Below the pieces are notes generated by a model, which was not told where the DNA came from, searched no databases, and worked only from the letters and a program-made list of their open reading frames with translations. The position numbers were made by a program, and so were the translations under genes. A stretch of 64,000 bases of DNA, taken from positions 1 to 64,000 of the forward strand of contig NZ_QGKM01000027.1 of NCBI RefSeq assembly GCF_003172875.1, read 5' to 3'. Of this stretch, positions 1 through 64,000 are shown in pieces. Position 1 is the stretch's first letter. Each line of letters starts with the position of its first letter. The stretch comes from Leucothrix pacifica (GTDB lineage: Bacteria; Pseudomonadota; Gammaproteobacteria; Thiotrichales; Thiotrichaceae).

Positions 1-1
1 T

Positions 2-292
2 TTAACTGAGTATTTTAGGATTAAGCGCAATTGGTTAGCCATTCGTCTACAGCAGGCAGGTGTGAACCGCGATGCAGTAGGCGCCTGGATTCAACTCAAG
101 GTTGGGGACAAGCATTATCATCGTGAATTAACGATAGGTGGTGGGCATGCCGGTGGCAGCTTAGTACCTCAACATTTCGGGCTATCAGAGGCAGAGTTTG
201 CGGATGTTCAAATCACGTGGCCGGATCAAACAAAAAGCGTCTGGCAGCGACTCATAGCGGGTGTTATTCACAAGATCATAAAGTCGGAATAG
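2..292 (+). CDS. C-terminal part of an ASPIC/UnbV-domain protein (CRTAC1-like), cut by window edge
   Basis: An open frame runs from the window edge to a TAG stop. The visible ~96 residues match the ASPIC/UnbV domain that ends FG-GAP repeat proteins of the CRTAC1 type: NWLAIRL, then NRDAVGAWIQLKVG, GGGHAGGS, HFGL and a final ITWPDQ segment in the usual order. These proteins are normally exported and have N-terminal beta-propeller repeats, which would lie outside the window. The gene converges on a MauG-like di-heme peroxidase 15 bp away. Substrate and role are unknown. The family call is good; the full architecture cannot be seen. Confidence 0.75.
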   Translation, partial: LTEYFRIKRNWLAIRLQQAGVNRDAVGAWIQLKVGDKHYHRELTIGGGHAGGSLVPQHFGLSEAEFADVQITWPDQTKSVWQRLIAGVIHKIIKSE

Positions 293-307
293 AGCGAAAC
301 CATCGGC

Positions 308-1651
308 TCAGTCCATCGACAATCCGCTTGGCACCTTGTCTGGTTTGCCCAAAATTCCTTTTCCTTGAGCGGAGTCAGTTAAGGCGTGCAGAAAAGCGAT
401 TAGGTCTGTTATTTCCTGATCTTGCAAAGAGATGGATGTTAACTCAGTTGAGGCGAGTAGCTGTGGGATCACAGCCTTAAGACGATCGGGATCTAAGTCT
501 TTTTTATCCTGCTCTGGAAGAGGAGAAAGGGTAGGGGTTGATAGCTGGTAGCGATGAAGTGCAGCTTTCGGATCAAGGTGATGCCTGACGATACCTTCCA
601 GTGTTAGGTAAGCGCCATTGTGAGTATACGGTGCGGTTAGGGCGACATTACGCAGGCTTGGTGTGCGAAAACGGTAGCGATCTTTTGTCTTACCAGTGAC
701 CCGCATTCTTCCTAAGTCTTGTGGCGTACTTTCAAAACGTGCAACTTTGCCCGGTCCAAATTCAGGAATTGCGATGGAATGGAAGCTGTGATCAGTTTGC
801 AATGCGCCGCTATGACAGCTGCTGCAATTCGCTTTACCATAGAATAAATTCATTCCACGAACTGAGGCTTCATTTAAAGCCTGTTGATCGCCATTTAAAT
901 AACGGTCAAAAGGGCTATCAATAGCCTGCCACTCACTGGCAATAAAGTCGGCAAGGACATTCGAAATATCAGTGAAATGAATGTCCTCAGCTGTCTGAAT
1001 GCGTGGAATAGCGGCTTTGAAGGCTGTGGCATATTCAGGAATCTGTTGTACCCGCTCAGCAATTTTTTGCCATGCGCCTTGTTTCCCGGTTATCAGGCCC
1101 ATTCGTACTGCGCGTGAAACGTCATTTTCTGCATAATGCCCCGCCATCTCATCGGGTGATAACACCGGGAACATGCTCTGTGCGGATAAAATAGAGTCGA
1201 AGCCTTGGGTCATGTCATCTTCTAGTGGTGTGCGAATCCCATTGCTGCGAGTGGGGTCGGCCTCCAGGCGGCCATCGTGAAACAACACAGTAAATTGTTT
1301 CGCTCCCAGATTAAACAAGGCTGGAGCATTGCGACCAATGCGTTGTTCTGGTCGGTTGTCATCAGTTACAGGTAAACGTTTAGTGCCGAGTCCTTTAGCG
1401 CCCTCGCCAAGTGATAATGAAACACCATCTGCCGTCGCCAGATCAGGATGGTGACACGTGGAGCAGGCAATATTTTTATTACCACTGAGAATGGGGTCAA
1501 AAAAGAGTTGCTGGCCGAGTTTAACACGTGCCTGTGTGGCGCTGACAAAGTCTTGTTGGGAAAGCGGGGCGGGTAAATCAATTGTGTTTGAATAACCGGT
1601 ATTGCAGGTGCAGAACAGTAGGCTGGTAAACACCAAATATTTAATCACCAT
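308..1651 (-). CDS. Di-heme cytochrome c peroxidase / MauG family protein
   Basis: This 447-residue protein has an N-terminal hydrophobic export signal (about residues 1-21) and two CxxCH heme sites, CSTCH at 63-67 and CSSCH at 276-280, the standard layout of bacterial di-heme peroxidases and MauG-like enzymes. RNAPALFNLG and the FHDGRLE segment after the first heme, and RTPSLRNVALTAPYTHNGAY near the end, are family hallmarks. It should work in the periplasm, reducing H2O2 or oxidising a protein partner. It is longer than classic CcpA (~330 aa), which favours the MauG-like branch. No mau genes are nearby. The signal contains Cys but no convincing lipobox. Confidence 0.85.
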   Translation of the reverse strand: MVIKYLVFTSLLFCTCNTGYSNTIDLPAPLSQQDFVSATQARVKLGQQLFFDPILSGNKNIACSTCHHPDLATADGVSLSLGEGAKGLGTKRLPVTDDNRPEQRIGRNAPALFNLGAKQFTVLFHDGRLEADPTRSNGIRTPLEDDMTQGFDSILSAQSMFPVLSPDEMAGHYAENDVSRAVRMGLITGKQGAWQKIAERVQQIPEYATAFKAAIPRIQTAEDIHFTDISNVLADFIASEWQAIDSPFDRYLNGDQQALNEASVRGMNLFYGKANCSSCHSGALQTDHSFHSIAIPEFGPGKVARFESTPQDLGRMRVTGKTKDRYRFRTPSLRNVALTAPYTHNGAYLTLEGIVRHHLDPKAALHRYQLSTPTLSPLPEQDKKDLDPDRLKAVIPQLLASTELTSISLQDQEITDLIAFLHALTDSAQGKGILGKPDKVPSGLSMD

Positions 1652-1848
1652 ACCACTACCTTATTGTGTATCTGCTGCATGTTTCGCTCCATTGTCATTG
1701 CCTGCGGTTTCAAGCCTTATTCATGAAGTATAACGGAAAAATCAGATTAATCCGTGGTTTTTGATTGACGTACCTCATTTTAAGCATTAGCCTAGCATGA
1801 CTCGTTTAGAGTGGTCATTTTCGGTTGATAAATAGTAAGGGGCTGAAG

Positions 1849-1947
1849 GTGAATAAAGGAGTAGGAATAGACAAATCAACAGTTCCCGGCGGTAAATATT
1901 CCAACCAGGAACTGAAAGCGATTGAGCTTATGTCAGCTCTGTACTGA
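1849..1947 (+). CDS. Possible 32-residue small protein, unrecognised
   Basis: GTG start with AAGGGG about 7 nt upstream, 32 codons, TGA. The peptide begins VNKGVGIDKSTVPGGKYSNQ and is followed by ELKAIELMSALY. It ends 1 bp before the 3' end of the convergent LysM gene, in the otherwise empty 1652-1948 gap. The ribosome site is good, but the peptide resembles no family I know and could be chance. Confidence 0.25.
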   Translation: MNKGVGIDKSTVPGGKYSNQELKAIELMSALY

Positions 1948-1948
1948 T

Positions 1949-2395
1949 TTAGCGTAAACGCAGACGCTGGCCAACTTGAATATGGTTTTTCTTATCACCA
2001 TACAAACGATTCAAACGTACCAGACGGCTAAAGCTAACACCGGTTTTTTTCGAGATTTGCGTTAATGTATCACCACGACGGACGCGGTAGGTTTTACTGC
2101 GCGCACGTTTGGCAGCGGCGCGTTTTTTAGCAGCCGCACGCTTTTTGCGTTCTGCTGCCGCACGGCGTTGAGCAAGTTTCTTACGCTCAGCGCTTTTTTG
2201 GGCGGCTGACTTTACCGTCGATTGCTTAGAAACGTTGACGGATTGTCTGGCTGGTGCTGCAGGCGCCTCTTGAACCGTTAGCTCTAAAAAGCCATCCGCT
2301 GAAACACTGACAGAGTTGTCAGCCATAACAGAGCCCATGCTGGTGAAAGCAGCAGCGGAAAACAGCGTAATTACAACCTTTTTTATGCCTTTCAT
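1949..2395 (-). CDS. Exported LysM-domain protein with basic linker
   Basis: 148 residues. A signal peptide covers about residues 1-25 (KK start, hydrophobic core, AAAFTSMGSVMA), so the product is probably periplasmic. Residues ~68-98 are a strongly basic Lys/Arg/Ala stretch, and the last ~45 residues form one LysM repeat beginning TYRVRRGDTLTQISKKTG. LysM binds peptidoglycan or chitin-like glycans. There is no catalytic domain. The gene stands alone, divergent from the transaldolase gene. The basic linker might contact anionic wall polymers or nucleic acid, but that is inference. Confidence 0.8.
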   Translation of the reverse strand: MKGIKKVVITLFSAAAFTSMGSVMADNSVSVSADGFLELTVQEAPAAPARQSVNVSKQSTVKSAAQKSAERKKLAQRRAAAERKKRAAAKKRAAAKRARSKTYRVRRGDTLTQISKKTGVSFSRLVRLNRLYGDKKNHIQVGQRLRLR

Positions 2396-2697
2396 AATTT
2401 GTTACCCCTATGATAAAAAGCGTTAATGTCGACTGACCCTTAAAATAGTGATTTGCAGGCCGACTATAATAGTATGCGCGAAATCACTAACAGAAGGGTT
2501 AGCCATTACGTAAATGTTTGTAAGTATGTGTGAAAAATCGATCAGTTTAGGTTCGACATCGTGAAGATGTATCGGTTTCAAAATTGATAAGCCATGCTTA
2601 ATCCTTGATAATATGCGGGTCTGCCGTGATTTAAATTTAGATATGCGAGTCTGAACGGCCGCAAACGATTAATCCAATCAAAATATAAGGTTTACCT
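2396..2697. promoter_or_regulatory. Divergent intergenic region between the LysM and transaldolase genes
   Basis: About 300 bp with no gene. It must hold the two divergent promoters. An AT-rich TACTATTATAGT stretch on the minus strand near 2468-2479 is a possible -10 for the LysM gene. A near-perfect 13-mer direct repeat (ATATGCGGGTCTG at 2611, ATATGCGAGTCTG at 2641) lies 45-87 bp before the transaldolase start. An SD-like AAGG precedes the ATG at 2698. Confidence 0.4.
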
Positions 2698-3354
2698 ATG
2701 AAATTTTTTGTTGATACCGCTGATGTCGATGATATTCGCGAGTTAAATTCACTCGGCTTAGTTGACGGTGTGACGACAAACCCATCTCTGATTCTTAAGT
2801 CTGGACGCGACATTATTGAAGTGACCAAAGAGATTTGCGATATCGTTGAAGGTCCGGTGTCGGCCGAAGTCGCTGCAACAGAGTACGATGAAATGATGAA
2901 GGAAGCGGCTGTACTTGCAAAGATCGCTGATAACATCTGTATCAAGCTGCCACTGACTTTGGATGGTCTGAAGGCGTGTAAGTCTCTGACTGATATGGGT
3001 CACAAGACAAATGTGACACTATGTTTCTCTGCCAATCAGGCGCTACTGGCGGCAAAAGCAGGGGCGACTTATATCTCACCCTTTATCGGCCGTTTGGATG
3101 ATAGCGGTATTGATGGCATGGAGTTGATTCAGGAAATCCGCACCATTTATGACAACTACAACTTCGATACACAGATTTTGGCAGCGTCGATCCGTACAGT
3201 GAATCACGTGAAAATTGCTGCGTTGATCGGTGCGGATGTGGGCACGATGCCACCATCAACCTTAAAAGCACTGGTTAAGCACCCATTGACTGACAAAGGT
3301 CTGGAAGCATTCCTTGCGGACTGGGCTAAAACAGGTCAGAACATCGCTGGCTAA
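2698..3354 (+). CDS. tal: Small transaldolase / fructose-6-phosphate aldolase family (class 3B)
   Basis: 218 residues, the length of the short TalC/FSA-type transaldolases. It opens with [20 protein letters not shown] and has the [10 protein letters not shown] phosphate-side motif (about 23-32), the Schiff-base lysine in NICIKLPLT (K83), SPFIGRLDD (~126-134) and [12 protein letters not shown]. It should transfer dihydroxyacetone units between sugar phosphates in the non-oxidative pentose phosphate pathway in the cytosol. Transaldolase versus FSA activity cannot be decided by eye. It is monocistronic and followed by a hairpin at 3369-3400. Confidence 0.9.
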
Positions 3355-3368
3355 TTTCGGTGTGTTGA

Positions 3369-3400
3369 TTGACCTGAGGTGGTAGTACGCCTCAGGTCAA
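3369..3400. terminator. Hairpin between convergent tal and DUF938 genes
   Basis: Perfect 11-bp stem: TTGACCTGAGG (3369-3379) pairs with CCTCAGGTCAA (3390-3400) over a 10-nt loop. No clear T-tract follows on either strand, so it may be a weak terminator or an mRNA 3'-end protecting structure. Confidence 0.4.
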
Positions 3401-3469
3401 ACGCTCTTGGTGTGGTAATACGCGAACTCTAGACTGTATAAATGGTTTCCCGATTACGCGGTTAAGCAT

Positions 3470-4072
3470 TTAGGTAGTTGAAGCTGCTCTACGCCAAACC
3501 AGAGTTCTATTGTTTGCAGGCATTTCTATGTCATGTAAAAACTTCAGCCCATTCTCATTCGCTAGTTTCTGCAAATCCTCAAAGTTCCGGATACCACTGT
3601 CAGGATCACGCATTTTTAGACTCTGATCAAAGTTAGCATTGCTTTGGCTGGTGTATTGACCGTCATAATTAAAAGGGCCATAGCAAATCATCAGGCCATT
3701 TTCTTTTATACACTTCGCACCTGATACAAATAAATCTACGACATTCTCCCAATGCATAATGTGCATCACATTTGCACTATAGAGAGCATCATAGCGAGTC
3801 TCAGGCCACTTATCTTCACTGACATTTAAGGCGATGGGCGGAAGCACATTACTGAGTTCGGCTTCATCCAGCCATGCTTGAATACCCTCGTGATATTGCA
3901 CCTGATCGCTACACTGCCAAGTCAGATGCGGCAGTTTCTCAGCAAAATAGACGGCGTGTTGTCCGGTGCCTGTTCCTACTTCCAAAACGGTTGAAGCATC
4001 ACTCAACAACTGTTCCAACACAGAAAGAATAGGGTCACGGTTTTGATCGCAAGCGCCAGAATAAGGCTTCAT
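3470..4072 (-). CDS. DUF938 SAM-dependent methyltransferase
   Basis: 200 residues matching the DUF938 family: MKPYSGACDQNRDPIL start, glycine-rich SAM motif VLEVGTGTGQHAVYFA (~34-49), and the family-specific NVMHIMHWE and GPFNYDGQYTSQSN segments. The substrate is unknown. Its ATG overlaps the TGA of the upstream DUF482 gene by 4 bp (ATGA), so the two are translationally coupled. Confidence 0.85.
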   Translation of the reverse strand: MKPYSGACDQNRDPILSVLEQLLSDASTVLEVGTGTGQHAVYFAEKLPHLTWQCSDQVQYHEGIQAWLDEAELSNVLPPIALNVSEDKWPETRYDALYSANVMHIMHWENVVDLFVSGAKCIKENGLMICYGPFNYDGQYTSQSNANFDQSLKMRDPDSGIRNFEDLQKLANENGLKFLHDIEMPANNRTLVWRRAASTT

Positions 4073-5292
4073 GACTGATCCTCCTGATAGGGCGACTTGA
4101 GTTGATCACGGTATTCATTAATTGCCAAACGCTCATGCCCGACATATTGCGCGATGGCGTCTTGATATGGCGAGTTATTTAACCAATGTGCGGAGCGTGT
4201 TTCGGTTGGAATAAAGCCGCGGGCAATTTTATGTTCACCCTGAGCACCTGGCTCGAAGACCTGCAAGTTATTACGGATGCAGTATTCGATACCTTGGTAA
4301 TAACAGGCTTCAAAATGTAATTTATCGATCTGATGAGTACAGCCCCAGTGGCGACCATAAAGTCGGGTGTCACTGCGGAACATCAGTGATCCGGCAATAC
4401 AGCGATTGCCTTGGGAGTTGCTATCAGCATCTTCAGTTCTTTCTGCATCTGTGTCAGGTTGACTGTTTTCAGCTTGTGGATCAGACGGTAGGTCAGCCAT
4501 CACTAAGAACACCTGATCCGGCATTTTTTCCGCCACTTCTTTAAAGAAACCAGCATTAAGCGTTGGTGTACTCCATTTTTCTTCAAAAGTGGTTTTGTAA
4601 AAATAGGCAAAGTCGTCCCAATCTTTAGCGGTTGCTGTGTGACCATCAAGCAAGCGGAGCGTGACGCCGGACTGCTGCATGCGCTTGCGTTCCTGACGGA
4701 TATTTTTGCGTTTCTTTGCTGTCAGCTTTGCCAGAAAGTCTTCAAAGGTTTTGTAGCCCTGATTATGCCAGTGAAACTGCACATCATGGCGTAGTAAAAC
4801 ATCCGCGCCATTAAGCGTCAGCTTAGCAAGCCAGTCGAGTTGGTCCGGGCGGGGAAACAGGCAGTGGTAACCACTAATGTTATTGTCTGTCGCAAACTGC
4901 GCTACGGTTTGCATCAGGATTTGATAGTGAGTCCCGGGATTTTCCGCATTGCTTAGCATGCGTTGACCCGTCGCAGGCGTGTAGGGTGCTGCTGAGACTA
5001 ATTTTGGAAAATACGGAATACCGCTCTGTTTGTAGGCATCCGCCCAGGCATGATCAAAAACAAACTCACCATAGGAGTTAAATTTTTGATACAGCGGCAT
5101 GGCTGCAGCCAGTGTGTCGTCTTCATAGATCCCGATATGGCAAGGAATCCAGCCAAACTCAGGGTCAACGCAACCGTGGTTTTCTAAGGCTGCTAAAAAC
5201 TCGTGCCGGACAAATGGGTTATTGTCATCCACCATTTTATTCCACTGTTTGGCTGGAATTTGATTGATTTCACTGTGTATTTTAATCTGCAT
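4069..5292 (-). CDS. DUF482 / FemAB-like GNAT-fold protein
   Basis: 407 residues of the DUF482 (PF04339) family, annotated as peptidoglycan-biosynthesis-like because of its GNAT/FemAB-type fold. Visible family segments are NPFVRHEFLAALE near the N-terminus, KKRKNIRQERK (~194-204), GRHWGC and FEACYYQGIEYCI, and a GAQGEHKIARGFIP segment near the end. The acceptor is not established. An unusual acidic, Ser/Asn-rich stretch (about 266-294, with DTDAERTEDADSNSQGN) interrupts the conserved core. The start is divergent from mtgA, 48 bp away, with a poor ribosome site. It is coupled to the DUF938 gene downstream. Confidence 0.8.
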   Translation of the reverse strand: MQIKIHSEINQIPAKQWNKMVDDNNPFVRHEFLAALENHGCVDPEFGWIPCHIGIYEDDTLAAAMPLYQKFNSYGEFVFDHAWADAYKQSGIPYFPKLVSAAPYTPATGQRMLSNAENPGTHYQILMQTVAQFATDNNISGYHCLFPRPDQLDWLAKLTLNGADVLLRHDVQFHWHNQGYKTFEDFLAKLTAKKRKNIRQERKRMQQSGVTLRLLDGHTATAKDWDDFAYFYKTTFEEKWSTPTLNAGFFKEVAEKMPDQVFLVMADLPSDPQAENSQPDTDAERTEDADSNSQGNRCIAGSLMFRSDTRLYGRHWGCTHQIDKLHFEACYYQGIEYCIRNNLQVFEPGAQGEHKIARGFIPTETRSAHWLNNSPYQDAIAQYVGHERLAINEYRDQLKSPYQEDQS

Positions 5293-5340
5293 GCTTAAAA
5301 ATTGTTGCTCGAGGACGCGGGATTATTGCATTATAGGCAC

Positions 5341-6054
5341 ATGAAACTAATAACAAAAAGAATGATGCGAGGGTTCAGGGTTTTATTCCTGGTTATGTTG
5401 GGTGTTGTTCTTTTTTATTTCTCTGCATTACTCATTTTCCGATGGGTGCCGATCCCGACCTCCGCGTTTATTCATCACCAAAATACACTGCATGAGACTG
5501 ATCCAAAGGTGTACAGTGCAGCAAAATTTGAATGGGTTGATTGGGAGCAAATCCCGCCAGCCTTGGCGCTTGCAGTGATTACCGCTGAGGATCAGCGCTT
5601 CCCGAATCATTGGGGTGTGGACTTGATCGAAATCCGCAACGCTATTAGTGATATGCGCGACGGCAAACCCATGCGTGGTGCTAGTACGATCACTCAGCAA
5701 GTGGCTAAGAATCTATTCCTTTGGAATGGCCGTAGTTATGTGCGTAAAGCGGCTGAGTTTTTTATTAGTTTTTCATTGGAATTGGTTTGGTCTAAGCAAC
5801 GCATTCTTGAGGTATATCTCAATGTTGCACAGTTTGCACCGGTGACGTTTGGGGTAAAAGCGGCAAGTAAAGTGTTGTATGACAAAGAGCCGCTGCAATT
5901 GACGCTGGAAGAGTGTGCTATGTTAGCCGCGGTGTTACCGACACCGGCTAAATCTAATGCGAATGAGCCGAGTGAAACGCTGCAGAAGCGGCATGCGTGG
6001 ATATTGGAGCATATGGAGAAATTGGGTGGTGTCAATTACTTAAAGAAGCTTTGA
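5341..6054 (+). CDS. mtgA: Monofunctional biosynthetic peptidoglycan transglycosylase
   Basis: From the ATG at 5341 the protein is 237 residues, usual for MtgA; an in-frame ATG at 5302 would add 13 unlikely residues. One N-terminal membrane segment (about 10-34) is followed by the GT51 domain with the catalytic EDQRFPNHWGVD motif, RGASTITQQVAKNLFLW and RILEVYLNVAQF. The enzyme polymerises lipid II into glycan strands on the outer face of the inner membrane. There is no transpeptidase domain. The stop codon lies in the loop of a hairpin (6043-6068). Confidence 0.93.
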   Translation: MKLITKRMMRGFRVLFLVMLGVVLFYFSALLIFRWVPIPTSAFIHHQNTLHETDPKVYSAAKFEWVDWEQIPPALALAVITAEDQRFPNHWGVDLIEIRNAISDMRDGKPMRGASTITQQVAKNLFLWNGRSYVRKAAEFFISFSLELVWSKQRILEVYLNVAQFAPVTFGVKAASKVLYDKEPLQLTLEECAMLAAVLPTPAKSNANEPSETLQKRHAWILEHMEKLGGVNYLKKL

Positions 6055-6068
6055 TGACGAAGCTTCTT
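6043..6068 (+). terminator. Hairpin overlapping the mtgA stop codon
   Basis: AAGAAGCTT (6043-6051) pairs with AAGCTTCTT (6060-6068) over an 8-nt loop that contains the mtgA TGA. Only a short pyrimidine run follows, so termination is probably weak. Confidence 0.35.
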
Positions 6069-6102
6069 CAAGCTATTAATCCCATTTAGATTTCAGTGGT
6101 GA

Positions 6103-6768
6103 TCACTTCAATCCCCACTTATCAAAATCAAACTCCGCCAACGAATCCAGCACCTCATTCGCATCAGTAAACTGATCATGGCTCATATTCGGATCAGGCA
6201 CGGCAATCACGCTCATCCCCGCCGCATTAGTCGCCGCTACGCCTGAAGGTGCATCTTCAAACACCAGACAATGCTCAGCCGCGACACCCAACTGCGCTGC
6301 TGCTGTCAGGAAAATATCAGGTGCAGGCTTAGCGTGTTTCACATCCTCATGATCACTGGTCACGATCGTATCAAATAAGCTAAACCAATCCTGATGCTTG
6401 CTGGTCTTAATCTCGAACTGATATTTCTTAGAACTAGTCGCAACCGCAATGGGTACATTCATGTCAGCAAGCTTACGAATTAATTCAGGTGCACCAGGCT
6501 TTGGCTGGGCAAAGGCAAACCGCTCATTCAGCAGCTCATTGCGTTCTTCCAGATAAAATTCCGGTGTAAAGGGAAGCTCCAGCGCTTTCACCAAATAAGT
6601 CGCAGCATCTAATGAATCACGACCAATCATGTGTGACTTCACTGACCAATCAAACACTTTACCGTAGCGTCCCACGATCATCTGAGTGACTTCGGTGTAA
6701 ATGCTTTCAGTTTCCAGTAGCAGTCCGTCCATATCGAACAGTACGGCTTTGATAGTAGTTTGGCTCAT
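6103..6768 (-). CDS. HAD superfamily (subfamily IA) phosphatase
   Basis: The ATG at 6768 gives 221 residues starting MSQTTIKAVLFDMDGLLLET, which puts the DxD motif at the usual place; an upstream in-frame ATG at 6822 adds 18 atypical residues. All HAD motifs are present: DMDG nucleophile, VATSSKKYQFE (motif II) and KPAPDIFL followed by FEDAPSGVAA (motifs III-IV). It most resembles the pseudouridine-5'-phosphatase / beta-phosphoglucomutase-like group. The substrate cannot be assigned from sequence. It converges with mtgA. Confidence 0.85.
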   Translation of the reverse strand: MSQTTIKAVLFDMDGLLLETESIYTEVTQMIVGRYGKVFDWSVKSHMIGRDSLDAATYLVKALELPFTPEFYLEERNELLNERFAFAQPKPGAPELIRKLADMNVPIAVATSSKKYQFEIKTSKHQDWFSLFDTIVTSDHEDVKHAKPAPDIFLTAAAQLGVAAEHCLVFEDAPSGVAATNAAGMSVIAVPDPNMSHDQFTDANEVLDSLAEFDFDKWGLK

Positions 6769-6932
6769 GAGTGAGTGATTCCCGTAATTTTGATGATAAT
6801 TTATCGCGACTAAACATATCACAGCATGATCTACGTCACTATGTCTGAGTGTTAAAGCAATTAATATCCTGTATTAAGAGTATCTGTTTGATTTGTTTAA
6901 ATTATCAGCAAATTGAAGTGAGTCTCCAACGT

Positions 6933-6938
6933 TATAAT
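6933..6938 (+). promoter_or_regulatory. Possible -10 box for the PAS/PhnD-like operon
   Basis: A perfect TATAAT 45 bp before the PAS gene start. The best -35 match, TTGAAG at 6913, is only 14 bp away, so the promoter would need activation or another -35. Confidence 0.3.
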
Positions 6939-6982
6939 CATTTTATAGCGAGAATGGAATCTAATAAGCTAAGAGGTGAAAT

Positions 6983-7471
6983 ATGCAGGATATGCATCAG
7001 GATGATGTGGTCTCCTCCTGTATCGAACAGGTGTTGGTGTATCACGATGACAGTCGCAGAAAAGTGTATGTAGCGGATCAGGAAGTTCCGTTTCCAGAGG
7101 GTAAACTGATCGTGTCACGCACCAATGAAGCAGGAATCATTACACACGGCAATCAGTCATTTGTTGAAATGTCTGGCTTCACTGAGGATGAATTGATTGG
7201 ACAGCCGCATCATATTTTAAGGCATCCTGACATGCCAAAAGCCGCATTCAAAGATCTCTGGGATACCTTGGCGCGGGGCGAAAAGTGGTCTGGCTATGTG
7301 AAGAATCTGCGTAAAGACGGTGCATATTATTGGGTGCTGGCAACAGTAGTGGCAAATATTCGTGGAGGGGAGGTGACGGGGTATACCTCGGTGCGCCGAA
7401 AGCCTTCTCGTGAGCGTATCGCAGAGTGTATCGAGCTATATCGTCAGATGCGTCTGGAGGAGGCCTCATGA
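6983..7471 (+). CDS. Stand-alone PAS-domain sensor protein (Aer-like PAS)
   Basis: 162 residues, almost entirely one PAS fold of the type found at the N-terminus of the aerotaxis receptor Aer: GKLIVSRTNEAGIITHGNQS, FVEMSGFTEDELIGQPHHIL, RHPDMPKAAFKDLWDTL and the NLRKDGAYYWVLATV beta-strand pair ending in YTSVRRKPS. Aer-type PAS domains bind FAD. There is no transmembrane, HAMP, kinase or GGDEF part, so it must signal by contact. The ribosome site AGAGGTGAAAT is good. Its stop overlaps the start of the PhnD-like gene (ATGA), implying joint production. Confidence 0.88.
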   Translation: MQDMHQDDVVSSCIEQVLVYHDDSRRKVYVADQEVPFPEGKLIVSRTNEAGIITHGNQSFVEMSGFTEDELIGQPHHILRHPDMPKAAFKDLWDTLARGEKWSGYVKNLRKDGAYYWVLATVVANIRGGEVTGYTSVRRKPSRERIAECIELYRQMRLEEAS

Positions 7472-8214
7472 AACCTTATACGATGACAGTGAGCCCTGAC
7501 TTTATGCCGGACTATATTGCGGGTTGGTATATTTTTAATACCTGGTTGCAACGTCAACTTGGCCAGTCGATCCACCTTGAGTTGTATAACGATTTCGCCA
7601 CCCAACGCGAAGCGATCTCACGAGATGAAATTGATCTGATTTATGCAAACCCATTTGATGCCGCAATGTTGGTACGAGAGAAGGGATTTAGTGCGATTGC
7701 AGCACCGCAAGATAAGCCAGATGAAGTCATTCTCGCAGTGCCGGCTGAATCACCCGTCAAAAAGCTAGATGACCTAACGCCAGGCACGCGCATCGCCCGA
7801 ACGGATGACCCTGATGTCAATTTGATTGGCATGATGATGATTGAATCTGCAGATTTAAAGGCGGATAACACCCATGTTCAAATGCTGGATAGTTATGTGC
7901 TGGTCGCCAAAGCTTTATTTCAGGAGCGGGCTGATCTTGGCTTTTTTCTGAAGGAGGCTTACGAAAGTCTATCGGATTTTGTGAGAAGTCAGCTAAGTGT
8001 GCTATTGAGCAGTGAGATTCATGTCGTCACACATGTGTTATTGGCAAGCCCGGCTTTTACAACACATCAAGATGAGCTGAGAGCCTGCCTATTGGATATG
8101 CCTCATCGGGATAAGGGGCAAGGTGTTTTGGATAGCATGGGATTATCCGGATGGCAGTTACAAGCTCAAGAAGACACTGAATTTATGATTGATTTGATGG
8201 ATACCTTGGCGTGA
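7468..8214 (+). CDS. PhnD-like substrate-binding-fold protein without signal peptide
   Basis: 248 residues from the ATG that overlaps the PAS stop by 4 bp. The sequence follows periplasmic phosphate/phosphonate-binding (PhnD-like) folds: YTMTVSPDFMPDYIAGWYIF, a LYNDFATQREAISRDEIDLIYANPFD region, then DDLTPGTRIARTDDPD and FQERADLGFFLKEAYE. No signal peptide or lipobox is present, so it is predicted cytosolic, unlike transport-linked members. No ABC permease or ATPase gene is adjacent. Partnership with the PAS protein is inferred from overlap. The ligand is unknown. Confidence 0.75.
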   Translation: MKPYTMTVSPDFMPDYIAGWYIFNTWLQRQLGQSIHLELYNDFATQREAISRDEIDLIYANPFDAAMLVREKGFSAIAAPQDKPDEVILAVPAESPVKKLDDLTPGTRIARTDDPDVNLIGMMMIESADLKADNTHVQMLDSYVLVAKALFQERADLGFFLKEAYESLSDFVRSQLSVLLSSEIHVVTHVLLASPAFTTHQDELRACLLDMPHRDKGQGVLDSMGLSGWQLQAQEDTEFMIDLMDTLA

Positions 8215-8307
8215 TTCGCCCACCAATAGGTAGTTGGTTGTTTTAGAGACAAGAGTCAATTCTGAGAGAGCTAACTCTTGCCTCTGAAGATATCGGAGAA
8301 GCGTTGA

Positions 8308-8817
8308 TTAACTATCGTTTGCCGTTGTCTCAACATCTCTTGAGCTAATGAATTTCTCTAAAGCTGCAATGGACAGAACACCAGGATTCAGGCCTACCAG
8401 CTCGCCGTCAGGGCTAAATACCATGAACGTGGGTGTGCCTCTGAGACTTTCTTTAGCATTCAATTCCATCCACGCGTTCATTTCGATGACATTGCTAAGG
8501 ATGGTCTTGAAGGGAATGTCAAAGTCTTTGATCATACCTTCGGCTTGCGCTTTACCTGCCTGACCATCCAGTGACACACCGAGTAGTCGTACTTTATTCA
8601 TTTTGCCATCAAACTCAACCATTTCCGGCATGTGCTCACGGCAGGCATGACAGTCTGATGCCCATATTTCCAGAACGGTCCATTTGCCATCGCCAATCTG
8701 GTCTTCAATGGTCGTTTTTGTTCCATCAAGCTCGGTGAAAGCGAACGCTGAAGTGCTCAGCACAACGACCGTAAAGAATGATAAAAATAATGTTTTTGTT
8801 AAAGAAAACAGTTTCAC
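8308..8817 (-). CDS. Exported TlpA/thioredoxin-like protein
   Basis: I place the start at the GTG at 8817, preceded by GAGGAAC at 8-nt spacing; the longer open frame to 8949 would run into the divergent mupP-like gene. The product is 169 residues with a signal peptide (about 1-26, ending STSAFA) and a thioredoxin fold whose active site is CHAC (C56, C59) in IWASDCHACREHMPE, with the cis-Pro in RGTPTFMVF. It is likely a periplasmic thiol-disulfide reductase of the TlpA/ResA type. No cytochrome c maturation genes are adjacent. Confidence 0.8.
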   Translation of the reverse strand: MKLFSLTKTLFLSFFTVVVLSTSAFAFTELDGTKTTIEDQIGDGKWTVLEIWASDCHACREHMPEMVEFDGKMNKVRLLGVSLDGQAGKAQAEGMIKDFDIPFKTILSNVIEMNAWMELNAKESLRGTPTFMVFSPDGELVGLNPGVLSIAALEKFISSRDVETTANDS

Positions 8818-8881
8818 GAGTATGTTCCTCAATTTATGATGCAGTTGCAGATTAATTCCAATAACGACAAAGATATAAAAA

Positions 8882-9592
8882 ATGCCGACAAGTTCCTTAT
8901 ATACGACCCGCGCTGTACTTTTCGATCTCGATGGTACGTTGCTGGACACCGCACCGGATATGGTACGGGCTCTCGATCTTCTGCTTCAAGAAGAAGGTGT
9001 ACCAACGGTTGAGCATGAAAAAGCACGTCAACAAGTATCGCATGGGGCTGGAGCGTTAGTGACTCTGGGGTTTGGCGAGACCCAAACGGAGCGCGATCAC
9101 AAGCGTCGCTGCCAGCGATATTTATCTCTATACGAGGAAAACCTCTGTGTGGATACAGATTTATTTGAGGGGATGGCAGAAACACTGAAATTTTTAGAAG
9201 ATCAGGATATCCTTTGGGGGGTTGTCACTAATAAGCCGGCGTTTTTAACGGAGCCGTTAATGAAGGCACTGAATCTGGACAAGCGCTCAAGCACCATTAT
9301 TAGTGGTGATTCCTTACCCCAGCGCAAGCCACACCCACAACCATTATTTCATGCTGCAAACGAGTGCGATGTGCTCACGACAGAGTGTATCTACGTTGGG
9401 GATGCTGAGCGCGATATTGTTGCTGGAAACAGGGCAGGGATGATTACCTTGTTGGCCAGTTATGGTTACATCGATGCCGGAGATCAACCGGAACGGTGGG
9501 GCGCAAATGGTATCATTGAGCACACACATGAAATATTGGATTGGCTGACTAAAGCCGACGAACTTGAGTTGGATATCCAAAAAGCCAACTAA
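8882..9592 (+). CDS. mupP: HAD-IA phosphatase, MupP / phosphoglycolate phosphatase-like
   Basis: 236 residues with RAVLFDLDGTLLDTAPDM (motif I), VSHGAGALVTLGFG, WGVVTNKP (motif II), GDSLPQRKPHPQPL (motif III) and YVGDAERDI (motif IV). In Pseudomonas this branch is N-acetylmuramic acid 6-phosphate phosphatase (MupP) of peptidoglycan recycling and sits beside yciK; older annotations say Gph. A yciK homologue lies downstream here, separated by the proton-channel pair, which supports the MupP reading. Activity on 2-phosphoglycolate cannot be excluded. Confidence 0.78.
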   Translation: MPTSSLYTTRAVLFDLDGTLLDTAPDMVRALDLLLQEEGVPTVEHEKARQQVSHGAGALVTLGFGETQTERDHKRRCQRYLSLYEENLCVDTDLFEGMAETLKFLEDQDILWGVVTNKPAFLTEPLMKALNLDKRSSTIISGDSLPQRKPHPQPLFHAANECDVLTTECIYVGDAERDIVAGNRAGMITLLASYGYIDAGDQPERWGANGIIEHTHEILDWLTKADELELDIQKAN

Positions 9593-9604
9593 TGGAGAAA
9601 AAGC

Positions 9605-10594
9605 GTGAATATAAGTAAAAACACCGCACGGTCCACGTTATTACAGGTCGTGCTGTTCCTGATTTTGGTAGCGGCGGCCTTATTCTGGCAGAGAAATAAT
9701 ATTGCTGACTTGTATCTGTCGGGTGAAATCAATCCGGTTGGTTGGTTGCTGAACAGCATCATTGTGTTGTTATTCCTGTTTGGAATGTTCCGCATGATTT
9801 CTCTACTGCTGTCTTACAGCCGTGAGCACAGTGTGTTGGAGCGCTTGGTCGATTCGATTACCGATGGCGCAAATGACCCGACAGGACGTTTGCCGGAGAA
9901 TGCATTGGCCGTAGCACGCTACAAATATGTTCAGAGTATGGCGTTACGGGCGCTACCGATTAATCATGGCGCGTTGGCATCTAGTCTAAGTACGTCAGAG
10001 CAAAGCCGCTTTACGCTGGTGCGTTACATCAATAGTATTTTGATTTTGCTGGGTGTATTCGGAACCGTCGTGTCATTGTCGATTGCGTTGATTGGCGCGT
10101 CTAACTTATTGGATTCACCGGACGGTGCCAATCGCATGGGGATGATTATCGGTGGCATGTCATCAGCACTCAGTACCACTATGACTGCTATTGTGTGTTT
10201 CGTCATTTATGCCTATTTTTACCTTCGACTGAATAATGCGCGTGCCCAATTGCTTAATGGCATTGAGAGCATGACAAGTATGCATTTATTGCCGAATGTG
10301 ACGCATAACGAGGAATCATTGATTCGCCATGTTGCAGATCTCACTGTGGCCTTGAATAAGTCTGCGGATCGTTTGAATGAGATGCAGCAACATTTCACTA
10401 CCGCAGCTAATCAATTGGCGGGCGCGGTGGTTAAGCAAAATGGGCCGGCTGGTGTGACGGAGGAAAGTATTCAGGAACTTAAAGATTTACTGCGTGAAGG
10501 GTTCCGTTTACCAAAGTCGCCATTAAAAGCAGCGCCTCGGGAACCATTAGGTTCACATATCCCAAAGCGTGATCACATGGATCCTAAGCTATGA
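9605..10594 (+). CDS. MotA/TolQ/ExbB (ZorA-like) proton-channel family membrane protein
   Basis: 329 residues starting at a GTG with GGAG 7 nt upstream, 12 bp after the mupP-like gene. There are four hydrophobic segments (about 10-28, 44-66, 141-165, 181-205). The third and fourth carry the MotA/TolQ/ExbB signature: SILILLGVFGTVVSLSIAL, then GGMSSALSTTMTAIVC. The C-terminal ~110 residues are soluble with amphipathic helices. It should form the pentameric stator-type channel with the next gene product, whose start overlaps this stop by 4 bp. TolQ/ExbB themselves are shorter and genetically linked to tolR/exbD. Confidence 0.75.
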   Translation: MNISKNTARSTLLQVVLFLILVAAALFWQRNNIADLYLSGEINPVGWLLNSIIVLLFLFGMFRMISLLLSYSREHSVLERLVDSITDGANDPTGRLPENALAVARYKYVQSMALRALPINHGALASSLSTSEQSRFTLVRYINSILILLGVFGTVVSLSIALIGASNLLDSPDGANRMGMIIGGMSSALSTTMTAIVCFVIYAYFYLRLNNARAQLLNGIESMTSMHLLPNVTHNEESLIRHVADLTVALNKSADRLNEMQQHFTTAANQLAGAVVKQNGPAGVTEESIQELKDLLREGFRLPKSPLKAAPREPLGSHIPKRDHMDPKL

Positions 10595-11901
10595 CGGGCG
10601 GCTTCCCCGATTACCATAATTTTCCTGACCGGGATAAGGGGGAGGAAAGCTTCTGGCCATCATTTACCGATATTATGATGGTGATCACAATGGTGTTTTT
10701 GTTAGTCACGGTGATGGTGATTACCAATAACTGGAAGTTGGTAACGGATTTACAGGAAAGTATGCAGGCGCAGCGTTTGGCGGCAGAGCAGGCGCTGGAT
10801 AAAGAAGCCAAGAATCATACCTTGGAAGATCGTATGAATTTGCTGGAAAATCGTTTGAAGTCATCCAGAGAAGTGGTGGCTGAAAAACAAATTGAGAATG
10901 AAAGCCTGCAAGCTGAGATTGATCGTATTCTCAAAAAGATCACACAGATTGAAACGGAGTTGGCCGCGAGTGTGAAGCTGCTGGAGAAGCGACAAGTTCA
11001 GATCGCACAGCGTGATGATCAAATTGCAAACCTTAAAGCAGATCGCGATAAGCAATTGGTGACACTGGAAAACAGAGCACAGGCCTTGGCAACGTTGCAG
11101 GGTATTCAGGAGACAAGTCAGAGTCAGGTGCTACGTTTGCAAGCCGCTTTGGATGATAAAGAAGTTGAGCTGGAGTCCTCTAAACAAGCAAATGAGGAAA
11201 AGATAAAAGCGCTTGAGCTGGCGATGACGCGGTCTGAACTTGAGCTGCAGAAAAGCTTAGAAGCGAATGAGCGTTTGGCGGTGTTAGAGGCAGCACTGAA
11301 AGCATCTGAAGAGACTTTAGCAGACACTAAAAAGGCTAATGACGAGCGTATTAGTGAATTACAGAATCAATTGATTAGTGCGCAAACTTCCTTGTCAGAT
11401 ACACAGGAAAGTCAGCAGGTTAGCCAAGAGCAATTAGAGAATATGCGAAGTGAGTTCGCAGCGTTGCAAGCAGCGAAACAAGCTGAATCTGACCGACTGG
11501 CAGGCCTGCAAAGCGAAATTGCCCGAATTCAGTCCTTACGCTCTGAGGATATGGCCAAGCTCGAGAGCCTGCAGGGTGAGTTTGATACGTTGGATACTAA
11601 GTATAAAAAGCTAGTCCGGCCAGCGCGTTCCAGTGAGGGTAAACATGTCGTATCTGTTTGGTTTAGCAAGCAAAGTGGCCGCGAAGTGTATCGTATTCGT
11701 GATGCGACAGAGGATGAATTCAGAACCATAAGCCGTCCCGCAATGGCGTCAGCATTGGCAGGATTAAAAGACAAACATGGTAAATCGCTGTACGTTAGAA
11801 TCATAATCCCTGAGAATAGCGGCCTTTCGTATTCCGATGCATGGCGTTTTACCACGGAAATGCAGCGGGCTTATGACTATTATTATCAAGACGATGAATA
11901 A
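10591..11901 (+). CDS. MotB/ZorB-like membrane protein with long coiled coil, no OmpA domain
   Basis: 436 residues, ATG overlapping the previous stop (ATGA). The N-terminus has the MotB/ZorB-type plug FWPSFTDIMMVITMVFLLVT, with an aspartate (D27) at the start of the only membrane helix where the proton-carrying Asp of MotB and ZorB sits. Residues ~50-340 are an almost unbroken heptad-rich, Glu/Gln/Leu coiled coil. The last ~95 residues (VSVWFSKQSGREVYRIRDAT onward) form a small domain I do not recognise. It is not OmpA/MotB peptidoglycan binding. The pair is likely an ion-driven force-transmitting complex; its task is unknown. Confidence 0.72.
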   Translation: MTGGFPDYHNFPDRDKGEESFWPSFTDIMMVITMVFLLVTVMVITNNWKLVTDLQESMQAQRLAAEQALDKEAKNHTLEDRMNLLENRLKSSREVVAEKQIENESLQAEIDRILKKITQIETELAASVKLLEKRQVQIAQRDDQIANLKADRDKQLVTLENRAQALATLQGIQETSQSQVLRLQAALDDKEVELESSKQANEEKIKALELAMTRSELELQKSLEANERLAVLEAALKASEETLADTKKANDERISELQNQLISAQTSLSDTQESQQVSQEQLENMRSEFAALQAAKQAESDRLAGLQSEIARIQSLRSEDMAKLESLQGEFDTLDTKYKKLVRPARSSEGKHVVSVWFSKQSGREVYRIRDATEDEFRTISRPAMASALAGLKDKHGKSLYVRIIIPENSGLSYSDAWRFTTEMQRAYDYYYQDDE

Positions 11902-11917
11902 CCTTACAGGATGGTGT

Positions 11918-12712
11918 ATGTCTGAATCATTACTCAATTTTGTTCCATCTGCCGGCGCTTTAGACGGGAGAAAAATTCTTGTCACCGGAGCTGGTGCGGG
12001 AATAGGTCGAGCGATTGCAAAAGCATATGCAAGCTTTGGTGCGACAGTGGTTTTGTTAGGAAAAACGATTCCGGAACTGGAAGTCGTCTATGATGAAATC
12101 ACCGAAGCTGGTGGCCCTGAGCCTGCCATTTACCCTCTGGATATGACAGGGGCTACTGCCCACGACTATGAAGAAATGTCACGTATCCTCAACGAGCAGT
12201 TAGAGGGGTTGGACGGTCTTGTCCTCAATGCCGCATGGTTGCCGGGCTTTGTGCCTTTTGAACAGTATGATCTGGAAATGTGGCAAAAAGTGATGACGAT
12301 TGATCTCACGGCTAACTACTTGATTACACAGGCTTGTCTACCGATGCTCTGCGCGTCGGAGCATGGTTCTATCATTCATTCTGCGCACACCATGAATCGT
12401 GCGTATGCGGGTGCGTTTGGGGTGGCTAAAGCAGGAATGGCCGCCATGATGTCGATTGTTGCGGATGAATATGACAATCCAGATCGCTTTGTGCGTGTCA
12501 ATACTATTGATAGTGGCCCGCTTCGCACACAAATGCGCAAGCTAAACTATCCGGGTGAAAACACTGATAGTCTGGCTGAGCCAGAGGCGGTTATTGGCCC
12601 TTATATCTATTTCATGAGTGATGATGCCGGCACCCGAACCGGAGAGGCAATCGCTTTTGGTAAGGTCGATGCTGACTTCGTTTGGCCAGGTATCAAAGTG
12701 GAAAGCGCTTAA
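11918..12712 (+). CDS. YciK-type short-chain dehydrogenase with altered active site
   Basis: 264 residues from the ATG at 11918 (SD-like CAGGATGG; the open frame extends upstream into the previous gene). The Rossmann motif is ILVTGAGAGIGRAIA and the NAA motif LVLNAAWLPG. Segments before and after the active site follow the YciK family. The active-site Ser is kept (S155) but the catalytic Tyr of YxxxK is Phe here (F167-G-V-A-K171; TTT at 12416-12418). Classical dehydrogenase activity is therefore doubtful. Placement near mupP matches the Pseudomonas order. Confidence 0.82.
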   Translation: MSESLLNFVPSAGALDGRKILVTGAGAGIGRAIAKAYASFGATVVLLGKTIPELEVVYDEITEAGGPEPAIYPLDMTGATAHDYEEMSRILNEQLEGLDGLVLNAAWLPGFVPFEQYDLEMWQKVMTIDLTANYLITQACLPMLCASEHGSIIHSAHTMNRAYAGAFGVAKAGMAAMMSIVADEYDNPDRFVRVNTIDSGPLRTQMRKLNYPGENTDSLAEPEAVIGPYIYFMSDDAGTRTGEAIAFGKVDADFVWPGIKVESA

Positions 12713-12715
12713 CTC

Positions 12716-13711
12716 ATGATGTTTGAATTTGATACGCTTTACCGTGATCTGAAGGAGTCAGAGCTAGCGCCTTGGTTGGATGATCTGCCGGATCAAATTG
12801 AACAGGTCTTTAAAGAAAAGACGCATGGCTTTTTGGCGGACTGGGTTCAGCTCATTCACGATATGCCGAAACCGCAGCCTGGCAGCGTTGATTTTAATAC
12901 TGGTCGGGTGAGGATAGGTTGTGCTGAAGATATTGATACGGCTGATGCTGAGGTGCTGGAACAACAGCTACGCACGATAATCCCTTGGCGCAAAGGGCCT
13001 TATGAACTGTTTGGTATCCACATCAACACGGAATGGCGTTCTGACTTTAAGTGGGACCGTATTCAGCCTCATTTATCACCGTTAAAAGGTCGGACTATTC
13101 TGGATGTAGGCTGTGGTAACGGTTATCACATGTGGCGCATGCTGGGTGAAGGCGCTGATCTTGTGATTGGGGCGGACCCTAGCCAGTTCTTTTTAGCGCA
13201 GTTTAGAGCGATTAAGCAGTACGCAGGTAGTGACTTACCAGTACACCTGCTACCAATGAAGAGTGAGCAATTACCGGCGTTTACGCGTGAGTATAAAGGC
13301 ATTGGATTTGATACCGTGTTTTCAATGGGCGTGTTATATCACCGTGCTTCACCAGTCACTCATCTGCAAGAGTTACGTAGCTTTTTGCGGCGTGGCGGTG
13401 AGTTAGTGCTGGAGACGCTTGTGATAGAGGGTGACGAGCAGACAACACTGGTTCCTGAGGATCGTTATGCAAAGATGCGTAACGTCTGGTTCGTTGCATC
13501 GACACCGTTCTTGATTCGCCTGTTGGAGCGGGTGGGCTTTGTGAATTGCAGGATCGTTGATGAATGCGTGACTTCGCTAGAGGAGCAGCGAGCGACGGAC
13601 TGGATGAACTTTGAATCGCTGGAAGACTTCCTTGATCCTGCAGACCACAGTAAAACGATTGAAGGTTATCCGGCACCACGACGAGCAACTATTATTTGTG
13701 AAGTGCCATAG
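12716..13711 (+). CDS. cmoB: tRNA U34 carboxymethyltransferase
   Basis: 331 residues, close to E. coli CmoB (323). Family landmarks: WRKGPYELFGIHINTEWRSD, KWDRI, the SAM site ILDVGCGNGYHMWRML, GADPSQFFLAQF, FSMGVLYHRASP and RYAKMRNVWFVAS. It transfers the carboxymethyl group of carboxy-SAM to 5-hydroxyuridine at tRNA position 34, making cmo5U. It starts 3 bp after the yciK-like gene, in the same transcript. cmoA, which makes carboxy-SAM, is not in the window. A strong terminator follows at 13879. Confidence 0.95.
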   Translation: MMFEFDTLYRDLKESELAPWLDDLPDQIEQVFKEKTHGFLADWVQLIHDMPKPQPGSVDFNTGRVRIGCAEDIDTADAEVLEQQLRTIIPWRKGPYELFGIHINTEWRSDFKWDRIQPHLSPLKGRTILDVGCGNGYHMWRMLGEGADLVIGADPSQFFLAQFRAIKQYAGSDLPVHLLPMKSEQLPAFTREYKGIGFDTVFSMGVLYHRASPVTHLQELRSFLRRGGELVLETLVIEGDEQTTLVPEDRYAKMRNVWFVASTPFLIRLLERVGFVNCRIVDECVTSLEEQRATDWMNFESLEDFLDPADHSKTIEGYPAPRRATIICEVP

Positions 13712-13761
13712 GGTTGTATTGAGTAAAACCTTGTAGCTAAGTGCATGGACTATTATTTGTA

Positions 13762-13796
13762 GTATTGCGTATTGCGTATTGCGTATTGCGTATTGC
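13762..13796 (+). repeat. Five tandem copies of a 7-bp unit (GTATTGC)
   Basis: Five perfect head-to-tail copies of GTATTGC in the 238-bp gap between cmoB and deaD, 51 bp after the cmoB stop. It lies outside coding sequence, so copy-number change would not shift a frame. Confidence 0.95.
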
Positions 13797-13878
13797 GGTA
13801 TTAAGTCATAGCTAGGCGTGGAGATTGCTTGGAATTGTTTTTAGTCTTGTAACTTACGCCACTTCAAATCACAGAATC

Positions 13879-13921
13879 AAAAAAGGGCGAGAACACCGTT
13901 TAAGTGTCTCGCCCTTTTTTT
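13879..13921. terminator. Bidirectional rho-independent terminator between cmoB and deaD
   Basis: GGGCGAGAACAC and GTGTCTCGCCC form an 11-bp stem with one bulged A, flanked by A6 on the left and T7 on the right, so it can end transcription of cmoB (+) and deaD (-). Confidence 0.9.
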
Positions 13922-13949
13922 AATCGGCGCTAACGGTTAAATGACGCGC

Positions 13950-15797
13950 TTATGACTTCTTTTTCTTTTTGCGTGGGCGCTGTTCGCCACCACCACTTTT
14001 AGGTGCGGAGGGTTTACGCTTTTTCGGTGCATCCGTGCGACTATGTGACTTTTTAGGCGAGTTTCCAGTCTCAGAATCAAATGAGCCGTCTCCTTTTGGC
14101 GTCAGCTGACGAAGCTTCATTTGTTGTCCCTGAATCCACAGCTTATATAAGTGTTTGTGAATGGGCTTGGGCATGCCATCAGGCAGCTCTACCGTACTGT
14201 ATTCGCCTTCAATCTTCAGGTTGCGAATAAAGGCGCTATCAACGCCGGCTTCATTAGCAATGGCACCAACGATGTGCTTTGCTTCTGCACCGTGATCACT
14301 ACCCACTTCTAAGCGGTAAGTCACCATATCCGGTGTTTCCACGCCTTCATCACGCTCGCGACGTGGGCGGCGTTTTGTGTCTGCTGGCTTTTCAGAGCGC
14401 TCACGACTTCTGCGAGGTTTTTCAAAATCATTATCTCTGCGACTGTCTCGCTTTGAATCTCGCTCGCTGAAATTAGGAATGTCTAATTGCTTTGCAGATA
14501 AGGGGCGGTCTTTTTGTGCCAAATAAGCAAGACTGGCAGCAATTTGTTCCAGACTCAGGTCACCTTCATTTGCGAAGTCAACAACCACCTTTTCTAAGAA
14601 GTCGAGATCCTGCTGCAATACGATGGTTTGAATTTGTTGCTTGAATTTGCTGATTCTGGTTTCACTGATTGACTCCGCCGTTGGCAGCTCAAACGGTAAA
14701 ATCTTTTGTCCTGTTGCGCGCTCAATACTCTGCAGCATGCGCTGACCACGAGGAGGGATAAACAGGATTGCTGTACCTTCACGGCCAGCACGCCCCGTAC
14801 GACCAATTCGGTGAATATAGGATTCCGTATCGTGCGGCATGTCGTAGTTTATAACATGACTGATACGTTCAACGTCTAAGCCGCGGGCGACCACATCCGT
14901 TGCAATCATGATATCAATTCTGCCGCGGCGAAACTGCTCAATGGTCTTTTCACGTTGCTCTTGTTTGATATCACCATTCAGTGCAGTGGTCGCATAACCG
15001 CGGGCTTCCAGCTTCTCTGACAGCTCGTGAGTCATAGATTTAGTGCGCACAAATATGATGATGCCGTCGAAAGGTTCGGCCTCAAAAATACGGGTCAGTG
15101 CATCCAGTTTGTGAATGGTCTTACCCTGCCAATAACGCTGGCGAATAGTCGGTACAGTCGCTGTTTTACTTTTGATTCGTATGTCAGCCGGATCTTTTAA
15201 ATAGCGCTGTGTGAGCTTCTTAATAGCAGGCGGCATAGTGGCGGAAAATAGCACTACTTGCTTGTTTTCCGGAGTGGCCTGAAGGATCGTTTCGACATCA
15301 TCCACAAAGCCCATTCTCAACATTTCGTCGGCCTCATCCATAACAAGCGTTTTCAGCTGGTCAAGTTTCAGCGTACCTCTTTTGATGTGATCGATTACAC
15401 GGCCAGGTGTTCCAACAATAACGTGAACATTACGTTTTAGTTGTTTTAGTTGAATACCGATGCTCTGCCCACCATATATGGGTAAAATGTGGAAGCCCGG
15501 TAGGTTCTTTGAGTATGACTGCATTGCCTCCGCAACCTGGATCGCTAACTCACGAGTCGGTGTAAGCACTAAAATTTGTGGCTTAGACTGGCTTAGGTCA
15601 ATTTTTGACAGTAGCGGTAACGAGAATGCAGCCGTTTTACCAGTACCTGTTTGGGCCTGTCCGAGTAAGTCGCGGCCTTCTAATAAGGGAGGGATACTTT
15701 CGGCTTGAATGGGTGACGGAAATTCATAATCAATTGCCGATAAGATAGCTTCAGAAAGGCCAAGTTCTGAGAATGGTGGCGTTTTTTGGTCAGACAT
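13950..15797 (-). CDS. deaD: DEAD-box RNA helicase with DbpA-type RNA-binding domain
   Basis: 615 residues. Helicase core: AQTGTGKT (48-55), PTRELAIQ, DEAD (154-157), SAT (185-187) and HRIGRTGRAGR. A charged Arg/Lys/Asp linker (~435-480) precedes the DbpA-like RNA-binding domain (VTYRLEVGSDHGAEAKHIVG onward, ~480-560), and the tail is extremely basic, ending in KKKKKS. This is the CsdA/DeaD architecture: unwinding rRNA in 50S assembly and mRNA at low temperature. No clear SD precedes the ATG. Monocistronic. Confidence 0.95.
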   Translation of the reverse strand: MSDQKTPPFSELGLSEAILSAIDYEFPSPIQAESIPPLLEGRDLLGQAQTGTGKTAAFSLPLLSKIDLSQSKPQILVLTPTRELAIQVAEAMQSYSKNLPGFHILPIYGGQSIGIQLKQLKRNVHVIVGTPGRVIDHIKRGTLKLDQLKTLVMDEADEMLRMGFVDDVETILQATPENKQVVLFSATMPPAIKKLTQRYLKDPADIRIKSKTATVPTIRQRYWQGKTIHKLDALTRIFEAEPFDGIIIFVRTKSMTHELSEKLEARGYATTALNGDIKQEQREKTIEQFRRGRIDIMIATDVVARGLDVERISHVINYDMPHDTESYIHRIGRTGRAGREGTAILFIPPRGQRMLQSIERATGQKILPFELPTAESISETRISKFKQQIQTIVLQQDLDFLEKVVVDFANEGDLSLEQIAASLAYLAQKDRPLSAKQLDIPNFSERDSKRDSRRDNDFEKPRRSRERSEKPADTKRRPRRERDEGVETPDMVTYRLEVGSDHGAEAKHIVGAIANEAGVDSAFIRNLKIEGEYSTVELPDGMPKPIHKHLYKLWIQGQQMKLRQLTPKGDGSFDSETGNSPKKSHSRTDAPKKRKPSAPKSGGGEQRPRKKKKKS

Positions 15798-16334
15798 TGC
15801 GGGGTTTGAATCACTAGAAATGTTTAAGGTTGCCGATTCTACGCTAGTTTAGCGCATGATGTGGGAAATATTTGAGGTTCAATCAACGATTCTTTCGTTC
15901 GTAGTGGCCCTTTAAGGTGTAAAGTAAACGTAAATATCTAATTAGTTATTGATATTGTCTGATTTAGGTCGTTTAATGTGCTTAAATAGTAAGTATTATT
16001 GGCAGCCACTCGGGCTGGGTCAATTTATTTACTACTTAATTGAACCGTTTGGTACTCATTGATTACTGAATATCGTTGTAGTACTGGTTTAAAGTGATGC
16101 ACTTGTGTTGCTTAATTTTGTCGTAGCGTTCTTATTTTCATAATTAGTGTCTGGTTTTCTTGGATAATAGTTTGAAGAAGAGTATATTAAATTAAGTTTC
16201 TATTAAGCTTGATTGATATACTTTTGCTAGAAAGCATTGATAATCTGCCATTATAGCGTTCGTTGATGGCAAAAATGGCAGTAAGAAAACGTAGTGACCT
16301 ATCGTTAAACAATCATATTGAAGAATGGAAAATT
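15798..16334. promoter_or_regulatory. Long AT-rich divergent intergenic region (deaD / glxA-like gene)
   Basis: About 540 bp without a convincing gene. It must contain the divergent promoters. deaD genes often have long leaders, which could account for part of it. I see one short GC-rich hairpin (CAGCC at 16003 with GGCTG at 16013) and several -10-like AT runs, none paired with a good -35. Confidence 0.35.
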
Positions 16335-17291
16335 ATGAATAAATTCACTGCATCGCCAAAAGTGGCGATATTAACATACGAAAATCTGGATAGTTTTGAA
16401 TTCGGTTGTGCTGTGGAGCTGTTCGCAACACCAAGACCTGAGTTGGAAGCATGGTATCAAACAGACGTTTTGGGCTTAACAGCTGATCCTGTGAGTTCTA
16501 CCGGTGGTGTGAAGGTCCAGGCCGACAAGCTAGTTGATGATTTAACTGACTATGACATGATGATCATTCCGGGCTGGACTGGCATCGATGTTAAACCACC
16601 AGAGCATTTGATCGACGCAATGCTAGAGATGCATCAGCGCGGTGGTCGAATCGTCGCGCTGGGTATGGGTGTATTCGCACTGGCTGCGACTGGCCTGCTT
16701 GACGGCAAAAAAGCAACGACACATTGGTCGTTGGCAAAATCATTCACTGAGATGTTCCCAAAAGTGAACTTCCAGGATAACGTTTTATATACCGGTGAAA
16801 ATCGTATGCACTCTTCATCGGGCCATACTGGTGCGATTGACATCGGTCTACACATGATTCGTCAGGACTACGGTGCACATCGCACTAACGTTGTGGCTAA
16901 GGATTTAGTCGTTTCCTCGCATCGCGACGGAAGCCAGTCTCAGTTTGTTGAGCGTACCTTGCGTCAACAGCATGGCCGTCTACATGAGACAATTAACTGG
17001 GTATTGGAAAATCTTGATAAGCCATTGAATGTCACTGAAATGGCTGAGCAGGCGTGCTTATCTCGTCGCAGCTTCGACCGTCAGTTCCGTTCTACCGTCG
17101 GAAAGAGTCCTAAAGAGTGGTTGATTCACCAGCGCATTAATCTTGCACAGGATTTTCTTGAGACAACAAATTACAGTGTCGAAGAGATTGCCTCTTCAAC
17201 AGGCTTCCAGACGGGTATGAACTTGCGTCATCACTTTACTCGTCTGTTAGGTTTGTCTCCTACACGTTACCGCGCTAAGTTCTCGCAGTAA
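16335..17291 (+). CDS. GlxA-type AraC family transcriptional regulator
   Basis: 318 residues from the ATG at 16335 (SD-like GAAGAATGG upstream); an in-frame ATG at 16266 would add 23 residues. Residues ~1-185 form a DJ-1/PfpI-like domain (KVAILTYENLDSFEFGCAVE, MMIIPGWTG, GLLDGKKATTHW). Residues ~220-318 carry two AraC helix-turn-helices (VTEMAEQACLSRRSFDRQF; VEEIASSTGFQTGMNLRHHF). The Cys usual in the nucleophile elbow is replaced (VALGMGVFALA), so the domain is a ligand sensor, not an enzyme. Target genes are unknown. Confidence 0.88.
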   Translation: MNKFTASPKVAILTYENLDSFEFGCAVELFATPRPELEAWYQTDVLGLTADPVSSTGGVKVQADKLVDDLTDYDMMIIPGWTGIDVKPPEHLIDAMLEMHQRGGRIVALGMGVFALAATGLLDGKKATTHWSLAKSFTEMFPKVNFQDNVLYTGENRMHSSSGHTGAIDIGLHMIRQDYGAHRTNVVAKDLVVSSHRDGSQSQFVERTLRQQHGRLHETINWVLENLDKPLNVTEMAEQACLSRRSFDRQFRSTVGKSPKEWLIHQRINLAQDFLETTNYSVEEIASSTGFQTGMNLRHHFTRLLGLSPTRYRAKFSQ

Positions 17292-17308
17292 TATCGTCAG
17301 GAGAAAAA

Positions 17309-17356
17309 ATCACACAGTCATATACAGGGTCATGATGATCCGTTAGACTGTGCGAT
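17309..17356. repeat. Inverted repeat between the glxA-like gene and ssrA
   Basis: ATCACACAGTC (17309-17319) is complementary to GACTGTGCGAT (17346-17356) except for one position, around a 26-nt spacer. It lies just before the tmRNA 5' end, so it may be an operator or an upstream transcript end. No T-tract follows. Confidence 0.4.
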
Positions 17357-17376
17357 TCACCAGTAAGTATTCATTT

Positions 17377-17732
17377 GGGGGCGACTTGGCTTCGACGTGG
17401 ATTACAAAACCTGGGGAGCATGCAGTGGATGCAGTGACCACTTTAATTCAAGCTGTGAACTTTTAGTTGCCAACGACGACAACTACGCTTTAGCGGCTTA
17501 ATAAGCCTGCTAAATTCCCACTAGCGTTCGCCCGCAGGTGCTTACTGGGAATCATTTATGCGGTATCGCGTGGAGGACTGTTCGGGGCCGAAGCGTTAAA
17601 ACCTAACCGGAATCGCGGATACCTTCTCTGCCCGTCGAGATTGTGTTTGCTAAATTAATGACGGATCTAAGCATGTAGCGCCTTCAGGCAGCGGATTTGC
17701 GGACGCGGGTTCGATTCCCGCCGTCTCCACCA
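17377..17732 (+). ncRNA. ssrA: tmRNA (transfer-messenger RNA)
   Basis: About 356 nt. The 5' GGGGGCG pairs with the 3' CGTCTCC to form the tRNA-like acceptor, followed by ACCA; GGTTCGATTCC near the 3' end is the T-arm. The tag reading frame GCC..TAA at 17469-17501 encodes ANDDNYALAA. tmRNA rescues stalled ribosomes with SmpB and marks products for ClpXP. The 3' end is followed by a terminator. A possible -35 TTAGAC lies at 17343. Confidence 0.97.
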
Positions 17733-17753
17733 CTTACTCTGGTTTGTACAAAC

Positions 17754-17790
17754 AAAAAGCCCTTGAAACACTAGTTCCAAGGGCTTTTTT
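17754..17790 (+). terminator. Rho-independent terminator of ssrA
   Basis: AAAAAGCCCTTG and CAAGGGCTTTTTT form a stem of about 12 bp with a T6 tail. The A5 on the left also lets it act on the convergent SH3 gene. Confidence 0.92.
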
Positions 17791-17817
17791 GTGTCTGTTA
17801 CATTAAGGTTTCTTTGC

Positions 17818-18654
17818 TTAGTTAGGCATAAAACCTGCTGTGGCAGCAGTCTCTATATGTTCGTAGCGATTCCCGCTGATGTATTCAAATCTATAATCAT
17901 TTGATTGTTCTGCTTGATCTATAATAACGGGAGTAGGCTGTGTAACGGTAGGTGTTGCAATAGGAGTTGCCGCTGCTACAGTTTGAGTCTGCGCTATCGG
18001 CAGAGTGGCCGTAGTCGTATTTGTCTGAGGTTGAGTCTCTACCGTTGTCGTTGTTGTTGCCACACTGTTTTGAGCTTCTAATCGCTCCGCATCAGCAATT
18101 GTCGTTTGAATAGGGCGTGGATGCGTTTTTGTCTTGGGATCGTTGTAGATCGAGTCGGCAGCGATATTCCAGGGATATTTAATATTGTTAGCAATGATGT
18201 CAGCGTTCGGGTCAAGTGTCGTGGGGGGAGCTGTTGGAGTAGGCTTGGTTGTTGGTGTTTTTGTTTCACCATATGAGAAAAACTCTGCTTTATTGATAAC
18301 AGCGCTATTTCGTTCTTGACCAATCGTATCAGCTTGAATGGAAACTTGAGGTGCCTGTGCCTGTGGGGCAGTCTTCTTTAAATAGCTTGCTTCGACCCAA
18401 CCAGTATTGTCTCCGTACGCTATCTGAAGCCAGTTTACGGTATCTAATAGAATTGTCTTACCGGTAGCTTCAATCTTTGTGGCATCAAAAGGGATGTTAC
18501 TCAATGGTCTTGATATCGTGCTCGGCCATGCTCGTAAGGTCAGAGAACCACCAGCGGGAATATTAGTGACTGAAAAGGTGTTGGCAATCGCAAGAGAGGT
18601 GGAGGCGCCTAATAATAAAGCTGCCCCAATTAGCTTTGTTGTTAGTGTTTTCAT
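17818..18654 (-). CDS. Exported bacterial SH3-like domain protein
   Basis: 278 residues with a clean signal peptide (about 1-24, ending TSLAIA). Residues ~26-93 look like a bacterial SH3 domain (LTLRAWPS, then WLQIAYGDNTGWVEASYLKK). The rest is low-complexity, rich in Thr, Pro, Gln and Ala (runs such as TPTTKPTPTAPPTT and TTTTVETQPQTNTTTAT), probably an unstructured periplasmic tail. Such SH3 domains often bind wall peptides. No enzyme domain is visible. Stand-alone gene. Confidence 0.75.
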   Translation of the reverse strand: MKTLTTKLIGAALLLGASTSLAIANTFSVTNIPAGGSLTLRAWPSTISRPLSNIPFDATKIEATGKTILLDTVNWLQIAYGDNTGWVEASYLKKTAPQAQAPQVSIQADTIGQERNSAVINKAEFFSYGETKTPTTKPTPTAPPTTLDPNADIIANNIKYPWNIAADSIYNDPKTKTHPRPIQTTIADAERLEAQNSVATTTTTVETQPQTNTTTATLPIAQTQTVAAATPIATPTVTQPTPVIIDQAEQSNDYRFEYISGNRYEHIETAATAGFMPN

Positions 18655-18744
18655 GGTTATTTTTCTTATTGTTTAGTTTTCAATAGGATACTCCCGAGCA
18701 TTACGAATTACAAGATATCAATGCAGGCTATTGCATTCCATTTA

Positions 18745-18773
18745 TTTACAAGGTAGACACAATCCGAGATAAT
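18745..18773 (+). promoter_or_regulatory. Predicted sigma-70 promoter of miaB
   Basis: TTTACA (18745-18750), a 17-bp spacer and GATAAT (18768-18773), about 42 bp before the miaB ATG. The spacing is ideal and each box has one mismatch to consensus. Confidence 0.6.
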
Positions 18774-18815
18774 GCGCCGGCTAAATTGTTGTTCACGCTA
18801 AACTAGGTCTAAAAT

Positions 18816-20204
18816 ATGTCCGGCAAAATCTTCGTACAGACACACGGTTGTCAAATGAACGAGTACGATTCCGCAAAAATGGCGGAAGTCATGAACGAAG
18901 CAGATGGGCTTGAGTTAACAGACGACCCGGAACAGGCGGATGTCCTACTGCTGAACACGTGCTCGATTCGAGAAAAAGCAGAAGATAAAGTCTATTCCCA
19001 GCTTGGGCGCTGGCGCAAAATCAAAGAAAAGAAGCCAGGTGTGATTGTTGGTGTCGGTGGTTGTGTCGCTAGTCAGGAGGGCGATAATCTAAGAAAACGC
19101 TCACCAGTCGTCGATGTCATTTTTGGGCCACAAACTCTCCACCGTCTTCCAGAGCTGATTGAGCAGGCTAAGACAACCCAAAAAACAGCAATGGATATTT
19201 CGTTTCCGGAGATTGAAAAATTCGATCGCTTGCCTGAGCCGAAGGCTGACGGAGCGAGTGCATTCGTGTCGATCATGGAAGGTTGTAGCAAATACTGCAC
19301 ATTCTGTGTGGTTCCCTATACGCGTGGTGAAGAGATCTCCCGGCCGTTTGACGATATTATTGCCGAAGTGGTGCAGCTGGCAGAGCAGGGTGTTCGCGAA
19401 GTGAATCTGTTAGGTCAGAATGTAAATGCCTATCGTGGCCCGATGCACACGGGTGACACAGCCGATCTTGCCATGCTCATTACTTATGTAGCACAAATCG
19501 ACGGCATAGACCGAATTAGATATACTACCTCCCATCCGGTAGAGTTCAGTGAGAGCTTAATCAAAGTATACGGCGAAGTGCCTGAGCTTGTAGATCACTT
19601 ACACCTACCTGTTCAAAGTGGATCGGACCGTATTCTCGCAGCAATGAAGCGAGGGCATATGGCGATTGAATACAAGTCTAAGATTCGTAAGTTGCGTGAA
19701 ATTCGTCCAAATATTAGTTTGTCTTCGGACTTTATTATCGGTTTCCCGGGCGAAACCGATCAGGACTTTGAAGATACGATGAAATTGATCGAAGACATTG
19801 GTTACGACCATAGTTTTAGTTTTATTTACAGCCAGCGTCCAGGAACGCCGGCGGCATCGTTACAAGATGATGTGCCGATGGAGGTTAAGAAAGAGCGTTT
19901 ACAGAGACTGCAACAGCGTATCAATGAAATGGCGACAGAGATTAGCCGTTCCATGTTAGGTACTGTACAACGTCTGCTCGTGGATAAGGTTTCTCACAAA
20001 GATGAGGGCGAGTTGTCCGGTAAAACAGAAAACAATCGTTCGGTGACTTTTGTAGCACATCCACGGCTAATCGGTCGGTTTGTGGATGTGAAAATCACTG
20101 ACGCATTTAGAAATTCCCTGAAAGGAGAAATCGTTGCGGTTGAGAATGACAACCGTGAGATGGTTCCTCTCGAAGAAGGCCTGGCACTTGTGTCAGCCGA
20201 ATAA
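18816..20204 (+). CDS. miaB: tRNA-2-methylthio-N6-dimethylallyladenosine synthase
   Basis: 462 residues. The N-terminal MTTase domain has its three cluster cysteines in [20 protein letters not shown] and GGCVASQEG. The radical-SAM cluster is [12 protein letters not shown] (~155-166). A TRAM RNA-binding domain occupies the last ~70 residues. It adds the 2-methylthio group to i6A37 in tRNAs reading U-start codons. In related bacteria miaB is followed by phoH-ybeY-corC-lnt; here the nqr operon lies in between, starting 24 bp after the miaB stop. Confidence 0.97.
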
Positions 20205-20228
20205 GCTTTTAAAATTGAGTGAAGAAGT

Positions 20229-21584
20229 ATGATGAAGATTGAAACTGGCTTGGATGTCCCGATTTCGGGTCGTCCCATACAGTCGATCGATTCAGTATCA
20301 CCTACTATTACTAAAGTCGCATTACTAGGGCGGGACTTCCATGGTCTACGCCCTTCAATGCAAGTGAAGGTAGGCGATAAGGTTAAGATTGGCCAAACAC
20401 TTTTTACTGATAAGAAAAATCCTGGTGTGAATTACACTTCACCGGGCGCTGGTACTATTTCAGCGATTAATCGGGGTGCAAAGCGTGTATTGCAGTCGAT
20501 TATTATTGATCTTGATGACAGTGAAGAGTCGATTAATTCTCCGAAGTACGATGCGGATCAGTTGGATGAGCTGGATGCCAGCGACATTCGCCGTAACATG
20601 CAGGAGTCCGGTGCATGGACTGCGTTCCGTACGCGTCCTAACAGCAAGGTCCCTCTGGCAGATGCTGAGCCCGTTCATATTTATGTTAACGCTATGGATA
20701 CCAGCCCGCTTGCGGCAGATCCAAGCATTATCGTCAATGAGCGTGCTGAAGACTTCCAGAATGGTTTGACGCTGCTGTCAAAGCTGACTAAAGGCCACGT
20801 TTACGTGTGTCATGAGGCGGGTAAGTCAATCCCTCAGACGTCTTATCGCAACGTGCTTTACCGTGAGTTTTCAGGTGTTCACCCGGCTGGTTTAGTTGGT
20901 ACACATATGCACATGATTGAGCCTGCGGGTATTGATCGTGAAATGTGGCACATGAACTATCAGGATGTTATCGCTCTGGGAAGCCTGTTTACCAGCGGTA
21001 AGCGCTGTGTTGATCGTGTTATCTCTCTGGCTGGTCCTTCAGTTAAGAACCCTCGTCTACTTCGTGTTCGTATGGGAGCTTGTACTTCTGAGATCGTTGA
21101 AGGTGAGATCGATTCAGGCGACGTGCGTGTTATCTCTGGTTCTGTTCTGGGTGGCTTCCGCGCAGCAGGTTGGAGTGCTTACCTTGGTCGCTACAGCTTA
21201 CAGGTATCAGTGATTCCTGAAGGTGAGCCTCGTCAATTATTGCACTGGGTAAACCCGACCTTAAATCAGTTCTCTGTAATGAATGTTTTCTTCAATTCAG
21301 TGAATCGTGCTAAAGGCAAGCTGTTCCCAATGAGCAGTACTCAGAATGGCTCTCCTCGTGCAATGGTTCCGATCGGTAACTTCGAAGAAGTGATGCCTCT
21401 GGATATTCTGCCGACTCAGTTACTGCGTGCTTTATTGGTTCGTGATACAGAAACGGCTAAGAGCTTAGGTTGCATGGAGTTGGATGAAGAAGATCTGGCG
21501 TTATGTACCTTTGTTTGTCACGGTAAATATGAATACGGTCCGGCACTACGTGCTTGCCTGGAAATGATCGAGAGGGATGGATAA
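20229..21584 (+). CDS. nqrA: Na+-translocating NADH:quinone reductase subunit A
   Basis: 451 residues, family length. It begins [16 protein letters not shown] and contains [50 protein letters not shown] and the C-terminal [13 protein letters not shown]. NqrA is the cofactor-free cytosolic-face subunit involved in quinone binding. First gene of nqrABCDEF; the nqrB ATG shares one base with the TAA. Confidence 0.97.
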
Positions 21585-22816
21585 TGAGTTCTTCAAGTCC
21601 TAGCCGCTTACGTCGGCTACTTGACGGTGCGGAGCCTCATTTTACCCAAGGTGGTAAATACGAGCGTTTCTACGTGCTGTTCGAAATGGTGGACACGCTG
21701 TTCTACAGCCCGCCAAATAAAACGGTTGGTGGTCCACACGTCCGTGATGCGCTGGATCTGAAGCGTGTAATGGGTATGGTTTGGATGTGTACCTTCCCAA
21801 TCATGTTCATGGCATGTTTCAACACAGGTTTGCAAGCGAATGAAGCAATGCAAACTCTGGGTATGACTAGCATCGACGGTCTACGTGGCTTCTTCCTGAA
21901 TGGAATCGGCTATGATCCGAGTAGTTTCTTTGCAAACTTCTTCCACGGTATGACGTACTTCATTCCAATCTACATGACCACGTTTATCGTCGGTGGTATT
22001 GCGGAAGCGGCGTTCTCATTGATTCGTGGTCACGAAGTTAACGAAGGTTTCTTTGTTACATCTATCCTTTACTCTTTAACTCTACCACCAGATATTCCAT
22101 TGTGGATGGTTGGTGCAGGTATCATCTTTGGTATCGTGATTGGTAAAGAAGTATTTGGTGGTACCGGTAAGAACTTCCTGAACCCAGCACTAGTTGGTCG
22201 TGCATTCCTGTACTTCGCTTATCCGGCTTCTATGTCAGGTGATGCAGTGTGGACAGCGGTTGATGGTTACACCGGTGCAACAGCATTGGGTATTGCAGCG
22301 GCAGATGGAATGGCAGCAGTACAGGCGCAGTTCACTTGGTGGGAAGCGTTTATAGGTACGATCCCTGGTTCGATTGGTGAGACTTCTACGCTGGCTATCT
22401 TTATCGGTGGCGGTATCTTATTGGCAACCAAAATTGCTTCATGGCGCATCGTACTCGGTGTGTTCTTCGGCATGATGGCGACTGCGACACTATTTAATCT
22501 GATCGGTAGTGACACGAACCCAATGTTTGGCATGCCGTGGTGGTGGCACTTGGTTGTTGGTGGATTCGCATTTGGTATGTTGTTTATGGCGACAGATCCT
22601 GTGTCGGCGTCAATGACAAATACTGGTCGCTTCTATTATGGTTGTTTGATTGGTTTCATGACAGTATTGATTCGTGTCATCAATCCTGCGTTCCCGGAAG
22701 GTATCATGTTGGCGATTCTATTCTCTAATATCTTCGCACCGATGATCGATTATGTTGTGGTTCAGGCGAATATCCGCAGACGTACCAAGCGTATTGAGCA
22801 AGGAGGTCAGGCGTGA
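21584..22816 (+). CDS. nqrB: Na+-translocating NADH:quinone reductase subunit B
   Basis: 410 residues from the ATG in TAATG overlapping the nqrA stop. It is a polytopic membrane protein. DGYTGAT places the threonine that carries covalent FMN at about T233. [18 protein letters not shown] near the N-terminus and [20 protein letters not shown] are typical. It is the main Na+-conducting and riboflavin-binding subunit. It overlaps nqrC by 4 bp. Confidence 0.97.
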
Positions 22817-23622
22817 TTAAAGATAAGTTTAATGAAATGCTGGCGTTACCTAATGACAGCAAGCAGAAAACAATCTTTGTTGCTTTGGCAGCTTGTTTAG
22901 TTTGCTCTGTTTTGGTGTCGTTCGCAGCGGTTGCGCTAAAGCCAATGCAAGAAGCAAACAAAGCTTTTGATAAGAAGCGTAACATTCTGCAAATCGCTGG
23001 TTTGATGGAAGAAGGTAAGTCAGTAGATGAGTTGTTCAAACAGATCGAACCTCGCGTTGTCAATGTTGAAACGGGTGAGTACGTTGATGATGTTGATGCA
23101 GCAACTTATGACCAACGTAAAGCATCGAATGATCCTGCACAAAATGTACTGATCAGTGCAGACAATGACATTGCGGGTATTAAACGTCGCGCTAAGTATG
23201 CTTCGGTCTACTTGGTAAAAGACGGTGATGCGGTTAAGTCATACATCTTACCAATCAAAGGTTACGGTCTTTGGTCTACGCTTTATGGATTCATTGCGCT
23301 TGAAGCTGACGCGAAAACTGTCGTGGGTCTTGGTTACTATGAGCATGCTGAAACACCGGGTCTTGGTGGTGAAGTTGATAACCCGGGCTGGAAGGCTAAG
23401 TGGATTGGTAAGCAGGTCTATGGTCCTGATAATCAGGTAATGATTGATGTGGTTAAAGGGGCGGTTGACCCTGCTAGCAAGACAGCAATCTATGAAGTAG
23501 ATGGCTTGTCTGGAGCAACGCTAACGAGTGTCGGTGTCGAGAATATGCTGCACTATTGGCTAGGTGAGCAAGGCTTCACGACGTACCTTAATAAAGTCCG
23601 TGCAACAGGAGGCGAGTCATGA
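22813..23622 (+). CDS. nqrC: Na+-translocating NADH:quinone reductase subunit C
   Basis: 269 residues starting at a GTG that overlaps the nqrB TGA. One N-terminal membrane helix (~20-42) and an FMN-binding domain in the periplasm with the covalent-flavin motif [11 protein letters not shown] (T236). [14 protein letters not shown] and [13 protein letters not shown] are conserved. Flavinylation needs ApbE, which is not encoded here. Confidence 0.97.
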
Positions 23623-24296
23623 AATTGAGCCCTGAAGCAAAACATAATTTATTAGATCCGCTGATTGGTAATAATCCCATCACGCTGCAGATTCTTGGTA
23701 TCTGTTCAGCACTGGCGGTTACAACCTCGCTTAAGACAGCGTTATTGATGTCGATGGCGTTAACATTAGTAACTGCGTTTTCTGGCGCATCCATTAGTGC
23801 GATTCGTAACCATATTCCGGGAAGTATTCGTATCATCGTTCAGATGACGATCATTGCTTCTTTGGTAATCGTGGTTGATCAGTTATTGAAAGCATTTGCT
23901 TACGACACTGCTAAGCAGTTATCGGTATTTGTTGGTTTGATTATTACCAACTGTATCGTAATGGGGCGTGCTGAAGCTTACGCGATGAAGAATCCACCAG
24001 GTCTTAGCTTTCTGGATGGTATCGGTAACGGTTTGGGCTACAGCTTAATTTTGATTGTTGTCGCGTTCTTCCGTGAGTTGTTCGGTGCAGGTTCCTTGAT
24101 GGGTTACCAGATTCTACCGTTAACTACTGAGGGCGGTTGGTACCAGTCAAATGGTATGTTGTTATTGCCACCGAGTGCATTCTTCATTATCGGCATCATG
24201 ATTTGGGTTATTCGTACTTATCAGCCTGAGCAAAATGAAGCGCCTGACTTTGTTATTCACGAGTCTCATTCGCATAGCGCAGGGGAGTCACACTAA
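23619..24296 (+). CDS. nqrD: Na+-translocating NADH:quinone reductase subunit D
   Basis: 225 residues, ATGA overlap with nqrC. Six-helix membrane protein of the NqrDE/RnfAE family: [47 protein letters not shown] His-rich tail ([12 protein letters not shown]) ends the protein. With NqrE it forms the inverted-repeat pair that holds the intramembrane iron centre. Confidence 0.97.
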
Positions 24297-24892
24297 TGGA
24301 AGCTTATTTAAGTTTATTTATTAAAGCGGTTTTCGTCGAAAACTTAGCCTTATCTTTCTTCCTTGGAATGTGTACCTTTTTGGCACTTTCCAAGAAGATT
24401 GAAACAGCGATTGGTTTGGGAATCGCAGTAGCCGTTGTACAGACCATTACCGTTCCGGTTAATAACCTGATTTTGAATGTATTCTTAAAAGAGAACGCAT
24501 TACTTCAGGGTGTTGATCTGACGTTCCTTGGTTTGATCAGTTACATCGGTGTTATTGCGGCGATGGTACAGATTCTGGAAATGATTCTGGATAAGTACTT
24601 ACCGTCTCTCTATAACGCGCTGGGTGTGTTCTTGCCACTGATTACGGTTAACTGTGCGATCCTGGGTGGATCTTTGTTCATGGTCGAGCGTGACTACACT
24701 TTCGGTGAGAGTTTAACGTACGGTATCTCTAGTGGTTTCGGTTGGGCGTTGGCCATCGTTGCACTAGCGGGTGTTCGTGAAAAGCTCAAGTACAGCGATG
24801 TACCTAAAGGTCTGCAAGGCCTAGGTATCACCTTTATTACAGTCGGTCTGATGTCCATGGGTTTCATGGCATTCTCCGGCGTACAACTGTAA
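24296..24892 (+). CDS. nqrE: Na+-translocating NADH:quinone reductase subunit E
   Basis: 198 residues, start sharing a base with the nqrD TAA. Six helices; [20 protein letters not shown] holds one Cys of the intramembrane Fe site, and [15 protein letters not shown] the other. The paralogue NqrD has CSAL and TNCIVMG at the equivalent places. Confidence 0.97.
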
Positions 24893-24904
24893 GGATTAAC
24901 AATC

Positions 24905-26128
24905 ATGGCACTCGAAATTTTATTGGGTATTGTGTTGTTTACCCTGATCGTAATAGCACTGGTTTACATCATTCTTTTCGCACGTTCTAAGTTAGTACCT
25001 GACGGCGACGTCACACTGCGTATCAATGGCGAGAAAGAGATCAAGGTCCCTGTTGGTGGTAAGCTACTAGGTACTCTGTCTGAGAATGGTTTGTTCGTGG
25101 CTTCAGCCTGTGGTGGCGGTGGTACCTGCGCACAATGTCGTGTACAGATTCATGATGGTGGCGGGTCTTTGCTACCAGTTGAAGAAGCTCACATCAATCG
25201 TAAGCAGGAAGCTGCTGGTGACCGTCTGGCTTGTCAGGTAACTGTTAAGCAAGATATGGAGATCGAAGTTCCGGAAGAAGTCTTCGGTATCAAGAAGTGG
25301 AACTGTAAAGTTCGTTCTAACCACAACGTGGCAACCTTCATCAAAGAATTGGTGATTGAGCTACCGGAAGGTGAGAATGTTGACTTCCGTGCAGGTGGTT
25401 ATATCCAGATTGAATGTCCACCTCACGTAGCTAACTACAAAGACTTTGATATCGAAGAAGAGTATCGTGGTGACTGGGATCGCTTTAAAGTTTGGGACAA
25501 TGTCTCAGAGGTTAAAGAAGATACGGTTCGTGCATACTCAATGGCTAACTATCCGGAAGAGAAAGGTATTATCATGCTGAACGTCCGTATTGCTTCGCCA
25601 CCTCCGGGTAGTACAGATATTCCTCCGGGCATTATGTCTTCGTACATCTTTAACCTGAAGCCAGGTGATGATGTGACTATCTCTGGTCCGTTCGGTGAAT
25701 TCTTTGCTAAAGAGACCGATGCTGAAATGGTGTTTGTTGGTGGTGGTGCCGGTATGGCGCCAATGCGTTCACACATCTTCGATCAGCTTGGTCGTCTTGC
25801 CAGTAAGCGTAAGATCAGCTTCTGGTATGGTGCGCGTAGTCTGCGTGAAGCGTTTTATGTGGATGAATTTGATAAGCTTGCGGAAGAGCATGAAAACTTC
25901 ACATGGCATCTTGGTTTATCAGATCCACAGCCTGAAGATAACTGGACAGGCTACACTGGTTTTATTCACGATATTCTGTACAAGAACTATCTGAATACGC
26001 ATGAAGCACCAGAGGACTGTGAGTTCTATATGTGTGGTCCTCCAATGATGAACTCTGCGGTTATCGATATGCTTGATGACCTGGGAGTTGAAGAAGACAA
26101 CATCATGTTGGATGACTTCGGTGGTTAA
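24905..26128 (+). CDS. nqrF: Na+-translocating NADH:quinone reductase subunit F
   Basis: 407 residues. One N-terminal membrane helix (~5-25), a [2Fe-2S] ferredoxin domain with C69, C75, C78 and C110, then an FAD domain ([13 protein letters not shown]) and an NADH domain ([30 protein letters not shown]). It is the electron entry point from NADH. Last gene of the operon; a terminator follows 33 bp later and neither nqrM nor apbE is adjacent. Confidence 0.97.
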
Positions 26129-26160
26129 GTAGAAGTTTTGCTTAAATGCTGTAAAGATAA

Positions 26161-26192
26161 GGCATTGATCGTGACTGATCAGTGCCTTTTTT
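26161..26192 (+). terminator. Rho-independent terminator of the nqr operon
   Basis: GGCATTGATC pairs with GATCAGTGCC (10 bp, one G-U) over a 6-nt loop and is followed by T6. It separates nqr from phoH. Confidence 0.9.
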
Positions 26193-26288
26193 GATTTTAA
26201 AGGTATGAAAACTTAGTGAATTCTGCTAATAATTCAAATTGAGTCTTTCCAAGCGCAAGTACTTTCCTTTATGCTTGTTTAAACATCG

Positions 26289-27296
26289 ATGATAAATACG
26301 TTTTCGGAGAATCCGTACTTTTTGAAAAATTCTAATAATGATAATGCAGAATTGCATTCGGTCAGTATTGACTTGGAGCCCGCAGATAGTCCGCGTTTGA
26401 TGAATTTATGTGGTCAGCTCGACCAACACTTGCGGCAGCTTGAAACGGGATTAAGCGTAGAAATCAATAACAGAGGTCCACAATTTACGATCACAGGTTT
26501 ACCTGCGAATGTAAATCGTGCTGTTGATCTTGTTCAACACCTCTATCAGCTCACGGCTAGTGAAGAACTGAGTCCTGAGGTTCTACACCTTCACCTGCAT
26601 GAATCGACCAGTAGCGATGACAGTGAGCCAAAAGGCTTAGCATCGATTCGTACCAAAAAAGGGGTGATACGTGGGCGTGGGCCTAATCAGAATCGCTATA
26701 TTCGTGGCGTGCAAACGCATGACCTGACCTTTGGTGTAGGTCCTGCCGGAACGGGTAAAACCTACTTGGCGGTAGCTTGTGCGGTCGAGGCATTGGAACG
26801 CGACGAGGTCAGGCGCATTATCTTGGTTAGACCTGCCGTTGAAGCGGGCGAGAAACTGGGGTTTTTACCGGGCGACTTGTCGCAAAAAGTAGATCCCTAT
26901 CTACGACCTATGTACGACGCGTTATTTGAAATGATGGGCTTCGAAAAAGTGAATAAGCTGATTGAGAAGCAGGTTATTGAAGTAGCACCGTTAGCTTATA
27001 TGCGTGGACGCACCCTGAACGACTCATTCATTATTATGGATGAGGCGCAGAACACAACCGTTGAGCAAATGAAGATGTTCCTGACACGTCTTGGCTTTGG
27101 TTCAACTGCAGTTGTCACAGGTGATGTAACACAGATTGATTTACCAAAGCATCAGACATCTGGCCTCAAACACGTCATCAATATTTTACAGGGTATTGAA
27201 GAGGTTGAATTTTGCTTTTTCCAACCTAAAGATGTGGTTCGTCACTCGTTAGTACAGCGAATTGTTGAAGCCTATAACGATCATGATGAGAGCTGA
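26289..27296 (+). CDS. ybeZ: PhoH-family ATPase (YbeZ)
   Basis: 335 residues. N-terminal KH-like/PhoH-associated region, then Walker A GPAGTGKT (~153-160), LVRPAVEAGEKLGFLPGD, AYMRGRTLNDSFIIMDEAQN (Walker B) and TGDVTQIDLP. It is thought to act with YbeY in RNA/ribosome quality control. Its TGA shares one base with the ybeY ATG. Confidence 0.95.
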   Translation: MINTFSENPYFLKNSNNDNAELHSVSIDLEPADSPRLMNLCGQLDQHLRQLETGLSVEINNRGPQFTITGLPANVNRAVDLVQHLYQLTASEELSPEVLHLHLHESTSSDDSEPKGLASIRTKKGVIRGRGPNQNRYIRGVQTHDLTFGVGPAGTGKTYLAVACAVEALERDEVRRIILVRPAVEAGEKLGFLPGDLSQKVDPYLRPMYDALFEMMGFEKVNKLIEKQVIEVAPLAYMRGRTLNDSFIIMDEAQNTTVEQMKMFLTRLGFGSTAVVTGDVTQIDLPKHQTSGLKHVINILQGIEEVEFCFFQPKDVVRHSLVQRIVEAYNDHDES

Positions 27297-27772
27297 TGTT
27301 TCACCTTGAGATACAAAATGAGTGTGCTGCAGCATTGCCAGACCCTGCATGGTTGGTTGACTGTGCACAGCTTGCCTATCAAGGTGAACTTCAAGGCTCA
27401 GCCGTGTTACGAATAGTAGGGCCTGATGAAGCGCGAACACTCAATCATGAATTCCGTGATAAAGATTATGCAACCAATATTTTGTCCTTTCCCAGCGACT
27501 TCAGTGACTTACCGGAAGGTGTACTGGATGATGAAGAGGCGGGTTATTTGGGTGATTTAGTGGTGTGTGCTGACATCATTGCTGATGAGGCGAAGCAGCA
27601 AAGCAAATCTGTAGCGCACCACTGGGCGCACTTAGTTGTACATGGCATCCTGCACTTGCAGGGATATGATCATATTGAAGAAGATGAGGCTGCCCTAATG
27701 GAGAGCCTTGAAATTAAGTTACTTGGAAAAATAGGAGTTCCAGACCCTTATAATGAAACCGAAGCCAGTTAA
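27296..27772 (+). CDS. ybeY: Endoribonuclease YbeY
   Basis: 158 residues with the zinc motif HGILHLQGYDH, preceded by HHWAHLVV. Also ATNILSFPSD and YLGDLVVCADI. It is a single-strand-specific metallo-RNase needed for 16S rRNA 3' maturation. The stop overlaps the corC start by 20 bp. Confidence 0.96.
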   Translation: MFHLEIQNECAAALPDPAWLVDCAQLAYQGELQGSAVLRIVGPDEARTLNHEFRDKDYATNILSFPSDFSDLPEGVLDDEEAGYLGDLVVCADIIADEAKQQSKSVAHHWAHLVVHGILHLQGYDHIEEDEAALMESLEIKLLGKIGVPDPYNETEAS

Positions 27773-28595
27773 AATAAAACCCCCGTCTTGGTTGAAGCGG
27801 TGGGCGCTTGGCAAGTTTGATTTGTCAGCAAGCAGTGGTGATGAGCTAGTAGATCGTTTACGTGCAGCTCAGCGGAAAAATGTGATTGCACCGAACTCAT
27901 TAAGTATGATGGAAGGTGTGCTGCAGGTTGATCAGCTGAAAGTTCGGGATATTATGATCCCGAGATCACATATTCAGTTTGTATTTCATGATGACAAGTA
28001 TCATGACATATTGAACCGGGTTCTGGAGTCAGGGCACTCACGTTATCCAGTGTTAGATGATAATTTGGATGATGTCGAAGGTGTGCTTTTGGCGAAAGAT
28101 TTATTGAAGTATGTAGGACGTGAAGATGAGTTCGATATGGATGATATCTTGCGACCTGCAATCGTTGTACCGGAAGGGCAGAAGCTTGAGAGTTTATTGG
28201 CTCACTTCCGAAGAAGCCGCAACCATATGGCGGTAGTCGTTGATGAGTATTCTGGCACGGCCGGACTTGTGACGATAGAAGACGTATTAGAACAAATCGT
28301 TGGTGAGATAGATGATGAACATGATCACATCGATGACAAATTAGATATTCGTAAACATGGTGACGGGCGTTTTACTGTGTTAGCGGGAACTGAGATTAGT
28401 GTATTTAATCAGTATTTTAAAACATCATTACCAGACTCAGCATTCGACACAGTAGGTGGCGTCGTTACCAATGAGTTTGGCAAGATACCAAAGCAGCATG
28501 ATGAGTTGATGATTGAGGAAATCAAATTTCGGGTATTACGCTCGGATAGTCGTCGTATTCAGTTGTTAGAGGTGCAAACTGCTGAGGCAGCTTAA
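27753..28595 (+). CDS. corC: CorC/HlyC family CBS-domain protein
   Basis: 280 residues. After a basic N-terminus come two CBS domains (~62-190; VRDIMIPRSHIQFV, SGHSRYPVLDD, HMAVVVDEYSGTAGLVTIED) and the C-terminal CorC_HlyC domain (~205-275; FDTVGGVVTNEFGKIPK). It lacks the DUF21 membrane part, as usual for CorC. Linked to Mg2+/Co2+ efflux; precise role debated. Overlaps ybeY and precedes lnt by 12 bp. Confidence 0.94.
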   Translation: MKPKPVKIKPPSWLKRWALGKFDLSASSGDELVDRLRAAQRKNVIAPNSLSMMEGVLQVDQLKVRDIMIPRSHIQFVFHDDKYHDILNRVLESGHSRYPVLDDNLDDVEGVLLAKDLLKYVGREDEFDMDDILRPAIVVPEGQKLESLLAHFRRSRNHMAVVVDEYSGTAGLVTIEDVLEQIVGEIDDEHDHIDDKLDIRKHGDGRFTVLAGTEISVFNQYFKTSLPDSAFDTVGGVVTNEFGKIPKQHDELMIEEIKFRVLRSDSRRIQLLEVQTAEAA

Positions 28596-28607
28596 GGATT
28601 CAATCAT

Positions 28608-30185
28608 ATGCAGTATGCTTTTAGGAAGCTTAACTACCTATACTCTCTACTAGCGGGAGCATCACTAGTTTTATCGCTTGCCCCCGTAGGTTTGTTTCCA
28701 ATTGCATACATCTCACCGGCGATTCTTTTTTTTCTATTATTACGTAGCAATCGACGTTCCCAAAGCGTGAAGCTCGGCTGGGCATTTGGAGTTGGTCTAT
28801 TTGGTGCTGGTGCTTCATGGGTGTTCCAGAGTATGTACAGTTTTGCGCAAGCGCCTTTGGCGCTTGCTGCTTTTCTGACGTTCCTGTTTGTACTGGGTCT
28901 TGCGTTACAAATTGCATTTTTTGGATTCATCGTATCGTTCTTTAATAAGTGTCTTGTTATTTCACGGTTATTAGTTATTTATCCAGCTGCGTGGGTGTTT
29001 GTCGAGTGGTGTCGAGGGTGGTTATTTACCGGTTTTCCTTGGTTGTATTTGGGCCACTCCCAGATCGACACTTGGTTTGCGCATTATGCACCCGTTGGTG
29101 GTAGCTTATTAGTCAGCTGGGTTACTGCAATCATCGCAGGCGCTTTAGTGACGACAATTGCAGGCCAAAATTCCGAACGCTATCACCAAGTTAATCTACC
29201 GGCTGCAAACTATGTGCGTGTTTCTGAGCCTCTGTCACACTGGAGTCGAGGCATAGCTGCTGCGGTTGTCCTTGCTTTGGTGGCAGGAGCATGGCTACTT
29301 TCGCTTAAGCACTGGGTTGTTCCAACCGGTGATAACCTTAAGGTTAGTTTGATTCAGGCAAATATTGCTCAGGATCAAAAGTGGTTACCGGAGCAGCGTG
29401 TGCCATCGGTTGAACGATATATGTCAATGACTCGCAAACACTGGGACAGTGATCTTATTGTCTGGCCTGAGACGGCAATTCCGGGACGCTTTGCCGAGTT
29501 TAATGACTTTGTGTTAGCGCCTATGTATCAAGAGTCAATTGAGACCAATACCAATCTTGTTGTGGGTGGTTTTCATGAGACAGAGTCGGGGCAATTTAAA
29601 AACAGCGCGATCGTGTTGGGCGATGATGTTGATGAAGTCGACATATACTCAAAGCGCCACTTAGTGCCCTTAGGTGAGTATATCCCTTTGCTCAAATATC
29701 TCCGCTGGCTGGATAAGTGGATGAATATTCCCTATGACAATCTATCGAGTGGTGGAGAAGACGGTTTACTAACGATTGGCAAGCATCGTGCCCAGATGAG
29801 TATTTGTTATGAAGATGCGTTTGGTGAAGAGATTATTGATGATCTGCCGGAAGCTGACTATCTGATCAATATCACCAACGACGGTTGGTTCAGCGGATCG
29901 CTACAACCCTATCAGCATATGCAAATTGCTCGTTTCCGTGCGTTGGAAGCGGGGCGTTATTTGCTACGCGCCACCAACACAGGCGTTTCTGGAATCGTGG
30001 ATCATCGTGGTAAGGTTATCAATACCATACCTGCTTATGAGCAGGGCGTCGTTAGTGGTGAAATGATGGTCTTATCCGGAAGTACACCGTATGTGAAGTT
30101 TGGCAATTACTTAGTTGTTATCCTAAGTTCACTACTCCTTCTCATATTGTTTGCAGTGTCCAGAAAAAACCGAAATATTCTGTAG
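28608..30185 (+). CDS. lnt: Apolipoprotein N-acyltransferase
   Basis: 525 residues. About six N-terminal membrane helices, then a nitrilase-like domain with the catalytic Glu in WPETAIPG, Lys in KRHLVPLGEYIP and Cys in MSICYEDAFGE, and a last helix at ~500-520. It transfers the third acyl chain to outer-membrane lipoproteins. Its TAG stop is part of the first copy of an 8-bp tandem repeat. Confidence 0.96.
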   Translation: MQYAFRKLNYLYSLLAGASLVLSLAPVGLFPIAYISPAILFFLLLRSNRRSQSVKLGWAFGVGLFGAGASWVFQSMYSFAQAPLALAAFLTFLFVLGLALQIAFFGFIVSFFNKCLVISRLLVIYPAAWVFVEWCRGWLFTGFPWLYLGHSQIDTWFAHYAPVGGSLLVSWVTAIIAGALVTTIAGQNSERYHQVNLPAANYVRVSEPLSHWSRGIAAAVVLALVAGAWLLSLKHWVVPTGDNLKVSLIQANIAQDQKWLPEQRVPSVERYMSMTRKHWDSDLIVWPETAIPGRFAEFNDFVLAPMYQESIETNTNLVVGGFHETESGQFKNSAIVLGDDVDEVDIYSKRHLVPLGEYIPLLKYLRWLDKWMNIPYDNLSSGGEDGLLTIGKHRAQMSICYEDAFGEEIIDDLPEADYLINITNDGWFSGSLQPYQHMQIARFRALEAGRYLLRATNTGVSGIVDHRGKVINTIPAYEQGVVSGEMMVLSGSTPYVKFGNYLVVILSSLLLLILFAVSRKNRNIL

Positions 30186-30220
30186 TTCTGTAGTTCTGTA
30201 GTTCTGTAGTTCTGTAGTTT
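30181..30220 (+). repeat. Five tandem copies of an 8-bp unit (TGTAGTTC) over the lnt stop
   Basis: Four perfect copies of TGTAGTTC and a fifth with a final T. The lnt TAG (30183-30185) is inside copy one, and the last bases reach the convergent prmB 3' end (30219). Slippage here would alter only the spacing between the two genes. Confidence 0.95.
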
Positions 30221-31121
30221 AAAAATGAATTTCCAGCTGTTCTTTGGTCAGCAGAAAAATGCCATCACCACCACGTTCAAACTCTAACCATTGGAATGGC
30301 ACGTCAGGAAATGCGGCTTGTAGGGCGTACTGACTGTTGCCAACTTCGACCACTAAGATACCGTTATCGTTAAGGTGTTTCGCTGCTTCCTCAAGAATGT
30401 GACGTGTCAGATTCAGGCCATCTGCACCAGAGCTGAGCCCCAATTCCGGCTCATGCTTAAATTCAGCGCTGAGCGCGTCCATGTCTTCCTGATCAACATA
30501 AGGTGGGTTACTTACGATAATATCGTAGGTACGACCGCTGAGGCTTTTAAAGCCATCTGAAGCAATGGTGTGAACCTGAGAGCCTGCATCATGTCGTTCG
30601 ATATTGATTGCTGCAACTTCCAGTGCTTCCTCTGAAATATCGACAAGATCCACATTAGATCCCGGAAAAGCGTAGGCGCTTGCAATACCAATACAGCCAC
30701 TACCTGTGCATAGATCCAGAATGCTATCAACGTCTTCAGGGTCAACCCACGGCGCAAATTGAGTTTCTACTAACTCTGCAATAGGTGAGCGGGGGACTAA
30801 AACACGTTCATCCACAAAAAATGGCAATCCGGCAAACCAGCCTTCCTGGGTGATATAAGCGGCAGGGATGCGTTCATCGACACGGCGTGCCAGCATGGCG
30901 TAAATATGTTGCTTCTCGGCTTCCGTCACAAGCCCATCCCAATAGACAGAAGGTGTGTCGACAGGTAAGTGCAGGCCTCTCAGTACCAAATAAACCGCTT
31001 CATCAATCGCAGATGACATGCCGTGACCAAAGTCAAGTTCAGCCTCGCTAAATCGACTGGCAGACCAGCGAATCATATCTTTTACGGTGTTAAGTTGCTG
31101 AAATTCGCTGAAGGCTTGCAT
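30219..31121 (-). CDS. prmB: Ribosomal protein L3 glutamine methyltransferase
   Basis: 300 residues from the ATG at 31121, which has AGGAA upstream; the frame is open to another ATG at 31154. Landmarks are TVKDMIRWSASRFSEAELDFG, YITQEGWFAGLPFFVDERVLVPRSPIAELV, SAM motif ILDLCTGSGCIGIASA and the catalytic NPPY (IVSNPPYVDQEDM). The GHG and PRSPI features separate PrmB from PrmC. It methylates a glutamine of L3 during 50S assembly. Confidence 0.93.
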   Translation of the reverse strand: MQAFSEFQQLNTVKDMIRWSASRFSEAELDFGHGMSSAIDEAVYLVLRGLHLPVDTPSVYWDGLVTEAEKQHIYAMLARRVDERIPAAYITQEGWFAGLPFFVDERVLVPRSPIAELVETQFAPWVDPEDVDSILDLCTGSGCIGIASAYAFPGSNVDLVDISEEALEVAAINIERHDAGSQVHTIASDGFKSLSGRTYDIIVSNPPYVDQEDMDALSAEFKHEPELGLSSGADGLNLTRHILEEAAKHLNDNGILVVEVGNSQYALQAAFPDVPFQWLEFERGGDGIFLLTKEQLEIHF

Positions 31122-31203
31122 GCGCTGTTTTCCTGTTACTGAATCGCGTATCATCGCCTAATTTATGGCTTCTGAAAAGCCAGTCATTCAAATAAGGTTA
31201 AAA

Positions 31204-32052
31204 ATGAACGCTTCACTACTCGATTACATAAAGTCTGGCTCTTTGTATGCACTACCACACCACGCTATCTCACGGGTTGTGTATAAGTTAACGCGGATTG
31301 AGTCTCCGGTAGTCGTGCCTGTTATCAAGGGGTTTGCGAGAGTATTTAAGGTCGATTTAAGTGAGGCGAAACAGCCAGAGCCAGAAAGTTATAAGAGCTT
31401 TAATGCCTTTTTCACTCGTGAGATTAAACCAGAGCTTCGACCGATCGCAGACACAGCTATCGTAAGTCCGGTGGATGGTACCGTGAGCCAGTCAGGTGCA
31501 ATTAATGCCGGTAGAATTTTTCAGGCTAAGGGGCAGGATTATACCGTTCAGGAGTTGTTGGCTTGTGATGATGCAATGGCTGAGTCGTTTGCTAATGGCC
31601 AGTTTTTGACAATCTACTTGTCACCACGAGATTATCATCGTATGCACATGCCTTTTAAGGGGCATTTAACGGAACAAGTGCATGTACCCGGACGCTTATT
31701 TAGTGTTGCACCGCATACCGTAAAAACCGTATCCCGAATCTTTGCCCGTAACGAACGTGTAGTGGCCCACTTCGATACAGACTACGGTCGAATGGCGATG
31801 GTCTTAGTGGGTGCTATCAATGTAGCGGCTATAGAAACAGTATGGGACGGACTTGTGACTCCGCCTAAAGGTAAAACCATCTCACGTAAGGCTTATGCTG
31901 TGGGTGATGTGACTCTGGACAAAGGCCAGGAGTTAGGGCGATTTAACATGGGATCAACGATCGTCATGCTAATGGAATCTAAAAGCCCTGAATTGTCAAA
32001 GTCATTGATTGAAGGCCTGCCCGTTAAAATGGGGCAAGCCTTCTCAGACTGA
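31204..32052 (+). CDS. psd: Phosphatidylserine decarboxylase proenzyme
   Basis: 282 residues from the ATG at 31204 (AAGG upstream); an in-frame start at 31165 adds 13 residues. SYKSFNAFFTREIKPELRPI, SPVDGTVSQSG, YLSPRDYHRMHMP and the self-cleavage site MGST (usual LGST) are present; cleavage before Ser gives the pyruvoyl group. It makes phosphatidylethanolamine at the inner membrane. The upstream enzyme PssA is encoded at 44326. Confidence 0.95.
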   Translation: MNASLLDYIKSGSLYALPHHAISRVVYKLTRIESPVVVPVIKGFARVFKVDLSEAKQPEPESYKSFNAFFTREIKPELRPIADTAIVSPVDGTVSQSGAINAGRIFQAKGQDYTVQELLACDDAMAESFANGQFLTIYLSPRDYHRMHMPFKGHLTEQVHVPGRLFSVAPHTVKTVSRIFARNERVVAHFDTDYGRMAMVLVGAINVAAIETVWDGLVTPPKGKTISRKAYAVGDVTLDKGQELGRFNMGSTIVMLMESKSPELSKSLIEGLPVKMGQAFSD

Positions 32053-32067
32053 TCTTCTGCAGGTCAC

Positions 32068-33132
32068 TCAGGGAGCTAATGATCCCGGAATTCTTGCCGG
32101 CTCACTCACTGATTCTTTGATGGACTGCATTTTGGGTAGGTTGGCAATAAACACTTTGAAGAGGTCGGGATCAAAATGCTTGCCGACCATCTTCTCCATC
32201 ATTTTTAGAGCGGATTGTTCACTACTGGCGTCTTTGTAGACACGTTTATGTATCAATGCATCATAAACATCCACAATTGTGGTGATGCGTGCAGACTCTG
32301 GTATTTCTTTGCCTTTCAAGCCTCTTGGGTAACCGCTACCATCCCATCGCTCATGATGGCAGAGGGCGATTTCTGACGCCATTTTAAGCAGAGGAATATT
32401 TGTGCCTCGCAGCATATCAGCACCAATTTCAGCATGACGTTTCATTACCTCGAACTCTTCCTCAGTTAGCTTGCCCGGTTTGAGTAATACACTGTCAGGT
32501 ATGCCGATTTTACCGATGTCATGCATGGGGGCTGCGATACGAATGTCAGCTGCAATAGCGTCATCCCACTTTAGGGCCCGCGCCATAACCTCTGCATAGA
32601 GACCAATACGCCTCACATGGGCAGCAGTTTCGTGATCACGATGACCTGCGGCAGTGAGCAGCTTCATCGCAATCTCTTCTTCCCTGGAACGTATTTCTTG
32701 AGTTTTATTGTCAATCTCTAACTGGAGTTCTTCTTGGTTGAGTGACTTCTCACGGAAACTCTGCAGGCGTACCACTTCGTTGTAATATTCTTCACCCAGA
32801 TCTTGTATCACTAGCAGAGAATGAGTGTCCTGACAGATCGCTGTTGCCTCAAGTGGTAACTCTTCTCCGTGTTGGGTAAATTCAATCCAGGGGCCGGAGC
32901 GGTGTGGAGTGTTAACCTTTGACTCCCAAACATCTTCAGCTTCATACATAAAGCATTCGAGAAACGGGAATAACATACCAAGTTTAACGGTTTGGCCTGC
33001 TTCAAAGTTGCGGTCACAAAATGTGTTCAACCAGCTTGGCTTTTTAGTTAATAGTTTGAAATTATCACGATCTTCTCTCAAAAAAACCGCAATGCTCATT
33101 GATTGAAATATGCTGGACAGTATCTGGCTCAT
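32068..33132 (-). CDS. HD-GYP domain protein (probable c-di-GMP phosphodiesterase)
   Basis: 354 residues. The N-terminal ~115 residues are PAS-like (FLRE, GPWIEFTQHGE, ICQDTHSLLVIQDLG). A coiled coil (~118-158) follows, then HD-GYP: GHRDHETAAHVRRIGLYA, HDIGKIGIPD (HD at 204-205), CHHERWDGSGYPRGLKG (GYP at 267-269). All metal and motif residues appear intact, so c-di-GMP hydrolysis is likely. The ATG overlaps the upstream GTPase TGA by 4 bp. Confidence 0.9.
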   Translation of the reverse strand: MSQILSSIFQSMSIAVFLREDRDNFKLLTKKPSWLNTFCDRNFEAGQTVKLGMLFPFLECFMYEAEDVWESKVNTPHRSGPWIEFTQHGEELPLEATAICQDTHSLLVIQDLGEEYYNEVVRLQSFREKSLNQEELQLEIDNKTQEIRSREEEIAMKLLTAAGHRDHETAAHVRRIGLYAEVMARALKWDDAIAADIRIAAPMHDIGKIGIPDSVLLKPGKLTEEEFEVMKRHAEIGADMLRGTNIPLLKMASEIALCHHERWDGSGYPRGLKGKEIPESARITTIVDVYDALIHKRVYKDASSEQSALKMMEKMVGKHFDPDLFKVFIANLPKMQSIKESVSEPARIPGSLAP

Positions 33133-33674
33133 AGTTTATCAACCATTGTAGAGGAGTGCTGCTCGCCCTCGCGATAATCAAGAATTTTACGAGTCAGTTT
33201 ATGGAATAAAAGTTCTACGTTTTCATCATTTTTTGCGCTGGTCAGGATAATCTCAGCACCAAGGTCCTCAAGAGTAGCTAACTGTTTTGGCTCTACTTGC
33301 CACTTCGGGTCATCTTGAAGGTCGGCCTTGTTAAGTGCCACCACAAATGGAATATCACCGGTATACTCCAGTGCTTCTTTATACATATTAATGGCCGTTT
33401 CAACGGAGAAGGGGCGTGTGCCGTCAGCAACTACGATAAAACCGGCTGCACCACGTAGATAAGATGTTCTCAGGCGTGTCAAGTCATCTTGACCGGCCAG
33501 ATCCCAGATCATCAGTGTTGCATCTTGCTCATCGACAGTGAGTTGTTTCTTGTCAATTTTGACGCCAACTGACGTGTGGTATTTATCGCTGAATATGCTG
33601 TCGACATAGCGCATAACTAAGCTGGTTTTACCAACTGCAAATGCCCCCAGCAAACAGATTTTTTTTTGTAACAC
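33129..33674 (-). CDS. Rab/Ras-like small GTPase
   Basis: 181 residues, GTG start with AGGA 7 nt upstream. Eukaryotic-type motifs: P-loop GAFAVGKTS (G1), a switch I Thr in YHTSVGVKI, WDLAGQDD (G3, with Gln as in Ras/Rab), NKAD (G4) and TSAK (G5). It is clearly closer to Rab/Arf-like GTPases than to Era/Obg translation GTPases. The C-terminus has no prenylation motif. A run of nine A's spans codons 3-6. Encoded between the LC7-like membrane protein and the HD-GYP protein. Confidence 0.9.
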   Translation of the reverse strand: MLQKKICLLGAFAVGKTSLVMRYVDSIFSDKYHTSVGVKIDKKQLTVDEQDATLMIWDLAGQDDLTRLRTSYLRGAAGFIVVADGTRPFSVETAINMYKEALEYTGDIPFVVALNKADLQDDPKWQVEPKQLATLEDLGAEIILTSAKNDENVELLFHKLTRKILDYREGEQHSSTMVDKL

Positions 33675-33717
33675 TGTGTCGTCCTAAGAAATGTTTCGGT
33701 TTATCAATAGCTCGTTG

Positions 33718-35127
33718 TCAATTTGACCGGATCATTAGTTGGTTGAGATTTACCACCTTAACACCTTCAAACAGTGGTGCTCTTAATCGAAACTCTTTTA
33801 TCCAGTCGGAGCTAGCTTGTCCACTTGCAAAGAGCGTGTTGTCAACCAGTCTCAGCTTAACTGTATTCGGTACCAGAAGTGATTTGTGGACACGCTTTAG
33901 TATAATTTCAGGTTCTAATGACAGATAAGGTTTGAAATTTAATTCTAACGGTAAGCTGCTCATGATGTCACTATTTACAACACTATCCGGACTTTTAGCC
34001 AGCGGGTCATACAAACCTGAAATACGGTACTGACCGTCGGATTCCGTTGCGTTTGTAATGATAATCCCCGGCTCGGATGATAACTTTGACTGTACATCTT
34101 GCCAGTTTTTAATTGTTTGATGTGAATTATACAGTGAGTAAACTAAGCCTAATATTAATGGCGGTAACAATAGCCAAATTATTTTATTTGGTTTTTTTAC
34201 CGCTTTACCAGACTCATTGCTTTTTGTATTTTCGCTGGCACCTTCCTTTTTCTTTACTCTCAGGCAGTTTGCCAGGATAGGCTGAAGCTGTTCAAAGCGC
34301 TCCGGATCACCATCATAATGCTTAAGTTGTTGTGGTACTTGCTGATGAATACTTTCCAGTGTCTCGCTCAATAAATTCTGCATGCCTTGTGGCACAGTAC
34401 CCCTCACGACGGCGGCGAGAGTAGCCGAAGGGCCTTGCTCAATGAGTACGGTCAAATCACCTAGTTTTAAGGTGCTCAGGCCGCTGTTTTCATCTACCTC
34501 AAAAGAGTCCCTTGTAAAGTCCTGAATGGCGGTCAGCATTCCGGAGACCATGTCCGGGTCTTTGCTGATCGCAGTATCAGACAGAATGTGCTGAAGTAGT
34601 AAGCCTGTTTCACTGTGAATTAAAAAGATCTGCTCAACCTGAAATACCACATTGTTCATTAAGGCAACTTCAGCGTAGCTCCGCCCGGTGCGCCACGCAT
34701 CAAAACGCCATTGCCATGATTTTGGTGACACGCTTTGCTCGAGTAGCTCGTTAAAGTTACTCATCATTTGATTCATGGTAGCGTTAATGGACTTACGAAT
34801 CGCAGGCCCCATAATAGGGTAGAGGGCATCGGCGATAGGCTTTGGATCTTTAGATACAGAGTCTAGCAAAGCTTCAGTAATGATAGGGTTAAGCGTTTTT
34901 TGTAAACTGGAGTCATGCTTAGCGCGTAGTTTTAACGCTTCACTGACCACGGGTGAAATGTGTTTTGCCAGAAGTTCGGGGTTTTCCAGAGTGATTTTGT
35001 GCTTTAGAAGCTTTTCATAATCAGGCCCCATCAACAAGCGGCGTAATGTGGCCAGCTCACTGTCCGTAAGCTTGGCTTTGCCGTGCTCGTTCGCGCTTTC
35101 ACTCATCTGGTCAATCGCCGCCGCCAT
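33718..35127 (-). CDS. Membrane protein with LC7/roadblock-like and BON-like periplasmic parts
   Basis: 469 residues. About 45-120 holds three degenerate repeats (ISPVVSEAL, LNPIITEAL, LYPIMGPAI). About 160-245 looks like an LC7/roadblock domain (VEQIFLIHSETGLLLQHI, GMLTAIQDF, LGDLTVLIEQG). A helix at ~315-333 crosses the membrane. The remaining ~135 residues resemble the BON-like modules of some OmpA-family proteins (RISGLYDPLA, KPYLSLEP, VKLRLVDNTLFASGQAS), but no OmpA domain follows. LC7 proteins are common partners of Ras-like GTPases, and one is encoded next. Domain calls are by eye. Confidence 0.65.
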   Translation of the reverse strand: MAAAIDQMSESANEHGKAKLTDSELATLRRLLMGPDYEKLLKHKITLENPELLAKHISPVVSEALKLRAKHDSSLQKTLNPIITEALLDSVSKDPKPIADALYPIMGPAIRKSINATMNQMMSNFNELLEQSVSPKSWQWRFDAWRTGRSYAEVALMNNVVFQVEQIFLIHSETGLLLQHILSDTAISKDPDMVSGMLTAIQDFTRDSFEVDENSGLSTLKLGDLTVLIEQGPSATLAAVVRGTVPQGMQNLLSETLESIHQQVPQQLKHYDGDPERFEQLQPILANCLRVKKKEGASENTKSNESGKAVKKPNKIIWLLLPPLILGLVYSLYNSHQTIKNWQDVQSKLSSEPGIIITNATESDGQYRISGLYDPLAKSPDSVVNSDIMSSLPLELNFKPYLSLEPEIILKRVHKSLLVPNTVKLRLVDNTLFASGQASSDWIKEFRLRAPLFEGVKVVNLNQLMIRSN

Positions 35128-35130
35128 AAA

Positions 35131-35697
35131 TTAACTCTTGTGCTCATCCAACAATTGCTCGGCAACACCGCGTAACATTCTTGCTAAATCACCACGATCG
35201 GCTTTGTCAGACTTCAACTCTTTAGCAGCTGTATCAAGTTTCGCTAAAATATCGTCATGTAGCTGATTCGTTTGTTGCTCCAAACGAGACGACTCACTCT
35301 GAATTTTTAACTGCAATGCGTCTTGGGCATTTAGATGTTTACTATTTGAATCATCAAGTGACGTTTTAAGTTGCTCAAGTCGTTGATTAGCTTCTCCAGT
35401 GTCTGCCCGGCGCTGATCCGACTCATCATTGAGCAGTCGGTACAGCGTTTGGATATCCGCTGAAATTTGCTCAAACTGTGAATGCGTCTCTTGCTTCAAT
35501 GTATTCAGGCCTTGATGAAAGTCCTGATGCAAGTCTTGACGTTTTTGCTCGATCTCCTTGGCTTCTTTGCCAAATAAAATATCCCGGATAGTTGCTAAGC
35601 TTCCTGTATCGTCAGAAACTTTCATGGATTCTTCGAGAATTTCCTGAGCAGTATTTTTATTATGCTTTTGCGCATGAGTATTGTTGGAATCAGTCAT
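35131..35697 (-). CDS. Coiled-coil protein, first gene of the GTPase operon
   Basis: 188 residues from the ATG at 35697, which has GGAAG at 5-nt spacing; a GTG at 35709 is also in frame. There is no signal or membrane segment. Residues ~40-170 are rich in Gln, Glu, Asp and Leu with heptad character (HQDFHQGLNTLKQETHSQFE, SSRLEQQTNQLHDDILAKL). No known enzyme domain. It ends 3 bp before the LC7-like gene, so it belongs to that operon, probably as a cytosolic scaffold. Confidence 0.75.
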   Translation of the reverse strand: MTDSNNTHAQKHNKNTAQEILEESMKVSDDTGSLATIRDILFGKEAKEIEQKRQDLHQDFHQGLNTLKQETHSQFEQISADIQTLYRLLNDESDQRRADTGEANQRLEQLKTSLDDSNSKHLNAQDALQLKIQSESSRLEQQTNQLHDDILAKLDTAAKELKSDKADRGDLARMLRGVAEQLLDEHKS

Positions 35698-35896
35698 GTT
35701 ATCTTCCACTTAGGGGTATAATTAGCCGCTGTCGCTACGTTTTACCCTAACTTTTATTGTTATAGTTTGGGATGTTGAGCACTTCATTGGCACTAAGTTA
35801 ATTAGTACTGGAGGTGAGCCGAAGGTTCATCTTTTTCATGATACACCTCAGTTATTAATAGCTCATGAATAAGTGATGAGTTGTGTAAAATTAGGA

Positions 35897-36829
35897 CTAA
35901 CGGCGTCGCTTTTTCTTAAATCCTTTCTTACGCTCTTCATCTTTAAGGCGCTTAGCTTCTCTGGCAGCAATAACTTCTTGTTGCTCCACCTCCACACGGG
36001 CTGGGTCTTCAAGGGTAATCTCACCCAAGACACCGCTGCGCAATTCTGAGATTAAAATGTTACTGGCTTTTTCCAGTAGCACTCCACCACCAGAGCGTAG
36101 GCAGCCTCGCAGCTTTCCCAACGACTCGATAAGCTCTAGTGGAGACTCAGGCACTTCGTCGAGTTGATAGCGCGCGGTGAGTAGGTGAGGATAGACCTCT
36201 AGCAAATATTCAGCGGTAGCAAAAGCCACATCGGTATTATCAGTCGCTGTTTCCTTAATGGCGCCAGTTGCAGCAAGACGATAACCACTGTTTTCATGCT
36301 CGATTTTGGGCCACATCATTCCCGGTGTATCGATGAGCGTAATACCATGCTCAAGCTTGATGCGTTGTTGGTTTTTAGTCACCGCAGGCTCATTGCCTGT
36401 TTTAGCAATCGTCCTGCCAGCCAGTGAATTAATGAGTGTGGATTTACCTACATTAGGGATGCCAATAATCATCGCATGAATATTGCGATAATCATCCTCT
36501 CCACCTTTGTTAGGGATTAGTTTGTGGCACAAGTCAGTGATTTGGCGAAGGTTGCCAGTGCTTTTAACATTCGTGGCAAGCGTACGGACATTGCTGTTTT
36601 GTTCCATGTGCGTTTGCCAGATCTCAGTCAATGCCGGATCTGCCAAGTCGCTTTTGTTCAGAAGCTTGATGCACGGTTTATCACCCATTAGCTGAGCGAT
36701 CATTGGGTTTTGGCTGCTAAATGGAATACGGGCATCCAACACCTCAATTAACACATCTACGGTGGGCAGTGTTTCACGAACCGCTTTAGCGGCTTTGTGC
36801 ATATGTCCGGGGAACCATTGAATTTGCAT
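35897..36829 (-). CDS. ylqF: Ribosome biogenesis GTPase YlqF/RbgA
   Basis: 310 residues with circularly permuted GTPase motifs: LNKSDLAD (G4) comes before GIPNVGKSTLINSLAG (G1) and DTPGMMWP (G3). It opens MQIQWFPGHMHKAAKAVRE, diagnostic of YlqF, and ends in a very basic tail (RLKDEERKKGFKKKRRR). It acts in late 50S assembly. It starts 1 bp downstream of the cvfB stop. Confidence 0.94.
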   Translation of the reverse strand: MQIQWFPGHMHKAAKAVRETLPTVDVLIEVLDARIPFSSQNPMIAQLMGDKPCIKLLNKSDLADPALTEIWQTHMEQNSNVRTLATNVKSTGNLRQITDLCHKLIPNKGGEDDYRNIHAMIIGIPNVGKSTLINSLAGRTIAKTGNEPAVTKNQQRIKLEHGITLIDTPGMMWPKIEHENSGYRLAATGAIKETATDNTDVAFATAEYLLEVYPHLLTARYQLDEVPESPLELIESLGKLRGCLRSGGGVLLEKASNILISELRSGVLGEITLEDPARVEVEQQEVIAAREAKRLKDEERKKGFKKKRRR

Positions 36830-36830
36830 C

Positions 36831-37673
36831 TTATTCGCTATCGCTCAAGCTAATTTGTTCGTGGGTAATCAGAATTTTACGTTGCTTGTACAAGCTACTT
36901 AGAGCACGTTTGTAATTCGCCTTACTCACTTCATAACTGCGATAGATCGCTTCCGGAGGACTTTTGTCAGTGAGCTGTGAAACACCACCATTGTTTTTCA
37001 ATTGTTGAAGAATTTTATCTTCAAGCATTTCAACCACTGTTTTCTTACTCGCTTCCAGTCGTAGGTCAATTTTGCCATCGTCTCGAATGTGTTTCACAAA
37101 ACCGGTGAGTTCAGTTCCTGGCGGAAGATCCCGGAATACTTCGTTACGAAAAATCAGACCGAGATAATCATGATTGATGACTGCCTTATAACCCAGGTCT
37201 GTCTGTCCTGAGATCAGTAGTTCGACTTGTTGTCCTACTTCTAAATCATCATCCGCTTCTTCATCTAAATAATCATAGAGTCTTGATGAGGCAATAATAC
37301 GGTTGGTGGCATCGTCGACCGATACAACCACTACATAGGATTTACCTACTTCCATCGGGCGGTCTTGTTCATTAAATGGAACCAACAAATCTTTAGGTAA
37401 GCCCCAATCCAGAAAGGCTCCGACAGGAGTAACCGAAACGACTTTTAAGTAGGCGCACTCATCAACCATTACTTTTGGGGTTTCGGTGGTGGCAATAAGG
37501 CGGTCTTCTGAGTCCAGATAAATAAACAAATCCAGCCAGTCCTGAACAATGGTGCCTTCAGGAACGTATCGTTTGGGCAGCAAAATTTCTCCAGCCTCAC
37601 CACCGTCCATGTATAAACCAAAGGTGACTTGTTTGGTAACTTGCAATCTATTGATGCGCCCGATTTCCAGCAT
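36831..37673 (-). CDS. CvfB-like S1-domain RNA-binding protein
   Basis: 280 residues from the ATG at 37673 (AGGAAG upstream; an ATG at 37715 is in frame). MLEIGRINRLQVTKQVTFGL, a tandem of S1-like OB domains (VDECAYLKVVSVTPVGAFLDWGL; LGYKAVINHDYLGLIFRNEV; TGFVKHIRDDGKIDLRLE) and a C-terminal winged helix (IYRSYEVSKANYKRALSSLY) match CvfB/YitL. RNA binding is expected; the target is unknown. Co-transcribed with ylqF. Confidence 0.88.
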   Translation of the reverse strand: MLEIGRINRLQVTKQVTFGLYMDGGEAGEILLPKRYVPEGTIVQDWLDLFIYLDSEDRLIATTETPKVMVDECAYLKVVSVTPVGAFLDWGLPKDLLVPFNEQDRPMEVGKSYVVVVSVDDATNRIIASSRLYDYLDEEADDDLEVGQQVELLISGQTDLGYKAVINHDYLGLIFRNEVFRDLPPGTELTGFVKHIRDDGKIDLRLEASKKTVVEMLEDKILQQLKNNGGVSQLTDKSPPEAIYRSYEVSKANYKRALSSLYKQRKILITHEQISLSDSE

Positions 37674-37870
37674 CGTTTCTTCCTGTTTGATAATGTAAAG
37701 CAGAGTCCTCTGCAATTGTGCATTCTATCGTTGATTCAGGCGAGTCTCCATTAAATTAAATGCTTAAGGTGCAGCAGGGTGATTTTTCAGGGATTATTTG
37801 TATAATGCGCTGGTTTTTATCATTTTAATCATGCTCCGGTTTTACGTTCCGGATCGCAGAGGTCATTGTT

Positions 37871-38863
37871 ATGTCGCAAACAGTCGTGTGCGCACTGTAT
37901 AAGTTCGTTACTTTGGAGAATTTTGAAGCACTGAGGCAGCCACTCCTTAATACCATGCTGGAAAATGAAGTGCATGGAACATTGTTGTTAGCTCAGGAAG
38001 GGATTAATGGCACCGTCGCCGGTCCTAGTCAGGGCATTGATGCAGTATTGGCATTTCTACGCAGTGACGCGCGTTTAGCGGAGCTCGACAGCAAAGAGTC
38101 ACTCACTGATGAAATGCCGTTCAAGCGAACTAAGGTGAAGCTCAAAAAAGAAATTGTCACCATGGGTGTGAAAGGTATTGATCCCAAACGCGTCGTCGGT
38201 ACTTATGTTGATCCCAAGGATTGGAATGAATTGATTAGTGATCCGGATGTGTTGTTAATCGATACCCGTAATGATTATGAGTATCAGGTCGGGACCTTTA
38301 AAAACGCCATCAACCCTAAGACAGACAGTTTCAGACAATTCCCCGCATACGTTGCGGATCATGTATTGCCACGTAAACCCAAAAAGGTAGCCATGTTCTG
38401 TACAGGTGGCATCCGTTGCGAAAAATCTACGGCATATTTGAAAGAGCAGGGTATCGATGAGGTATATCACCTTAAAGGTGGGATTCTGAAATATTTGGAA
38501 AATGTGGATGAGTCAGATACCTTATGGGAAGGCGAGTGCTTTGTGTTTGACGACCGTGTAACAGTGAACCACAAACTGGAACGTGGCGACTATGATCAAT
38601 GTCATGCGTGTCGTTTGCCGATTACCGAACAGGATAAAGCCAGCGAGAAATACCAATCTGGCGTGAGTTGTCCGGCGTGTTATGACAGTATTTCTGAGGA
38701 AAAACGTGCCCGCTTTGCTGAACGTGAGCGTCAGATTCAACTGGCTAAACAGCGTGGCGAACCGCATATTGGTGGTGACGTTGCTTCCCGGATTGAGCAG
38801 GCCAGATTAGAAAAGTTAGCCGCAAGAAAACGTCAACAAGAGCGTGACCGTTTGAAGCGTTAA
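37871..38863 (+). CDS. trhO: tRNA uridine(34) hydroxylase (rhodanese family)
   Basis: 330 residues. N-terminal TrhO domain ([14 protein letters not shown]), a rhodanese domain with active Cys in [12 protein letters not shown] (C177), and a C-terminal cysteine-rich region (CHACRLP...CPACYD) with a basic tail. TrhO makes 5-hydroxyuridine at tRNA position 34, the precursor on which CmoB (12716) acts, so two steps of cmo5U synthesis are in this window. Confidence 0.94.
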
Positions 38864-38915
38864 GCAGTAGATAGTTCTGTTTTACCATCGCTACCACTAA
38901 TTGTCAGGAGATAAT

Positions 38916-39638
38916 ATGTTTGAATGGATAGCCAGCCCGGAAGCCTGGATTGCGCTTGGAACTCTAACCGCACTGGAGATTGTGTTAGGGATTGATAACA
39001 TTATCTTTATCTCAATATTGGTGGCGCGCTTGCCGGATGAGCAACGTGATCGTGCCCGTAGATTGGGTATCATGCTGGCGATGGTTACAAGATTGGCATT
39101 ACTGTTCTCGATTTCGTGGGTGATGGGGCTCACCGAACCTTGGTTTACCCTTTTCGGTGAAGAGATTTCAGGACGAGATTTGATTCTGATTCTGGGTGGA
39201 TTATTCCTGCTGGCCAAATCAACCCATGAGATTCATGCCAGCGTTGAGGGTGAGCCGGAGGCTGAGCATCAGGCAGCAAAAGCAGCCTCCAGTTTTGGTA
39301 TGGTCTTGGTTCAGATTGCTATTTTGGATCTTGTGTTCTCACTGGATTCGGTAATCACTGCAGTTGGTCTGGTGGATGATGTTTCCATCATGGCGATCGC
39401 GATCGTTATTGCTGTGCTTGTGATGTTACTGGCATCTAAAGCGATTGGTGAGTTTGTTGATGAACATCCAACCATTAAAATTCTGGCGCTTTCATTCCTG
39501 ATTGTTGTCGGATTAACGTTGATGGTTGAAGGATTCGATGTCCATGTGCCAAAAGGTTACATTTACTTCGCGATGTTATTCTCACTAACGGTTGAGATGA
39601 TTAACATCCGTATGCGTAAGAAGCATTCGATCAAATAA
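38916..39638 (+). CDS. TerC family integral membrane protein
   Basis: 240 residues from the ATG at 38916 (AGGAG at 5-nt spacing; an earlier in-frame ATG at 38901 overlaps nothing useful). TerC hallmarks: LTALEIVLGIDNIIFISI, the second acidic motif ILDLVFSLDSVITAVG, about seven hydrophobic helices and an EHQAAKAASSFG loop. Family members are linked to metal (Mn) export and tellurite resistance; specificity is unknown here. Confidence 0.88.
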   Translation: MFEWIASPEAWIALGTLTALEIVLGIDNIIFISILVARLPDEQRDRARRLGIMLAMVTRLALLFSISWVMGLTEPWFTLFGEEISGRDLILILGGLFLLAKSTHEIHASVEGEPEAEHQAAKAASSFGMVLVQIAILDLVFSLDSVITAVGLVDDVSIMAIAIVIAVLVMLLASKAIGEFVDEHPTIKILALSFLIVVGLTLMVEGFDVHVPKGYIYFAMLFSLTVEMINIRMRKKHSIK

Positions 39639-39649
39639 TCTCAACAAGT

Positions 39650-39706
39650 GATCTTAAAGTGGCTTCGAACTTTTATAGTTCGAAGTACACTTAGAACAAT
39701 AAGATC
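39650..39706. repeat. Nested inverted repeat between terC and a GNAT gene
   Basis: CTTCGAACT (39663-39671) and AGTTCGAAG (39677-39685) form a 9-bp hairpin with a 5-nt loop. Outer arms AGTG/CACT and GATCTTA (39650-39656)/TAAGATC (39700-39706) extend it with bulges. There is no T-tract, so it could be a terminator or a processing or operator site. Confidence 0.5.
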
Positions 39707-39748
39707 TGCTATAGCGGACCCATATTTTTATCCAATTGGGGAATGAAA

Positions 39749-40246
39749 GTGGTCAATCCAGCGTCCATTGAGTTTAAGCGTGCTGATTTACAGCGGGATA
39801 TGAACAGTTGTATTGAGTTTCGAAAAGACTCGTTTCGTATTAACTACGGTAATGAAAAGTCTTTCGAAACCGAGATGGGGGAGCAGGGTGAAGCATATGC
39901 TGACCGCCTGACTGAATTTCAACAACAATACCCCTACGGTGTCATCCATGTGTGGCGTGGCGACAACATCATTGGTCAGATTGAGTTCAGAGTAGAAGAG
40001 CTATTTACTGACAAAGCGTTTATCCCACTTTTTTATCTGATACCTGAGGAGCGAGGCTCTGGTATTGGCTCGTTAATGCATGATTACCTGATTCAAACCT
40101 TACGTGAACAAGGCTGCAATGGCGCGAGAATACTAGTGAGTTCTGGTAATGACCGCGGTGTTGCTTTTTATAAAAAACATGGCTGGCGTTATGCTAAACC
40201 TGACCTCAGCAATTCGCATGTTGATATTTACCAGCTGAACTTTTAA
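39749..40246 (+). CDS. GNAT family N-acetyltransferase
   Basis: 165 residues from the GTG at 39749, which lies 6 nt after GGGGA; the ATG at 39743 is too close to that SD. Core GNAT pattern: GQIEFRVEELF, FYLIPEERGSGIGSLMHDYL (acetyl-CoA loop) and GARILVSSGNDRGVAFYKKHGW. Substrate unknown. The stop shares a base with the next start (TAATG), so it is coupled to the methyltransferase. Confidence 0.85.
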   Translation: MVNPASIEFKRADLQRDMNSCIEFRKDSFRINYGNEKSFETEMGEQGEAYADRLTEFQQQYPYGVIHVWRGDNIIGQIEFRVEELFTDKAFIPLFYLIPEERGSGIGSLMHDYLIQTLREQGCNGARILVSSGNDRGVAFYKKHGWRYAKPDLSNSHVDIYQLNF

Positions 40247-40905
40247 TGACGGAATCTCCCGGTCATTGTCCGCTGTGTGCAGACAATTCGCTTACTCATT
40301 ATTCACAAGACAGTTACCGTGATTACTGGCAGTGTGGTCAGTGCAAACTTGTATTTGTTGCAGCCGCTCAACATGTCAACGAATCCGACGAAAAGCTGCG
40401 TTACGACTTACACCAAAACTCTATTCATGATGAAGGCTATTGCACATTTCTGGGGCAGCTACTGGAGCCGCTATCAGAACGATTAGCAGATGCCTCTGAA
40501 GGGCTGGATTTTGGATGTGGACCGGGACCAACATTATCGCTTCTGCTTGAGCGGAAAGGCTTTAAAGTCAACTGCTATGATAAATACTATCTTCCGGATA
40601 AAAAATTACTCACAAAGCAATACGACTTCATTACTTCGACGGAAGTTTTAGAGCATTTACGTGAACCTCGCGTAACAATTGACCGACTCATTAATTGTCT
40701 GAAGCCCGGTGCTTATCTGGGTGTCATGACCCAGCTTTTACCAGCACCTGATCAATTCTCTGAATGGCATTACAAGAAAGATCAAACCCATATTTGTTTC
40801 TATTCTGATGACACATTCAAGTGGATTGCAAAACACTGGCGCTTAAAGCTCGAAATCCTTAGCAGAGATGTAATAATTCTTCAACGCTGGGAACTAAATG
40901 TTTGA
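40246..40905 (+). CDS. Class I methyltransferase with N-terminal zinc ribbon
   Basis: 219 residues. CPLC (8-11) and CGQC (30-33) form a zinc-ribbon. The SAM motif GLDFGCGPGPTLSLLLERKG, the ITSTEVLEHL motif and HWRLKL near the end define a Rossmann methyltransferase of the Methyltransf_23 type. Substrate unknown. It is coupled to the GNAT gene, so both may modify the same target. Confidence 0.85.
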   Translation: MTESPGHCPLCADNSLTHYSQDSYRDYWQCGQCKLVFVAAAQHVNESDEKLRYDLHQNSIHDEGYCTFLGQLLEPLSERLADASEGLDFGCGPGPTLSLLLERKGFKVNCYDKYYLPDKKLLTKQYDFITSTEVLEHLREPRVTIDRLINCLKPGAYLGVMTQLLPAPDQFSEWHYKKDQTHICFYSDDTFKWIAKHWRLKLEILSRDVIILQRWELNV

Positions 40906-40951
40906 TTTCATAATCAAATCAGCACAACCATAATTTGGAGAGGCTGAACCA

Positions 40952-41386
40952 ATGAACCTTAAAAAAGTGCCGTTAAAGGCAATATCTGTTATCGCATTAT
41001 CAGGAATCTTTCTGGTCGCTTGCGACGATACACGCGTAAGAATATCTGCTGATAGCGGGCACGGATATTCAGGGCCAAGGCACCATCATGGTCACATTAC
41101 ACGTACACCGCACAACCATCGTGTATCTTTCGATTCGGCTTTGGGTATGTATATCGTATTAGGGCTTGCAAATACTTACTGGAATAATGGTCACTATTAT
41201 CGCTATCACGGAAACGTCTGGCAGCGTTCATCGGATTATCGCCGGTGGCGCAGAATGCAAAGAAGCCATGTACCATCCATTTTGTACAAGCGTCATTATA
41301 ATGTGCATCGCGGCCACACTAGTCACAACGGCCGGACACGCATTACTCGTCCGAATAGACGTCATGATGTTCGTTGGGTTCATTAG
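40952..41386 (+). CDS. His/Arg-rich lipoprotein
   Basis: 144 residues. Lipobox FLVAC with Cys at ~24 follows a basic N-terminus and hydrophobic core. DDTR after the Cys is compatible with inner-membrane retention by the Asp+2 rule. The mature part is rich in His, Arg, Tyr and Asn (PRHHHGHITRTPHNH; YWNNGHYYRYHGNVW). No known domain is visible. Metal binding is possible by composition. Confidence 0.75.
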   Translation: MNLKKVPLKAISVIALSGIFLVACDDTRVRISADSGHGYSGPRHHHGHITRTPHNHRVSFDSALGMYIVLGLANTYWNNGHYYRYHGNVWQRSSDYRRWRRMQRSHVPSILYKRHYNVHRGHTSHNGRTRITRPNRRHDVRWVH

Positions 41387-41403
41387 TTAAAAGACCATTC
41401 AGT

Positions 41404-41426
41404 GCGCAGAGCTGGTAGTTCTGCGC
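41404..41426 (+). terminator. Hairpin after the His-rich lipoprotein gene
   Basis: GCGCAGA (41404-41410) pairs with TCTGCGC (41420-41426) over a 9-nt loop, 18 bp after the stop. It lacks a T-tract. Confidence 0.35.
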
Positions 41427-41448
41427 TCAGAATACTATAGTTAGAAAG

Positions 41449-41465
41449 GGTCACACTGTGTGACC
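41449..41465. promoter_or_regulatory. 17-bp perfect palindrome upstream of the DUF937 gene
   Basis: GGTCACACTGTGTGACC: two 8-bp arms around one central base, 30 bp before the DUF937 start. It looks like a dimeric-regulator operator. It could also fold as an RNA hairpin with a 3-nt loop. Confidence 0.45.
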
Positions 41466-41495
41466 TCAAAAGAGAAGGGTAAAGGAGAAAGAACT

Positions 41496-42038
41496 TTGAA
41501 TATTACAGATTTGCTATTAGGCAGTCAGAGCTCAGATGCAGTCGGCGCGCTGGCAAAGCAATTTGGCATTAGTGAGTCACAGGCACGTGATGCAGTGTCT
41601 TCATTAGCACCATCATTGTCTCGTGGCATGCAGCATCGCACTAAAGAATCTGCTGGTTTAGATAGTCTGATTAATGCTTTGGGTAAAGGTAACCATGCCA
41701 GATATATCGATGATCCGGGTGTCCTTGGTCGTCAGGAAACCATTGATGATGGTAACTCAATTTTAGGCCATGTCTTCGGTAGTAAAGATGTCAGCCGCAA
41801 TGTTGCAAAGCATGCAGCACAAGAGACCGGACTTGGCTCAACTCTTTTGAAAAAGATGCTACCTGTTGTAGCAACCATGGTAATGGGTACACTCGGCAAG
41901 AAGATTTTGGGTGGTGGTACTGCTGCACCTGCACGCCAGCAATCATCAGGTATTCTAGGTACTTTGTTGGACTCAGATCGCGACGGTTCGATCATGGATG
42001 ATGTATTAGGAATGGCGTTTAAAGCAGCTTTCCGTTAA
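41496..42038 (+). CDS. DUF937 protein
   Basis: 180 residues from a TTG start with AAAGGAGA at the right distance; this gives the usual DUF937 beginning (LNITDLLLG). The frame is open to a GTG at 41460. Features: SDAVGALAKQFGISESQARDAVSSLAPSL, GNSILGHVFGSKDVSRNVA, LLKKMLPVVATMVMGTLGKK and a C-terminal LLDSDRDGSIMDDVLGMAF. DUF937 proteins have no known enzyme activity. A strong terminator follows. Confidence 0.82.
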   Translation: MNITDLLLGSQSSDAVGALAKQFGISESQARDAVSSLAPSLSRGMQHRTKESAGLDSLINALGKGNHARYIDDPGVLGRQETIDDGNSILGHVFGSKDVSRNVAKHAAQETGLGSTLLKKMLPVVATMVMGTLGKKILGGGTAAPARQQSSGILGTLLDSDRDGSIMDDVLGMAFKAAFR

Positions 42039-42054
42039 TACTCTCTACACCAGT

Positions 42055-42091
42055 AAGGCCGGATAGGTATTAGCTTATCCGGCCTTTTTTT
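42055..42091 (+). terminator. Rho-independent terminator of the DUF937 gene
   Basis: AAGGCCGGATA and TATCCGGCCTT form a stem of about 11 bp followed by T7. Confidence 0.93.
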
Positions 42092-42095
42092 ATGC

Positions 42096-44168
42096 CTATA
42101 ATTTATTGTCAGCGATGTCTAGTTGATCCAGTAAGAAAGCATAGTCGAATGCCAAATCTTTCAAATAGGCATAGCGACCAGAAGAGGCAAAGTGACCTGC
42201 TCCCATATGCATATGTAAATAAAGCGGGTTGTTGTCGGTTTTATTTGCACGTAGCTTCGCCACCCATTTGGCTGGCTCCCAATATTGCACTCTAGGATCA
42301 TTCAGGCCCGCAGTTACCAGTATTGCTGGGTAGTCTTGCGCAGTCACATTGTCATAAGGCGAATACGACAGCATGTAATGGTAGTATTCCTCATCTTTGG
42401 GGTTTCCCCACTCTTCAAACTCGCCAATCGTGAGCGGGATTGATTCGTCCAGCATCGTATTAATCACATCCACAAATGGCACACCAGCCAGTGCGACATG
42501 GAATAGTTCCGGTGCCATATTCAACACCGCACCCATTAGCAAACCACCTGCACTGCGTCCCTCAGTCGAAAGCTTTTGAGCTTGTGTGTAGTTCTCAGCA
42601 ATTAGATGTTTTGCACAGCTGATAAAGTCGGTGAAGGTGTTTTTCTTGTTTAGAAACTTGCCATCCTCATACCAGCTACGACCATAGATTTCTTCGCCAC
42701 GAATGTGTGCGATGGCGTAAACCATGCCTCGGTCTAATAAACTCAGACGTGTCGTTGAAAATGTTGGCTCTATCGTATGCCCGTAGGAACCATATCCATA
42801 AAGATGGCAGTAAGTGGGCGAGCCTGTCCATGCTGATTTACGGTAAACCAGTGAGATAGGGATTTGCGTGCCATCATCTGCAGTGGCGAATATGCGTTCA
42901 CTGGTGTACAGACTTGCATCGTAGCCGGGAACCTTGGTTTGTTTCATCAGCTCACGCTCGTGTGTATTCATGTCGTAGTCAAAGGTAGACATGGGGGTTA
43001 CCAGTGAGGTGTAAACGAAACGTAATGTGTTGGTATTGAACTCGGGGTTGGCTGCTGGCCCAACGCTGTAAATGGGTTCAGGCAGGCTAATAGTATGAGT
43101 CGATTGGTCTGCTAATTTGGTGACTCTTAGGTGATGCAGTCCGCCTTCGCGTTCGTAACGCACCATGAACTCATTAAATAGCTCAATGTGTTCCAATTGC
43201 ACATCATCACGATGTGGGATCAGTGTTTCCCAGTGTGCTTGTGATGGCGTTTCAACCGGGCAGGTGACTAGCTTTTGATTAGTCGCCTTATCAGCATTGG
43301 TCAGAACGTAGAAGAATCCGTTATGGTGCTCTACTGAGTAACGTAGCCCGGTGACGCGCTTTTGTATTGGTGTTGCTGCTTGCGTAATTGCATCGGTCGG
43401 TATGAAATGGTACTCAGTGGTTTCAATACTCGCTGAGGTGATGAATAAATACTTTTCATCCTTGCTCAGGCCAGCTGACACATTAAACAGACCATCGTCG
43501 TCATGAAAGATCAGCGTATCGTCCGACTGGGAAGTTTTGAGAGTATGGCGGTAAAGTTTATCACTGCGTTTGGTATCAGATTCTTCCGTTGTGTAAAATA
43601 AGGTGTTGCTGTCGCCCCAGCTAACGGTTCCGGCATTATTCTCCAGCTTGTCATTCAGTAATACACCACTGGATAAGTGTTTCACCTGAATAGTATAGGT
43701 TTCAGCACCGGTCGTGTCTGTCGAGTAGGCTAGCCATTGGTGGTCAGGGCTCACTTCCAGAGCACCGAGTTCAAAATAGTCGTGCCCACCAGACTCCGCT
43801 AACTCATTTTCATCAAGCAGCACTTCCTCTTCTGCATCGAGTGACAGATGTTTGCGGTAGTGAGCCCAATACTGTTTACCTTCATCAATACGGTGGTAAT
43901 AAAAATAATCACCGACTTTTACCGGGGTAGAGGCATCGTTTTCTTCAATATGACTTAACATCTCATTGTACAGCTCGGTTTGTAGCGAGTCTGTATGTTT
44001 CATATTGGCTTGCGTGTATGCGTTTTCTGCATCCAGATATGCCTTTACCTCATCGGACTCCTTGTTTCTTATCCATGCATAGTCGTCAGTGCGTTGGTGG
44101 TTGTGAATTGTGGTGGTGACGGGATGTTTAGTAGCGACAGGCGGGGTGATCGTTTTTTTGTTATCCAT
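42096..44168 (-). CDS. ptrB: Oligopeptidase B (S9A prolyl oligopeptidase family)
   Basis: 690 residues, family length. N-terminal beta-propeller followed by an alpha/beta-hydrolase domain with Ser in GRSAGG (S539), Asp in AGLNDPRVQYWEP (D624) and His in HMGAGHFASSGR (H659). YGSYGHTIEP and HIRGEEIYGRSWYEDGK are typical of oligopeptidase B. It cuts small peptides after basic residues in the cytosol. It is monocistronic. Confidence 0.96.
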   Translation of the reverse strand: MDNKKTITPPVATKHPVTTTIHNHQRTDDYAWIRNKESDEVKAYLDAENAYTQANMKHTDSLQTELYNEMLSHIEENDASTPVKVGDYFYYHRIDEGKQYWAHYRKHLSLDAEEEVLLDENELAESGGHDYFELGALEVSPDHQWLAYSTDTTGAETYTIQVKHLSSGVLLNDKLENNAGTVSWGDSNTLFYTTEESDTKRSDKLYRHTLKTSQSDDTLIFHDDDGLFNVSAGLSKDEKYLFITSASIETTEYHFIPTDAITQAATPIQKRVTGLRYSVEHHNGFFYVLTNADKATNQKLVTCPVETPSQAHWETLIPHRDDVQLEHIELFNEFMVRYEREGGLHHLRVTKLADQSTHTISLPEPIYSVGPAANPEFNTNTLRFVYTSLVTPMSTFDYDMNTHERELMKQTKVPGYDASLYTSERIFATADDGTQIPISLVYRKSAWTGSPTYCHLYGYGSYGHTIEPTFSTTRLSLLDRGMVYAIAHIRGEEIYGRSWYEDGKFLNKKNTFTDFISCAKHLIAENYTQAQKLSTEGRSAGGLLMGAVLNMAPELFHVALAGVPFVDVINTMLDESIPLTIGEFEEWGNPKDEEYYHYMLSYSPYDNVTAQDYPAILVTAGLNDPRVQYWEPAKWVAKLRANKTDNNPLYLHMHMGAGHFASSGRYAYLKDLAFDYAFLLDQLDIADNKL

Positions 44169-44325
44169 GAATGAGGCTCGATATAGTAAAAAGTCGTTAT
44201 AATTTACACAGCTGCTGAGTCAACTATACACCCCGCCATTCGTAAATAGAATCAATTGACCGTTGCGGTTAATTACTGCGTTGAGTCGTTTTTTTTTAAT
44301 ACTAACTGTGCTAATAATAGCGGCC

Positions 44326-45114
44326 ATGAATAAACAGAAAAATACACCTTCGAAGGGTGTTTACATACTTCCGAATTTAATAACAACCGCGGCAATGTTC
44401 AGCGGTTTTTATGCCATTATAGCTGCCATGAACGGGCGTTTTGAGGATGCCGCAGTCGCCGTGTTTGTCGCAATGGTGCTCGATGGTGCGGATGGCCGGG
44501 TAGCGCGTTGGACTAATACACAGTCAGAATTCGGCGCTCAGTATGACAGCCTGTCTGATTTGGTGTCTTTTGGTGTGGCTCCGGCAGTCGTCATTTACCA
44601 GTGGGCGCTGGTACATATGGCAAATTTCTCACCGTCATGGGGCAAGGTCGGTTGGATGGCTGCCTTCATTTATGTCGCATGTGGAGCGTTACGTCTGGCA
44701 CGCTTCAATGTACAGATTGAAGAGGTGGACAAGCGTTATTTTGTTGGTCTGCCAAGTCCTGCCTCTGCCGCGATAATGGTTGGCATGGTCTGGTTTTTTC
44801 AGGACTTAGATGTAACAGGCAGGTCAGTACAAATTCCGGCATTAATCATGACGATAGCCGCAGGTCTGCTCATGGTGAGTAACGTGTTGTACACCAGTTT
44901 TAAAGACTTTGATTATCGCAGTAAAGTGCCTTATATCGCTATTTTGGCGGTGGTACTGGCGTTTGCCTTGGCAGCGATTGATCCACCAAAGGTCTTATTC
45001 AGTGTGTTCCTGATTTATGCATTGTCAGGCCCGGTATTTTGGCTACTGCGCCACTTTGGTTATGTGAAAACTGTCCCAACAATTACGTTGCCAAAAGATG
45101 AAGACGAAGAATAA
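44326..45114 (+). CDS. pssA: CDP-diacylglycerol--serine O-phosphatidyltransferase
   Basis: 262 residues from the ATG at 44326; the frame stays open to a TTG at 44263, but a T9 run and promoter-like sequence lie between. The CDP-alcohol motif DGADGRVARWT..SEFGAQYDSLSD is intact. Several membrane helices, with YILPNLITTAAMFSGF before them. It makes phosphatidylserine for Psd (31204). It has the integral-membrane (type II) form, not E. coli-type PssA. Confidence 0.93.
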   Translation: MNKQKNTPSKGVYILPNLITTAAMFSGFYAIIAAMNGRFEDAAVAVFVAMVLDGADGRVARWTNTQSEFGAQYDSLSDLVSFGVAPAVVIYQWALVHMANFSPSWGKVGWMAAFIYVACGALRLARFNVQIEEVDKRYFVGLPSPASAAIMVGMVWFFQDLDVTGRSVQIPALIMTIAAGLLMVSNVLYTSFKDFDYRSKVPYIAILAVVLAFALAAIDPPKVLFSVFLIYALSGPVFWLLRHFGYVKTVPTITLPKDEDEE

Positions 45115-45175
45115 CTCGTTGCTCCGGCAAAACAGATGGCTGTGACGACACAGCAAAAGAATAAGGTAAGTGAAA

Positions 45176-46723
45176 ATGTCCGATGATCGTTTAATAGTGT
45201 TTGATACAACCCTGCGTGATGGCGAACAAAGTCCGGGTTGTTCGATGACGCTGGAAGAAAAAGTCCGTATTGCAAAAATGTTGGAAAAAATGCGGGTTGA
45301 TGTTATCGAAGCAGGTTTTCCGGCGGCTAGTCCGGGGGATTTTGCATCGGTTCAGGCTGTCGCGAAGGCTGTGCAGGGTAGCACCATTTGCGGGCTGGCT
45401 CGCGCCATGGAGCGTGATATCGAGCGTGTTGCTGAAGCCATCAAGCCTGCTGCATCCGGACGTATTCATACCTTCCTGGCCACATCGCCGATTCACATGC
45501 GCGATAAATTACGCATGGAGCCGGATCAGGTTGTTGAGCAGGCTGTCAAAGCGGTTAAATATGCACGTCAGTTTACTGACAACGTTGAGTTCTCTCCAGA
45601 GGATGCAGGGCGCTCTGAATTTGATTTCTTGTGCCGTGTGATCGAGAAAGTCATCGATGCAGGTGCAACCACTATCAATATTCCGGATACCGTTGGTTAT
45701 ACCATTCCATTTCAGTTTGGCGACCTGATCGCTCGACTCATCGACAATATTCCGAACTCAGACAAAGCGGTATTCTCCGTGCATTGCCACAATGATTTAG
45801 GCTTGGCGGTGAGTAACTCACTCGCAGCTGTCCTCAGCGGTGCACGTCAGGTGGAATGTACCATCAATGGCTTGGGTGAGCGTGCAGGTAATGCGGCGCT
45901 GGAAGAAGTTGTCATGGCAGTCCGCACGCGTAACGATGTGTTTAATTGCGATACTAATATTGATTCGACATTGATCGTCCCAACCTCACGGCTTGTCTCT
46001 TCCGTGACTGGTTTCATGGTGCAGCCAAACAAAGCAATTGTTGGCGCGAATGCATTTGCCCATGAGTCGGGAATTCATCAGGATGGCGTGCTTAAGTCTC
46101 GTGAAACTTACGAAATCATGCGGGCGCAAGATGTTGGATGGTCAGACAATAAAATTGTCCTTGGTAAACATTCCGGCCGTAATGCGCTGAAAAGTCGTTT
46201 GTCAGAACTCGGTATTGATGTTGAATCTGAAGCCGAACTCAATGAAATATTTGCTCGCTTTAAGGATTTAGCTGATCTTAAGCATGAGGTGTTTGATGAG
46301 GATTTGCGTGTCATCGCAAATGAATCACAGCTGGAACCAGATCAGGCAAGGTTTGTGCTGATTTCCTCACATGTTTGCTCCGAAACCGGAGAAACGCCGG
46401 AAGCGACATTAACATTGTCAGTCGATGGTGAAGAGAAGCAAGGGAAGGCCTCAGGTGACGGAATAGTCGATGCTGTGTACTCGGCGATCAAGTCGATCAC
46501 AGGCAGTAGTGCCACACTAGAGCTGTATTCCGTGAATGCCGTGACTCAAGGCACAGATTCACAAGGTGAGGTGACTGTCCGCTTGGAAAAAGACGGTCGT
46601 CTGTTCTACGGCAATGGTGCGCATACCGATATTATTGTTGCATCGGCTAAAGCTTACATTGATGCGCTGAATAAAATCGCTAATCAGGTTGAGCGTGAAC
46701 ACCCACAAATGAGCGGCGTGTAA
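45176..46723 (+). CDS. leuA: 2-isopropylmalate synthase
   Basis: 515 residues from the ATG at 45176 (AAGG upstream; a GTG at 45170 is in frame). LeuA hallmarks: [73 protein letters not shown], and the C-terminal regulatory domain ([19 protein letters not shown]) for leucine feedback. First committed step of leucine synthesis. I see no leader peptide; only 61 bp separate it from pssA, so the two may share a transcript. Confidence 0.96.
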
Positions 46724-46726
46724 TCC

Positions 46727-47722
46727 TTGCCCGTTAGTCAGCAGCAAATTGAATACCTCAATGAAATGGGAATCCCGGTGTGGATTTCCCGTGAACTTGA
46801 GATGCCTGACTTTCCTGAGCAGTCATCAAATGCGCAGTTAGCAGATCTGTCTCAGGCGGAGTCTGCGAATGATCATGGCGGTGGGAGAGCGCCGGCTTCG
46901 AGTCAACGAAGTACCGGGTCACAAATATCCTCATTAGCGGCCGACCTGCAAAGTGAAGAGAGTAGCCATTCAGTCAGGCCTGCGCAAAATGGCGAAGCTG
47001 CAAAGTCAGTTTCACCAAAATCAGCTGGCCCGGGATTACATGCTGCAGATGACTTGATTCATGATTTGCAACAAAATCCGTCGGCGAAGATTGCTGAAAT
47101 AGCGGCAAGCCTGGATGAGGGGCCCGTTGCAGCACCCGTTTCATTAGTGCCGGTGTCAGACCTGAAGGCACTGGGCTGGGCTGATTTGCAGCAGAAAGTA
47201 GATGCCTGTACTGCCTGTGATTTGTATAGACAACGTCAGCACACAGTGTTTGGTAAAGGTAATACCCAGGCGCAGTGGATGATTGTTGGTGACATCCCTC
47301 GTCTGGAAGATGAGTGGCAACAGCAGCCATTTACCGGAGAAAGTGGCGAGTTACTCAATGCTATGTTGGCGAGTATTGGACTGGATAGTAATCTGGTCTA
47401 CATGACGAATCTTATGAAATGCCGTCCGCCGCTGGATCGCTCACCTGAGCCGGAACAGGCCACTAGCTGTTATTCTTATTTGCAGCGACAAATTGAATTA
47501 CTGAACCCCGCTTTGGTCATACTGATGGGGCGTGATGTGGTTACGCAAGTGCTGGGTGCCAGTCAGTCTATGTCGGGCCTTCGCCTGCAAGCGCATCAGC
47601 GAGAGGGTATTGTAGCGCCGATTATTGCTACTTATCACCCGAGCTACCTGCTAAAGCAGCCGCGTTTGAAGGCTAAGGTTTGGCAAGATCTTGTGTTTGC
47701 AAAAAAGCAGGTAATGACATGA
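46727..47722 (+). CDS. Family-4 uracil-DNA glycosylase
   Basis: 331 residues, TTG start 3 bp after leuA; the start gives the common YLNEMGIPVW beginning. Residues ~30-140 are a long low-complexity linker. The catalytic domain has four cysteines spaced like the 4Fe-4S ligands of family 4 (C161, C164, C232, C248), a variant motif 1 (VGDIPRLEDEWQQQPFTGESG, usual GEAPG) and ATYHPSYLLK. It removes uracil from DNA. The altered motif 1 may change activity. Overlaps rimI by 4 bp. Confidence 0.85.
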   Translation: MPVSQQQIEYLNEMGIPVWISRELEMPDFPEQSSNAQLADLSQAESANDHGGGRAPASSQRSTGSQISSLAADLQSEESSHSVRPAQNGEAAKSVSPKSAGPGLHAADDLIHDLQQNPSAKIAEIAASLDEGPVAAPVSLVPVSDLKALGWADLQQKVDACTACDLYRQRQHTVFGKGNTQAQWMIVGDIPRLEDEWQQQPFTGESGELLNAMLASIGLDSNLVYMTNLMKCRPPLDRSPEPEQATSCYSYLQRQIELLNPALVILMGRDVVTQVLGASQSMSGLRLQAHQREGIVAPIIATYHPSYLLKQPRLKAKVWQDLVFAKKQVMT

Positions 47723-48198
47723 GCGCTGCAATAGATGTTGCGGATCAGGCGATGCTGCGGCCAATGGAAAAAAGCGATGTTGATGCCGTAATGGTTGTTG
47801 AGAATCTTGCTTATCCCCAGCCATGGAATGAAAAAGTCATGCGTGATTGCCTGAAGGTTAAGCACTATCATGCCTGGGTGTTAGAAATTGATAAGGAAAT
47901 CAGAGGATATTTGTTTTTGTCGGTGGTTGCCGGTGAAATGCATATTTTAAACCTGTGTGTGCACCCGGAGCTGCAAGGTCAGGGTTGGGGAAGAGATATC
48001 CTGCATCGGGCATTTGATATGGCTACTAATACCTATCATGCCAATATGTGCTTTTTAGAAGTGCGTCCTTCAAATACGGGTGCGCGAGCATTGTATGAGT
48101 CAGAGGGCTTTAATGAGATTGGCATGCGCAAAAACTATTATCCGGCGGATGAGGGCAGGGAAGACGCTTTAGTCATGGCAAAGAGCATAATCCCTTGA
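47719..48198 (+). CDS. rimI: Ribosomal protein S18 alanine N-acetyltransferase
   Basis: 159 residues, ATGA overlap with the uracil-DNA glycosylase gene. GNAT core: MHILNLCVHPELQGQGWGRD (acetyl-CoA loop), FLEVRPSNTGARALYESEGF and RKNYYPADEGREDALVM, all typical of RimI. It acetylates the N-terminus of S18. The neighbouring uracil-DNA glycosylase is a common partner in gammaproteobacteria. Confidence 0.92.
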   Translation: MSAAIDVADQAMLRPMEKSDVDAVMVVENLAYPQPWNEKVMRDCLKVKHYHAWVLEIDKEIRGYLFLSVVAGEMHILNLCVHPELQGQGWGRDILHRAFDMATNTYHANMCFLEVRPSNTGARALYESEGFNEIGMRKNYYPADEGREDALVMAKSIIP

Positions 48199-48258
48199 AA
48201 ACTGTGTTATTATCCGCCGAAGTTGCTTAAGAGGGAACGACATTGATCGTTTGGACAT

Positions 48259-49578
48259 GTGATTACGGGGCAAGAAACCTTGAACAATAAAAAACACAAA
48301 CCTTTAGTGTTATCAGCGTCGAAACTGGGTATTTCCAAGTCGTCGATTAACCCCAAGGCCCTCAGTATTCTTAAAGCGCTCAATAAAGCTAAGTATGATG
48401 CATATCTTGTCGGCGGTTGTGTACGCGATTTGCTACTAGGCTACGAACCTAAAGATTTTGATATCGCAACCAATGCCCACCCTGAGCAAATAAAAGCTGT
48501 CCTGCCTAGTACGCGTATTATCGGCCGACGTTTTCGTCTGGCTCATGTCCATTTCGGCCGTGAATATTACGAGGTCGCAACGTTCCGGGCGCCACATGAC
48601 AGTTCCGATGATGGCCAGGTTGGTAAAGAAGGGCGTATCATCCATGACAATGTGTATGGAACCATTGAAGAGGATGCAGTTCGTCGTGACTTTGCGATTA
48701 ATGCGCTGTTCTATGACGTGCATAATGATCAGGTTCTGGACTTTGCCGGTGGTATGGATGATCTTGAGAAACGTCAGCTTCGCCTGATTGGTGATCCGGA
48801 AACACGCTATCGTGAAGATCCTGTCAGAATGCTACGGGCAATGCGTTTTGCCGGTAAGCTCGGTTTGTCAATTGAGGCTGAAAGTGAGGCGCCGATTCGT
48901 GAACTTGCTCCATTGCTGGAAAATATTGCACCGGCTCGTTTGTTTGATGAAGTATTGAAATTATTCCACAGTGGTCAGGCTAAATCAGTGTTGGAGCTGT
49001 TGCGTGAATACCGTTTGTTTCATAGCTTATTTCCACTCACGGAAAAGGCCCTGCAACAAGATGATGACGGCTATTTTCAGGCATTGATTAATGATTCTCT
49101 GGAAAACACAGATAATAGGATCAATGACGGCCTTTCGGTGACGCCAGCATTTTTATTCGCGGTCATGCTTTGGAAGCCAATGCGACAAGTAGAAGCGGCG
49201 TATCGTGAAGATTCTTATCCCGATCCACAATGCATGCAGCTGGCGGCAAATGATGTGTTGTCTAGTCAGGTACGAAATACAGCGGTACCTCGCCGTTTTA
49301 GCAATGTGACGCGTGAGATTTGGTTATTGCAGTCGCGCTTTAGCCAGAAGAATTTCAGACGCGCCACCCAGTTTGTTGAGAACCGGCGTTTCCGTGCGGC
49401 CTTCGATTTCTTATGCCTGCGCTCGATCGCTGAGCAAAATAAAGAATTACAAGCAGATGCTGCGTGGTGGGAGGAGTTTCAGAAAGTGGATGCTGAGCGT
49501 CAGCTTGAAATGTCAAAAGCCGTGCCTCACGTCAAAAAGAAGCGCCGTCGTAAGCGTAAAGGACCGCCGAAAGTATGA
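48259..49578 (+). CDS. pcnB: Poly(A) polymerase I
   Basis: 439 residues from a GTG; a TTG at 48280 is an alternative. Nucleotidyltransferase motifs: AYLVGGCVRDLLLG, DFDIATNAHPEQIK, YEVATFR and RRDFAINALFYD, then RLIGDPETRYREDPVRMLRAMRFAGKL. Basic tail (KKKRRRKRKGPPK) as in PcnB, which separates it from CCA-adding enzymes. It adds A tails to mRNAs for decay. Overlaps folK by 4 bp. Confidence 0.94.
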   Translation: MITGQETLNNKKHKPLVLSASKLGISKSSINPKALSILKALNKAKYDAYLVGGCVRDLLLGYEPKDFDIATNAHPEQIKAVLPSTRIIGRRFRLAHVHFGREYYEVATFRAPHDSSDDGQVGKEGRIIHDNVYGTIEEDAVRRDFAINALFYDVHNDQVLDFAGGMDDLEKRQLRLIGDPETRYREDPVRMLRAMRFAGKLGLSIEAESEAPIRELAPLLENIAPARLFDEVLKLFHSGQAKSVLELLREYRLFHSLFPLTEKALQQDDDGYFQALINDSLENTDNRINDGLSVTPAFLFAVMLWKPMRQVEAAYREDSYPDPQCMQLAANDVLSSQVRNTAVPRRFSNVTREIWLLQSRFSQKNFRRATQFVENRRFRAAFDFLCLRSIAEQNKELQADAAWWEEFQKVDAERQLEMSKAVPHVKKKRRRKRKGPPKV

Positions 49579-50087
49579 TGGAGTGGACTCAGTGCTATAT
49601 TGGCCTGGGAAGTAATCTGGGCGATTCAGAGCAAACCTTGAGTGATGCTATGAAGGCGCTCAGTAATGAGCCTGAAATCAGACATCTCGCTGTTTCCTCT
49701 TATTATCAAAGTAAACCACACGGCCCGCAGGATCAGCCTGATTATATAAATGCCGTGGCACGCTTTGAGACACAATTGCTGCCACTGCTATTGTTAGATC
49801 GGTTACAGGCTATAGAAACGAAATACGGACGTGTCAGAGCCGGTGAGCGGTGGACTGCACGTACATTGGATCTGGATATCTTGCTATTCGGTCAGCAAAG
49901 CATCGAAAATACGCGCTTGCAAGTGCCACATCGTTGGATGAAGCAGCGCGAGTTCGTGCTTTATCCTTTGTACGAGCTGGCGCCTGATTTGCTGTTTCCT
50001 GACGGTAGTTCGCTTAAAGAGTGCCTGTCAGGTGTATCTGATAATGGTTTGATTCGCCTCACGCCGCCGTCATCACTTCATTCTTAA
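49575..50087 (+). CDS. folK: HPPK (2-amino-4-hydroxy-6-hydroxymethyldihydropteridine pyrophosphokinase)
   Basis: 170 residues, ATG overlapping the pcnB stop. HPPK motifs: CYIGLGSNLGDSEQ, SSYYQSKPHGPQDQPDYINA and GERWTARTLDLDILLFG with the catalytic aspartates, then VPHRWMKQREFVLYPL. It makes the pyrophosphorylated pterin for folate. Linked to panC 18 bp downstream without the usual panB between. Confidence 0.95.
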   Translation: MMEWTQCYIGLGSNLGDSEQTLSDAMKALSNEPEIRHLAVSSYYQSKPHGPQDQPDYINAVARFETQLLPLLLLDRLQAIETKYGRVRAGERWTARTLDLDILLFGQQSIENTRLQVPHRWMKQREFVLYPLYELAPDLLFPDGSSLKECLSGVSDNGLIRLTPPSSLHS

Positions 50088-50105
50088 TCGCTTAGGACAC
50101 CTAGA

Positions 50106-50954
50106 ATGCAAATCGTACATTCTATCGCTCAGCTTCGGGCAATCGTTTCAACGTTTCGTTTAGCCGGAGATACTATCGGTCTGGTTCCCACGATGGGTAA
50201 TTTGCATGACGGTCATTTAGATCTGGTGAAACGGGCGGGAGAGATTGCGAATCGTCAGGTCGTTTCCATCTTTGTGAATCCTACGCAGTTCGAGAAGCAA
50301 GACGATCTTGAAAAGTATCCTCGCACGATGGAGGCGGATTTAGCCAAGCTGGAGGCGCTGGGCGTCGATGTTGTGTTTGCTCCGGACGCTAGCGAAATGT
50401 ACCCTCAGGGTCGCTTAGTCACTCAGGTGGATATTCCTGAAATCAGTAGCCTGTTAGAAGGTGCTTCACGACCAGGTCATTTTAGAGGTGTTGCCACCGT
50501 TGTTTCAAAGTTATTCAATATCGTTGCACCTGACATGGCTGTGTTTGGGCAAAAGGATTTTCAGCAGTTGATGTTGATTAGGCAAATGGTGGCTGATTTA
50601 GACATGCCGGTAGAGATCATCGCTGCCCCAACGATGCGTGAAGATAGTGGTCTGGCGATGAGCTCCAGAAATAACCGTTTAGATGAAGAGCAACGACGGC
50701 TGGCGCCTAATTTGTATCGTGTGCTGCAAGCGGTTGAGGCTAAGTTAAGCAGTGGCCTTAAAAACTTTAGTGTGCTGCAAAATGAGGCGATGACTGAGCT
50801 TGATGAGCTGGGTTTTAAATCCGATTACATCACGATCTGTGATGCCAGAACCTTACTTAATGCAGAGGCTGAGGATAAAGACTTGGTTATTTTAGCTGCA
50901 GCCTATATGGGAGATATCCGACTGATCGATAATATCCCTGTTCAGCTGGATTAA
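50106..50954 (+). CDS. panC: Pantothenate synthetase
   Basis: 282 residues. GLVPTMGNLHDGHLDLVKRA (HIGH-like motif), SIFVNPTQFEK, VFGQKDFQQLMLIRQM and the MSSRNNRL signature. It joins pantoate and beta-alanine with ATP. In many gammaproteobacteria panB lies between folK and panC; here it is missing. It converges with anmK. Confidence 0.96.
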   Translation: MQIVHSIAQLRAIVSTFRLAGDTIGLVPTMGNLHDGHLDLVKRAGEIANRQVVSIFVNPTQFEKQDDLEKYPRTMEADLAKLEALGVDVVFAPDASEMYPQGRLVTQVDIPEISSLLEGASRPGHFRGVATVVSKLFNIVAPDMAVFGQKDFQQLMLIRQMVADLDMPVEIIAAPTMREDSGLAMSSRNNRLDEEQRRLAPNLYRVLQAVEAKLSSGLKNFSVLQNEAMTELDELGFKSDYITICDARTLLNAEAEDKDLVILAAAYMGDIRLIDNIPVQLD

Positions 50955-50987
50955 CTTCATGCACAGCGTCGCGACCTCGGACAGGGG

Positions 50988-52145
50988 TTATGCAGTATAG
51001 ATCGCACCTAACACTCTAAAGTCTTTAGCACCCGTCGCAGATGGTAAATTGCCCGGCAAGCCTTTCAGGGTTTGTCTGGCCAACCAGGCAAATGCAATTG
51101 CTTCAACCCAGTCTGCATCAATACCAAGTACGTCTGTTTTTTCAAGTCTCACGGCTGGCATCAATGCTCGCAGTCTGGACATAAGTGCGTTATTTCTTGC
51201 GCCGCCACCGCAAATATACACTTCCTCGGTCTGTGGTGCGGCCTCCATAATGCTTTGCTGGATACTCACTGCCGTCAGCTCCAATAATGTCGCTTGTACG
51301 TCTTCTTCCGGAATTGCCTTGTCTAAGTGTGAGTTTAACCAGCCAAGATTAAAATATTCTTTGCCAGTACTTTTTGGGTAGGGGCGTTTGAAGTATGGAT
51401 CTTGCAGGAATTGTTGCAGCAGAGCTTGATTACATTGACCACTTGCGGCCCATTGTCCATCTTTGTCATAAGCAAGGGATTGCTGTTGCAAGCACCAGGC
51501 ATCCATGAGGGCGTTACCGGGACCGGTGTCGAATCCAATTGTAGATTGTTCCGGAGAGAGTACGCTGATATTAGAAATACCACCGATATTCACAACGACC
51601 CGATGTTTGTTAGCTGATGAAAATACCGATTGATGAAATGCTGGTACCAATGGTGCGCCTTCACCGCCAGCGGCGATATCGCGGTTACGAAAATCAGCAA
51701 TCGTAGTCACGCCCGTTATTTCCGCTATTTGATTAGCATCACCCAATTGCCAGCTAAATCGAGGCTCGATATCAGGTTGATGCCACACCGTTTGACCGTG
51801 ATTGCCAATCGCTGAAATAGCTTCTTTGGGTAATCCGGACTTGTCGATGAGTGTTTGCGCGGTTTGGGCGTACAGAGTACCAAGTGTTGCGTTAAGGTTT
51901 GCAACTTCTTTAAGAGAGCCGGCCCAATCGGGTTTTATTAACTCGCGAAGTGATTGGCGAATTTTTTCAGGGAAGGGTGTGGAGTGAACTTCAGAAGTTT
52001 CAAGTTGATCATCAGGCTTGAAGCAAACCAGCACAGCGTCGATAGCGTCCATGCTGGTTCCTGACATTATCCCGATATAGTATTCGGCGTCCGGCTGTTG
52101 ATTAGCCACCGGTAGCGCTGTTGATATCGAAGTTTTCCATAGCAA
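50988..52145 (-). CDS. anmK: Anhydro-N-acetylmuramic acid kinase
   Basis: 385 residues from the ATG at 52145, overlapping the upstream M23 gene by 44 bp; a GTG at 52109 would give a more usual N-terminus. IGIMSGTSMDAIDAVLV, GNHGQTVWHQP, DTGPGNALMDAW and YICGGGARNNALM are diagnostic. It opens and phosphorylates anhMurNAc in peptidoglycan recycling, making MurNAc-6P, the usual MupP substrate (8882). Confidence 0.94.
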   Translation of the reverse strand: MLWKTSISTALPVANQQPDAEYYIGIMSGTSMDAIDAVLVCFKPDDQLETSEVHSTPFPEKIRQSLRELIKPDWAGSLKEVANLNATLGTLYAQTAQTLIDKSGLPKEAISAIGNHGQTVWHQPDIEPRFSWQLGDANQIAEITGVTTIADFRNRDIAAGGEGAPLVPAFHQSVFSSANKHRVVVNIGGISNISVLSPEQSTIGFDTGPGNALMDAWCLQQQSLAYDKDGQWAASGQCNQALLQQFLQDPYFKRPYPKSTGKEYFNLGWLNSHLDKAIPEEDVQATLLELTAVSIQQSIMEAAPQTEEVYICGGGARNNALMSRLRALMPAVRLEKTDVLGIDADWVEAIAFAWLARQTLKGLPGNLPSATGAKDFRVLGAIYTA

Positions 52146-53745
52146 AACGATGTAGTACGTTAAGTTGTAGCTTCATATTGATTGCATCAGCTCTGAACTT
52201 CACTAACTCTTTTTTCGTTAGAGACATGCTATTAGGTAATTCAACCGTTAGTGGGTCGGCAGGAATATTATTCTTGCGGAACTCATAATGAAGATGAGGG
52301 CCAGTGGCCAGACCTGTAGATCCAACATAGCCGATGATCTCACCCTGGGCTACTACCTGGCCTTGCTTCAGATCTTTCTTGTATTTAGAAAGATGAGAAT
52401 ACAACGTGGTATAACCTTCACGGTGCTTTAAGATAATTGTGTTACCGTAGCCGCCCTTACGTCCTTTAAGCTGAACTACGCCATCACCGGTCGCCATGAC
52501 TGGTGTTCCTCTGCGAGCAGCAAAATCCGTTCCCTTGTGAGCGCGAATTTTGTGAAGTACAGGATGGAATCGGCCCGGGTTAAAGTGTGAGGACACACGA
52601 GCATGAGCTACCGGGGTACGAATAAAGGCACGCTTCATTTCGCGGCCTTCAGGCGTGAAGAAATCAGTCAGACCTCTTGCCGTAGTGTGGCGAATCGTGC
52701 GGTGAATTTTACCTTTGTTGATAAATTCAGCCGCTAACAAGTTCTGACTACCCACTAAATCGCCATCATGGTAAATATTCTCGTAAACAACCGTTACTTG
52801 GTCGCCCACACGTACGTCGTGTGAAAAGTCGATATCCCAGTCAAATACACTCACAACTTGTCGAATAATATTGCTAGGAACTTCAACTCTCTTTCCATCT
52901 AAGAACAAGCCATTCTTAACTGAGAACGTGGCTCTTGCTTGACGGACTTCGAATACTTTCGATTGCCATTGACCCGTGTAGCCACCCTGACCATCCGGCT
53001 CGATAACAAAGCTTTTCTTGTTATCCGGCGTGAATGCAAGCTGTTCAAGCTTACCGTCATGTGACTTGGCACGGACAATAGTGTCCATCTTCATGTCTTT
53101 CAGTGCTTCTTTGATTTCTTCGTTACTGCGAAGGTCATTAAGAATCGATGCTTGTTTAATTTTACTGAAAGTATTGTGCAGACTATCATAGCGCTTGACC
53201 GTATAAGTGTGCCAAGTACTTTCTGTATTAATTAATTCGTGACCTGTATAGGTTTCAAGGGCACGTTTGGGTAACGTTAGTTCCAGAACTGCTTCGTCAT
53301 TGTAGTCAGCAACTTGAATGTCGGTGTTATTGATAACCGCTTCAGCCGCTGTTGGGCTGGAGGCTACAACAGGCTTGGCAATGGATGCGAGCTGTAAAGT
53401 AGGTCCAGGTTTGACGTCTTTAGCCGTAGCTATCTCTGCCACAGTGGATGGTGTTGGTGCACTACTTGCGTCATTAACACTTATTTCAAAGTGATTACTT
53501 TGAGTGTTAGGTAGAAATGACTGTAAAGGAATATTCCCGAGCGCAGTCGCACAACCAACTAATATAATCGCTCGTCCTGCCCATCGTGGAGGTTGCTTCT
53601 CCGGGGTAGTGTCGGCAATTTCAGCCGCATCGTCATGTGGTGAATCGAAACCAAGGTCAACCTGATTTTGTATGTCATAACGTGCTAACACGTCATCCCA
53701 GTTCTTATTGTTATTGACTGACGATTCTTTTGTTCGAGAACTCAA
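52102..53745 (-). CDS. M23 family peptidoglycan endopeptidase (MepM-like)
   Basis: 547 residues from a TTG with GGAG upstream. One membrane segment at ~55-80, then OapA/LysM-like and linker regions. The C-terminal M23 domain has zinc ligands in IRAHKGTDFAARRGTPV (HxxxD) and GPHLHYEF (HxH), with GNTIILKHREGYTTLYSHL between. It should cut D,D-crosslinks of peptidoglycan. It shares a transcript with anmK. tyrS, a frequent neighbour in this cluster, is absent. Confidence 0.92.
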   Translation of the reverse strand: MSSRTKESSVNNNKNWDDVLARYDIQNQVDLGFDSPHDDAAEIADTTPEKQPPRWAGRAIILVGCATALGNIPLQSFLPNTQSNHFEISVNDASSAPTPSTVAEIATAKDVKPGPTLQLASIAKPVVASSPTAAEAVINNTDIQVADYNDEAVLELTLPKRALETYTGHELINTESTWHTYTVKRYDSLHNTFSKIKQASILNDLRSNEEIKEALKDMKMDTIVRAKSHDGKLEQLAFTPDNKKSFVIEPDGQGGYTGQWQSKVFEVRQARATFSVKNGLFLDGKRVEVPSNIIRQVVSVFDWDIDFSHDVRVGDQVTVVYENIYHDGDLVGSQNLLAAEFINKGKIHRTIRHTTARGLTDFFTPEGREMKRAFIRTPVAHARVSSHFNPGRFHPVLHKIRAHKGTDFAARRGTPVMATGDGVVQLKGRKGGYGNTIILKHREGYTTLYSHLSKYKKDLKQGQVVAQGEIIGYVGSTGLATGPHLHYEFRKNNIPADPLTVELPNSMSLTKKELVKFRADAINMKLQLNVLHRFAMENFDINSATGG

Positions 53746-54151
53746 GATTGGCAGCTCCGTAAAGTATAGAAATGTGTCACTAGCATAACCACAGCAGCGC
53801 CCCTTTGCGCCTTAGCATTATTACATACCATGAAATATAATATGTCCGCAAGTTTATACACTCTGAGAAAAAAATATTAACAGCCTGACGGTATCTCGGG
53901 TTTGTTAATCAGACCAGCTCCCTACAAGCGAGGCTCATGTTAAAGGTATGCACAAAACTTGTAAATGTTTGTTGTATTGAATTGCTTTCCTATAAATCAC
54001 ATGGGCGCTACTCTAGCGTAACTTGGCTTATGTTTGTTAATTAAATACTTCAGTAAATTAAATGCCTAAGATTAGATAGTGTAAAAAATAACCATATCGA
54101 GCGATATTCTACATCACTTATGGTCAGCTCAAGAAGGATATTTTAATTACG
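53746..54151. promoter_or_regulatory. AT-rich intergenic region upstream of the M23 and ABC operons
   Basis: About 400 bp without a recognisable gene. It must hold the divergent promoters of the M23-anmK operon and the ABC operon. I see no tRNA, terminator or strong repeat. Confidence 0.35.
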
Positions 54152-54295
54152 ATGAGATTAATCAGAGCTGAAATAACTCCATTGGCTTGATTAATTCTCC
54201 TGATGCTGATGATAACCACTTGCATATTCGTACCATGGTTGCGACAAATTATTAAAGCAAGCATCATGAGGCTTCGTAACATCACGATAGAGTAG
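54152..54295 (+). pseudogene. Small membrane protein ORF interrupted by an in-frame TGA
   Basis: Read from the ATG at 54152 the frame gives MRLIRAEITPLA, a TGA at codon 13 (54188-54190), then LILLMLMITTCIFVPWLRQI and a basic tail to a TAG at 54293. Together this would be a 47-codon single-pass membrane protein. TGG to TGA would restore Trp. The TAG lies 5 bp before the ABC permease GTG, operon-like spacing. A start after the TGA would give a 30-residue protein without a ribosome site. It may be a recent nonsense mutation or chance. Confidence 0.4.
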
Positions 54296-54300
54296 GTGAC

Positions 54301-55098
54301 GTGTTTATTATTGCCCGATATGAATTAAGTCGTTTGATTATGACCCGCAGGGGGTTGCTATCTCTGCTCGCATTTTCCCTGGTTTGGTTCTTGATTCTTC
54401 GTTATCCCATTTACAGTGCTGCACAGTTTTTTATGGCTGATGCGCCCGGTGGAATTATCGTCAGTTTTTTTAATTCCACTATCATTAATAATCTGCTGTC
54501 ATGGCAAGTGCCGGAATTGGCGGTATTGTGGGTAATTGCGCTGTATTTGTTCCCTGTTTTTTGTGTCGTGCTGACAGCGGATCAGACTGCGTCAGACAGG
54601 GCACGTGGTACCTTACGCTTGTTAAGCTTACGTGCTGGCAGAGACACAATCTTCTTTGGTCGCTTTCTAGGACAGCTGCTGATTTTGTTAATGTTAACGT
54701 TACTGGCACTACTATCAGCGGTTGCATTGGTCCTGATGAGAGATAGCACATTGTTACAGCCTTCACTTCATCTCTCAGCCATCATTTTGGTCAATATGAT
54801 GTTGGTGTTATTGCCCTATACGGCATTAATGGCATGGGTCTCTTCGATGGCACGCTCGGCGCGACAGGCGACAATGTATGCGGTGATTATCTGGATAGTG
54901 TGTTCCATGTTAACCGGTTGGCTTTCGCGTCAGTTTCCGGGGCTCAGTATTCTGGATATGGTATTGCCCGGAGCGCAAGTGCAATCCTTATTACAACTAT
55001 CTGGTTGGAATACCTTATCACTGGCAGCGATTCCAGTAATTCAAACCATTGTTCTACTGTTTCTGGGGCGTGTGATTATGCAAAGGAGTGACTGGTGA
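54301..55098 (+). CDS. ABC-2 type transporter permease
   Basis: 265 residues from a GTG with AGGTGA upstream. Six hydrophobic segments; FCVVLTADQTASDRARGTLR after the second is the conserved ABC-2/NosY-like loop (ExxxGT replaced by DRARGT). No substrate domain. It forms an exporter with the ATPase encoded next, whose start overlaps this stop by 4 bp. Substrate unknown. Confidence 0.85.
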   Translation: MFIIARYELSRLIMTRRGLLSLLAFSLVWFLILRYPIYSAAQFFMADAPGGIIVSFFNSTIINNLLSWQVPELAVLWVIALYLFPVFCVVLTADQTASDRARGTLRLLSLRAGRDTIFFGRFLGQLLILLMLTLLALLSAVALVLMRDSTLLQPSLHLSAIILVNMMLVLLPYTALMAWVSSMARSARQATMYAVIIWIVCSMLTGWLSRQFPGLSILDMVLPGAQVQSLLQLSGWNTLSLAAIPVIQTIVLLFLGRVIMQRSDW

Positions 55099-56000
55099 GT
55101 CTTATTCAATGTACTAATATCACAAAGCGCTACGGCAGCACGCTGGCGCTTGATAATGTGTCACTGACATTAGAGGCAGGAGCACCCATTGCATTAATTG
55201 GTCCGAATGGTGCCGGTAAAACAACATTATTCAGCTTGCTATGTGGATTTCTCAGAGCGAGTAGTGGTGATGCCTTGATTATGGGTCATCAGGCGGGGTC
55301 AAAAGCATTACATGGTCGTCTTGCTGCACTCCCGCAAGATGCCAATCTGGATCCTCGTTTTAGCATTGGCCATCAACTGGAGTTATTTGCAAAGCTACAA
55401 GGTTTTATTGGCTCCAAGGCGGGTAACGAAGTTAAGCGGGTTTTACAGCAGGTGGATTTATCAAACACTTATGATATGAAACCAGAGGCGTTGAGTCATG
55501 GTATGCGTAAGCGGATTTTACTGGCGCAGGCATTAATGGGTAGTCCTGAGCTGATTCTATTAGATGAGCCAACAGCGGGTCTTGATCCGCCCAATGTGAA
55601 GGTGATGCGCTCATTAATTAATGATGCTTCAAAAAACGCGACCTTTATTATCAGCTCGCACAATTTGGATGAACTGGAAAAGGTTTGCCAGAGTGTGGTG
55701 CATTTGGATAAAGGTCACTTGAAAGGTGTGGTCGATATTCATCAGGCACGTAATAGTGGTTACTTAACTGTGGTGATGGCTGAACTCAAAACCACTGATC
55801 AAGACATTCGTGAATCGTTATTGTCTCTGCCAGGAGTAACAGCGGTAAGCTTTAACGCCCCGAATCGTTTTGTACTCGAATACGATAGTAAACAGCATAG
55901 TAATCTTGATATGTTATTGATGCAGCATTTGTCGGAGAAGGGATGGCCTTACCGACAGCTGGTTAACGGGCGTACATTGGAAGATCAGGTTTATTTTTAG
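55095..56000 (+). CDS. ABC-2 transporter ATP-binding protein
   Basis: 301 residues, GTG start with AGGAG at 6-nt spacing. Walker A GPNGAGKT, signature LSHGMRKRI (LSHGM instead of LSGGQ), Walker B LILLDEPTAGLDPP and the H-loop ISSHNLDE. A ~75-residue C-terminal domain follows, as in NosF/CcmA-like exporters. Its stop overlaps the convergent GH26-like gene by 4 bp. Confidence 0.92.
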   Translation: MSLIQCTNITKRYGSTLALDNVSLTLEAGAPIALIGPNGAGKTTLFSLLCGFLRASSGDALIMGHQAGSKALHGRLAALPQDANLDPRFSIGHQLELFAKLQGFIGSKAGNEVKRVLQQVDLSNTYDMKPEALSHGMRKRILLAQALMGSPELILLDEPTAGLDPPNVKVMRSLINDASKNATFIISSHNLDELEKVCQSVVHLDKGHLKGVVDIHQARNSGYLTVVMAELKTTDQDIRESLLSLPGVTAVSFNAPNRFVLEYDSKQHSNLDMLLMQHLSEKGWPYRQLVNGRTLEDQVYF

Positions 56001-57256
56001 TCATCCACGGATGGCACTGACAGTAATGCTTCCTTGCTGGCGAAACGTGACTGTCTGAGATGTTGGCGCTGTTGTCTGGGCAGCATTCTTAGATAGTCAG
56101 CTTCCTGTTGTAATAGCTCGGAACCAACCACTTCAGGGATTACATTGGCTGCGGGTGAAGCTGGACGTTTTACGGTTGTTGATGAAACCTCATCTAAGGT
56201 TGTGTAATGAGCGCGTTCAATACCAGCATTAAAGGCTCCCAAGCCCGTATTGTGCTCGGCGTCCAATGCCCAGTTGAGTTCTTTATTACTATTGAACCAG
56301 ACCAGCGCTTTAATAGCGGGGTAGTTGTTTTCAATAGTCACCAGCATGTCATTAACCCACGCAGCCTTACTCTCGTAAATGTCACTATCATCACCGTACT
56401 GACCCTGTGCTTCATTAGGAAGATCGGCTGGCTCAGTCGAAGATACTTCGGCAATCATAATAGGCTTGTCCGGAAAGTCTGTAACTAGCTTCACATATGA
56501 CTGACTGAATGTTTCATCAAAACTTTTCCAGCGGGTGTAGTGATAATTGCTGCCCCAGTTATAGCCATCAATGGATACCCAGTCCACTACATCATCACCG
56601 GGATAATAAACAGAGAAGTCATTATAATCATCGACATCAACATTGTTGACGTTCCACACCCATTCCACATGCTTCGCCACGCCAGCTGCAACGAACCGTT
56701 GATGTATATGACGCCAGGCTTTGATCAACTCATCCGGTTGGTTACTCCACGGAAACCAATCACTATTAAATTCATGGGCAAAGCGAATCATGACTTTAGG
56801 CTGATAATTCGCATCATAGTTGGCTAGCCATAGTCTGAAGCCATTAATCCATTCATAAAGATAGTCGTCCCATGCGCCATCGGAAATTTCAGAGAGCAAG
56901 CTATCGTCTGGTCGTTTGTTGACGGTGGGCATCCAGGTGATCATGGGAATAGCCTGACGTGACACGACGTTACTACTCTGGTATTTCAGGTAAGTCCAGT
57001 CCATGTCAAAGCTACTGAATACATTGATCACCGATATAGGCTTGTGGAGTTTTTCGTTAAAGATGTCAATGATTTGCTCATCCCAACCATCCTGATCCAG
57101 ATAGGCTCCAAGTAGTACACGATCCTGAATTTTATCAACAGAGTACGCGGACACAAATGGTGCTTCAGCGCCTGAGCTGACCGATGTGCCACCATTACAG
57201 CCGAGAAGGAACGCGCATACCATTACGCATGCGGTTAGCATTAACCAAGACTTCAA
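55997..57256 (-). CDS. GH26-like glycoside hydrolase lipoprotein
   Basis: 419 residues from a TTG with GGGGA 7 nt upstream (open to 57277). Lipobox FLLGC, so it is lipid-anchored. The catalytic domain has the acid Glu in MIRFAHEFNSDWFPW and the probable nucleophile Glu in PIMIAEVSSTEPAD, and WVSIDGYNWGS, matching GH26-like mannanase/glucanase folds. The last ~70 residues (PEVVGSELLQQEADYLRMLP onward) are outside the domain. Substrate unknown; possibly an exopolysaccharide. Monocistronic. Confidence 0.78.
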   Translation of the reverse strand: MKSWLMLTACVMVCAFLLGCNGGTSVSSGAEAPFVSAYSVDKIQDRVLLGAYLDQDGWDEQIIDIFNEKLHKPISVINVFSSFDMDWTYLKYQSSNVVSRQAIPMITWMPTVNKRPDDSLLSEISDGAWDDYLYEWINGFRLWLANYDANYQPKVMIRFAHEFNSDWFPWSNQPDELIKAWRHIHQRFVAAGVAKHVEWVWNVNNVDVDDYNDFSVYYPGDDVVDWVSIDGYNWGSNYHYTRWKSFDETFSQSYVKLVTDFPDKPIMIAEVSSTEPADLPNEAQGQYGDDSDIYESKAAWVNDMLVTIENNYPAIKALVWFNSNKELNWALDAEHNTGLGAFNAGIERAHYTTLDEVSSTTVKRPASPAANVIPEVVGSELLQQEADYLRMLPRQQRQHLRQSRFASKEALLSVPSVDD

Positions 57257-57483
57257 CAGAAATTCCCCGTGCAACAAACTTATAATTAATTATTTTGTCA
57301 TAACTCTAAGGCCTGTTTATGTTGAATACAAGAAGATTCTGGCAGACTGCTAAGCGGTGCATTGTGCTACGGATATCAGGTCTATTTGTAGTAAACAAGT
57401 AAATCATCCAATCTAAATAATGATTCTGTGCGTATACAAAATAAGATAACCACAAACATTAAAATAATCAGGAGTCATAACTG

Positions 57484-57999
57484 ATGAACGAACAAATTTT
57501 ATCAAGAAGAGATTTTTTAAGAGGTAGCCTCAAACTAGCAGTCATTGGCGCGGGTAGCGCAGCTTTGGCAAGCGGAGTCGTGCAGGCTGACGGAACTGAG
57601 GTATTTGAAATCGTAAAAACAGATCAGGAATGGCTGAAGCTATTAGGTAAGGATCGCTTTGCGATTCTGCGTGAAGAGGATACTGAGCGTCCCGGAACCA
57701 GTGCATTGCTCAATGAGAAGCGTAAGGGTATCTACCACTGTGCGGGTTGTGACCTACCTGTCTATTCTTCAGAGACTAAGTATGAGAGTGGAACCGGCTG
57801 GCCAAGTTTCTATGATTCTTTGCCCAATGCTATTGGTACCCGTGAAGACAGAAAGCTAATTTTCTCTGTGCGCACAGAAATCCATTGCCGTCGTTGTGGT
57901 GGTCACTTTGGTCATGTGTTTGATGATGGCCCGGCACCAACCGGCAAACGCCATTGCCTGAACGGACTATCTTTAACCTTTAAGCCAGAAGCAGCCTGA
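57484..57999 (+). CDS. msrB: Tat-exported peptide-methionine (R)-S-oxide reductase
   Basis: 171 residues. Twin-arginine signal SRRDFLRG with hydrophobic core to ~35 suggests folding before export. MsrB domain: CAGC and CRRC zinc pairs, SGTGWPSFYD, HFGHVFDDGPAP and the catalytic Cys in KRHCLNGLSL. It repairs methionine-R-sulfoxide in periplasmic proteins. No msrA is adjacent. Confidence 0.93.
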   Translation: MNEQILSRRDFLRGSLKLAVIGAGSAALASGVVQADGTEVFEIVKTDQEWLKLLGKDRFAILREEDTERPGTSALLNEKRKGIYHCAGCDLPVYSSETKYESGTGWPSFYDSLPNAIGTREDRKLIFSVRTEIHCRRCGGHFGHVFDDGPAPTGKRHCLNGLSLTFKPEAA

Positions 58000-58015
58000 T
58001 AATCAGGTTGGGACT

Positions 58016-58068
58016 AGCCCTGAGTTATGGAATAATGCTCAGATTCTAATTGGGTAATACTCAGGGCT
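58016..58068 (+). promoter_or_regulatory. Hairpin covering the hpt ribosome-binding site
   Basis: AGCCCTGAGT (58016-58025) pairs perfectly with ACTCAGGGCT (58059-58068) over a 33-nt loop. The 3' arm contains AGGG (58063-58066), 9 nt before the hpt ATG, so the fold would hide the ribosome site. It could also be a weak msrB terminator. Confidence 0.45.
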
Positions 58069-58075
58069 TTCTGGT

Positions 58076-58630
58076 ATGGATAAAAAATTCATCACTGCTG
58101 CGGAATTGCTGCGGGATTCGTTTCGTTTAGCATCACAGGTTTATGAAGACGGCTTCCGTCCTCAGTTTATTGTTGGGATCTGGCGTGGTGGCGCGCCGAT
58201 CGGGATTGCCGTTCAGGAATACTTCGATTATAAACAAGTGCAGACGGACCACATCGCTGTTCGCACCTCCTCGTATTACGGCATCAATAAGCAAAGTAAG
58301 ACCATCCGCGTCCACGGTTTACATTATCTCATTGAAAATGCGAATGCTGATGACAGTTTGTTGATTGTCGATGATGTATTTGATTCTGGCCGCAGTGTTG
58401 ATGCGCTGATGAAAGAAATTTCCAAACTTTCCCGTTTGAATATGCCAAAAGATATTCGTATTGCTTGTCCCTGGTATAAACCATCGAACAAGTCAGTCAG
58501 TATGACACCGGACTACTTTGTCACTGAGACAGACGAATGGTTGGTGTTCCCTCATGAATTAACAGGGCTGACCCCTGATGAGATTCGTGAAGGTAAATCT
58601 GAGTTGGCAGAAGTGATGGATCTTCTGTAG
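58076..58630 (+). CDS. Hypoxanthine/xanthine-type purine phosphoribosyltransferase
   Basis: 184 residues. The PRPP motif is LLIVDDVFDSGRSVDALM, preceded by VGIWRGGAPIGIAVQEYF, with RTSSYYG and CPWYKPSNKSVSMTPDYFV. It salvages a purine base using PRPP in the cytosol. The base (hypoxanthine, xanthine or guanine) is not certain. Confidence 0.85.
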   Translation: MDKKFITAAELLRDSFRLASQVYEDGFRPQFIVGIWRGGAPIGIAVQEYFDYKQVQTDHIAVRTSSYYGINKQSKTIRVHGLHYLIENANADDSLLIVDDVFDSGRSVDALMKEISKLSRLNMPKDIRIACPWYKPSNKSVSMTPDYFVTETDEWLVFPHELTGLTPDEIREGKSELAEVMDLL

Positions 58631-58642
58631 AACGCTGGTTCT

Positions 58643-58666
58643 TCGCCTCTACCATAGGGGCGATTT
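58643..58666 (+). terminator. Hairpin between the convergent PRT and SDR genes
   Basis: TCGCCTCT pairs with AGGGGCGA (one G-U) over ACCAT, followed by TTT. It probably ends transcription from the left. Confidence 0.5.
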
Positions 58667-59444
58667 ATGGTTCAAACTTTACACCCAGAAAATCGAACAG
58701 TAATCCTGAGTCCTCGGGTTCGAGTGCCTGCATTACTTTTATTAGTTGCTTGGCTGTGTATGCTGGTGTCTGGAGATCTTTGGCAGAGACATTGCGTTGA
58801 AAGGGTTCGGACAGCTTAGTATCGGTTGTGCCGGGTTGTAAGCCACAAATTACGACCGGACGTTTCATGCGTTGTAATTCAATCGCGTAATTCTTTATCA
58901 GCATATTGAGTGCTGCTTTACTGGCGCGATAACTATGCCAGCCTCCCAAACGGTTATCACTGGTGCTGCCGACACGCGCGGACAAAATGCCAATCTTCAT
59001 CGATTGCTGTTTAGGAAAGTGCTCCAGCAAGGCCTTGACGAGTAGTGTTGGGCCGACAGCGTTTAATGCATAGGACTGCATCAGCTGGGCGCTACCTAAT
59101 GTGCGGTAAGTCTTTTCAGGCTGATAAGCCTCGTCATGTAGCCAACCCGTTGCGATGAACACCCAGTCAATCTGTCGACTGACTGAGAGTTGTCCAACCG
59201 CGGTTTGCAGACTAACTTCATCCAGCAAGTCAAAAGCGATCGACTCAGAAACATTGCTGATTTCTGGAAGTAACTCTGGCTTTCTCGCCATACGGATAAT
59301 GTCAATATCAGGGTACTGCAGGATTAATTGCTCACAAAACGCCTGACCAATGCCACCGGATGCGCCGGCGATGAAGACACGCTTTGGGATGTCGTTAGTC
59401 TGCGGTCTTTGCAGAATAGAATGTGTCAAATCGGCTTGTGTCAT
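58665..59444 (-). CDS. Short-chain dehydrogenase/reductase
   Basis: 259 residues. VFIAGASGGIGQAFCEQL, NAVGPTLLVKALL, then GILSARVGSTSD and the active YRASK (GGWHSYRASKAALNMLIKNY), and GLQPGTTDTKLS. Complete catalytic set of the CsgA-like SDR group. Substrate unknown. 12 bp downstream of recN on the same strand. Confidence 0.88.
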   Translation of the reverse strand: MTQADLTHSILQRPQTNDIPKRVFIAGASGGIGQAFCEQLILQYPDIDIIRMARKPELLPEISNVSESIAFDLLDEVSLQTAVGQLSVSRQIDWVFIATGWLHDEAYQPEKTYRTLGSAQLMQSYALNAVGPTLLVKALLEHFPKQQSMKIGILSARVGSTSDNRLGGWHSYRASKAALNMLIKNYAIELQRMKRPVVICGLQPGTTDTKLSEPFQRNVSAKDLQTPAYTAKQLIKVMQALEPEDSGLLFDFLGVKFEP

Positions 59445-59456
59445 GGTTAGTCTCGT

Positions 59457-61133
59457 TTAATCTTCGTTACCCACATCCAGCATTTCTCTGGCTAGAGCGA
59501 GTGTGGAGTCAGTAATCTCGATGCCCCCCATCATGCGGGCGATCTCTTCAACACGCTCCTCATCCCGCAATGTCAGCATGCCTGTGCTGGTGCTGGTTTT
59601 GCCTTTGATTTTAGTGACTTTGTAGTGTTGGTGCGCTTGTGATGCCACCTGCGGTAAATGCGTCACACACAGTACCTGACGACTGCCGCCAAGCTTGCGC
59701 AACTGTTGTCCCACCACTTCTGCTGTACCACCACCAATACCCGTATCGACCTCATCAAAAATCAATGCGGGTAGTGTGACTTTCTGCGCGGCAATCATTT
59801 GAATCGCCAGCGATATCCGTGATAACTCACCACCTGAGGCAACTTTGACTAATGGCTTTAACGGTTGGCCTGGGTTGGCGCTGACCTGAAACTCAATATC
59901 ATCCATGCCGTGCGAGGTAAACTTACTATCCTCATCAAAGCCACAGTTAATTTCAAACACACCGCCATCCATGCCTAGCTGTTGCATCGCTTTTGACACG
60001 CCTTGGCCTAATTGTTTTGCGGCTTTTTCACGGGACTTATGAAGCTTAGTCGCGCGATCAATATAGGCTTGACGGCTTTGCTCAAGTTTTTCTTGTAGCG
60101 CGTCTAAATCATATTCATCGCCACTGAGTGCGGCCAAACGCCGGGATAAATCACTGAATTTTTCAGGTAATTCCTCCGGTGTCACATTATGCTTACGGGC
60201 CATTTGGTGCAGATCAGAAATGCGGCTTTCTACCCATTGCAGACGCTGAGGGTCAAGCTCGAGACTGTCTTGATAATGACGCAGCGCACTGCTGGCTTCT
60301 TCGACCTGAATTTGCGCTTCAGTTAGGAGAGTTAGTGGTTCTGCAAAACTGCTGTCCAGCTCTTTCAGCTGTGTCATTTCGCTAATCAGGTGGCTCAGCA
60401 CTGAATACACTGAGTTTTGCTCGGCATCATAAAGTTGCTCAAGCCCCGTTGAAGCGGTTTGTAATAAATGCCCTGCGTTTGACAGGCGGTTGTGTTCTTC
60501 ATCCAGTTGCGCGTATTCACCTTCAATCGGTGCCAGCGCCTCCAGCTCTTGCGTCTGAAAACTCAATAAATCAATTTGTGCCTGATGATCACTGCTTTGG
60601 TTTTGTAGCTGATCCAGCTTATCTTGCAGTGCTTTCCAGTCTTTATAGTGCTCATTCAGCGTGTTCAGTTGTTTGTGATGACTGCCATAATCATCCAATA
60701 ATTGCCGCTGCATGTCTTTTTTCATCAATGACTGATGTTCGTGCTGGCCGTGAATATCCACCACTTGTTCGCCTAGCTGACGCAACATGGTCAGGTTTGC
60801 CGGAGTACCGTTGATCCATGCGCGTGACTTGCCGGTATTGGTAATGACACGTCGCAGAATGCATTGATCATCCTGATCGAGATCCTGATCCTGCAGCCAT
60901 TTTAAGGCTGTCGGAGTGTCTGAAATATCAATGGTCAGTGTAATTTCAGTCTTTTCCGCACCATGACGCACCACACCGCTGTCGGCGCGATCACCCAGTA
61001 CCAAACCGATGGCATCGACCAGAATGGATTTACCCGCGCCGGTCTCACCCGTAAGGGCGGTCATGCCTGGCTCTAGCTCTAAGTCTAGTGTTTCGATAAT
61101 GGCAAAGTCACGAAGGAAGATATGGCTTAGCAT
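59457..61133 (-). CDS. recN: DNA repair protein RecN
   Basis: 558 residues from the ATG at 61133, giving MLSHIFLRDFAIIETLDLEL and Walker A GETGAGKSILVDAI at the usual place; the frame is open to 61193. Central coiled coil ~150-390; the C-terminal half has the signature VASGGELSRISLAIQM and Walker B LIFDEVDTGIGGGTAEVVG. SMC-like protein of double-strand break repair. No clear LexA box (CTGT-N8-ACAG) is visible upstream. Confidence 0.95.
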   Translation of the reverse strand: MLSHIFLRDFAIIETLDLELEPGMTALTGETGAGKSILVDAIGLVLGDRADSGVVRHGAEKTEITLTIDISDTPTALKWLQDQDLDQDDQCILRRVITNTGKSRAWINGTPANLTMLRQLGEQVVDIHGQHEHQSLMKKDMQRQLLDDYGSHHKQLNTLNEHYKDWKALQDKLDQLQNQSSDHQAQIDLLSFQTQELEALAPIEGEYAQLDEEHNRLSNAGHLLQTASTGLEQLYDAEQNSVYSVLSHLISEMTQLKELDSSFAEPLTLLTEAQIQVEEASSALRHYQDSLELDPQRLQWVESRISDLHQMARKHNVTPEELPEKFSDLSRRLAALSGDEYDLDALQEKLEQSRQAYIDRATKLHKSREKAAKQLGQGVSKAMQQLGMDGGVFEINCGFDEDSKFTSHGMDDIEFQVSANPGQPLKPLVKVASGGELSRISLAIQMIAAQKVTLPALIFDEVDTGIGGGTAEVVGQQLRKLGGSRQVLCVTHLPQVASQAHQHYKVTKIKGKTSTSTGMLTLRDEERVEEIARMMGGIEITDSTLALAREMLDVGNED

Positions 61134-61484
61134 TGTTGTTTTATTCCTGAGTGTGTCGGTGGTGGATGTGTTTACTGGTGGGGATAATATCACTCATGCG
61201 AGTGAGGTGCAGGAAAAGTGATGAGTGAAAGGGTTGTGGAAGATGTGTACCCGAAGCTCGATATAGGCGTTTATTGTAACGACTTAATCTAATGGAATTA
61301 GCTGACTACCCTGATGTAATTTCAGTCGGAAATCATTAATGACGATAAACTAGGCTATAGTTATGGTTAACAAGATCAGATCTATATGGGGAGCTTTGAA
61401 AAGCTAAGTTGACAAGTTCTCTGAGCATCAAACTGTGGTTTTATATTAATTTTCTGATGTATGTAATAGGGGTTTATTCTCTTC
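61134..61484. promoter_or_regulatory. Intergenic region between recN and the MDR oxidoreductase gene
   Basis: About 350 bp. It holds the divergent promoters. A short dyad TCACTC ATGC GAGTGA lies at about 61192-61207. No LexA-type box and no convincing gene. Confidence 0.35.
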
Positions 61485-62450
61485 ATGAAAGCTACTAACT
61501 GGACTGCCTATGGTACTCCCGACGTCTTACAACTAAAAGATGTTGAAAAGCCATTCCCAAAAAATCATGAAGTGTTAATAAAAGTCTATGCATCTACTGT
61601 TACTCCAGGCGATTGTAGACTTCGGGCATGCAGAGTGCCCAGAGGCTTCTGGCTACCGACCCGATTAGCGTTTGGTTTATTCAAACCCAGAAAGCCCATA
61701 TCAGGTATGGAGTTTTCCGGAGAGGTTGAGTTAGTCGGGAAGGATGTAAGTCAATTTAAAAAAGGCGACAGAGTCTATGGAACCGCAGGCATGAGTTTGG
61801 GGGCGAATGCCGAATACGTCTGTCTGTCTGAGACAAAACCCTTAGTAAAAATTCCCGACCATATCAGTTATAAAGATGCAGTTGCCATTATGTTTGGTGG
61901 GCTGACGGCGCTTCATTTTCTTCGGGATGAGGCAAAGGTGCGCAGTGGCCAAAAGGTACTGGTGAACGGAGCGTCCGGTTCAGTCGGAACTGCTGCGGTA
62001 CAAATTGCCAAATATTATGGGGCGGAGGTGACGGGTATCTGCAGCGAACCGAATCATGAACTAGTGATGTCCATTGGCGCTGATCACATCATTGATTACA
62101 CCAGAGAGAGCTTTGTGGATAATGGGGAAACCTACGATATTATTCTCGATACAGTAGGCAACTTGTCGTTTTCTGTCTGTGCTAAATCTCTTTCATCTCA
62201 GGGAGAACTAGTGCTGATAGTCGCTGATTTACAGACCACTTTACAGTCGGTCTTTAATAAGCAATTGATTTGCGGAGTAGCTGATGAAAGCAAGGAGGCG
62301 CTAAACTTTCTGCTAGGTCTTGTTGATTCGGGAGCGTTCACATCAGTGATCGATAGTCTTTATCCCTTAGAAAAAACAGCGGAAGCGCACCGATATGTCG
62401 ATAAGGGACATAAGTGCGGTAGCGTTGTGTTAGTCGTGACAGATGAATAA
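61485..62450 (+). CDS. Zinc-independent MDR oxidoreductase (quinone oxidoreductase-like)
   Basis: 321 residues. Medium-chain dehydrogenase fold: N-terminal GroES-like part (MKATNWTAYGTPDVLQLKDV), GMEFSGEVELVG, and the NADPH motif LVNGASGSVGTAAVQIAKYYG. No zinc ligands at the usual places, so it is an alkenal/quinone-type reductase. Substrate unknown. Stand-alone. Confidence 0.85.
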   Translation: MKATNWTAYGTPDVLQLKDVEKPFPKNHEVLIKVYASTVTPGDCRLRACRVPRGFWLPTRLAFGLFKPRKPISGMEFSGEVELVGKDVSQFKKGDRVYGTAGMSLGANAEYVCLSETKPLVKIPDHISYKDAVAIMFGGLTALHFLRDEAKVRSGQKVLVNGASGSVGTAAVQIAKYYGAEVTGICSEPNHELVMSIGADHIIDYTRESFVDNGETYDIILDTVGNLSFSVCAKSLSSQGELVLIVADLQTTLQSVFNKQLICGVADESKEALNFLLGLVDSGAFTSVIDSLYPLEKTAEAHRYVDKGHKCGSVVLVVTDE

Positions 62451-62469
62451 CGTCCCTATCATTCGAGCG

Positions 62470-63339
62470 CTATGGCGGCGTAGTACTCCACCCCAATTTC
62501 GTCCTAAGAATATGAAAATAATCATAATCCTCAGGATGGATCAGCAATAATTTATTAGGGTGCTGGCGAATCACAATCCGGTCACCCGCCTTCAAATCCA
62601 CATTAGACTGTCCATCAAACGACACCCGTGCATCCACATTACGTGACTCGCACAGCAGTATTTCAATCTCACTTTCCGAGCTAACCACGATGGGGCGGTG
62701 ACTCAACGTATGCGGACAAATCGGTACCAGCGTCACAGCGCCTAATCCCGGATGCAAAATGGGCCCACCAGCTGATAGTGAGTAAGCAGTAGAACCAGTT
62801 GGTGTCGAGATAATCATCCCATCCGCTCGCTGCGTATTCACAAAATGTCCATCGATCTGGGTGTCAAACTCAATCATGCGGACATCATTGCGCACATGCA
62901 CCGCTACATCATTCAGGGCGTTGCCCGCGCCTAATTTCCTGTCACCACGATACACGTCAGCTTGCAGCATGGTTCGTGCCTCAACGGTGTATTGACCCTC
63001 CAGCATGGCATTGAGTTGCTGGTCCAGATTGGTTGATGAGATGTCGACTAAGAAGCCGAGACGACCAAGGTTGACGCCAATGATGGGAATGCCTTTGGGA
63101 GCGAGTAAGCGCCCGACCTGTAACAGGGTTCCGTCACCACCAATAACGATGGCCAGATCAATATTGTCTGCTAAGTAATCATCGTCATGCCCGGAAATAT
63201 CCAGAAATGATGCCACCGTATGAGTGACGGAAACGGCGAATGATTGGTCAGTTAAAAAGCGGTGTAGCTCATGCAACGTGTCGGCGATGCGGGTGTCTTG
63301 TTGTTTTGAGAATAATCCGATTCGACTAAATGAACGCAT
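62470..63339 (-). CDS. nadK: NAD kinase
   Basis: 289 residues. GGDGTLLQVGRLL, GVNLGRLGFLVD, and MIISTPTGSTAYSLSAGGPI are the NAD kinase motifs. It makes NADP from NAD and ATP. Divergent from hrcA, a common order in gammaproteobacteria. Confidence 0.96.
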   Translation of the reverse strand: MRSFSRIGLFSKQQDTRIADTLHELHRFLTDQSFAVSVTHTVASFLDISGHDDDYLADNIDLAIVIGGDGTLLQVGRLLAPKGIPIIGVNLGRLGFLVDISSTNLDQQLNAMLEGQYTVEARTMLQADVYRGDRKLGAGNALNDVAVHVRNDVRMIEFDTQIDGHFVNTQRADGMIISTPTGSTAYSLSAGGPILHPGLGAVTLVPICPHTLSHRPIVVSSESEIEILLCESRNVDARVSFDGQSNVDLKAGDRIVIRQHPNKLLLIHPEDYDYFHILRTKLGWSTTPP

Positions 63340-63411
63340 ACAAAGTCCAGCATGGGTTAGGACGATTAGAGTCGCAAACCTTGGCTACAAATGCAAGCGT
63401 ACTAAATCTAT

Positions 63412-63439
63412 TTGCAAGCATTCACATTTGCCCCCATAT
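63412..63439 (+). promoter_or_regulatory. Possible sigma-32 (heat-shock) promoter of hrcA
   Basis: TTGCAA (63412), a 14-bp spacer, then CCCCATAT (63432-63439), close to the sigma-32 consensus CTTGAA-N13-15-CCCCATNT. About 40 bp before the hrcA start. No CIRCE element (TTAGCACTC dyad) is seen. Confidence 0.45.
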
Positions 63440-63479
63440 AACAGTAATATAAGAATATCTTTATGAGGCAGGCAACGCC

Positions 63480-64000
63480 ATGGCTATTGACAATACACAG
63501 TTGAATGAACGCGCACAACAGCTGCTTAAGGTGTTGATCGAAGGCTATATTGTGGATGGTGCGCCGGTTGGCTCCTCTACATTGGCTAAACGCAGTGGTT
63601 TAAAGATTAGTCCGGCAACTGTGCGCAATGTGATGGCGCTGTTAGAAGATCAGGGCTATATCCATGCGCCACATACCTCTGCGGGGCGTATTCCAACAGC
63701 ACGCGGCTATCGTTTATTTGTTGATTCGTTGGTGAATGTACAGGAGTTAGATCAGAGTGATTTGCACACCATGCAGGGGCGTTTTAGTGACACTCAAACG
63801 ACCAATTCAGAATTAATCCAGACGGCTTCCAGTCTGTTGTCTAATATCACGCAGCTGGCTGGTGTTATTACCTTACCTAGTCTTGAAGCAGTAGCGATTC
63901 GTCACATCGAGTTTTTATATCTATCAACGGATCAGATTTTGGTAGTGTTAGTGATGAGTGATAACGAGGTCCAGAACCGGATTATTCATACCGATCAGGA
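63480..64000 (+). CDS. hrcA: Heat-inducible transcription repressor HrcA (N-terminal part)
   Basis: ATG at 63480, open to the window end (173 residues visible). The N-terminal winged helix is diagnostic: LNERAQQLLKVLIEGYIVDG, PVGSSTLAKRSGLKISPATV, RNVMALLEDQGYIHAPHTSA, GRIPTARGYRLFVDSLV. HrcA represses class I heat-shock genes at CIRCE sites. grpE and dnaK probably follow outside the window. Confidence 0.94.
   Translation, partial: MAIDNTQLNERAQQLLKVLIEGYIVDGAPVGSSTLAKRSGLKISPATVRNVMALLEDQGYIHAPHTSAGRIPTARGYRLFVDSLVNVQELDQSDLHTMQGRFSDTQTTNSELIQTASSLLSNITQLAGVITLPSLEAVAIRHIEFLYLSTDQILVVLVMSDNEVQNRIIHTDQ

Follow-up and report, generated by a model that had tools for sequence, protein, structure and literature searches.

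A conserved gene pair in Leucothrix pacifica predicted to form an envelope motor with a long periplasmic shaft and a TolR-like head

Introduction

The Tol motor joins a channel protein of the PF01618 family, TolQ, which has three transmembrane helices, to TolR, an axle protein whose single membrane helix bears the ion-carrying aspartate. TolR has a short linker, proposed to unfold in order to reach the wall, and the system has a TolA/TolB/Pal partner, of which TolA too spans the periplasm. Domain II of TolA measures 110–335 residues, with a median of 192, according to the accessible text of PMC12204202. Flagellar MotA-MotB combines a four-helix channel protein with an aspartate-bearing axle, and MotB has a plug, a short linker and an OmpA-like domain. 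Zorya is built around a two-gene, MotAB-like core, ZorA-ZorB, in which ZorA carries a long coiled coil as a cytosolic tail. In GldL-GldM and PorL-PorM, the axle itself is the shaft that crosses the periplasm, and the shaft of GldM consists of four folded domains. In TPH-vWA, as described in the accessible text of PMC12204202, a TolQ-like gene is accompanied by one partner in which the ion-path helix is combined with a working domain of its own, a vWA domain, and there is no TolR or ExbD gene. Shaft-extended axles (GldM) and TolQ proteins with a single partner that has its own working domain (TPH-vWA) are thus already known. It is an open problem how 5:2 motors carry force from one side of the periplasm to the other, since the link in Tol and Ton also involves other proteins.

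We analyzed a window of 64,000 nucleotides from Leucothrix pacifica (assembly GCF_003172875.1, contig NZ_QGKM01000027.1, positions 1–64,000 of the forward strand), which contains a pair of genes, here called A and B, that combines features of these systems. With TolQ-TolR the pair shares the channel family, the aspartate on a single axle helix and, by prediction, the fold of the C-terminal head of B. It differs from them in that A has four predicted helices and matches MotA-like proteins better than TolQ, that B has a rod of 142–479 residues among its homologues in place of the short linker, and that no TolA, TolB or Pal partner adjoins. The four-helix A and the aspartate-bearing B also recall flagellar MotA-MotB, but B has no OmpA-like match, and a long rod replaces the plug and short linker. 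As in GldM, the axle of B itself appears to be the periplasm-crossing shaft, here made of one coiled coil and a TolR-like head rather than four folded domains, and neither GldK nor GldN was seen at the pair’s loci. B resembles the single partner of TPH-vWA in its layout and has no vWA match. The helix region of B matches several ZorB models, whereas its long coiled coil is probably periplasmic and its head has neither an OmpA-type domain nor a ZorB match.

Apart from the generic MotA_ExbB, none of the Pfam, NCBIfam, PHROGs and PADLOC models that we searched describes the pair, and we did not find the family in the open-access literature searched, which consisted mostly of titles and abstracts. 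A 2025 survey mentions motors other than the flagellar one whose periplasmic domains are extraordinarily large, and its accessible text contains no family of the present kind.

Results and discussion

The gene pair and its motor core

Gene A (9605–10594, forward strand) starts with GTG and encodes a MotA/TolQ/ExbB-type wheel subunit of 329 amino acids. Gene B (10591–11901, forward strand) encodes an axle-rod-head subunit of 436 amino acids, and its start overlaps the stop of A in the tetranucleotide ATGA. The pair at 9605–11901 is real, conserved and single-copy. The open reading frames and the Pfam MotA_ExbB score confirm the initial annotation in its description of a MotA/TolQ-type protein coupled through ATGA to a protein with the motif FWPSFTDIMM and in its observation that no zor, exb or tol partner adjoins the two.

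A matches MotA_ExbB (PF01618) over residues 131–217 with 23.5 bits, the gathering cut-off being 22.9, and 17 of 21 aligned A homologues match the same model at E ≤ 0.001. Hydropathy predicts four transmembrane helices in A and one in B. Two threonines of A, T154 in GVFGTV (10064–10066, forward strand) and T192 in LSTTMTAI (10178–10180, forward strand), are invariant in all 21 aligned homologues; they are the presumed pore threonines, which we take to be the counterparts of those in TolQ and ExbB. A motif R-x-GF-x-L at the C-terminus of A is likewise invariant in the alignment. The basic residues of A, 2 at the N-terminus, 8 in the loop after helix 2 and 15 in the tail against 0 and 1 in the other loops, fit a topology with cytosolic ends, if weakly, with acidic residues nearly balancing the long loops.

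The single transmembrane helix of B spans approximately residues 24–45 (10660–10725, forward strand) and contains D27 (10669–10671, forward strand), the presumed ion-carrying aspartate of FWPSFTDIMM. Position 27 is Asp in 76 of 80 unique homologues and Asn in the other four. In a profile alignment of short length and weak score, the helix of B aligns to that of ExbD with the aspartates in register, which supports the earlier view of an ion-driven channel and axle pair with a long rod on the axle. By homology, the N-terminus of B would lie inside and its rod and head in the periplasm; together with the basic-residue count in the loops of A, this favors the periplasmic over the cytosolic placement of the rod, which had both been considered. 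The AlphaFold model of B consists of helices at residues 26–214 and 222–341 followed by a small alpha/beta domain, and residues 1–27 have low confidence.

Among the proteins of the same genome, A aligned best by hhalign to three other MotA-like proteins (probability 49–71%), compared with 2.6–7.8% for the TolQ/ExbB proteins and 0.6%, restricted to the tail, for the genome’s ZorA2; ten decoys reached at most 0.4%. Of the ZorA models, ZorA2 matched A at 1.9e-5, while the other MotA-like proteins of the genome scored 4.9e-5 and 1.9e-4 and the true ZorA2 elsewhere in the genome 4.4e-156. The best ZorB match of B was ZorB3 (2.5e-7) across residues 18–119, which cover the helix region and the start of the rod, and the first 75 residues of B taken separately matched six ZorB models, the best at 4.5e-7. 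The same models matched neither two ExbD proteins of the genome and one further axle-like open reading frame (E ≤ 1) nor its TolR (E ≤ 0.001). Given the hhalign ranking of A, the ZorB matches of B and ZorA scores at the level of MotA-like proteins, the motor core looks like a general MotAB/ZorAB-type core joined to a head with a TolR-like fold. The Pfam scan of B returned no OmpA family or vWA match and no match to the ExbD family (PF02472) at E ≤ 1, and GldM was absent among its matches in the family-model scans.

The head domain

The head of B (11593–11898, forward strand) comprises about 102 residues with a predicted TolR/ExbD-like alpha/beta fold and conserved KYxKLxRPAR and YDYY motifs. 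No curated family matched it, nor did any ZorB model, and by its sequence it is a new family. AlphaFold, applied to 70 heads, yielded a mean pLDDT of 81 and the order beta-beta-beta-alpha-beta-alpha. A Foldseek search with the predicted head gave no match at E ≤ 0.001. We then re-aligned its top chains structurally to the predicted model (996 aligned). The best match was TolR (5by4; Z 7.8, 86 residues, 2.8 Å), followed by three ExbD structures (8vgd, 8p9r and 8vgc; Z 6.4, 6.3 and 6.0; 68–70 residues; 2.6–2.9 Å) and, in fifth place, by pantothenate kinase 2f9t (Z 5.7), all of them in the range below Z 8 where, by the tool’s own caution, a match can reflect a common arrangement. The list of matches also includes, besides 2f9t, EpsL and RuvX. 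For TolR itself, the accessible text of the TolR paper lists as DALI relatives 2f9t, a GspL domain of type II secretion and a domain resembling RuvX. Comparisons at the level of sequence gave no real support: the Pfam ExbD family was found in 2 of 27 heads, with a best E of 0.052, and a profile of the head did not support a relationship to 24 ExbD/TolR proteins. The TolR/ExbD idea for the head predated the structure search and came from the order of its secondary structure elements.

The predicted fold of the head is thus closest to TolR and ExbD; it is not OmpA, and it is not clearly new either. The domain had been described as a new C-terminal domain replacing OmpA. This holds for its sequence family, and no OmpA family matches B in the Pfam scan; the predicted fold, on the other hand, is a TolR/ExbD-like one. 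The accessible texts of PMC10771500 and PMC4646322 report that the periplasmic domain of ExbD binds peptidoglycan transiently and that of TolR only when its swapped strands are removed. Because domains of this kind can bind peptidoglycan, the earlier statement that the pair has no peptidoglycan-binding domain is unsafe.

The rod

Between the membrane helix and the head lies a proline-free coiled coil of about 286 residues (10729–11592, forward strand), in agreement with the long coiled coil noted initially. As a single straight helix, it would measure about 42 nm (42.5 nm at 0.1485 nm per residue). Across 80 unique homologues, none of the 16,381 rod residues is a proline, and in 77 of the 80 a 3.5-residue hydrophobic periodicity exceeds shuffled sequences with z > 3. 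For rod lengths we used 101 B sequences minus three in which the patterns did not recognize the motifs (L117, L073 and L112), leaving 98, of which 78 are unique. Their rods have a median of 177 residues, and at 0.1485 nm per residue they extend from 21.1 to 71.1 nm, with a median of 26.3 nm and an interquartile range of 24–30 nm. The record of one homologue, L073, is titled as a plasmid.

Rod lengths are uneven in phase. The spacing between aspartate motif and head motif leaves, on division by 7, a remainder of 4 in 49, of 1 in 20 and of 5 in 5 of the 78 unique sequences, so that two of the seven phases account for 69 and three for 74 of them. Classes that step by successive increments of four residues correspond to the classical stutter, and the three classes observed (4, 1, 5) differ by successive +4. 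They hold 32 of the 36 distinct rod lengths, and none of the other moduli tried, from 3 to 12, gave anything comparable to 7. To lessen the effect of relatedness, nearest neighbors were paired in a tree built from the regions outside the rod, which gave 39 pairs, 28 of them unequal in length. Half of the unequal pairs (14 of 28) differ by an exact multiple of 7, where 1 in 7 is expected (p 8e-6), and 24 of 28 differ by 0 or 3/4 modulo 7 (p 4e-6). The heptad signal is present only in the motif-to-head distance and absent from the total length of B, since the tails vary too.

As lengths change in heptad steps, the two ends of the rod are phased to each other. These properties fit a single continuous, hinge-free shaft rather than a hinged linker. 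The AlphaFold model breaks the window’s rod at residues 214–221, with low confidence. A rod of 71 nm is longer than any ordinary periplasm, and the longest rods would fit only when bent, tilted or folded back.

A working model

We favor, as the probable arrangement, an ion-driven motor of the 5:2 type whose axle is continuous with a shaft that holds a TolR-like head across the periplasm. Five A subunits would surround two B subunits, a stoichiometry taken from the family, and ions passing D27 of B and T154 and T192 of A would rotate the A ring and the B dimer against each other. Each B helix would run from the membrane directly, without a flexible linker, into a two-stranded continuous coiled coil that bears the head across the periplasm. 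The accessible text of the TolR paper places the peptidoglycan about 9 nm from the inner membrane. Since the shortest rod measures 21 nm and the interquartile range is 24–30 nm, the head most likely acts beyond the wall, where it would deliver torque or pull at the wall’s outer face or to a lipoprotein of the outer membrane. In our reading, B unites in a single polypeptide an axle helix of the MotB/ZorB kind, a reach like that of TolA and a head like that of TolR, and the pair is an envelope motor that exists in addition to Tol and Ton. With axle, shaft and head in one chain, an apparently hinge-free shaft, and a shaft length that varies more than threefold among species, mostly by heptads, rigid force transmission becomes directly testable.

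The head could instead anchor the axle to the peptidoglycan while the A ring turns an unlinked cytosolic partner, as in flagellar MotAB. The peptidoglycan binding described for the ExbD and TolR domains is in keeping with such an anchor, and the invariant R-x-GF-x-L of A could dock a partner, but even the shortest rod is over twice the distance to the wall and no neighboring gene is conserved; we regard this arrangement as unlikely.

Distribution

In a set of 57 genomes of relatives, A was found in 33 and B in 31, including weak matches of A in two genomes (G001 and G056) and of B in one (G031). Strong matches to both are present in 29 of the 49 good-quality genomes of this set, the genome of L. 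pacifica included; with one weak match each (G056 for A, G031 for B), the tally for either gene comes to 30. Of 370 genomes of the class, 55 carry A and exactly the same 55 carry the head. They represent 40 genera in 26 families; three of these carriers (G081, G270 and G353) have their best matches to A and to the head on different contigs. In a sample of the phylum, A was found in 21 of 397 genomes, 19 of them from two families outside the class, and all six of those 19 loci that we read contain a B with both the aspartate and the head. Named carriers among the best 80 of 148 head relatives include Leucothrix, Cocleimonas, Thiothrix, Thiofilum, Thiolinea, Sedimenticola and tubeworm symbionts, along with others. 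These named homologues place the genome of the window in the Leucothrix and Thiothrix group.

Two of these genera bear on a second alternative, a motor for gliding or surface motility that would be the gammaproteobacterial counterpart of GldLM: both Leucothrix and Thiothrix are known to form gliding gonidia. The pair also occurs, however, in tubeworm symbionts, in Sedimenticola and in the two families outside the class, which to our knowledge are not gliders, and this breadth lowers the standing of a gliding motor. A has four predicted helices, unlike GldL with its two. Although the GldM axle is likewise extended, with an 18 nm shaft according to the accessible text of PMC9389320, we consider a gliding motor improbable.

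The sulfur-oxidation gene dsrA is present in 43 of the 55 carriers and 82 of the 315 non-carriers, an odds ratio of 10 in genome counts that ignore kinship. With 12 carriers that lack dsrA and 82 dsrA genomes that lack the pair, we regard the association with sulfur oxidation as no more than an ecological note. The preferred reading, an envelope motor with a shaft-borne head, would give many sulfur-oxidizing bacteria an additional motor of this kind. Parts of the Tol and Ton type are also present in the L. pacifica genome, among them TolQ-like and TolR-like genes with an adjoining TolA-like open reading frame of 500 residues, identified from its position and composition only. Of 55 genomes from the relatives set, 50 were matched by the TolA model, which had no match in the L. 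pacifica genome. With these three genes present, we rejected the idea that the pair replaces Tol.

Gene neighborhood

Seven proteins encoded at 6983–13711, the pair included, were scanned, and the neighbors are HAD, SDR, cmoB, thioredoxin-like and PAS genes; no ZorC, ZorD or ZorE was found among the seven. The pair had been placed between mupP and yciK, which presumably adjoin in Pseudomonas. The flanking genes are indeed MupP-like (of the HAD type) and YciK-like, but both names fall under the cut-offs of the NCBI models (187 bits against 359 and 236 bits against 269, respectively).

We compared 80 named loci, the best 80 of 148 head relatives, some of which end at contig ends. Throughout these best 80, only A (66) and B (72) recur in the script’s gene set, and where A or B is missing it is mostly hidden by antisense open reading frames or contig ends: of the eight loci without B, six had a longer antisense frame chosen, and the others are L062, at a contig start, and L097. 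Counts of neighbors are for this reason lower bounds. Among the same best 80 loci, at least 13 contain a mupP homologue, which immediately precedes A in 9, and at least 9 contain a YciK homologue, which immediately follows B in 7; the two together flank the pair in 3. A thioredoxin-like gene is near the pair in 20 of the 80, and minC (12), a minD-like gene (13), rmuC (14), thiC (10), a DUF455 gene (12) and a DUF4147/MOFRL gene (9), all named from one representative per cluster, recur in fewer. No partner gene is fixed across these best 80 loci, and the pair for this reason looks self-sufficient. Wall recycling, suggested earlier from the neighboring mupP, was rejected because the neighborhood is not conserved. 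To look for an empty site, we also sought yciK in seven relatives without the pair or with a weak match only (A in G001, B in G031). It was matched in three (G012, G017 and G023), and no mupP was found within 1.5 kb on either side of it.

Searches of mobile-element data gave no match for A in plasmid records or for B in phage records, and PHROGs had none for A, the first 75 residues of B or the head. The third alternative, and the initial suggestion of a role in defense, is a divergent Zorya-type motor that has lost or does not need ZorC, ZorD and ZorE; the weak ZorA2 and ZorB3 matches, and the ZorB matches of the first 75 residues that the ExbD/TolR controls lack, point that way, but A scores against ZorA no better than other MotA-like proteins and far below a true member, the ZorB match excludes the head and is not one of the whole protein, ZorC, ZorD and ZorE are absent, the neighbors that were named from representatives have housekeeping roles, the pair is common across its family, and the plasmid and phage records are empty of A and B, respectively, so that we rejected Zorya membership and think a defense motor of this descent highly improbable.

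The Thiothrix variant

B is present in all 16 Thiothrix genomes searched. Four of the 16 have N27 and K34 in B, and these four also share the sequence MWDIIGGM in A, at a place where the others have MGTIIGGM or similar; in one of the other twelve (G035), A was not extracted and its alignment row is without W-D. The changed pair in A corresponds to residues 179–180 (G-M in L. pacifica; 10139–10144, forward strand), and the changed axle residue to M34 of B (10690–10692, forward strand). Position 34, seven residues past position 27, lies on the same helix face two turns above it, and the new aspartate of A lies at the outer end of the fourth helix. In a tree of 13 A sequences, the four variants form one clade with support of 0.999, which indicates a single origin rather than repeated covariation. 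Within this clade, dN/dS is 0.06–0.11 for A (five of six pairs computable) and 0.10–0.16 for B (three of six), with synonymous sites near saturation, compared with at most 0.07 (A) and 0.08 (B) in the D27 group. Both variant genes are under purifying selection, looser than in the D27 group and far below a ratio of 1.

A tentative explanation, which we hold as possible but not probable, is that the Thiothrix variant is a charge-inverted ion motor, with D27N and M34K on the axle and the new aspartate on the wheel. If it is still ion-driven, the five subunits of the wheel would now bear the carboxylate in place of the two axle helices, and the axle would bear a cation. Such a layout would be the reverse of the one usual in the family and would recall the c-ring of ATP synthase with its stator arginine. 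The variant clade thereby offers a natural experiment on the need for an aspartate on the axle.

Variants of the channel and rod proteins

In one Thiothrix clade, the pair carries a swapped set of charges, in which the presumed ion-carrying aspartate of gene B is replaced (D27N) and a lysine appears further along (M34K), both paired with W-D in gene A (loci L180, L181, L182 and L194/L197). This charge-swapped pair has a single origin and is under purifying selection. The homologous sites in the window lie at 10669-10671 (D27) and 10690-10692 (M34) in B, and at 10139-10144 (the W-D site) in A. Cocleimonas-type B proteins (loci L056, L057, L065 and L068) are 578-628 aa long, and their rods measure about 2.5 times the median; the width of an ordinary periplasm is far below the length of such rods.

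Genomic context of the pair

In the window, cmoB comes directly after the YciK-like gene (11918-13711). In some relatives, a methyltransferase-family gene, possibly cmoA, lies between them (a cluster present in the loci of 7 of the best 80 of 148 head relatives). Beside the MupP-like HAD gene, on the opposite strand, lies a thioredoxin/TlpA-like gene (8308-8949), a homologue of which occurs near the pair in 20 of these 80 loci. Long antisense ORFs (a cluster of 345-506 aa) overlie the pair in six loci (L075, L078, L093, L102, L122 and L127), probably a compositional effect.

In Thiothrix fructosivorans (L073), the record with the pair is titled plasmid pTfr446 (446 kb) and also contains minC and minD-like genes. 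Records titled Aquificaceae and Nitrospirae (L059 and L126) carry the pair as well; these are possibly mislabelled bins.

Other motor-type genes in L. pacifica

Away from the pair, the same genome encodes a genuine type II Zorya ZorA (L140, contig C2, around 31940; E 4.4e-156) and two further MotA-like genes, L137 (contig C133) and L138 (contig C35). The MotA-like gene at L137 is followed by an ORF bearing a PFTDLLFN helix. This ORF possibly encodes a further axle protein that carries a working domain of its own; PADLOC models gave no match to it.
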